Source: a virus | Length of the DNA stretch: 26,767 nucleotides | Strand: one strand, 5' to 3' | Virus record (IMG/VR): IMGVR_UViG_3300037847_003687 | Span: 1 to 26,767 of that record | Shown: piece by piece, positions 1 through 26,767 of the stretch | How the letters are laid out: every line of letters begins with the position of its first letter | Position numbering within the stretch: position 1 is the stretch's first letter | Notes under the pieces: model-generated | What the model was told of the DNA's origin: nothing | Database searches by the model: none | What the model saw: only the letters and a program-made list of their open reading frames with translations | Position numbers and translations under genes: made by a program

Positions 1-2
1 AT

Positions 3-818
3 GGTGGTGCTACAAATGTTGTATTTAGTAAAGATTTACTAGTAAACACAACAGGTGGTTATTTTGAAGTAGATGTTTCTGATAATTCTCTTAAACACGC
101 AGACAATACAAAAGCAAAGTATGGAACAGGTAATGATTTAGAAATATATCACGATGGTAGTAATTCTTATGTTGACCAAGTTGGCACAGGCGATTTAATA
201 ATACGCACAAGTGGCACAGGTGATGACGTATTTATTAGAGCATTAGACGATATATTTATCCAACCAAAAAACGGAGAAGCTGGTGTAAGTGTTCTTAGTG
301 ATGGTGCTGTAGAACTTTATTACGATGGTAATAAAAAGTTTGAAACAACAAGTAGTGGTGTAGCAGTTACTGGTGGTATGACATTAAGTGGAAATGTTGA
401 GGGTAGAAAAATACCTTTTGTGTTTAGAAGTAGTTTTGATGATTCGGCTGGTAGCACATCAATCTTTGTAATACCTTTTGATGCAAATGTAGAAACAACT
501 GTTTCAGGTGCAGATGAAGAACACATAATTATTGCACCATATGCAGGTGAATTAACAAAGGTACAATGGAAGCACGTAAAAGGTACTTTAGATACTGGTT
601 TTACAACAGAGTTATTTTTATACGTAAACGGCTCACAACAAACAAGTAGTGGTGAATTAACAGCATCAAGTGATGCAATTACCTGGTCGCCAACAAGCAG
701 CAATACATTTTCAGCAGGTGATGAATTAATGATCGCATATCAAAAAAGTGCAACATCTAAAGATTGGGAACACGTGTCAGTAAGTGTGGTGTTTAGTTTT
801 ACAGGTTATAATATTTAA
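3..818 (+). CDS. Tail fibre / receptor-binding structural protein, C-terminal part (partial)
   Basis: The frame is open from base 3 and the start lies outside the window; 271 residues are visible. The N-terminal half shows short beta repeats of the type seen in long marine-phage tail fibres: LEIYHDGSN, then GTGDLIIRTSG, then VELYYDGNKKFETTSSGV. The last ~145 residues form a different Ser/Thr-rich domain (FRSSFDDSAG, APYAGELTKVQWKHVKG) that may be the tip or head-binding region of a trimeric fibre. Met at 378 is internal, because the repeats run through it. The role (adsorption fibre) comes from repeat style and from its place before the lysis genes; the receptor is unknown. The next gene starts 3 bases after the stop. 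Confidence 0.75.
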   Translation, partial: GGATNVVFSKDLLVNTTGGYFEVDVSDNSLKHADNTKAKYGTGNDLEIYHDGSNSYVDQVGTGDLIIRTSGTGDDVFIRALDDIFIQPKNGEAGVSVLSDGAVELYYDGNKKFETTSSGVAVTGGMTLSGNVEGRKIPFVFRSSFDDSAGSTSIFVIPFDANVETTVSGADEEHIIIAPYAGELTKVQWKHVKGTLDTGFTTELFLYVNGSQQTSSGELTASSDAITWSPTSSNTFSAGDELMIAYQKSATSKDWEHVSVSVVFSFTGYNI

Positions 819-821
819 GTT

Positions 822-1316
822 ATGGGATATTTTGAACAAATAGATACAAGTAAATTAAATTGGAAAACAGATGGTGAAATCCGTAGAGTAAATGGTGGGC
901 TTACTTTAGTACCCCATATAAACGGAACGGATGATGATTTATATAAAGCAATTATTGAAGAAGTTTTAGCTCTTGACTGGAAGCACTATAAACTATATTT
1001 GGTTGGTGGTGTTTTAGAGGGGTGGCAAACACACGATATAGATATATGTGTTACTGGTGAAATAGATGATGATTTAATACCACTTATGGAAGCTGTTGAA
1101 AAATTAGGTTGTATTGATATATATTATGTTAAATCATATGATGAAATAAAGGGTGGCACAAATAGAGTATGGGAGTTTGCAAGGCCGAATGATAGAAGAT
1201 GTGCTGGTAGTCCTCGATATTTAGGAAATTGGCGTACTGATGGTTTATTTTGGACTGTACATAAATTTAAAGAAAATGGTAGACAATATACTAAAGAACC
1301 TTTATCTTTAAATTAA
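822..1316 (+). CDS. Nucleotidyltransferase-fold protein (DNA polymerase beta superfamily-like)
   Basis: 164 residues. The segment LYLVGGVLEG followed by THDIDICVTG (roughly residues 58-80) matches the superfamily signature: a Gly-Gly helix start, then a D-x-D pair on the next strand. The acidic DIDI would bind two metal ions and transfer a nucleotide to an unknown acceptor. Residues after ~110 contain an Arg/Trp-rich stretch (NRVWEFARPNDRR) that could contact a nucleic acid or nucleotide. It starts 3 bases after the tail-fibre stop, so it is probably co-transcribed with it. The substrate cannot be told from sequence; a toxin-like, tRNA-modifying or protein-modifying enzyme are all possible. 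Family assignment rests on the motif only. Confidence 0.5.
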   Translation: MGYFEQIDTSKLNWKTDGEIRRVNGGLTLVPHINGTDDDLYKAIIEEVLALDWKHYKLYLVGGVLEGWQTHDIDICVTGEIDDDLIPLMEAVEKLGCIDIYYVKSYDEIKGGTNRVWEFARPNDRRCAGSPRYLGNWRTDGLFWTVHKFKENGRQYTKEPLSLN

Positions 1317-1334
1317 AATTTAAAAATAATAATT

Positions 1335-1589
1335 ATGAAAAAAATTAGTCAAGAAGAATTAAACTACATCAAAGAAATTTTATCAAGTATTGCATACAAC
1401 GATCAAAAGATAGGTTTTAAAAATAGAAAGATACAAGTTTTAGATGCTGAAATAAAACAACTATATAAAGATACTTTTCAATTGGAAGCAGATCAAAAAA
1501 ACCATATGGATAAACTTGAAGAAAAATATGGCAAAATAACAATTAATTTAGAAGATGGAAGTATAACAAAAGATGAAAAACAAGATTAG
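1335..1589 (+). CDS. Small coiled-coil protein, unknown function
   Basis: 84 residues, rich in Lys, Glu, Gln and Leu, predicted by eye as one or two long amphipathic helices (ISQEELNYIKEILSSIAYN; KIQVLDAEIKQLYKDTFQLE). It has no signal peptide or membrane segment. The ATG is preceded by AAAATAATAATT, the A/T-rich start context repeated across this genome. The 3' end overlaps the next gene by 17 bases. It sits in the envelope/lysis block, but nothing in the sequence reveals a role. I do not recognise the family. Confidence 0.6.
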   Translation: MKKISQEELNYIKEILSSIAYNDQKIGFKNRKIQVLDAEIKQLYKDTFQLEADQKNHMDKLEEKYGKITINLEDGSITKDEKQD

Positions 1590-1887
1590 TGAAGATACAA
1601 ACGTAACATTAGATTTAAAAACTATTGGTATTATTATTGGTGGGGTGGTTGCTATTGCAACAACATACTTTACTTTACAAAGTAGCGTAGCATCAAACAC
1701 CAAAGATATACAAGCAATAAACAACAACACTGTAAATCCAATTGAATGGGATTACAAAGACAAATTAATAAGATCAAGCATAGAAAAAATAGAATCTGAT
1801 GTTATGACTGTAAAAGAAGATGTTAATGAAATAAAAGAATCTCTAGAAAAAATAGATGAGAGATTATATGAAATACGTAAAAATTAA
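1573..1887 (+). CDS. Membrane-anchored coiled-coil protein
   Basis: 104 residues. One membrane helix at about residues 17-36 (IGIIIGGVVAIATTYFTLQ) is followed by a long charged helix (residues ~58-102: KIESDVMTVKEDVNEIKESL) with heptad spacing. This small-phage-protein architecture is often found near holins, and it also resembles an inner-membrane spanin half or an XhlA-like protein with the order of parts reversed. It lies between a coiled-coil protein and exported proteins that lead to the endolysin and holin. A lysis or envelope role is inferred from position only. Confidence 0.55.
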   Translation: MKNKISEDTNVTLDLKTIGIIIGGVVAIATTYFTLQSSVASNTKDIQAINNNTVNPIEWDYKDKLIRSSIEKIESDVMTVKEDVNEIKESLEKIDERLYEIRKN

Positions 1888-2212
1888 AAAAATATGTGTA
1901 ACAATTGCCCTTTTTGTATCGGCTGCGAGTTTGGCACAAACTGAATCAATTTCAATAGTTCAGTATACTGCAAGTTTCGCACAGGAAATATCTTTAGATG
2001 ACTACAAAGATTACAATGTAGAAACCCTATTTATGTCAAAATCCAAAAAAATATTTGACAAAAACAAAATCCAGTATTTACCTACTGTTATATTATATAA
2101 TAATGGTGAAGAACAATTAAGAATAGAGGGGAACATAACTTTGAAGTTACCTGAAAATTGGAAGCAATTAGTAAACGAACATATCGACTTATTATTGGAG
2201 CAACGCTTTTAA
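1868..2212 (+). CDS. Exported thioredoxin-fold protein lacking the CxxC site
   Basis: 114 residues from the ATG at 1868; an upstream in-frame ATG at 1856 adds only four residues before the basic signal-peptide N-region. The signal peptide is KIKKICVTIALFVSAASLA, cleaved before QTES. The mature part reads like thioredoxin: strand ISIVQYTASFAQEI where the family has xFWAxWCxxC, then a helix, then KIQYLPTVILYNNGEEQLRIEG, which has the cis-Pro (P72), the strand and the G-E turn typical of thioredoxins. Both active-site cysteines are missing (Phe-Ala-Gln-Glu-Ile in their place), so it cannot do dithiol exchange and may be a binding scaffold in the periplasm. It overlaps the genes on both sides. 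Confidence 0.55.
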   Translation: MKYVKIKKICVTIALFVSAASLAQTESISIVQYTASFAQEISLDDYKDYNVETLFMSKSKKIFDKNKIQYLPTVILYNNGEEQLRIEGNITLKLPENWKQLVNEHIDLLLEQRF

Positions 2213-2577
2213 GCACGTTTGCATTTGCACAAATCGAAAAGGACAAACAATTACATTTTATTGCTGGAGCCCTTAGTGCCTATGTTGGTGAAAAAATATT
2301 TAAAACACCAGAAAGCCAAATATTAAGTGCATTTGCAGCAGGAATCGGCAAAGAAATATATGATGAAATTACGTATGGTGGTTATAGTGATCCTGATTTA
2401 TTTGCAACTACACTTGGTGGCGTTGTTATATATTTAATTAGAAAACCAAAAAAAAGAAAAATAACTAATAAGATTTTATATGAAAAGACTAATTACACTT
2501 TTTATGATACTTATTACGAGCTTGACTTATACACAAGTTATAACACAAGACAAGCTAAAAAAAGTAAGAAAGAATAA
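2158..2577 (+). CDS. YfiM/DUF2279-like exported protein
   Basis: 139 residues, starting at TTG (2158) 55 bases inside the previous gene. No ATG is available, and this start gives a full signal peptide (KRTYRLIIGATLLSTFAFA, cut before Q). The mature part has the DK-x-x-HF motif (DKQLHFIAGALSAYVGE), a helix with AAGIGKEIYDE, and DPDLFATTLGGVV, the pattern of the YfiM/DUF2279 group of small envelope proteins common in Bacteroidetes and their phages. The basic tail after ~residue 100 overlaps the next gene by 98 bases in another frame and looks unconstrained. The function of the family is unknown; location next to lysis genes suggests envelope work. Confidence 0.6.
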   Translation: MEAISKRTYRLIIGATLLSTFAFAQIEKDKQLHFIAGALSAYVGEKIFKTPESQILSAFAAGIGKEIYDEITYGGYSDPDLFATTLGGVVIYLIRKPKKRKITNKILYEKTNYTFYDTYYELDLYTSYNTRQAKKSKKE

Positions 2578-3595
2578 CATATTTAAAAAAGTATTTAAGT
2601 ATTCTACATTTTATGGTGCATATTCACAAACCAATTCAATACAAGCACCACAAACATTTATAGTAACACAAGATAATGAACTAATAGAAACTACAAAGCG
2701 TTATCCGTCAGATATGATAATCACTTACGGTTGGCGCAAATTAGCACACTTTCAGTATGAAGATCGTGATAAGTTTTATGACGGAGATGAAAAAAACGCT
2801 AGTGTAAAATCAAGCATCGGTGCCTACAAAGGTTTAGAATGGTTGGTTGAATATTCAAGGGGCAGACAACAAGGGCGTGAGTTTAATAATCAAGAGATAT
2901 TTTTGCGTTACCTTGCAAACTATTGGTTAATCAAGGGTGAATACCAAAAAAATGAGCTTGTTGATATTGATTACAAAAGTGCAGAAATAAGATTACGTTT
3001 GCCTATTGGCAAAAAATTCAGCTTTAGTGCTGGTGCAATATATCGTACATACGAAAAAGCATACGGACATAACCCCATACAAAAATATTTAGAGCAAAAT
3101 CCTTGGTGGGTTTTAGCATATGATTACGCTGGGCATACTGATAGTTTATATGAAATGGTTGATGTGTTTACTGGTGAAAGTATGGGATATGATTATCAGT
3201 GGTTTAATCAAGATGGGCAGCTAATCGCAGCCAGTGATGCAGATTATCGTACAGGCGTCTTCCAAAATGTTGTTAATAGATATAATCGTGAACAGCTTTC
3301 AATGATTGGTGGTTTTGCAGATCTTGCTCCAGTTGTTGGTATAGATTTTTATCACTATAAAAGAAATTTTTGGGTACATTTGTACGGAAATGCAATGAGC
3401 AAACATAAATTAATGAGTGGTGATAAAAGATATTCGTATGGTAATTATGTAGATGGTGAATGGATTGACTACTCGGCTGGTGGTGTTTTTGGTTTTAAAT
3501 TTGGAAAATTCGGTGTTTTTAGTGAACTTACACTACAAAGATACTGGGATCGAAATATAAAACAAATTAAAGTAGGTATTAATTTTAAAATATAA
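2480..3595 (+). CDS. Predicted outer-membrane beta-barrel protein
   Basis: 371 residues with a clear signal peptide (KRLITLFMILITSLTYT, cut before Q). The rest alternates hydrophobic and polar residues in many aromatic-rich strands separated by polar turns, for example WLVEYSRGRQ, EIFLRYLANYWLIKGEY, EIRLRLPIGKKFSFSAGAIY, FWVHLYGNAM, AGGVFGFKFGKFGVFSELTL and the final strand IKQIKVGINFKI. This is the look of a Gram-negative outer-membrane barrel. A full-length barrel protein is unusual in a phage lysis block. Plausible roles are superinfection exclusion, masking of a receptor, or outer-membrane disruption at lysis. I recognise the fold class, not the family. The start is fixed by the signal peptide, despite a 98-base overlap with the upstream gene. 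Confidence 0.65.
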   Translation: MKRLITLFMILITSLTYTQVITQDKLKKVRKNNIFKKVFKYSTFYGAYSQTNSIQAPQTFIVTQDNELIETTKRYPSDMIITYGWRKLAHFQYEDRDKFYDGDEKNASVKSSIGAYKGLEWLVEYSRGRQQGREFNNQEIFLRYLANYWLIKGEYQKNELVDIDYKSAEIRLRLPIGKKFSFSAGAIYRTYEKAYGHNPIQKYLEQNPWWVLAYDYAGHTDSLYEMVDVFTGESMGYDYQWFNQDGQLIAASDADYRTGVFQNVVNRYNREQLSMIGGFADLAPVVGIDFYHYKRNFWVHLYGNAMSKHKLMSGDKRYSYGNYVDGEWIDYSAGGVFGFKFGKFGVFSELTLQRYWDRNIKQIKVGINFKI

Positions 3596-3597
3596 TT

Positions 3598-3837
3598 ATG
3601 TGGAAATTAACAAAAAAATATTTTTATGACTTGTGGGTTTTTATGTGGTCAATGACAACAGTTGATGAAAGAGCAAAAGCAACAGGCAAAGAAATTAAGC
3701 GTAGAGCAAGAAATGTAAAAAAAGAACTTCAAGATGTTGGCAAAGCAATGAAAGAAGTTGGAAATCAAATAGGTGATATTGATGATGCGGTAAAAGGAAA
3801 AAAAAGAAAGGGTAGAAAAAATGGAAAAAATAAGTGA
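3598..3837 (+). CDS. Small basic amphipathic protein, unknown function
   Basis: 79 residues. A short aromatic, hydrophobic N-terminus (YFYDLWVFMWSM, ~8-19) may lie on or in a membrane. A charged helix follows (residues ~23-64), then a very basic tail (KGKKRKGRKNGKNK). It starts 2 bases after the barrel gene and overlaps the endolysin gene by 17 bases. Its position just before endolysin and holin suggests a lysis accessory protein, but this is inference. The ATG has the TATAATT upstream context shared by several genes here. Confidence 0.5.
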   Translation: MWKLTKKYFYDLWVFMWSMTTVDERAKATGKEIKRRARNVKKELQDVGKAMKEVGNQIGDIDDAVKGKKRKGRKNGKNK

Positions 3838-4279
3838 ACATATCTCATATAACGAAGCAGTATATAGTGCAACTGCAAAGCGTAAAGGCATAAACAATAA
3901 ACCAACAAAAAAACAAATCCAAAATATGCAGATTATAGCTGAAAAAGTTTTTGAGCCATTAAGAGAATGGGTTGGTGGGCCAATAAAAATTAACAGCTTT
4001 TTTAGAAATAAAGCTACAAACCAAGCCGTTGGTGGTAGCAGTACTTCAATGCACTGCAAAGGTTTAGCTATTGATCTTGATGATATTTATGGGTACAAAA
4101 CAAACGCTGAAATGTTTTACTATATATGTGAAAACCTTGAGTTTGATGTTGCTATCTGGGAATTCGGAGATGAAGAAAACCCAAATTGGATTCACGTTAG
4201 CTATCGGCCAGGTGAAAACAGAGGTAAAATATTAAAGGCAGTAAAGGAGAACGGCAGAACTAAATACTTATATTTTTAA
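3821..4279 (+). CDS. Peptidoglycan peptidase, M15A family (endolysin)
   Basis: 152 residues, matching the usual size of phage and cellular M15A zinc peptidases. The zinc-binding SxHxxGxAxD motif is present as SMHCKGLAID (S76, H78, G81, D85), and the third ligand is H125 in NWIHVSY. The conserved NSFFRNKATNQAVGG upstream is also typical. The enzyme would cut the peptide part of peptidoglycan to open the cell at the end of infection. It has no signal peptide, so it should reach the wall through the holin encoded 2 bases downstream. Family assignment is firm; the exact bond cut is not known. Confidence 0.9.
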   Translation: MEKISEHISYNEAVYSATAKRKGINNKPTKKQIQNMQIIAEKVFEPLREWVGGPIKINSFFRNKATNQAVGGSSTSMHCKGLAIDLDDIYGYKTNAEMFYYICENLEFDVAIWEFGDEENPNWIHVSYRPGENRGKILKAVKENGRTKYLYF

Positions 4280-4281
4280 AT

Positions 4282-4704
4282 ATGAGCAAAAAAAAATTTT
4301 CAGAAACAAAAGTTGGCAAATTTTTATTAGACAAGGGCAGTAATTTATTCAATGTTGTGGGTGATGTACTGCCAGACACTGGTGTTTTAGGCGTTGTAAA
4401 GAATTTAATTGACAAAGACAATACAATGCCACAACAAGACAAAGATATAGCCTTAGAGCTAATAAAACAGGATCAAATAGAAATGCAAGAAGTTACTAAA
4501 AGATGGGTGGCTGATGCTTCTGCTGGTTGGTTACAAGCAAACGTAAGGCCCTTAACACTTATTTTTTTTAGTGTTGCTTATGTTGTTGGATGGTATTTAG
4601 ATTATCCACTTGAAAGTATTACTGGTTTGTTAAGTTTAATTGTAGGTGCTTATTTTGGAAGTCGTGGTGTTGAAAAAGTTATGGGTAACAATAGACATAA
4701 GTAA
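4282..4704 (+). CDS. Holin, GTA_holin_3TM-like
   Basis: 140 residues. An N-terminal soluble half (residues 1-72) carries a glycine/valine-rich segment (FNVVGDVLPDTGVLGVVKNL). It is followed by the signature RWVADASAGWLQANVRPLTL (74-93), and then two hydrophobic helices at about 90-107 and 112-128 separated by a Tyr-Leu-Asp-Tyr-Pro turn. The D-A-S-x-x-W-L-x-x-N-V-R-P motif is the hallmark of the GTA_holin_3TM family. It would form the inner-membrane hole that releases the M15 endolysin encoded just upstream. The stop overlaps the ATG of the next small gene (TAATG). Confidence 0.8.
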   Translation: MSKKKFSETKVGKFLLDKGSNLFNVVGDVLPDTGVLGVVKNLIDKDNTMPQQDKDIALELIKQDQIEMQEVTKRWVADASAGWLQANVRPLTLIFFSVAYVVGWYLDYPLESITGLLSLIVGAYFGSRGVEKVMGNNRHK

Positions 4705-4838
4705 TGCCACGTAAATTTATTGTAAACATATATAAAAGTAAATCAAGAAAGCGCAAAGGTATTCACTCAAAAACAAAAAGCAGTAAATTAAAATCTAGCA
4801 AAAATTATTTTAAAAGATATAATTCACAAGGCAGATAA
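4704..4838 (+). CDS. Tiny very basic protein
   Basis: 44 residues, start coupled to the holin stop (TAATG). About 40 percent Lys/Arg, with the core RKRKGIHSKTKSSKLKSS followed by KNYFKRYNSQGR. Short basic proteins with a HSKTKSSKLK...KNYFKRY-x-x-QGR layout seem familiar from other marine phages (from memory, not checked), which would argue for a real gene rather than chance. It is likely nucleic-acid binding, for example an internal or packaging-related peptide, but no function can be assigned. It is the last gene before a 77-base gap with an inverted repeat. Confidence 0.55.
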   Translation: MPRKFIVNIYKSKSRKRKGIHSKTKSSKLKSSKNYFKRYNSQGR

Positions 4839-4858
4839 TATATCTTATAAGTATTATA

Positions 4859-4895
4859 TATATATAAGTAAGTTATATAGTAGTACTTATATATA
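4859..4895. promoter_or_regulatory. 12-bp perfect inverted repeat in AT-only gap
   Basis: TATATATAAGTA (4859-4870) and its exact reverse complement TACTTATATATA (4884-4895) are separated by 13 bases. Another ATAAGTA copy lies at 4847-4853. The gap 4839-4915 between the lysis block and the NinG-like gene is almost pure A/T. There is no U-run after the stem, so a rho-independent terminator on the + strand is unlikely. It could be an operator, a promoter region or part of an origin. Confidence 0.4.
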
Positions 4896-4915
4896 AATAT
4901 AATAAAAAATTTTGA

Positions 4916-5293
4916 ATGGCCAAAAGAAAACAACTAATAAAAAAATTAGATGCTGTTTTTTCAGAATATATAAGAAGAAGATATGCTAAAAATGATATTG
5001 CACAATGTTTTACTTGTGGTAAACGAGATCATTGGAAGAGGTTACAATGTGGACACTTTCAAAGTCGCAAACACTACGCTACACGATGGAATGAGGATAA
5101 CTGCCAAGTACAGTGTGTTGGGTGCAATGTTTTTAAAAGTGGCGAACAATATAAGTTTGGCATAAATTTAGGTGAAAAAAAAGCAAAAAAACTTTTTATG
5201 TTAGCACGTGAAACAAAAAAAATTGCTAACTTTGAATTGCTTGAAATGATTGAGCATTATAAAAATTTAAACGCATCCCTCAAATCTTCATAG
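4916..5293 (+). CDS. NinG/Rap-like recombination nuclease
   Basis: 125 residues, a short version of the lambda NinG family. It has the zinc pair C31-x-x-C34 (CFTCGK), then CGHFQSRKHYATRW (C45, H47) and NCQVQCVGCNVFKSGEQYKFG (C67, C70), the conserved His-Arg-Asn core of NinG. Lambda NinG (Rap) promotes recombination and acts on branched DNA; a similar job, resolving junctions before packaging, is likely. The gene stands alone between the inverted repeat upstream and a terminator 30 bases downstream, so it may be its own transcription unit. The N-terminal region of the longer family members is reduced to ~30 basic residues. Confidence 0.85.
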   Translation: MAKRKQLIKKLDAVFSEYIRRRYAKNDIAQCFTCGKRDHWKRLQCGHFQSRKHYATRWNEDNCQVQCVGCNVFKSGEQYKFGINLGEKKAKKLFMLARETKKIANFELLEMIEHYKNLNASLKSS

Positions 5294-5322
5294 GGGGTTT
5301 ATTTATGTTTATTTAGGAAAGG

Positions 5323-5347
5323 GGGCAGTTGATCTGCCCTTTTTTTT
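5323..5347 (+). terminator. Rho-independent terminator after the NinG-like gene
   Basis: Stem GGGCAG (5323-5328) and CTGCCC (5334-5339), 5-base loop TTGAT, then eight T (5340-5347). Two extra G-U pairs and A-U pairs can lengthen the stem. TATGTTTA precedes it at 5304-5311. A similar element occurs at 15409. Confidence 0.85.
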
Positions 5348-5376
5348 GTGTAATTAAAATATTTTTATTATTTTAG
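5345..5376 (+). promoter_or_regulatory. Bacteroidetes-type promoter for the replication operon
   Basis: TTTG (5345-5348), exactly 20 bases, then TATTTTAG (5369-5376). The known Bacteroidetes consensus is TTTG at -33 and TAnnTTTG at -7, so only one base differs. The -33 box lies at the end of the terminator U-run. TATAAATAAATA follows at 5380. The same layout with the same 20-base spacing occurs at 14479. The first gene downstream starts at 5407. Confidence 0.6.
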
Positions 5377-5406
5377 CTATATAAATAAATAAATAACATA
5401 AATAAA

Positions 5407-5604
5407 ATGCCAAAATTAATAGAATTAAAATCAGTCGGTTGCCATATTGATATTACAGGTACGGTATATCCTACCTTCAAAAATGGTGAACCAGATCTCA
5501 ATAACCCAATGCAACTAAATGAATGTAGCCAAGAATGGTTTGATCAGTTGGAAGGCGTTGATAAATGGTGTGTTAGATTTTTAACACCGAACTTTTATGA
5601 ATAA
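5407..5604 (+). CDS. Small protein, unknown function
   Basis: 65 residues, first gene after the promoter at 5345. It looks beta-rich at the start (KLIELKSVGCHIDITGTVYP) and acidic in the middle; two of its three cysteines are C34 region (NECSQEW) and WCVRF. I see no known motif. First position in the early/replication operon is often occupied by host-takeover proteins, but this is only position-based. It overlaps the next small gene by 8 bases. Confidence 0.6.
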   Translation: MPKLIELKSVGCHIDITGTVYPTFKNGEPDLNNPMQLNECSQEWFDQLEGVDKWCVRFLTPNFYE

Positions 5605-5692
5605 ACGTAAATATAAACAAAAAATGAAAGCAGTAGCAATATCTTACTTAGGTATTTTATTGATATTAGCTTATTTAATTTTAACAAGATGA
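5597..5692 (+). CDS. 31-residue single-pass membrane micro-protein
   Basis: A basic start (MNKRKYKQKMKAV) is followed by one hydrophobic helix (ISYLGILLILAYLILT) and a final Arg. The ATG lies 8 bases inside the previous gene, and the stop overlaps the next ATG (ATGA). This tight coupling on both sides supports translation. Function unknown; phage micro-proteins of this type often act on host membrane enzymes. Confidence 0.5.
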   Translation: MNKRKYKQKMKAVAISYLGILLILAYLILTR

Positions 5693-5868
5693 AACAACCA
5701 CTAACATACGAAGTTGAATATTGGTTTTTAAATATGCATCCAATAGAAAGCTATGATTTTAGAGTACAAAAAGTAATAGCATCAACACCAGAAGCTGCAA
5801 TAAAGGCTATAAAAAAATCAGCACCAAAAGGATCAAAGGACTTTAAAATAGTAAACTATGACAGGTAG
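5689..5868 (+). CDS. Small protein, unknown function
   Basis: 59 residues. The layout is beta strand (LTYEVEYWFL), turn, strand (YDFRVQKVIAST), helix (PEAAIKAIKKSAPKG) and strand (FKIVNYDR), a compact alpha/beta fold resembling small host-interaction domains. The start overlaps the upstream stop (ATGA), and the 3' end overlaps the next gene by 11 bases. No family is recognised. Confidence 0.5.
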   Translation: MKQPLTYEVEYWFLNMHPIESYDFRVQKVIASTPEAAIKAIKKSAPKGSKDFKIVNYDR

Positions 5869-6004
5869 TGCAGATCTTTCAAGACTAAGACAAGCTGAAA
5901 TAAAAGCCCTTAGAAATAAATTACAAGAATTAGAAGAAGAAAATAAACAATTAAAAAAAATAATTTATGATTTACAAAGCAATATTAAAAAGCATAGAAG
6001 CTAA
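5858..6004 (+). CDS. Leucine-zipper-like micro-protein
   Basis: 48 residues, nearly all one coiled coil: ALRNKLQELEEENKQLKKII has Leu at heptad positions and strong a/d spacing. Probably a dimer. It overlaps the OB-like gene downstream by 38 bases in another frame. It may act as an adaptor or antirepressor, but no direct evidence is available. Confidence 0.5.
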   Translation: MTGSADLSRLRQAEIKALRNKLQELEEENKQLKKIIYDLQSNIKKHRS

Positions 6005-6368
6005 AGAAAGCTGGGATAATAATGGTGATAAATGGACTAAATATGTATTTACATTTGACAATGGCCACGCACCATTTGTTTTTAGAACTGATGAGTTGAA
6101 CTATAAAAAAGGATCTGAACTTGAATATGATTTAGACAAAAATAACAACAAAGCAAGAATATTAACAAAAAACCCTAAAGAAAATCAAACAGAGGTTTCA
6201 TATACAACTACAAAAGATGATGTACAAAAATATATTATCAGACAAAGTAGTATGAATCGTGCAACGGATCTTTACCAAGGGCAGTTATTCGACTGGGAAA
6301 AAAAAGAAAATAGAAATAAATTAATTACATTAGCAAGAGAAATAGAAAAATACGTACACAATGGATAA
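5967..6368 (+). CDS. Probable OB-fold ssDNA-binding-like protein
   Basis: 133 residues. The N-terminal ~70 residues read as five short strands (YKAILKSIEAKES, KWTKYVFTFDNG, PFVFRTDEL, GSELEYDLD, KARILTK), which suits an OB fold. The C-terminal part (VQKYIIRQSSMNRATDLYQG and a final helix) resembles the tail of phage replication proteins with an I-x-R-Q-x-x-x-x-x-A pattern. It is directly followed by a protein with an SSB-type tip and then by the helicase, which fits a replication role. Assignment is from pattern only. Confidence 0.45.
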   Translation: MIYKAILKSIEAKESWDNNGDKWTKYVFTFDNGHAPFVFRTDELNYKKGSELEYDLDKNNNKARILTKNPKENQTEVSYTTTKDDVQKYIIRQSSMNRATDLYQGQLFDWEKKENRNKLITLAREIEKYVHNG

Positions 6369-6621
6369 TAAAATAAAATTTATAAGTGGCTTGTACCCAA
6401 AGCCTGCAAAAGTAGAATGGGTAAAAAGTGATGTATCAGTTAATATTGAGTTACTGATTGAGGAATTAAATAAGCTAAAACCAAAAGCAATAAAAGGTTT
6501 TATAAATCTTTCTTTGTGTGAGAGCAAAGCTGGTAAGCAATATTTTAAATTGAACGATTATAAGCCAAAAGAAGTAACAGCTTCAGAACATAGCCCTGAT
6601 CGTGATGATTTGCCGTTTTAA
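6361..6621 (+). CDS. Replication accessory protein with SSB-type C-terminal tip
   Basis: 86 residues ending RDDLPF, almost identical to the acidic tip (DDDIPF/DDDLPF) by which bacterial SSB recruits its partners. The body has IKGFINLSLCESKAGKQYFKLNDYKPKE (residues ~45-70), a strand-turn-strand with S-K-x-G-K. The protein is too short for a full SSB unless the fold is shared with the upstream OB-like protein, with which it overlaps by 8 bases. The two could form one ssDNA-binding system, or this one could mimic SSB to attract host helicase loader, primase or nucleases. Confidence 0.5.
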   Translation: MDNKIKFISGLYPKPAKVEWVKSDVSVNIELLIEELNKLKPKAIKGFINLSLCESKAGKQYFKLNDYKPKEVTASEHSPDRDDLPF

Positions 6622-6643
6622 AATAATTTAATAAATTAGTGAT

Positions 6644-6826
6644 ATGCCAATAAGCAACGAGATCTTTGAAACGTATCGAATGCAAGAAAGGTTACGGAAA
6701 CAAACCGATGCTATAAAATTTTTAGCTAATCAAGGTTTCACAATATTAGATACTAAAGGTAACATAATTAATAAACATAACATAAATGAGCAAAATAAAC
6801 CAAAATGGGACTACCAAAAAAAATAG
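6644..6826 (+). CDS. Small helical protein, unknown function
   Basis: 60 residues. Charged helix (IFETYRMQERLRKQTDAIKF), then a short beta hairpin (FTILDTKGNIINK) and a basic end. The hairpin resembles the end of small helix-based adaptor proteins, but no family is recognised. It overlaps the next gene by 41 bases. Confidence 0.5.
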   Translation: MPISNEIFETYRMQERLRKQTDAIKFLANQGFTILDTKGNIINKHNINEQNKPKWDYQKK

Positions 6827-6971
6827 GCCATCAATAAAACAAAAATTAAAATACGTTCAAAATAGATTACAGTGGTACGATTTATTTACTGACTATGTAT
6901 ATAATTATAATAAAACTGTATGGAACAATGCTACTGAATTCGCAGATGAAATGATGGACGATGCTGATTAA
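6786..6971 (+). CDS. Small protein preceding the helicase
   Basis: 61 residues: a basic N-terminal helix (SIKQKLKYVQNRLQWYDLF) and an acidic end (EFADEMMDDAD). It overlaps the helicase start by 11 bases, so the two are probably translationally coupled. Its position invites the idea of a helicase loader or partner, but nothing in the sequence proves it. Confidence 0.45.
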   Translation: MSKINQNGTTKKNRPSIKQKLKYVQNRLQWYDLFTDYVYNYNKTVWNNATEFADEMMDDAD

Positions 6972-7875
6972 TTATGATGATCAAATTGACAAATTAATAA
7001 AAGTCCGAAAAGGCGAAACACAAGAAGGCTTTAAATTAGATATACCGCAGATAGACGAATATTTTAGATTTAAAAAAGCAAACTTCAATTTAATATTAGG
7101 CCACGCCAACGCAGGAAAAACAACTATAACTTTATATTTAATGTTGTTATATACTGTTGCACATAAATTCAAATGGCTAGTCTTTTCAAGCGAGAACGAT
7201 CCGCATACAATGATAAAAAAGCTAATTGAGTTTTTGGAAGCCAAACCCATAAATTTAATTACAGAAGAAAAATTTAACGATCACGCAAAATTTATTTATA
7301 AGTATTTTAAATTTGTTGAAGCACAAGAATTATATACATATAAACAATTAATTAGTTTAGGTGAAAGCATTAATAAAGTTTGGAAGTATGATGGCTTTTT
7401 AATTGATCCTTATAATTCACTTGCAATAGATCGTGATATATTAAGAGGTATAAATAAGCACGACTACGATTATCAAGCAACAACAGAAATGCGTAATTTT
7501 TGTAAAAAAGAAAACGTATCAATATGGCTAACAACACACGCAGCCACAAATGCCCTCAGAATAAAACACCCAATTGGCCACGAATATCAAGGCCACCCAA
7601 TACCCCCTTTGGCAGCAGATGTTGAAGGAGGAGGGAAATTTGTAAATCGTGCAGATGATTTTTTAGTTATTCATCGTTATACTCAACATCCTACAGAATG
7701 GATGAACTTACAGATACATATACGCAAAGTAAAAGACAATGACACAGGGGGCAGGCCTACACCAATTGATAGCCCTATAATATTAAAAAGCATAAAAAAT
7801 AACGTTGGTTTTGAAATTAATGGAAAAAAAACAGTACTTTTATCTTTATTGGAAAGAATTAAAGCACCGTTTTGA
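6961..7875 (+). CDS. DnaB/RecA-fold replicative helicase-like ATPase
   Basis: 304 residues, about the size of the helicase half alone. Walker A is GHANAGKT (47-54), Walker B is YDGFLIDPYNSL (D149), and a sensor-like segment WLTTHA follows (189-194). Downstream are DVEGGGKFVNRADDFLVIHR (220-239) and IHIRKVKDNDTGGRPTPI, which match the helicase core of phage primase-helicases (Twinkle/DnaB type), including a likely Arg finger. It lacks the N-terminal DnaB or primase domain, so a separate primase or the host primase would be needed. It ends on TTGA, overlapped by the TTG start of the next gene. Confidence 0.8.
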   Translation: MLINYDDQIDKLIKVRKGETQEGFKLDIPQIDEYFRFKKANFNLILGHANAGKTTITLYLMLLYTVAHKFKWLVFSSENDPHTMIKKLIEFLEAKPINLITEEKFNDHAKFIYKYFKFVEAQELYTYKQLISLGESINKVWKYDGFLIDPYNSLAIDRDILRGINKHDYDYQATTEMRNFCKKENVSIWLTTHAATNALRIKHPIGHEYQGHPIPPLAADVEGGGKFVNRADDFLVIHRYTQHPTEWMNLQIHIRKVKDNDTGGRPTPIDSPIILKSIKNNVGFEINGKKTVLLSLLERIKAPF

Positions 7876-8351
7876 ATGTCTTAAAAAAACTAACCGACAA
7901 ACATAAAGACTGGATAGCTATTGTAAAATCATTTGGAGTTGATGATTACGCAGAGGATCTTGTGCAAGAAATGTACTTGCGAGTAATTAAATATTTACGC
8001 AATGGTAAAGATTTGTCTTATGGTGATGATATTAACTACTATTATATTTATATGATGCTACGGCATATGACAACAAATTTGCAAATAAAAAAGTCAAAAT
8101 TTAATGTTATAAGTATAGAAAATTATATAAATAGGATTGGCAAACAAACGCCTATTGATTATAATATTGAAGAAAAATATAAATTAGTAATAAAAAAATT
8201 AAATGAGTTGCACTGGTACGACAAGCAAGTGTATGAAATAATTGAGGGTGGCACAAGCATCAAAGAGTTATCAGAAAAAAGCCACATTAGTTATTATAGT
8301 TTATATAGAACATACAACAAAGTAAAAAAAATATTAAAAGAAATATTATGA
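7872..8351 (+). CDS. Sigma-70-like regulator
   Basis: 159 residues, start at TTG overlapping the helicase stop (TTGA). Residues ~20-75 contain DDYAEDLVQEMYLRVIKYL, the conserved region-2 helix of small sigma factors. The C-terminal part (KLNELHWYDKQVYEIIEGGT, then IKELSEKSHISYYSLYRTYN, ~112-150) fits a region-4 helix-turn-helix. Such proteins occur in phages as late-gene activators or simple DNA-binding regulators. It may recognise phage promoters or help the host polymerase; the three promoter sites in this window look host-type, so its target is open. Confidence 0.6.
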   Translation: MNVLKKLTDKHKDWIAIVKSFGVDDYAEDLVQEMYLRVIKYLRNGKDLSYGDDINYYYIYMMLRHMTTNLQIKKSKFNVISIENYINRIGKQTPIDYNIEEKYKLVIKKLNELHWYDKQVYEIIEGGTSIKELSEKSHISYYSLYRTYNKVKKILKEIL

Positions 8352-8473
8352 GGTTAGGTGATTTAGTATATTACATAACAAAATACACAGGTATTAGGTT
8401 TATATGGAAAAAAATATACCCAAATTGTAACTGTGATAAACGCAGAAAAAAATGGAACAAGATAAAGCTTTAG
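8348..8473 (+). CDS. Small CxC protein, unknown function
   Basis: 41 residues, start overlapping the upstream stop (ATGA). The start MRLGDLVYYITKYTGIRF is hydrophobic and the end is CNCDKRRKKWNKIKL with a Cys-x-Cys-Asp-x-Arg-Arg motif. Similar small proteins, as I recall, appear in Bacteroidetes phages. The Cys pair may bind a metal with a partner. It overlaps the next gene by 22 bases. Confidence 0.5.
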   Translation: MRLGDLVYYITKYTGIRFIWKKIYPNCNCDKRRKKWNKIKL

Positions 8474-8658
8474 ATAAAAAAACTTGGCAAGAGGTACACG
8501 CAAGAATCAATAGCGAAATAACGCTAGAAGATTTTAAAATTATGTGTGAGCTACACGCAAAATATTTAAATCATAAATACACTGAGCCGAATTTTTGTAG
8601 CTGCAACAACAAAGAGATAAAAAGATGGATTCAACAAGTAAATAATTGTCTGAGTTAA
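8452..8658 (+). CDS. Small CxC protein, unknown function
   Basis: 68 residues, mostly helical: TWQEVHARINSEITLEDFKI and ELHAKYLNHKY, then FCSCNNKEIKRWIQQVNNCL. The C-x-C followed by a short helix with Trp recalls the preceding small protein and may suggest the two act together. Family unknown. Its 3' end is overlapped by the nuclease gene downstream. Confidence 0.55.
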   Translation: MEQDKALDKKTWQEVHARINSEITLEDFKIMCELHAKYLNHKYTEPNFCSCNNKEIKRWIQQVNNCLS

Positions 8659-9062
8659 AAAATATACATAAATTTGAAAAAGCCGTATGTGCTATTTTGA
8701 ATCTTGATGGCTGGAACGTGCAGTGGTCAGGTGCAAAATATGAACATTATGATGCAAAAGGATATACACCAAAGGGCTTCCCTTGTGTAATTGAAATGAA
8801 ATTTAGAAAAGATTACTACAAAAATAAATTATTAGAAAAATATAAATACGACAAGCTAATGGAAATGGATAAAGATATTGTAAAGTTATATTTTGTAAAC
8901 GATCCAAACGGCAACTATTTTTTTTGGCTAAATAATTTAGAATTAAAAGAAACAAAAGACTTTTGGTGTCCAGAGACTTCTTTTTGGAACAGCAGAAAAG
9001 TAAAAAAAAAATGCTATTTATTAAATGAGAATCAAGCAATAATTAAAAACCTAAATAAATGA
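8646..9062 (+). CDS. PD-(D/E)XK nuclease-fold protein
   Basis: 138 residues from a TTG start (8646) 13 bases inside the upstream gene. Residues 8-52 show the fold core: helix KFEKAVCAILNL, strand WNVQWSG, the catalytic Asp in HYDAKGYTP (D36) and the E-x-K pair in CVIEMKFRKDYY (E50, K52). The rest is charged and aromatic (YFFWLNNLELKETKDFW). The class includes Holliday-junction resolvases, VRR-type and restriction-like nucleases. Co-location with NinG-like and RecB-like nucleases suggests a DNA recombination or host-DNA-degradation role. The family is not resolved. Confidence 0.55.
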   Translation: MSELKNIHKFEKAVCAILNLDGWNVQWSGAKYEHYDAKGYTPKGFPCVIEMKFRKDYYKNKLLEKYKYDKLMEMDKDIVKLYFVNDPNGNYFFWLNNLELKETKDFWCPETSFWNSRKVKKKCYLLNENQAIIKNLNK

Positions 9063-9379
9063 ACATAGATCAAAGATTATATTATGAATCACAATTTAAT
9101 TTAATCGGCCACACATTATGTAAATATTTTGAAGAATTAAAAGCAGATGATCCTAAAAGAAAACAGTTAGGATCTATGATGAGATGCCTTACTGATATGT
9201 ACACTTTTACAAATTCTTTATTAATTCAAGATATGCATAAAACCAAAAGGCTACAAAGATTAATTAATGATTACAACAAAGACACACAACAATTAAATAA
9301 CAAAATAAATGAACTCAATACAACTATTAGATTCAACAACTTGGAAAAAAGCAGATTTGCTGACCAAGATGATGAGTGA
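9059..9379 (+). CDS. Helical protein, unknown function
   Basis: 106 residues, start overlapping the upstream stop (ATGA). Several amphipathic helices (YESQFNLIGHTLCKYFEELK; QLGSMMRCLTDMYTFTNSLL) and a C-terminal coiled coil (RLINDYNKDTQQLNNKINEL). No motif is recognised. It sits between two nuclease genes, and its stop overlaps the start of the RecB-like gene. Confidence 0.55.
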   Translation: MNIDQRLYYESQFNLIGHTLCKYFEELKADDPKRKQLGSMMRCLTDMYTFTNSLLIQDMHKTKRLQRLINDYNKDTQQLNNKINELNTTIRFNNLEKSRFADQDDE

Positions 9380-10115
9380 TGATTTTTACTACAACTATTT
9401 AGGCAAGGCAGCATTAAGCAGCTCAATTGTAAAAAAACTATTGAAAAGCCCTAAAAGTTATTATTATACAATGAAGTACGGCAACCCTATGACTTCGGCC
9501 TTGAGAATGGGCAGGCTTTTGCATCAATCAATATTAGAGCCACACCTATTTGAAAAGTACACTTTTGTAGAATGCAAATCAAGAACGGCCAAAGTATTTA
9601 GAGATACCATAAAAGAAAACGAAGGCAATGAACATACAATATTTACTGCCAAAGAAAAATCAGAAACCGAAAGATTGCAAGATGCGTTGTTGAAAAACGA
9701 AACAGCATTAAACTTGCTAAGTGATTCAGAGTTTGAGGTACCAGCTATTGATATGATTCAGGGCATTCCATTTCGTGCAAAAGCGGATATTATAGGAGAA
9801 AATAAAATGGTAGATATAAAAACTACTTCTTCGATTGATAACTTTGTAAATAAAAGATCACAGTTTAGTGCATATGCTTTCGACTATGATATACAAGTTT
9901 ACATTTATTGTGAGCTTTTTGGCAGATCATTTCATCAATTTAGTTTTCTTGTAATAGACAAACAAACACTTGACATTGGTATATTTAAAGTAAGCGAGGA
10001 ATTTTATTTAAGTGGTATGCAAAAAACATTTCAAGCAATTGAAAGGTACAAACAATTTTTTGACAATGGTAACGAAATAGATTTAGATAGTTATACAATT
10101 AATGGAATATTATGA
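9369..10115 (+). CDS. RecB/Cas4-type PD-(D/E)XK exonuclease (RecE-like)
   Basis: 248 residues from the ATG-ATG at 9369 (overlaps the upstream stop at 9377-9379); an upstream in-frame ATG at 9309 would overlap far more. The motifs are in order: SALRMGRLLHQSILEP with the conserved G-x-x-x-H (~48-52), FRAKADII (catalytic Asp), NKMVDIKTTSS (D-x-K), and YDIQVYIYCEL, the Q-x-x-x-Y of RecB-family exonucleases. Such phage enzymes chew 5' ends to give 3' tails for annealing. No annealing protein of Beta/Erf/RecT type is recognised, unless the OB-like protein at 5967 serves this role. Confidence 0.75.
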   Translation: MMSDDFYYNYLGKAALSSSIVKKLLKSPKSYYYTMKYGNPMTSALRMGRLLHQSILEPHLFEKYTFVECKSRTAKVFRDTIKENEGNEHTIFTAKEKSETERLQDALLKNETALNLLSDSEFEVPAIDMIQGIPFRAKADIIGENKMVDIKTTSSIDNFVNKRSQFSAYAFDYDIQVYIYCELFGRSFHQFSFLVIDKQTLDIGIFKVSEEFYLSGMQKTFQAIERYKQFFDNGNEIDLDSYTINGIL

Positions 10116-10819
10116 TACCAAAAAAAATACATCAAATCTTTTGGAACATACAAGGCAAAGAATTAGATGAGATTCCTTTGTTTCTTCAAAGTATAAAATC
10201 AATCAAAGAAAAAAATCCTGATACTGAACATATTTTATGGAGCAAAACAGACTGCAAAAAACTTATCGAAAATAAACTACCTGAATATCTAAACTTTTAT
10301 AATGAGATGAGATATGATATACAAAGATTAGATTTTATGAGAGCAGCAATATTATACTGCGAGGGCGGAATATATGTTGATCTTGATTTAGTATGTTTAA
10401 AAAATATTGATAAATTATTTACATATAAATTTTTTATTCATAGTTTGCGACATATAAAACCAAAACTAACCGAATATGTAAATAATGATTTAATGGCATC
10501 AAACAAAGGTTTTAGGTTTTGGAAGATATTAATGGATGAATCAAAGGAAAATTATGAAGATAAAATGAAAATAGAAGTTTATCAAACTTGGAAAGCAAGG
10601 TTTGTTTTGCAAACAACAGGCCCAAGATTTGTAGGCAGAATATTAAAAAAAGTATTTCCGCATTACAAACCACCCTATCTTGTTTATATGGATACGGAAA
10701 ATTCTTTGCAAAAAGAATGGCAAGGAAAAAATTTATTACAGAGCAAAAAAGATTACTATTTTGAAAACTATATCAGCGGTAGCTGGTTAAATACAATTAA
10801 AGATGATAAAGAAAGTTAA
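10112..10819 (+). CDS. DXD glycosyltransferase (GT32 / OCH1-like)
   Basis: 235 residues, start overlapping the nuclease stop (ATGA). It opens with the family signature IPKKIHQIFW and has RLDFMRAAILYCEGGIYVDLDL (residues ~72-93), the Gly_transf_sug core with the D90-x-D92 metal-binding pair and the E-G-G-I-Y-V-D motif. It would move a sugar from a nucleotide-sugar donor. In a phage operon that also carries a TET/JBP-like oxygenase and a second glycosyltransferase, the acceptor is probably modified phage DNA. Cell-surface glycans or a phage protein are the alternatives. Family assignment is firm; acceptor is inference. Confidence 0.8.
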   Translation: MIPKKIHQIFWNIQGKELDEIPLFLQSIKSIKEKNPDTEHILWSKTDCKKLIENKLPEYLNFYNEMRYDIQRLDFMRAAILYCEGGIYVDLDLVCLKNIDKLFTYKFFIHSLRHIKPKLTEYVNNDLMASNKGFRFWKILMDESKENYEDKMKIEVYQTWKARFVLQTTGPRFVGRILKKVFPHYKPPYLVYMDTENSLQKEWQGKNLLQSKKDYYFENYISGSWLNTIKDDKES

Positions 10820-11381
10820 AATATCAGAAGTTAAAAAAAATCCTGCTAATCCAAGATTGATCAAGGATTACAAATACAGCAAACTTGTCAAAAGCCTAAA
10901 AGACTTTCCGCAAATGTTGGAACTCAGGCCAATTGTTGTGGATAAAGATATGGTTATTCTAGGTGGCAATATGAGATATAGAGCAAGTGTTGATGCTGGA
11001 TTGAATGAAGTATGGATAAAAATTGCAGACAACCTAACCGAAAAACAAAAAAAAGAATTTATAATCAAAGATAACACTAGCTTTGGTGAATGGGACTGGG
11101 ATCTTTTAGCAAACGAATGGAACCCAGGCCAAATTAATGACTGGGGTTTGGATCTGCCAAAGGTTTATTTTGAAGATGAGGAAGAACCACAGCTTGACAA
11201 AGATATATTTGATCACGAGTTAGATACATATATCAACGCAAAAATAAAACAGATTACCTTATTTTTTAATTCAGAGGAATATGAAAAGGCAGTTAAAGAT
11301 TTAGAAACAATAAGGCAAAAGGAAAGCCTTACGGACAACACACAGGTATTTAAATTTTTGATTGATAAATATGGATTATAA
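10803..11381 (+). CDS. ParB-like nuclease-domain protein
   Basis: 192 residues. The first ~75 residues match the ParB/sulfiredoxin domain: KKNPANPRLI, SLKDFPQMLELRPIVV, then VILGGNMRYRASVDAGLNEV with the conserved G-G-N-M-R-x-x-A. The C-terminal half (IIKDNTSFGEWDWDLLANEW, acidic DEEEPQLDKD, final helix) is usual for phage members of this group, which often sit beside DNA methylases or base-modifying enzymes. It may bind, nick or hydrolyse nucleotide, or guide the modifying enzymes to DNA. It lies between the two glycosyltransferases and overlaps both. Confidence 0.8.
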   Translation: MIKKVKISEVKKNPANPRLIKDYKYSKLVKSLKDFPQMLELRPIVVDKDMVILGGNMRYRASVDAGLNEVWIKIADNLTEKQKKEFIIKDNTSFGEWDWDLLANEWNPGQINDWGLDLPKVYFEDEEEPQLDKDIFDHELDTYINAKIKQITLFFNSEEYEKAVKDLETIRQKESLTDNTQVFKFLIDKYGL

Positions 11382-12114
11382 AATTGCAATACCATCTTAT
11401 AAAAGATCTGAAACAATTAAAAATAAAACTTTAAAATTGTTAGATGAATATGGTATTGATAAAGAACGCATTACAATATTTGTAGCAAACAAACAAGAAG
11501 AAAGCATTTATAAAGATAGCCTACAAGATAAATATAAAATTGTAGTAGGCGTAGCAACAATTGGAAGGCAAAGAAACTTTATAGAAAAATATTATGCAGA
11601 GGGCACAAGATTGATGATGTTTGATGATGATATAGAAAAGGTACAAAGAAAGGTAAAAGCAAAACTTGTTGATGTAGTTGATTTAGAAAAAGAAGTTTTT
11701 TACAAGGGCTTTGAAACTTGCGAAATGATAAATGCAAAAACGTTTGGAATATATGCAGCATCAAATCCATATTTTATGAAAAACAGAATATATACAAAAA
11801 TTTGTTATATAATAGCAAGTATGTTTGGAGTTATCGTTGAACACGATCCTTTTTTAGAAAGGGTTACAAATCACGGTGAAGATTATGAATATAGCATTAG
11901 GCAGTATATTAAAAACAAAAAGCTAGTTAGATTAGATTACCTAACAGTGAAGTCAAACTATTATAAAGAACAGGGTGGGCTACAAGAAATAAGAACAAAG
12001 CAGTATGTATATGATTCAATATATCAGATACAAAGTATGTTTCCAGAATTTTGTCAGATGTATATAAGAAAATCAACAGGAAACGCAGAATTAAGATTAA
12101 AAGATACACGATGA
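11371..12114 (+). CDS. TET-associated-type glycosyltransferase (GT-A fold)
   Basis: 247 residues from the ATG at 11371; the upstream TTG at 11362 adds only three residues. The start YKIAIPSYKRSETIKNKTLK is typical of the glycosyltransferases found beside phage TET/JBP enzymes. It continues with VGVATIGRQRNFIEKYYAEG and the metal-binding LMMFDDDIEKV (D85-D87). The C-terminal half has HDPFLERVTNHGEDYEYSIR, a plausible catalytic acidic/His segment. Known relatives put sugar on 5-hydroxymethylcytosine in phage DNA. Its stop overlaps the start of the dioxygenase gene (ATGA), strongly linking the two. Confidence 0.75.
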   Translation: MDYKIAIPSYKRSETIKNKTLKLLDEYGIDKERITIFVANKQEESIYKDSLQDKYKIVVGVATIGRQRNFIEKYYAEGTRLMMFDDDIEKVQRKVKAKLVDVVDLEKEVFYKGFETCEMINAKTFGIYAASNPYFMKNRIYTKICYIIASMFGVIVEHDPFLERVTNHGEDYEYSIRQYIKNKKLVRLDYLTVKSNYYKEQGGLQEIRTKQYVYDSIYQIQSMFPEFCQMYIRKSTGNAELRLKDTR

Positions 12115-12992
12115 AAAGAATAGATGTAGAAAGAAAAGAAATAAATAAAAAAGATTACATTAGAAGAACTGCTAGATTAAGTGATGTGTCAAGGCATATA
12201 AAAGAAGATGCAATTGTATATCATAATGGAAAGCCTATATTATTATACAAAGTATTATCAACACCGCCAAAAGATGTTAGATGGGCAGTAAAAAATATTA
12301 ATTATCAAAAACGTAAAAGAACACACGGACTACAGAACACAAGTGCGGTTTTCGGATATAATCCAAGGCAAGAAAAATCACAAGACTTCTGCTCCGCATC
12401 AGCTATGGGATACGATCAACCAAAGCAACATTACATAATTACCAACTTTGCTAAACAAATACAAAAATATTATAAAGATTACTTCCAAGAAACTTACAAA
12501 CAACACAAAGAAAAAGTAAAAGAGAAAGTAAAAGATCAATGGGTAATTAAAGATACAGTATTCACTAGTGGCATAGTAAACAAAAACAACCAACTAAAAT
12601 ACCATTTCGATAGTGGCAATTTTAAAAATGTATATAGCAATATGCTTGTATTTAAAAGTGATGTGATGGGTGGGCATTTAGTTATTCCAGAAATAGATAT
12701 ATCATTAGAGGTTGCTGACAATAGCGTTACTATTTTTGATGGCCAAGATCTTTTGCACGGAGTTAGTCCAATTGATTACAACAATTCAAAAGCATATAGA
12801 TATAGTATTGTTTATTATTCTTTGGAACGAATGTGGCAATGTTTGACGATTGAAGAGGAAGTAGATCGAATTAGAGAGAAAAAAATGATTAGAGAAGAAA
12901 ACAGATTGAAGCCAGAACACCTTGATATTTTGCAACAAAGAAAAAAACAAGCCCAAAAATATAAACAAACAATTGAGAATGAACAAAAGTGA
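12111..12992 (+). CDS. TET/JBP-like 2-oxoglutarate/Fe(II) DNA dioxygenase
   Basis: 293 residues from ATG 12111, coupled to the glycosyltransferase stop; upstream TTG at 12051 would overlap 64 bases. The core shows FTSGIVNKNNQLKYHFDSGN with the iron ligands H165-x-D167, then SNMLVFKSDVMGGHLVIPE, FDGQDLLHGVSP with the distal iron ligand H216, and AYRYSIVYY with R230 to bind 2-oxoglutarate. The region THGLQNTSAVFGYNPRQ and QDFCSASAMG upstream is shared with phage members of the TET/JBP family as I know it. The enzyme would oxidise the methyl group of 5-methylcytosine or thymine in DNA. The C-terminal ~45 residues are a charged helix. The 3' end overlaps the terminase small subunit gene. Confidence 0.85.
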   Translation: MKRIDVERKEINKKDYIRRTARLSDVSRHIKEDAIVYHNGKPILLYKVLSTPPKDVRWAVKNINYQKRKRTHGLQNTSAVFGYNPRQEKSQDFCSASAMGYDQPKQHYIITNFAKQIQKYYKDYFQETYKQHKEKVKEKVKDQWVIKDTVFTSGIVNKNNQLKYHFDSGNFKNVYSNMLVFKSDVMGGHLVIPEIDISLEVADNSVTIFDGQDLLHGVSPIDYNNSKAYRYSIVYYSLERMWQCLTIEEEVDRIREKKMIREENRLKPEHLDILQQRKKQAQKYKQTIENEQK

Positions 12993-13338
12993 ACATATAA
13001 AAAAGGCATTAATTGAAGCATTAGAAAAATCATTAGGTATTGTAACTACTGCGTGTAAAAAAGTAGGCATTGGAAGAACTACCTTTTATAATTATTACAA
13101 TGATGATTCAGAATTTAAAGCACAAGTAGATGATATAGCTAATATGAGTTTGGACTTTGCCGAAAGCAAACTTCTTGAACAAATAAAAGACAATTCAACA
13201 GCAGCCACTATATTTTATTTAAAAACAAAAGGCAAGAAAAGGGGTTATGTGGAAAGGCAAGAGATCACTGGTGCTGATGGTGTGCCGACAAATGTAAAAA
13301 TAGAAATAATTAAAAATGCAGATAAGCCTAAAAACTAA
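12979..13338 (+). CDS. Terminase small subunit
   Basis: 119 residues from ATG 12979, 14 bases inside the dioxygenase gene. The N-terminal helix-turn-helix (SLGIVTTACKKVGIGRTTFY, then NYYNDDSEFKAQVDDI) is the DNA-binding form used by small terminases of the phBC6A51 type. It is followed by SLDFAESKLLEQIKDNSTAA, then IFYLKTKGKKRGYVERQE, a segment seen in this family. It binds the packaging start site and loads the large subunit, encoded next with a 23-base overlap. The position right before the large terminase makes the call secure. Confidence 0.85.
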   Translation: MNKSEHIKKALIEALEKSLGIVTTACKKVGIGRTTFYNYYNDDSEFKAQVDDIANMSLDFAESKLLEQIKDNSTAATIFYLKTKGKKRGYVERQEITGADGVPTNVKIEIIKNADKPKN

Positions 13339-14473
13339 TATTGTATTTGAGCATTTAATAAACAGCCAAAAAAAAATAATAGTCAACCAAGGTGGAACCA
13401 GATCAGGAAAAACATACAACATTATACTATTTATTATTTTCTATTATTGTCTGCGTAATAATGGCAAGACTATTACTATTTGTCGTAAAACTTTTCCAGC
13501 ATTAAGGGCAACTGTACTACGTGATTTTATAAACATACTTAGAGAACACGATTTATATTCAGAGGATAAACACAACAAATCAAGCAGCGAATATAACTTA
13601 TTTGGCAACCTAGTTGAATTTATCTCATTAGATCAACCTGTAAAAGTAAGAGGAAGAAAGCGTGACTTGTTGTTTATTAACGAAGCCAACGAATTATACT
13701 GGGAAGATTGGCAGCAATTATTATTTAGAACAAGCGAAAAGATAATACTTGATTACAACCCAAGTGAAGAATACCACTGGATATATGACAAAATAATACC
13801 AAGAGAAGATACAGACTTTCTAAAAACCACATACAAAGACAACCCATTTTTAGAAGAAGCATTAATTAAAGAAATTGAAAGGCTACAATATACAGATGAA
13901 CAATACTGGCAAATATATGGGCTTGGTGAAAAGGGAATAAGCAAAGCCACAATATTTAATTACGTGGAATGTAATCAGATACCAGAAGATGCCGAGTTTG
14001 TTTCTATGGGTATGGACTTTGGCTTTACAAACGATCCTACGGCATTAGTATCTGTGTGGAAGAAAGAATCAAATTTATATATAAAAGAATTATTATATAG
14101 AACAATGATGACAACAGGCGACATACATAGCTATTTTAAGCAAACAATCACAAATGAATTAATATACGCTGATAGTAGTGAACCAAGAATAATTGAAGAA
14201 TTAAGGCGTATGGGTTGGAAGATCCGTGCAAGTTTGAAAGGCAGAGATAGTGTAAACGCAGGTATTGATTTATTGAAAAGGTTTAAGATCCATATACACA
14301 AAGATAGTGCCAACGCCATTCAGGAATTCAGAAATTATAAATGGAAAGAGGATAAAACAGGCAAGCTAACCAACACCCCAGAAGATAAAAACAATCACAT
14401 AACAGATGCAGTAAGATATGCAACATATTCAATATTAAGTAAACCGAACTTTGGTAGGTACGCAATTCAATAA
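13316..14473 (+). CDS. Terminase large subunit (Terminase_3/PBSX type)
   Basis: 385 residues. The ATPase half has Walker A NQGGTRSGKTY (26-33), Walker B DLLFINEANEL with catalytic E123, and the coupling motif ILDYNPSEEY (~144-153). The nuclease half has MGMDFGFTNDPTALV (D234), IYADSSEP (D286) and HITDAVRYATYS, the three acidic sites of the RNase-H-like fold. The slightly short length fits the family. It pumps DNA into proheads and cuts concatemers. If DNA is glycosylated, its nuclease must tolerate the modified base. Confidence 0.95.
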   Translation: MQISLKTNIVFEHLINSQKKIIVNQGGTRSGKTYNIILFIIFYYCLRNNGKTITICRKTFPALRATVLRDFINILREHDLYSEDKHNKSSSEYNLFGNLVEFISLDQPVKVRGRKRDLLFINEANELYWEDWQQLLFRTSEKIILDYNPSEEYHWIYDKIIPREDTDFLKTTYKDNPFLEEALIKEIERLQYTDEQYWQIYGLGEKGISKATIFNYVECNQIPEDAEFVSMGMDFGFTNDPTALVSVWKKESNLYIKELLYRTMMTTGDIHSYFKQTITNELIYADSSEPRIIEELRRMGWKIRASLKGRDSVNAGIDLLKRFKIHIHKDSANAIQEFRNYKWKEDKTGKLTNTPEDKNNHITDAVRYATYSILSKPNFGRYAIQ

Positions 14474-14478
14474 AAAAA

Positions 14479-14510
14479 TTTGGTAAATTGAAAAATATTT
14501 ATTATATTAG
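14479..14510 (+). promoter_or_regulatory. Bacteroidetes-type promoter after the terminase
   Basis: TTTG (14479-14482), exactly 20 bases, then TATATTAG (14503-14510), one base off TAnnTTTG. TATAAATAAATA follows at 14514, as after the promoter at 5345. The next gene begins at 14534. Confidence 0.6.
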
Positions 14511-14533
14511 TGTTATAAATAAATATAAATAAT

Positions 14534-14647
14534 ATGAACAAGCAAGAATATATAAAGCATTTAGAAAGGGTTAGAAACGACTTTTATAATAGAGGTAATC
14601 TATCTGCAGCTTTTAAAGTTCAATGCGACATAAACAAAATAAAATAA
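14534..14647 (+). CDS. 37-residue micro-protein
   Basis: MNKQEYIKHLERVRNDFYNR then GNLSAAFKVQCDINKIK: two short helices that look like a small helical hairpin. First gene after the promoter at 14479, and its stop overlaps the next ATG (TAATG). Function unknown. Confidence 0.5.
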   Translation: MNKQEYIKHLERVRNDFYNRGNLSAAFKVQCDINKIK

Positions 14648-14925
14648 TGAAAACAGAATTTGAGATTTTTGGTTATCATCTAGATTTTTATTGTGCAAAT
14701 AAATATATGGGCTCAATAGAATGCGAAAAGCCTGAGGACGATATTTATGGTTATCACAGCCGCAAAAATTATATTTGTGATAAAAATATAAAGCTTGGAA
14801 AAAAAACAATTAAAAAGGGCGCAGAATATTACACTGAGGTGATTCCACTTTGTGGAAGATTCAAGGGAACACAAGAGGAAAAAATACAAGCAATGATCAA
14901 ATCAAGAATACATTATGGGATTTAA
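14647..14925 (+). CDS. Small protein, unknown function
   Basis: 92 residues from the ATG at 14647, which overlaps the upstream stop; an in-frame ATG at 14623 would add eight residues and is less likely. It has two strand-turn-strand units (FEIFGYHLDFYCANKYMGS; KNYICDKNIKLGKKTIKKG) and four cysteines. Residues ~45-70 with a strand, Lys-Leu-Gly and Lys-Gly-Ala-Glu-Tyr-Tyr look like a small SH3-like or OB barrel. I do not recognise the family. Confidence 0.55.
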   Translation: MKTEFEIFGYHLDFYCANKYMGSIECEKPEDDIYGYHSRKNYICDKNIKLGKKTIKKGAEYYTEVIPLCGRFKGTQEEKIQAMIKSRIHYGI

Positions 14926-15259
14926 TAAGTATCAATTTATAGAAGAACTAAGAGAACATCTTGCTGATGAATTTGGCTGCCCACACTGTGCTGAGGAAAA
15001 AGGCGAGAAATATCAAGAGCCAGATCCAGAGAAAGTATATGAATATATAAACGAATACTGTGCTAACTATACAATATATTACTACAAATGTTGGGACATA
15101 TGCAAAGAATTAGCTGCACATAACTTTTATATTGATGAGCTTGGCATAAATGCAAAAGATATAACCGAACTAGCCTTTTGGACATTGAGATTTTTTATTG
15201 ATGAACAAATGGGCGTGTATAACCCAAAACCAAAAGAAGATGAATCACTTTGCAAATAA
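14915..15259 (+). CDS. Helical protein with CPHC motif
   Basis: 114 residues. CPHCAEEKGEKY (residues ~22-33) carries a Cys-x-x-Cys that could bind zinc, with further Cys at YCANY and CWDIC. The rest is helical and acidic (ITELAFWTLRFFIDEQMG). It overlaps the genes on both sides. Function unknown. It sits in the place between terminase and structural genes where a portal gene is usually found, but it is far too small to be one. Confidence 0.55.
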   Translation: MGFNKYQFIEELREHLADEFGCPHCAEEKGEKYQEPDPEKVYEYINEYCANYTIYYYKCWDICKELAAHNFYIDELGINAKDITELAFWTLRFFIDEQMGVYNPKPKEDESLCK

Positions 15260-15374
15260 TGGTATTGAATATCTGCGAAAAAAAAGAAAACACCCAGCAT
15301 TAAAAGATGGTTGGGACAAGTTGTCAAGAGAACAACAAGTACAAGAAATGCTTTACTGGAAACAAAAAAGGTAA
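15240..15374 (+). CDS. 44-residue basic micro-protein
   Basis: NHFANNGIEYLRKKRKHPAL, then KDGWDKLSREQQVQEMLYW and a basic end. A helix with W-D-x-L-S-R-E-E/Q-Q pattern (like regulators of phage packaging or transcription) is visible, but no family is clear. It is the last gene before the second terminator and overlaps the upstream gene by 20 bases. Confidence 0.5.
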   Translation: MNHFANNGIEYLRKKRKHPALKDGWDKLSREQQVQEMLYWKQKR

Positions 15375-15408
15375 GGTAGTTTTTTCATTATATGTTTAGT
15401 TTAATTAA

Positions 15409-15436
15409 GGGTGGTTGTGAGACTGCCCTTTTTTTT
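15409..15436 (+). terminator. Rho-independent terminator before the tail module
   Basis: Stem GGGTGGT (15409-15415) pairs with ACTGCCC (15422-15428) using two G-U pairs, 6-base loop, followed by nine T (15429-15437). TATGTTTA lies upstream at 15391-15398, as before the terminator at 5323, so the two elements look related. Confidence 0.8.
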
Positions 15437-15446
15437 TATAAATTAG
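15415..15446 (+). promoter_or_regulatory. Bacteroidetes-type promoter for the tail module
   Basis: TTG (15415-15417), 21 bases, then TAAATTAG (15439-15446), one base off TAnnTTTG. Its -33 box lies in the loop of the terminator, so termination and re-start are packed together. The first gene begins at 15469, so the leader would be about 15 bases. Confidence 0.5.
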
Positions 15447-15468
15447 TAAATAAAATTGTTATATAATT

Positions 15469-16122
15469 ATGAGAATTAAAATCAATATACCAGAAAGTTT
15501 GCACGATATTACATTAGGCCAATATCAAGAATACTTGGACGCACAAGAAAAAATTGATGATGATTATCAGCTAGGATCAAGGATGATAGAAATATTTTGC
15601 AACATTCCTGTTAGAGATGTTTTTCAATTTAGGATGAGCCATATTACAAACATACAAAAAACACTTATAAAAATCTTTGAACACAAAACAGAAAGTTTGA
15701 TTAACAGATTTACTGTAAACGACATAGAGTTTGGTTTTATTCCAAGCCTTGATGAAATGACTTTTGGTGAATACGTTGACATTGATACCTACATAAAAGA
15801 TTGGAAGCAAATGCATAAAGCTATGGCTGTTTTATATAGGCCGATAGAAGCAAAATATGATGATAGATATAACATAGTTGCTTATGATGGTGAAGAAACT
15901 GATATAATGAAAGATATGCCTTTGTCCGTTTGCTTTTCTTCAATTGTTTTTTTTTACAATTTAGGAATAGAGTTGTCTCAAATTATGATGGCTTATACGG
16001 AGCAGATGAGTCCGACACAAAAACAGCAATTGGAAGCTTTGGAGCTAAATGGGGGTGGTATCAGTCAATTTTCGCACTCGCTAAGGGTGATGTTAGAAGA
16101 TTTGAAAATATCACTAGATTAA
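15469..16122 (+). CDS. Tail assembly chaperone, short form (gpG-like)
   Basis: 217 residues. KINIPESLHDITLGQYQEYL starts it, and FGFIPSLDEMTFGEYVDIDT with QMHKAMAVLYRPI lies mid-way, a pattern I know from a common but poorly annotated family in Bacteroidetes phages and prophages. The end, MPLSVCFSSIVFFYNLGIEL to GGGISQFSHSLRVMLEDLK, completes the zero-frame form. A second frame (-1) stays open from 15903 to 16205 and overlaps it, as in lambda G and G-T. The product would coat the tape measure protein and help tail tube assembly. Function is inferred from this overlap and the tail genes that follow. Confidence 0.65.
   Translation: MRIKINIPESLHDITLGQYQEYLDAQEKIDDDYQLGSRMIEIFCNIPVRDVFQFRMSHITNIQKTLIKIFEHKTESLINRFTVNDIEFGFIPSLDEMTFGEYVDIDTYIKDWKQMHKAMAVLYRPIEAKYDDRYNIVAYDGEETDIMKDMPLSVCFSSIVFFYNLGIELSQIMMAYTEQMSPTQKQQLEALELNGGGISQFSHSLRVMLEDLKISLD
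15948..15954 (+). other. Probable -1 ribosomal slippery site T TTT TTT
   Basis: In the zero frame, the codons are GTT TTT TTT TAC; the heptamer T-TTT-TTT at 15948-15954 is a perfect X-XXY-YYZ site. It is the only perfect heptamer I found between 15903 (after the -1 frame stop) and 16122. Slipping here joins 162 residues of the chaperone to 83 residues of the -1 frame. Confidence 0.6.
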
Positions 16123-16205
16123 ATATGCATCAGTGCTTGATGGCGTTAGAATTTATAAAAGAAAAAAACGATTTAGAAATGAAACAAATAAAAAATAGAA
16201 GATGA
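15954..16205 (+). CDS. Tail assembly chaperone, frameshift extension (gpGT-like)
   Basis: -1 frame relative to the gene at 15469, read as the C-terminal 83 residues of a ~245-residue fusion if the ribosome slips at 15948-15954. The conserved-looking part is SFGAKWGWYQSIFALAKGDV, then RRFENITRLNMHQCLMALEF and a charged end. The pattern W-x-W-Y-x-x-I-x-x-L-A-x-G-D is what I expect of frameshift domains in these chaperones. No good independent start exists; TTG at 15930 is the only option. It ends in ATGA shared with the next gene start. Confidence 0.6.
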   Translation, partial: LQFRNRVVSNYDGLYGADESDTKTAIGSFGAKWGWYQSIFALAKGDVRRFENITRLNMHQCLMALEFIKEKNDLEMKQIKNRR

Positions 16206-16666
16206 GTGGAGCAAGAGGTTTTTACTTATTAACTGAAACAATCAAAACAAACTTGTTAGCTGATGAAAATGTAAACACCGTTACAACAGGTGATATAACT
16301 AAAATAGATTTATCCAAGCAAACCATATACCCATTGAGCCATATAATAATAAACAACGTATCACAAGAAGATCAAATATTAAGATTTAATATCAGTGTAT
16401 TTTGTATGGATATAGTTGATGTAAGCAAAGAAGAAACTACTGATATTTTTAGAGGTAATGATAATGAACACGATGTTTTAAATACCCAACTTGCAGTTGC
16501 AAATAAATTGATCGAAACATTACGAAGTGGTGATTTATATACAACAAAATATCAGCTTGATGGTGTTGTTAGCTGTGAGCCTTTTTATGATAGATTCGAA
16601 AACGAAGTTGCTGGTTGGGTTGCTACAATGGATATATTAATACCTAATGATATAAATATCTGTTGA
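16202..16666 (+). CDS. Probable tail terminator / minor structural protein
   Basis: 154 residues, start overlapping the upstream stop (ATGA). Layout: N-terminal helix (ARGFYLLTETIKTNLLADEN), strand NTVTTGDITKIDLSKQ, IYPLSHIIINNVSQEDQILR, FNISVFCMDIVDVSKEE, then helix and C-terminal strands. The pattern TIYPLSHI and C-MDIVD is familiar from small structural proteins of Bacteroidetes phages that fit the tail-completion/terminator type. It would cap the tail tube at the head end. The assignment is by layout and location. Confidence 0.5.
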   Translation: MSGARGFYLLTETIKTNLLADENVNTVTTGDITKIDLSKQTIYPLSHIIINNVSQEDQILRFNISVFCMDIVDVSKEETTDIFRGNDNEHDVLNTQLAVANKLIETLRSGDLYTTKYQLDGVVSCEPFYDRFENEVAGWVATMDILIPNDINIC

Positions 16667-17211
16667 TGGAACTAAATGAATTAAATAATATTATGCGTGA
16701 GTTTGTTCGGCAAGTGGTTGTCGATGCTAGGGCTAATGTGCCTTTTGAAAAAACAAGCGGCAAATTAAAAAGCAGCATCAATGGTGATTATATTCCTGAA
16801 ACACAAACGGCCTTTTTTACTATGGAAAAATACGGAAAGTATCAAGATCTTGGTGTAAAAGGAACACAAAGTGGTGAAAGTGTAGGAAAAAAATACTATG
16901 GCTCACAAGCAAGAGAATATAAATACACAACCAAAATGCCACCACCGAGAGCGTTAGATTCTTTTGTGGTACGTAAAGGTTTTGCACCTAGAGATTCAAG
17001 GGGTAGATTCCTACCAAGAGCAGTAAATAAAGTTGGCTTTCAAAAATCAGTAGCATTTTTAGTTGCAAGATCAATATTCGGAAAAGGAATAAAGCCGTCA
17101 CTTTTTTTTACTGAACCATTTATAAAATATTATAAAGATCTACCAAATAAAGTGGCACAAGCCTTTGGTGATGATTTTGAAATTGCAATAACTAAAACAC
17201 TAAACCCATAA
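16666..17211 (+). CDS. HK97 gp10-like head-tail / neck protein
   Basis: 181 residues from ATG 16666 (overlapping the upstream stop; the TTG three bases earlier is also possible). Features: helix (MREFVRQVVVDARANVPFEK), S-G-K-L-K-S-S, a strand-turn-strand with AFFTMEKYGKYQDLGVKGTQ, and the end FGKGIKPSLFFTEPFIKYYK. The K-x-S-G-x-L and Y-x-x-x-x-x-G motifs with a C-terminal helix are those of the HK97 gp10/neck group. It likely joins head to tail. A long basic insert (KYYGSQAREYKYTTKMPPPR) is atypical. Confidence 0.6.
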   Translation: MELNELNNIMREFVRQVVVDARANVPFEKTSGKLKSSINGDYIPETQTAFFTMEKYGKYQDLGVKGTQSGESVGKKYYGSQAREYKYTTKMPPPRALDSFVVRKGFAPRDSRGRFLPRAVNKVGFQKSVAFLVARSIFGKGIKPSLFFTEPFIKYYKDLPNKVAQAFGDDFEIAITKTLNP

Positions 17212-18356
17212 TGGCAATACAGAAAGTAAATATTAATACACCTATTTATATCAAGATAGCTAATAGCACCCTTGCAAGTTGTCAGCTTACGATAGCAATA
17301 TATACTGGTGCGTTTCAAACCTCACCAACAACAACATATACACTACGAAAAAACGAAGTGGCTGATAACAACTATGTAATATTTGAAATAGGAGAACTAA
17401 TTAAAGATTATATAGATTACGATTTCAGTGGAACGTTTGGTAACAATGGTATTAATTTATGGGTGCAAACAACCGCAACACCTTTCAATAGTAGCAATAC
17501 AGCACTTGATGCAGTAACAACAATAATGATGGCTTTTGATGGGTATGGATATTTTGAAGAGGGCTTTACAACCGTATCAACAACAAACAGTGCAACAACA
17601 CAAACCCTAAATGCTTATAAGGGTGATAGTTTTTTGTTAATGTCAAATACAAAAATTATTAGAAAAACAAGTGAGGTTTTAAAAATACCAGTGGTAGCAA
17701 ATTTAAGTGTAAACTCTGGTTCAGATACATATACAGGTGCAACAACCGTAACATTTAAAAATGGAGCATCAACAGTATCAAGTGTTACAATATCAACTGG
17801 TGTATCGAACACTTCTGGTATGATTGAATATGCTACAAGCACAACGGCAACAATAACTTCTGTTGAGGTAGCAAGTTCATTAAAAACAACAACGCTTGAA
17901 GTAATAGAAGATACTTGTAAAAAGTTTGATAATGTAGAGCTTTACTTTATAAACAAACAAGGCGCAATACAAAGAGCAAACTTCTTTTTAAAATCTACAC
18001 AAACGCTAAACGTAACGAAAGAAACTTTTAAAAGCAATACATTAACAACAGCAGCTAACTATTCAAAGAACAATCATCAGTACAAAACAAGAAATATAAA
18101 CAGCAGACAATCACTTACAATTAATAGTGGTTATGTGTCTGATGATTTTAATCAGCTTATTGAAGAAATATACGTATCATCAAGGGTTTGGATAAATGGT
18201 ACAGCAATTGGTGGTGATGCTAATACAAGGCCACAATATTATCCTGTAATTGTAGAAAGTAAAAGTGTAACATTCCAAACAAGTTTAAATGATAGGCTTG
18301 CAAATTATCAACTACAATTAATATATGCTTACGATAGAATTAATACCATTAGATAA
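17211..18356 (+). CDS. Tail structural protein (Thr/Ser-rich)
   Basis: 381 residues, starting on TAATG. The N-terminal domain (NTPIYIKIANSTLASCQLTI, then TGAFQTSPTTTYTLRK, ISELIKD-like FEIGELIKDYIDYDF) resembles a beta-sandwich common in marine phage tail proteins. The centre (GATTVTFKNGASTVSSVTIS) is an Ig-like stretch. The last ~130 residues contain KKFDNVELYFINKQGAIQR and FLKSTQTLNVTKETFKSNT, ending with SLNDRLANYQLQLIYAYDRI. It may be a tail tube, distal tail or baseplate component. I can place it in the tail but not assign one role. Confidence 0.55.
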   Translation: MAIQKVNINTPIYIKIANSTLASCQLTIAIYTGAFQTSPTTTYTLRKNEVADNNYVIFEIGELIKDYIDYDFSGTFGNNGINLWVQTTATPFNSSNTALDAVTTIMMAFDGYGYFEEGFTTVSTTNSATTQTLNAYKGDSFLLMSNTKIIRKTSEVLKIPVVANLSVNSGSDTYTGATTVTFKNGASTVSSVTISTGVSNTSGMIEYATSTTATITSVEVASSLKTTTLEVIEDTCKKFDNVELYFINKQGAIQRANFFLKSTQTLNVTKETFKSNTLTTAANYSKNNHQYKTRNINSRQSLTINSGYVSDDFNQLIEEIYVSSRVWINGTAIGGDANTRPQYYPVIVESKSVTFQTSLNDRLANYQLQLIYAYDRINTIR

Positions 18357-20941
18357 TGAACAAGGTAGGTTTAGCAATACCAGATATTATATTAGATGCA
18401 CCCAAGCCTGATCCTGATTTATGGCAAAATGAAAGCACCATTTGGCAAAATGCCACAAGACTATGGAATGTAAATAATTTAATAACTGACATTGATTATC
18501 AACGATTAGATTTGTTTGAAGATGAGCAAATAAAACTTACACAAACAATTCAAGATATTAAAGACATAGAAAAGGTATTTACAGACTTCAGCCAAAGCTT
18601 TAATTTACCAGCATCAAAAATAAATAATAGACTATTTAGGCATTATTATAGAACTGATATACAACTAACAACATTTAGTGATGAAGTATTTAACGCTAAT
18701 ACAAAATTAACTGCAAGACTAGAGCTGAACTACCGTCCATTCCGACAAGGGTATATTGTGCTTAACCAAGTAAAATTAAAAAACAATCAGCCAACTTCAT
18801 ATAACATTACTTTTTTTGGTGAAACAATTACACTTAAAGATAGATTGAAAGATAGAAAATTAAGCAGCTTGAACTTTAGCCAATACAATCATAACTACAA
18901 TGTAGCAACAGTTAAAGAGGGCTTAGAAACTTTTGTAACAACATTAAATGGAACAACTACCTCAACAGCACATATTATATATCCTTTAATATCACATACT
19001 CAAAGATTTATATATGATAGTACTGCACAAGGTGTGCTAACAACACAAGCAAGATCCGATACAACAAGAAATCTTTATGCACCATCAAGTAGTGCTAGTC
19101 AAAGCACAAGTGGTAGTGGTGATACTGAAAGGCTTGGTACAACAAAGGGTTTACAATTCAATGATTTAAAACCAGCTATAAGAGTGATAGATATTTTAAA
19201 AGCAATAGAAAAAGATTCTGATATTGATTTGGAGTTTACAACAGACTTCTTTACAACAAGTGGCTATTTTGGTGATTTGTATATGTGGTTGCATAGAAAC
19301 AAAGGTGATATTGGAGTAACACCAACTGGATCGACTGATGTAAATACTATATTAGTTGATACAATACAAAGTTTTACTGGTGATACAACAACCTTTTTTG
19401 ATGACAATGGCGTAGCAAATTTTATTCCGACTTTTGTGGGCGGTGTGTTTACTTTTAGGGTTGCTCAATCAGGGGTTGCTGATAATGTAGATACGGAAGA
19501 AATGAGTATCAATTGGACAATAACTTCTAGTGATACAAGCAAAAACTTTACTGCAAGAATCAAAGACTTTACAACTGGCGAGCCAATAGTCAGCCAAGAA
19601 TATGGAAACACAAACCCCCTTTCAATAGATGCTGGTTTTTCTGCACCAGACATAGATGGATCATTGGTTGAGAACAAAGTTGTGTTTGAGATCGAAACAA
19701 CTGAAACTTCTTTGCCTTTGACATTTACAATGACATTTACAAAAACATTAACTAGTACAGATATTACTGGGCAACCTGATGTATTTACTTTTGTTGTAAC
19801 ACCAGGTGTTATAAGTCCATCATCTTTAGTAGATACTATTATTGTTTCTGAACAAATACCAGATATTACTATTGTAAATTTTTTAACTGGTTTATTTAAA
19901 ATGTTTAATCTAACTGCTTTTATTGAAAGTGATATAACTAGTGCTGACTATGGCAAAGTTAGAGTAAGAACTCTTGATAGTTTCTATGCAAGTGGCACAA
20001 GTAGAAACATAACAGAGTTTGTAGATACAAGTCAAGGTGAAAGTGGTTTTAGTGTACCATTTAATGATATTGAATTTAAGTTTGAAGATCCAAAAACATT
20101 TGCAGCATTTTTCTTTGATAAAATAAATGGAAGAGAATACGCAAGCGCAAAAGCATCAACAACACAAAATAGTGGCCGTGATCCTAGATTAAATAGAGGG
20201 CAAGATTATAGAATCAAATTACCCTTTGAAAAAATGTTTTTTGAAAGATTGATAAATGTAAACAACAATGCAAACACTGGTATTGGCTTTGGTTACTTTG
20301 TAGATAACGATCAAAACCCTACAATAGCTAAACCCTTATTATTTTTACGTGAAACAACTTCATCAGAAAGAATACAAATCTTTGATGGTGGTGGCGCAGG
20401 TACACCAGCAAGCATTCAATCTTACAACAGGCCAACTAATTTTAGTCCAGGTACAGAAACAAGGGTTATTTCAGTAAGTGCTTCTGAATCAAGTAATTTT
20501 ACATTCGAGTTTATAAACGGCACAACATTTGAAACCACAACAGGATCGGTTGCCCCAGGTGCTGGAACAACTATTACACCAGTGGTTACTGGTAGTTTTG
20601 TACAAACTTCAACACCAGCTAGTGCTTCAAATATTACAATAAATACAACAACACTAACAACAGGGCAAACAATAAACTTCAGCACAGAGATAAATACTTT
20701 TAATAATTCCATAGATGCTAACACACTATTTAATACATTTTACAAAACCTATATAGCTGATGTATTTAGTAGCAGCAGAAGGCTTGTAAAAGTTAATGCT
20801 ATTTTGCCACAAAGTTTCTTAATGAATTATAAATTGTCAGATACAATTGTTATAAATGATGTAGAGTATTTAATTAACAAAATATCTACCAACTTACAAA
20901 CAGGTAAAAGCACACTAGAATTATTAAATAAAGTAAGTTAG
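18356..20941 (+). CDS. Large tail / baseplate protein
   Basis: 861 residues, starting on TAATG. Residues ~110-190 have ARLELNYRPFRQGYIVLNQV, SYNITFFGETITLKDRLKDR and LSSLNFSQYNHNYN, which belong to a widespread structural protein of Bacteroidetes phages. KPAIRVIDILKAIEKDSDID (~270-290) and FLTGLFKMFNLTAFIESD (~505-525) separate domains. The end (QTINFSTEINTFN ... LMNYKLSDTIVINDVEYLIN) is a fibre- or hub-like domain. Such proteins lie at the tail tip or hub. It is followed by a 47-residue ORF and then the tape measure, an unusual order as tip proteins normally come after the tape measure. Confidence 0.55.
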   Translation: MNKVGLAIPDIILDAPKPDPDLWQNESTIWQNATRLWNVNNLITDIDYQRLDLFEDEQIKLTQTIQDIKDIEKVFTDFSQSFNLPASKINNRLFRHYYRTDIQLTTFSDEVFNANTKLTARLELNYRPFRQGYIVLNQVKLKNNQPTSYNITFFGETITLKDRLKDRKLSSLNFSQYNHNYNVATVKEGLETFVTTLNGTTTSTAHIIYPLISHTQRFIYDSTAQGVLTTQARSDTTRNLYAPSSSASQSTSGSGDTERLGTTKGLQFNDLKPAIRVIDILKAIEKDSDIDLEFTTDFFTTSGYFGDLYMWLHRNKGDIGVTPTGSTDVNTILVDTIQSFTGDTTTFFDDNGVANFIPTFVGGVFTFRVAQSGVADNVDTEEMSINWTITSSDTSKNFTARIKDFTTGEPIVSQEYGNTNPLSIDAGFSAPDIDGSLVENKVVFEIETTETSLPLTFTMTFTKTLTSTDITGQPDVFTFVVTPGVISPSSLVDTIIVSEQIPDITIVNFLTGLFKMFNLTAFIESDITSADYGKVRVRTLDSFYASGTSRNITEFVDTSQGESGFSVPFNDIEFKFEDPKTFAAFFFDKINGREYASAKASTTQNSGRDPRLNRGQDYRIKLPFEKMFFERLINVNNNANTGIGFGYFVDNDQNPTIAKPLLFLRETTSSERIQIFDGGGAGTPASIQSYNRPTNFSPGTETRVISVSASESSNFTFEFINGTTFETTTGSVAPGAGTTITPVVTGSFVQTSTPASASNITINTTTLTTGQTINFSTEINTFNNSIDANTLFNTFYKTYIADVFSSSRRLVKVNAILPQSFLMNYKLSDTIVINDVEYLINKISTNLQTGKSTLELLNKVS

Positions 20942-20942
20942 A

Positions 20943-21086
20943 ATGATTAATGATATATTACAATTATTGGAATACGCAAAGGGTGAAACTGAAAACATAA
21001 GGATCGCACAAGGTAAATACAGACTACCTAATACTTTTAAAGAGGGCTACACACAATTAAAAAAAGAAATTAAATGGAAAAAGTAA
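20943..21086 (+). CDS. 47-residue micro-protein before the tape measure
   Basis: INDILQLLEYAKGETENIRI then AQGKYRLPNTFKEGYTQLKK. A helix, a short turn and a charged end. The start is one base past the upstream stop; the 3' end overlaps the tape-measure gene by 13 bases, so it is likely translated as part of the operon. Function unknown. Confidence 0.5.
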   Translation: MINDILQLLEYAKGETENIRIAQGKYRLPNTFKEGYTQLKKEIKWKK

Positions 21087-23194
21087 TTGATGTAAAAGTA
21101 AATATAGAACAAGCAAAAAAGAACTTTAATGAAGTAAACGAAAGTATTCAATTACAAGAGAAGTTTGTTTCTGATTTAAGATTGAAGATAGCTGATCTAG
21201 AGTTTGAAATGACGAAAATGAATGGCACTCAAAAGATGATGGCCGAACAAACCCTTAAACAATTTAATGCAGAATTAAAGGTTGAGACAGCTGCATTAAG
21301 AGCATTAAAAGTAGAATCATCTCAATACAATAAAGTACTTCAAACACAAAGCAAAAGAACACAAGTAGGTAGGGTAAAAGCACTTGAATTTAATGAAACA
21401 CTTTTAAAAAATAGAGATATACAATCTGGTTTAAATACTATTACTGGCGGTTTGTCTGGCCAAATTGTAAAATTTACTAAACTATTTGTTTCGGCATCAA
21501 AAGGAATCAAACTTGCAGGTATATCTTTAAATTTATTTAAAAAAACACTTATAGCAACAGGTATTGGTTCAATAGTAGTTTTGGTTGGTTTACTTGTAGC
21601 AAATTTTGGTAAATTAAAAGATGCAGTAAATGGTGTTTCAAGAGAACAGGCAAATAATTTGGAGCTTGCAAAAAACACAGTAGCAGAAGAAGAATCAAGA
21701 TTAAATATTACAAACAGCCAAGATGAAACATTAAAAAGACAAGGCAAATCAGAAAAGGAAATACTTAAACTAAAAATAAATCAAACTAATGAAGTAATTG
21801 AAGCACTTAAAATTCAATTAGAACAAGAAAAACAATTAAAAGCATCACAAGTAGCAGCAGCAGAAAGAAACCAAAAAATATTAGCTGGTGTTATAGGGGT
21901 TATTACTGCACCAGTAACTATAATACTAGGAATGATTGATGCTGTAACAGCACTTGCTTCTAAAGTACCAGGCTTAGCCATTGAAGCAACGAGCTTTGCA
22001 GCAGACTTTACTATGGGCGCAGCATCATTTGTGTTTGATCCTGAAGAAGTTGCTGATGAGGGTGATGCAGTGATTGAAGAAACTGAAAAAAAACTAACCC
22101 AACTTACAAATACAAGAGATGGCTACTTGAATAGCATTGACGAAATGAATGAGGAATCAAGTGAAAAAACAGTTAAAGATGAAGAAAATAAACAAAAGAA
22201 GATAGATAATATTATAAACAACTTTCAAAAACAAAGAGAAGATAAAGAAGCAAAAACAAACGCAGAAAAAGTTGATTTACAAAAGAAAAGAGCAATAGCA
22301 GAACTGAAAGCACTTGGTGCAACTAAAGAAGAAATAGAAAAAGTAGAAGAGCACTTTGCAAATTTAAGAAAGGAAGCAGTTGAAAAAGATCAAGAGAAGA
22401 TAAACAACATAATGGATAGGTATGCTACTCAACTCGCAGACAGAGAAGCAGAAACTCACCAAGCGAAAATGTTACTTCGTCAAGAAAGAGCAATTGAAGA
22501 AGCTAAATTAGCAGGTGCAAGCGCAGCACAAATTGCAGAAATAGAAATGTTTTATAGTGGTTTAATAGCTGATGCAATAATTAAAGATAATCAAGCAATA
22601 ACAAAAGCAGAACAAGAAGAATCAGCAGCAAGGTTGGCTTTAAAAATGCAGGCGTTGGATAGTGCAATATCAATTGCAAATGAAGAAAGTGCAGTGGGTA
22701 GGGCATTAATTGTAGCTAAACAAATATTACTTGCAAAAGAAGCAGTTTTAAATTTTAAAAAGAATTTAATAAATGCAACTTCAGCTATGAGTGGTGTAAC
22801 AATCACTGCAAGTGAAGCAGCAACACAAACAACTGCATCTATTGCAAAAGCTGCAAATGTAGCACCGCCACCATTGAACTTACCATTTATAGCAACGGCT
22901 TTGGCAACCGCAGCAAGTGTAATGTCGGCAGTAAAAGCAGCAGTTGATGCAACAAAAGGAGCAGCGAGTAAAGCTGGTGCAGGGGGTGGTGGCACAAGTG
23001 CAAGATTAGGTACACCGCAAATAGCAACACAAGCACCATCATTTAATATAGTAGGTGCATCAGCAGAAAATCAATTAGCACAAACAATAGCAGATCAAAC
23101 GCAGCAGCCTGTACAAGCCTATGTGGTTGCAAATGATGTAACAACTGCACAAGGGCTAGAAAGAAATATAATACAAGAAAGCAGCTTAGGATAA
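21074..23194 (+). CDS. Tape measure protein
   Basis: 706 residues. Long N-terminal coiled coil (residues 1-120), hydrophobic segment with LIATGIGSIVVLVGLLVANF (~157-176), a second with VIGVITAPVTIILGMIDAVT (~275-295), a charged helical middle and an Ala-rich C-terminus (ATALATAASVMSAVKAAVDA) that ends QAYVVANDVTTAQGLERNII. The coiled coil plus membrane-active parts are typical of tape measures, which set tail length and may line the ejection channel. The length of ~700 residues predicts a tail of about 100 nm under the usual 0.15 nm/residue rule. Two related helical units are visible: ELKALGATKEEIEKVEEHFA and EAKLAGASAAQIAEIEMFY. Confidence 0.85.
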   Translation: MEKVIDVKVNIEQAKKNFNEVNESIQLQEKFVSDLRLKIADLEFEMTKMNGTQKMMAEQTLKQFNAELKVETAALRALKVESSQYNKVLQTQSKRTQVGRVKALEFNETLLKNRDIQSGLNTITGGLSGQIVKFTKLFVSASKGIKLAGISLNLFKKTLIATGIGSIVVLVGLLVANFGKLKDAVNGVSREQANNLELAKNTVAEEESRLNITNSQDETLKRQGKSEKEILKLKINQTNEVIEALKIQLEQEKQLKASQVAAAERNQKILAGVIGVITAPVTIILGMIDAVTALASKVPGLAIEATSFAADFTMGAASFVFDPEEVADEGDAVIEETEKKLTQLTNTRDGYLNSIDEMNEESSEKTVKDEENKQKKIDNIINNFQKQREDKEAKTNAEKVDLQKKRAIAELKALGATKEEIEKVEEHFANLRKEAVEKDQEKINNIMDRYATQLADREAETHQAKMLLRQERAIEEAKLAGASAAQIAEIEMFYSGLIADAIIKDNQAITKAEQEESAARLALKMQALDSAISIANEESAVGRALIVAKQILLAKEAVLNFKKNLINATSAMSGVTITASEAATQTTASIAKAANVAPPPLNLPFIATALATAASVMSAVKAAVDATKGAASKAGAGGGGTSARLGTPQIATQAPSFNIVGASAENQLAQTIADQTQQPVQAYVVANDVTTAQGLERNIIQESSLG

Positions 23195-23227
23195 AGCAAA
23201 ACAAAAAAATTAAAATGTTATATAATT

Positions 23228-24841
23228 ATGAAAATAGTAGAGTTAATACTTGACGAAAACGAAGAACTATCTGGAGTTGATGCAATATCAGTAGTCGAAA
23301 ACCCAGCCATTGAGGAAGATTTCGTGGCATTAAAAGCACAAGAATTAAAATTAGCAGAAGTAGATAAAGAAAAAAAGATATTGCTAGGTGCTTTGCTCAT
23401 ACCAAATAAGCCAATATTTAGAAAAGGTGCAGAGGAAGATTACTACATATACTTTTCAAAAGATACTGTAAAAAAAATTAGTGAAAACTTCTTACAAAAA
23501 GGCAACCAAAACAAAACCACATTAGAACATCAACAATCCTTGAAAGGCCTAACACTTGTTGAAAGCTGGATAGTAGAAGATGAAAAATATGACAAGTCAA
23601 GGAAGTACAATATGGATGTACCAGTTGGAACTTGGATGGGTGCTGTTAAGGTAAACAACAATCAAGTATGGGAGGAATTTGTAAAGACTGGTAGAGTAAA
23701 AGGTTTTAGTGTTGAGGGTTATTTTGCTGATAAAATGGATAGGCCAAAAGATGCAAGTGTAAAAGATTTATCAAAACACGAAACTGATGAAATAGTTGAT
23801 GCTATCAAAGAATTATTTACACACCACGTACAATTAAAAACTTTCAATGATTATCCACAAAGTGTAGTAAATAACGCAAAGCGTGGTATTGAATTGAATG
23901 CAAAAGTAAATAATAAATGTGCTACTTTGGTAGGCAAAAATCGTGCAAGACAATTAGCAGCAAAAGAAAAGCTATCTGTATCTACAATCAAAAGGCTATA
24001 TAGTTATTTAAGTAGAGCAGAAACCTATTACGATCCAAAAGACAACGAAGCGTGTGGGACAATTTCTTTTTTGTTATGGGGTGGTAAGTCTGCAAAAAAC
24101 TGGGCAGAAAGCAAACTAAAAAGTTTGGGTGAACTAAAATTATATAGTGAGAAAGTTAATGATGACTTTGCTATTATAATGGATAGACTTGCTTACAGCT
24201 CAAAAGATATGGCTGAAAAAATTGCACTTGATATTGGCTGTGAAGGAATACACGAACACGACTACGAAGGGCAAACTTGGTATATGCCTTGTGAAAAACA
24301 TACAGAAAATTCAGAAGATTTAAAAAAAACTAAAAGTCCTTGTTGGGACGGATACGTTCAGAAAGGATATAAAACAGGAAAAACTGGAAAAAGGGTACCA
24401 AATTGTGTAAAAAAAACTGAAGCTGCCAAAGTTGGAAAAAGGGGTGCTATTGTAAAAAGCCCAAAAGCCCCAGGATCTGCAAGAAAAAACCCAAACCCAA
24501 AAGGCAAAGGTACTGCAAGAGGTACAGCTAAAGGCAAAACTGGTGCAAAACCAACGGCAAAAGATAGAGCAACGCTACAAAAAAAGGCAAATGATTTTAA
24601 CAAACGATATAAAGAAAAATTAGGCTATGGTGTAACAGTTGGTGTTTTGTCAAGTGTTTTTCAAAGAGGGCTAGGCGCATTTAATGTATCACATAGCCCA
24701 AGAGTAAACAACCCAAGTCAATGGGCTTTTGCAAGGGTGAATGCTTACTTGTATCTAGTTAAAAATGGCAGGCCACAAAACCCAAAATATAAACAAGACA
24801 ATGACTTACTACCGAAAAAACATCCGAAAAGCACAAAGTAG
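23228..24841 (+). CDS. XkdF-like prohead protease fused to several small modules
   Basis: 537 residues. Residues 1-170 match the XkdF-type putative phage serine protease: DAISVVENPAI, EHQQSLKGLTLVESWIVED (candidate His101), VPVGTWMGAVKVNNNQVWE and VKGFSVEGYFADKM (candidate Ser161). Then come separate modules: YPQSVVNNAKRGIELNAK to FLLWGGKSAKNWAESKLKSL (~209-300), a Cys/His patch CEGIHEHDYEGQTWYMPCEK (~338-357), SPCWDGYVQKGYKTGKTGKR with PNCVKK (~370-396), a Lys/Gly/Pro-rich linker, and a DUF5824-like end (GLGAFNVSHSPRVNNPSQWAF, 481-537). It would cut scaffold and capsid during maturation. The extra modules could be cleaved off or stay in the head. Confidence 0.65.
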   Translation: MKIVELILDENEELSGVDAISVVENPAIEEDFVALKAQELKLAEVDKEKKILLGALLIPNKPIFRKGAEEDYYIYFSKDTVKKISENFLQKGNQNKTTLEHQQSLKGLTLVESWIVEDEKYDKSRKYNMDVPVGTWMGAVKVNNNQVWEEFVKTGRVKGFSVEGYFADKMDRPKDASVKDLSKHETDEIVDAIKELFTHHVQLKTFNDYPQSVVNNAKRGIELNAKVNNKCATLVGKNRARQLAAKEKLSVSTIKRLYSYLSRAETYYDPKDNEACGTISFLLWGGKSAKNWAESKLKSLGELKLYSEKVNDDFAIIMDRLAYSSKDMAEKIALDIGCEGIHEHDYEGQTWYMPCEKHTENSEDLKKTKSPCWDGYVQKGYKTGKTGKRVPNCVKKTEAAKVGKRGAIVKSPKAPGSARKNPNPKGKGTARGTAKGKTGAKPTAKDRATLQKKANDFNKRYKEKLGYGVTVGVLSSVFQRGLGAFNVSHSPRVNNPSQWAFARVNAYLYLVKNGRPQNPKYKQDNDLLPKKHPKSTK

Positions 24842-24995
24842 GCGCAGAAGATCTGTATATATAGGATATAGAAATACTTCAAGCCCAAGGCCTGGAAGTA
24901 ATCGAGCCTGTTTGTGTTGGGAAGAAGAAACATACCACATTGACTGCTGTGATGGTTCATTACACGCACAAGGTATAGGTAAAACAACTGCTTAA
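24801..24995 (+). CDS. Small Cys-rich protein with CLC...CC...QGIG motif
   Basis: 64 residues from ATG 24801, 41 bases inside the protease gene; ATG 24765 is a longer option. The basic start (YYRKNIRKAQSRRRRS) precedes SPRPGSNRACLCWEEETYHID and CCDGSLHAQGIG. From memory, this Arg-Pro-Gly-Ser-Asn-Arg-x-C-x-C ... C-C-x-G-x-x-x-x-Q-G-I-G block is repeated in small proteins of other Bacteroidetes phages. The four cysteines suit a metal knot, and the gene lies in the head block, so a capsid or internal-head part is possible. Confidence 0.55.
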   Translation: MTYYRKNIRKAQSRRRRSVYIGYRNTSSPRPGSNRACLCWEEETYHIDCCDGSLHAQGIGKTTA

Positions 24996-25029
24996 ACGCA
25001 AAATATAAATCAATAAATGTTATTAAATT

Positions 25030-25620
25030 ATGAGATCACAAGAATTAATTAGTCAAATCAAAAACTTATTAGGTATGGAAGAAAACATACAATTAGCACA
25101 GCTAAAATTAGAGAACGGCACTGTTTTAGAAGCAGATCAGTTCGAGCAAAATATGGAAGTATTTATTTTATCAGATGACGAAAGGATATCTTTACCAATA
25201 GGAGAATATCAATTAGAAGATGGAAGAACACTAAAAGTAGAAGATGAGGGTGTAATCGCAGAAATTGGTATGAACGAGCATTACGAAGATAAAGATAAAG
25301 AAAAAGAAGAAAAGGATGAAGATAAAGAAAAGGAAAAGATGGAGTATGTAACTAAAGAGGAATTTAGAAAAGAGATGGACGATCTTCGCAAGCATATTGA
25401 CGAAATGATGAAAGATAAAGACAAAGAAAAAGAGAAAGAAAAAGAGGAGATGGCTTCACAAGTGGCTACTGAAATTGCAGTTGAAATGAGCAAACAACCA
25501 GCTACAAAACCAATAAAGCACAGCCCAGAAAATAAAGAAGATAAAAAGAAGTTTGTTTTTGCTGATAATAGAAGGCAAACAACTTTAGATAGAATAATGA
25601 ATAAATTAGCAAACAAGTAA
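25030..25620 (+). CDS. Scaffold-like acidic coiled-coil protein
   Basis: 196 residues. The N-terminal ~80 residues read as beta-rich (LAQLKLENGTVLEADQFEQN; LPIGEYQLEDGRTLKVEDEG), followed by a long Asp/Glu/Lys helix (DKDKEKEEKDEDKEKEKM and DKDKEKEKEKEEM) and a basic, helical C-terminus (RQTTLDRIMNKLANK). It is placed between the protease and the capsid gene. That layout, with a basic helical tip that could bind the capsid protein, fits a scaffold removed by the protease upstream. The DKEKEKE stretch is low-complexity and may vary in length. Confidence 0.6.
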   Translation: MRSQELISQIKNLLGMEENIQLAQLKLENGTVLEADQFEQNMEVFILSDDERISLPIGEYQLEDGRTLKVEDEGVIAEIGMNEHYEDKDKEKEEKDEDKEKEKMEYVTKEEFRKEMDDLRKHIDEMMKDKDKEKEKEKEEMASQVATEIAVEMSKQPATKPIKHSPENKEDKKKFVFADNRRQTTLDRIMNKLANK

Positions 25621-25633
25621 AAATTAAATAATT

Positions 25634-26053
25634 ATGGCAGTTTTAACACACGTAGTAAACCCTGCAAGAAGAGAAAGAAACGAAGTCGATCAAGTTACGG
25701 CAGCAGTTACTCTTACAGCAGCAGATAGTGGAAAATGGTATGAGCTTGCAGCATCGGCAGGTGTTACAGTTACATTACCAGCAGTAAGTTCTGGCTTGAA
25801 TTTTAGATTTGTTGTAGCAAATGCGTTTGATACTTCAAATTATATTATTGATAGTGCAGAGGGAGATAATATAGATGGGAACTTAATAGTAAATGGAGCA
25901 GCAGTTGCAGCTTCTGGTGAAGATCAAATCAACTTTGTAGCATCAGCAGAATCAGTCGGTGATTTTATCGACATTTGGAGTGATGGAAACAAGTGGTATG
26001 TTTGGGGTATCGGAAACTCAGCAGGTGCCATTACAGCAACAGATCCAAGTTAA
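25634..26053 (+). CDS. Capsid decoration-like protein
   Basis: 139 residues, all beta by appearance: AAVTLTAADSGKWYELAASA, VTVTLPAVSSGLNFRFVVAN, IDSAEGDNIDGNLIVNG, WSDGNKWYVWGIGNSAG. The A-A-D-S-G-K and V-T-L-P-A pattern is common in phage surface and decoration proteins. It precedes the capsid gene by 27 bases, the usual place for a decoration or head-fibre protein. The N-terminus (LTHVVNPARRERN) could be cleaved or bind the capsid. Confidence 0.6.
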   Translation: MAVLTHVVNPARRERNEVDQVTAAVTLTAADSGKWYELAASAGVTVTLPAVSSGLNFRFVVANAFDTSNYIIDSAEGDNIDGNLIVNGAAVAASGEDQINFVASAESVGDFIDIWSDGNKWYVWGIGNSAGAITATDPS

Positions 26054-26080
26054 TAATTAAATAAAAAAAAGAAAATAGAT

Positions 26081-26767
26081 ATGGCAACAACAACTTCAAT
26101 AACAACAACCTATGCTGGTGAATTCGCTGGAGATTATATAGCAGCAGCGTTGTTATCAGGTGTAACTTTATCTGGTGGTGGAGTTACTATTAAACCAAAC
26201 ATTAAGTTCAAAGAAGTATTAAAGAAATTAGCACTTGATAGTATTTTAAAAGACGCTACTTGTGATTTTGATTCTACTTCAAATGTAACTTTAACAGAAA
26301 GAATCTTGCAACCAGAGGAGTTTCAAGTAAACTTACAGCTTTGTAAAAAAGATTTCAGACAAGACTGGGAAGCTGCAAGTATGGGCTTTAGCCAATACGA
26401 CAACTTACCATCAAAATTCTCTGACTTCTTGTTAGCACAAGTTGCAGCGAAAGTGGCAGAAAAAGTAGAACAAAACATTTGGCAAGGTGCAACTGCAAAT
26501 GCAGGTGAGTTTGATGGTTTCCAAACTTTACTAGCAGCAGATAGTGATGTAGTAGATGTAAGTGGTACAACTTTAACAGCTTCAAATATTATTGCTGAAA
26601 TGAACAAAGTAGTCAATGCAATACCAGGTGCAGTCTATGGTAAAGAAGATTTGAAAATCTACATTCCAACAAGTGCAGCAAAGTTTTATGTACAAGCACA
26701 AGCAGCTTTAGGATATAGAGATTTATATAATGTAGGTAAAACAGATATGAACTTTCAAGGTATTCCA
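26081..26767 (+). CDS. Major capsid protein (partial, 3' end outside window)
   Basis: 229 residues visible from ATG 26081, frame open to the window end. Features: Ala/Thr-rich start (TTSITTTYAGEFAGDYIAAA), a domain with IKFKEVLKKLALDSILKDAT, then LTERILQPEEFQVNLQLCKK, a helix-rich part (FSDFLLAQVAAKVAEKVEQN) and IWQGATANAGEFDGFQTLLA, which together look like the HK97 fold, with spine helix and P-domain. Its place after the scaffold-like and decoration-like genes supports the call. It begins in the same A/T-rich start context as other genes. Confidence 0.75.
   Translation, partial: MATTTSITTTYAGEFAGDYIAAALLSGVTLSGGGVTIKPNIKFKEVLKKLALDSILKDATCDFDSTSNVTLTERILQPEEFQVNLQLCKKDFRQDWEAASMGFSQYDNLPSKFSDFLLAQVAAKVAEKVEQNIWQGATANAGEFDGFQTLLAADSDVVDVSGTTLTASNIIAEMNKVVNAIPGAVYGKEDLKIYIPTSAAKFYVQAQAALGYRDLYNVGKTDMNFQGIP

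What the first reader, a model, noticed from the sequence alone, without database searches (positions are those of the whole stretch)
10112..12992. DNA-hypermodification cassette: two glycosyltransferases, ParB-like protein and TET/JBP-like dioxygenase
Seen: four overlapping genes on one strand with DXD glycosyltransferase, ParB-domain, TET-associated-type glycosyltransferase and a 2OG-Fe(II) dioxygenase with H165-x-D167, H216, R230. Known: TET/JBP enzymes oxidise the methyl group of pyrimidines in DNA, and phage relatives pass it to glycosyltransferases. Inference: this phage puts sugar on its own DNA before packaging. Terminase genes follow at once.
Basis: partly seen in the sequence, partly recalled or inferred. 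Interest (0 to 1): 0.88.

Follow-up and report, generated by a model that had tools for sequence, protein, structure and literature searches.

The report
Phage DNA-sugar-coating gene cassette
A small virus of aquatic bacteria carries a compact set of genes that very probably oxidises the methyl group of bases in its own DNA, most likely thymine, and then attaches sugars there, which would hide the DNA from bacterial defences and would be a viral counterpart of the "base J" known from trypanosomes.

Summary
10112-12992 is an operon of overlapping genes: GT1 (Gly_transf_sug), ParB-like protein, TAGT (PF20691), TET/JBP dioxygenase (PF12851), then TerS-TerL. The dioxygenase model (pLDDT 91.9) is closest to TET2, NgTet1, CMD1 and CcTet (Z 17-20); H165/D167/H216/R230 are invariant. 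TAGT is a GT-A fold with a DDD motif. Linkage is not chance: 71/72 TAGT loci have TET within 1.2 kb, 48/48 TET loci have ParB upstream, 50/51 have TerL downstream, 52/57 close GT1 relatives sit beside TET/TAGT.

A C5-methyltransferase is absent from the record, from three apparently complete ~33-kb relatives and from 112 of 119 related records. TETs beside 5hmU-pathway genes (ADDT, kinase) are scattered through the TET tree among TAGT-linked ones. Cultured phages Wooper and Tonitrus have ParB-TET-ADDT-kinase without C5-MTase or thymidylate synthase. The product is therefore probably a hexosyl-5-hydroxymethyluracil (base-J-like), with the sugar set by an exchangeable glycosyltransferase. A few TET loci with a nearby C5-MTase keep the cytosine route open. 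No chemistry was tested. It is a member of the known TET-TAGT class; base and sugar are the open points.

The parts
10112..10819 (+). GT1: glycosyltransferase of the Gly_transf_sug (DXD) family; probably adds or extends the sugar (inferred); accessory, absent from the three closest complete relatives
   Evidence: PF04488 1.7e-17; D90-L-D92 invariant; 52 of 57 close relatives lie beside TET/TAGT against 1 of 22 distant ones; region 10117-11044 does not align to G001-G003
10803..11381 (+). ParB/Srx-fold DNA-binding-type protein, constant partner of TET in this gene order; role (targeting or loading) inferred
   Evidence: PF02195 8.5e-6, phrog_620 9e-27; GGNMR motif invariant; upstream of TET in 48 of 48 testable loci
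11371..12114 (+). TAGT: TET-associated glycosyltransferase, GT-A fold, D85-D86-D87; predicted to attach sugar to the 5-hydroxymethyl base
   Evidence: PF20691 3e-16, phrog_842 1.1e-19; AF2 pLDDT 93.1, GT-A hits; 71 of 72 TAGT loci have TET within 1.2 kb
12111..12992 (+). TET/JBP-family 2OG-Fe(II) dioxygenase, predicted 5-methylpyrimidine (most likely thymine) hydroxylase; H165, D167, H216 iron ligands, R230 2OG
   Evidence: PF12851 2.5e-11; invariant residues; AF2 pLDDT 91.9; closest PDB TET2 Z 19.9, NgTet1 18.9, CMD1 18.5, CcTet 17.4
12982..13338 (+). terminase small subunit (neighbour; marks the conserved position of the cassette)
   Evidence: phrog_309 2e-6, phrog_4102 1e-5
13316..14473 (+). 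terminase large subunit (neighbour)
   Evidence: PF04466 3.8e-21, PF17288 3.8e-20

Best explanation
The four genes form a post-replicative DNA hypermodification cassette. The TET/JBP dioxygenase hydroxylates the methyl group of thymine in the phage's double-stranded DNA to 5-hydroxymethyluracil; the ParB-like protein helps it find or load on DNA; TAGT links a hexose from a nucleotide sugar to the new hydroxyl group, giving a base-J-like hexosyl-5hmU; GT1 adds a second sugar or an alternative one. The sugar coat would block restriction enzymes and other sequence-reading defences. Shown here: gene families, active-site residues, folds, operon and its conservation, absence of a 5mC source. Inferred: the thymine substrate, the order of steps, the roles of ParB and GT1, the sugar, the protective function.
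For: Families and residues. Folds: TET2/NgTet1/CMD1/CcTet rank above all other 2OG oxygenases for the 12111 model; TAGT model matches GT-A enzymes. Linkage: TAGT-TET 71/72, ParB upstream 48/48, TerL downstream 50/51, GT1 52/57. Thymine: no PF00145 in the window record; no PF00145 in three relatives whose contig ends overlap or are circularly permuted, i.e. apparently complete; C5-MTase over cut-off in only 7 of 119 related records, none among 9 complete cultured phages; no thymidylate synthase/hydroxymethylase in 50 of 50. The same ParB-TET pair is followed by ADDT (amino acid:DNA transferase) and a P-loop kinase, the genes of thymidine hypermodification, in 12 of 12 ADDT loci and in cultured phages Wooper and Tonitrus, which lack both C5-MTase and thymidylate synthase, so TET is the only visible source of 5hmU there. 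ADDT-linked TETs are scattered among TAGT-linked ones (11 changes, at least 5 forced by strongly supported branches). The ADDT proteins are distant homologues of one in phage phi_M6; phage M6 carries a 5hmdU-derived base (PMC6449724).
Against: No chemistry, expression or DNA-modification data. A C5-MTase-like gene lies directly downstream of TET in L028-L030 and near TET in L276, L321 and L334, so a cytosine route exists at least as an option. The characterised phage TETs act on 5mC (Burke et al. 2021, own knowledge, paper not held). A few ParB-TAGT loci have no recognised TET. ADDT and kinase specificity for 5hmU in these phages is itself inferred by homology, partly weak (L066 kinase 0.006). 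The window record lacks about 6 kb of the genome.
Confidence: 0.75

Rival explanations
1. Cytosine route: the TET acts on 5-methylcytosine made by a host (or missed) C5-methyltransferase, and TAGT/GT1 glycosylate the resulting 5hmC, as in the characterised phage TET clusters and T6.
For: C5-MTase next to or near TET in L028-L030, L276, L321 and L334. T6 TAGT works on glucosyl-hmC DNA (PMC13216743). Phage TETs known to me act on Gp5mC (Burke et al. 2021, own knowledge).
Against: No C5-MTase in the window, in three apparently complete relatives, in 9 complete cultured relatives or in 112 of 119 related records; a host enzyme would have to be present and matched every time. The same TET clade serves 5hmU-type pathways.
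Confidence: 0.17
2. The glycosyltransferases modify host surface sugars or proteins (superinfection exclusion), and only TET acts on DNA.
For: GT1's distant relatives lie elsewhere, without TET; phage glycosyltransferases can alter O-antigen.
Against: TAGT and close GT1 relatives are tied to TET/ParB beside terminase genes in unrelated phages, and TAGT homologues in T6-like phages act on DNA (PMC13216743, PMC13390438).
Confidence: 0.05
3. The cassette is a relic or works in a few phages only, without real DNA modification here.
For: No expression data; GT1 and the 5' part of ParB are a recent insertion or swap.
Against: All four frames are open, catalytic residues intact, overlaps preserved, TET 91-92% identical in close relatives.
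Confidence: 0.03

Closest known systems
Phage TET-TAGT DNA hypermodification clusters (PF12851 + PF20691; predicted by Iyer/Aravind, phage 5mC-TETs of Burke et al. 2021, own knowledge)
   Same: TET/JBP dioxygenase beside a TET-associated glycosyltransferase in a phage
   Different: No cytosine C5-methyltransferase in the window or its complete relatives; constant ParB partner and terminase neighbours
Cultured phages Acadian (Mycobacterium) and Prairie (Arthrobacter)
   Same: ParB, TET and TAGT together; Acadian: ParB-TET-TAGT-PIG-L-TerS-TerL
   Different: TET about 30% identical; TAGT after TET; extra PIG-L deacetylase, no GT1
Thymidine hypermodification systems (M6, ViI, phi W-14; annotated in Wooper and Tonitrus)
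   Same: In Wooper/Tonitrus the same ParB-TET pair beside terminase genes (PMC11955845)
   Different: Window has glycosyltransferases in place of ADDT and 5hmU kinase; M6/ViI make 5hmdU as a monomer before polymerisation (own knowledge)
Base J pathway of kinetoplastids (JBP1/2 + JGT)
   Same: Logic: thymine hydroxylation in DNA, then glucosylation
   Different: Glycosyltransferase family differs (TAGT against JGT, not compared here); J-binding domain not looked for; glucosylated 5hmdU had not been reported in phages as of 2019 (PMC6449724)
T6 beta-glucosyl-HMC-alpha-glucosyltransferase (TAGT)
   Same: PF20691/phrog_842, GT-A fold (PMC13216743)
   Different: T6 TAGT adds a second glucose to glucosyl-hmC; here TAGT probably adds the first sugar, with no alpha-GT/beta-GT seen

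Membership tests
TET/JBP dioxygenases (PF12851) | profile match above curated cut-off | tested here: met
   43.5 bits against 34.9
TET/JBP dioxygenases (PF12851) | HxD...H iron triad and 2OG-binding Arg | tested here: met
   H165, D167, H216, R230 invariant in 24 and 38 homologues
TET/JBP dioxygenases (PF12851) | TET-type double-stranded beta-helix fold | tested here: met
   TET2 Z 19.9 rmsd 4.0 over 253 residues, NgTet1 18.9, CMD1 18.5, CcTet 17.4; next best other 2OG oxygenase 15.2
TET/JBP dioxygenases (PF12851) | oxidises 5-methylpyrimidine in DNA | not testable with these tools
   needs an enzyme assay
TAGT (PF20691) | profile match, GT-A fold, acidic metal-binding motif, TET neighbour | tested here: met
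   60.4 bits against 27.5; GT-A hits; D85-D86 invariant; TET adjacent
Gly_transf_sug glycosyltransferases (PF04488) | profile match with DXD | tested here: met
   64.3 bits against 23; D90-L-D92 invariant
ParB/Srx-fold proteins (PF02195) | profile match above cut-off | tested here: inconclusive
   26.2 bits against 26.3, but phrog ParB families to 9e-27
ParB chromosome/plasmid partition proteins | parA gene beside parB | tested here: inconclusive
   no gene of the neighbourhood scanned was named ParA; not every window gene was scanned
Phage cytosine TET clusters (Burke type) | co-encoded cytosine C5-methyltransferase | tested here: not met
   none in the window record or in three apparently complete relatives
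M6/ViI thymidine hypermodification | TS-type dUMP hydroxymethylase plus 5hmU kinase and ADDT | tested here: not met
   no PF00303 in relatives, no ADDT in G001-G003, no ADDT or kinase in the cassette
Base J-type pathway | substrate is thymine and product hexosyl-5hmU | tested here: inconclusive
   gene-content and tree evidence only

The most novel reading that the evidence does not exclude
The virion DNA carries base J or a disaccharide form of it (hexosyl-5-hydroxymethyluracil), made on the polymer by a JBP-type oxygenase; ParB-TET is a constant hub beside the terminase genes onto which phages plug exchangeable second-step enzymes (TAGT, other glycosyltransferases, or kinase plus amino acid:DNA transferase), so that the decoration changes while the hydroxylase stays.
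Probability: 0.5. Interest if true: 0.75.

Novelty: new member of a known kind. Interest (0 to 1): 0.55.

Why it matters
Phage TET/JBP enzymes are held to be the ancestors of the eukaryotic TET and JBP enzymes, and as far as I know the characterised phage ones act on 5-methylcytosine. The comparative pattern here predicts a large group of small aquatic phages and cultured actinophages whose TET/JBP hydroxylates thymine and whose sugar-adding gene is swapped quickly. If true, base J or a close kin exists in phages (not reported as of 2019, PMC6449724), and the prediction can be checked at once on cultured phages such as Acadian, KayaCho, Wooper and Nonlabens phage P12024L.

Tried and rejected
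Queuine tRNA-ribosyltransferase (phrog_6059 and RefSeq names of TET homologues): rejected, the protein has the TET fold and iron triad. Partition role for ParB: not supported; the same ParB family lies beside DNA-modification genes or is often a long (360-500 aa) protein next to TerS/TerL. Monomer-level route (TS-type hydroxymethylase): none in 50 of 50 related records. PDB sequence search with TAGT gave nothing, so its fold rests on the model. Single-sequence PDB search with TET gave nothing useful; the profile did. Burke 2021, Iyer 2013 and Lee 2022 are not held. Reading the base from the residue three after D167 (N170 here; N or D in relatives, mixed in both TAGT- and ADDT-linked sets) was tried and does not decide. 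The papers searched gave no modification data for Cr30.
Full report
What is there. The window is a 26,767-base virus record of IMG/VR type at about 30% GC. From 9309 to 14473 all genes run on + and overlap: exonuclease VIII-like (phrog_412 4.3e-32), GT1, ParB-like, TAGT, TET/JBP, TerS, TerL.

Structure. The AlphaFold2 model of the 12111 protein (38 sequences, pLDDT 91.9) matches NgTet1, CMD1, TET2 and CcTet first in Foldseek (E 3e-12 to 1e-10), and in VIA-align 2 the four known TET/JBP types take ranks 1-16 (Z 19.9-16.9) ahead of other 2OG oxygenases such as FTO and ALKBH3 (15.2 and lower). The A1 profile also finds TET2 (1.2e-5) and CMD1 (5e-4) by sequence. The TAGT model (pLDDT 93.1) matches GT-A glycosyltransferases, in line with the GT-A prediction for T6 TAGT (PMC13216743).

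Linkage. Related loci were fetched with TET, TAGT, GT1, ParB and ADDT queries. ParB lies upstream of TET in 48 of 48 loci with enough sequence, TerL downstream in 50 of 51, a TAGT-profile gene directly upstream in 42 of 48; 71 of 72 TAGT-query loci have TET within 1.2 kb, the exception being a contig cut at TAGT. TAGT at 65-75% identity is shared with large phages whose TET is only about 20-30% identical. GT1: of 57 close relatives (38% or more, and one partial), 52 lie beside TET/TAGT; of 22 distant ones, 1 does. So GT1 belongs to the pathway, although it is absent from the closest complete genomes.

Exchangeable second step. Among relatives with TET 91-92% identical, the TAGT slot holds a TAGT 93-97%, 75% or only 28% identical (L002-L008). 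In others it holds two further TAGT-like clusters (21 and 19 loci; PF20691 8.8e-6, below cut-off, and 9.2e-11), or a 301-aa gene without Pfam match (L051, L068; glycosyltransferase-like only by eye), and in L066, L067 and L069 an ADDT gene (PF18724), an FAD-oxidoreductase-like gene and a small P-loop protein. All 12 loci found with the ADDT query have TET, 11 ParB, 10 the kinase, 8 TerL.

Which base. 5mC needs a C5-methyltransferase. PF00145 is absent from the window and from G001-G003, three relatives of 33-34 kb. G001 and G003 have overlapping ends (101 bp at 99%, 220 bp at 97.7%), and the three begin at different points of one gene order, so they look complete. In all, 7 of 119 distinct related records have a C5-MTase above cut-off, none of the 9 complete cultured phages; 0 of 50 have a thymidylate synthase/hydroxymethylase. 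Wooper and Tonitrus have ParB-TET-ADDT-kinase (PF18724 1.4e-25 and PF18751 9e-59 in Wooper) with neither C5-MTase nor thymidylate synthase. Tonitrus's authors already call the set a thymidine hypermodification system (PMC11955845). Distant homologues of Wooper's ADDT lie in Pseudomonas phages including phi_M6; phage M6 is shown to carry a 5hmdU-derived base (PMC6449724). In a tree of 95 TETs, ADDT-linked TETs do not form a group: 11 changes, at least 5 forced by strongly supported branches, no more clustered than shuffled labels (quick tree, SH-aLRT only, several long branches). One oxidised intermediate shared by both outcomes is the simplest reading, and thymine is the methylated pyrimidine present in every genome.

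What speaks against. A C5-MTase-like gene sits directly downstream of TET in L028-L030, near TET in L276 and L321, and in the record of L334. The PF00145 match in L030 covers the N-terminal motifs with SPPC; such genes can also be carboxymethyltransferases (CmoX, often near ParBc proteins, PMC12783734), which was not tested here. The ADDT/kinase specificity in these phages rests on homology. Absence in fragments is weak evidence; absence in the apparently complete genomes is stronger.

Mechanism. Replicated phage DNA -> TET hydroxylates T to 5hmU -> TAGT adds the first sugar -> GT1 adds another (inferred). ParB probably guides or loads the enzymes: it is constant while second-step enzymes vary, and the same ParB family precedes other genes or occurs as a longer protein at the same place beside TerS/TerL. 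Sugar identity is unknown; Acadian and Prairie follow TAGT with a PIG-L/glucosaminyl deacetylase, hinting at GlcNAc there.

Novelty. TET-TAGT pairs in phages and ParB-TET sets in actinophages are known as gene associations. What is less settled, and argued here from gene content and a tree, is thymine as substrate, which would make the product base-J-like; glucosylated 5hmdU had not been reported in phages as of 2019 (PMC6449724). I file it as a new member of a known kind with an open, testable chemical question.

Noticed in passing
10117-11044: GT1 and the 5' part of the ParB gene do not align to three otherwise 83-94% identical relatives (G001-G003): a recent insertion or swap in this phage.
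   Followed up: partly
L066:1876-3930, L067, L069: In the TAGT slot between ParB and TET these relatives carry ADDT, an FAD-oxidoreductase-like gene and a P-loop protein, i.e. a thymidine-hypermodification set.
   Followed up: yes
L030:9119-9709 (also L028, L029): Small (about 198 aa) C5-MTase-like gene with SPPC between TET and TerS; could be a methylase or a CmoX-like enzyme.
   Followed up: partly
L279, L280, L286, L288, L310: ParB-TAGT next to terminase genes without a recognised TET; source of the hydroxyl group unknown.
   Followed up: no
L168:737-7210 (Caulobacter phage Cr30): TET, ADDT (1.3e-52) and a divergent TAGT (below cut-off) in one locus, followed by inositol-1-phosphate synthase; Cr30 also has a thymidylate synthase homologue.
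   Followed up: partly
L165:3517-7709 (Synechococcus phage S-CBWM1): TET homologue annotated as SNF2 repair protein, then TAGT, then sugar-nucleotide genes (glucose-1-phosphate thymidylyltransferase).
   Followed up: no
phrog_6059 and RefSeq mycobacteriophage gene 2: TET/JBP homologues are widely misnamed queuine tRNA-ribosyltransferase.
   Followed up: partly
21074-23194: Tape-measure gene is only about 57-62% identical to relatives whose flanking genes are about 90% identical: mosaic exchange.
   Followed up: no
L160:1381-2031; L084:8264-8911: N6/N4-type DNA methyltransferases come and go in relatives near the cassette.
   Followed up: no
L169:2594-4221: TAGT-TET pair (TET 49% identical) on a contig of an Ignavibacteria metagenome bin, probably a virus or prophage.
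   Followed up: no
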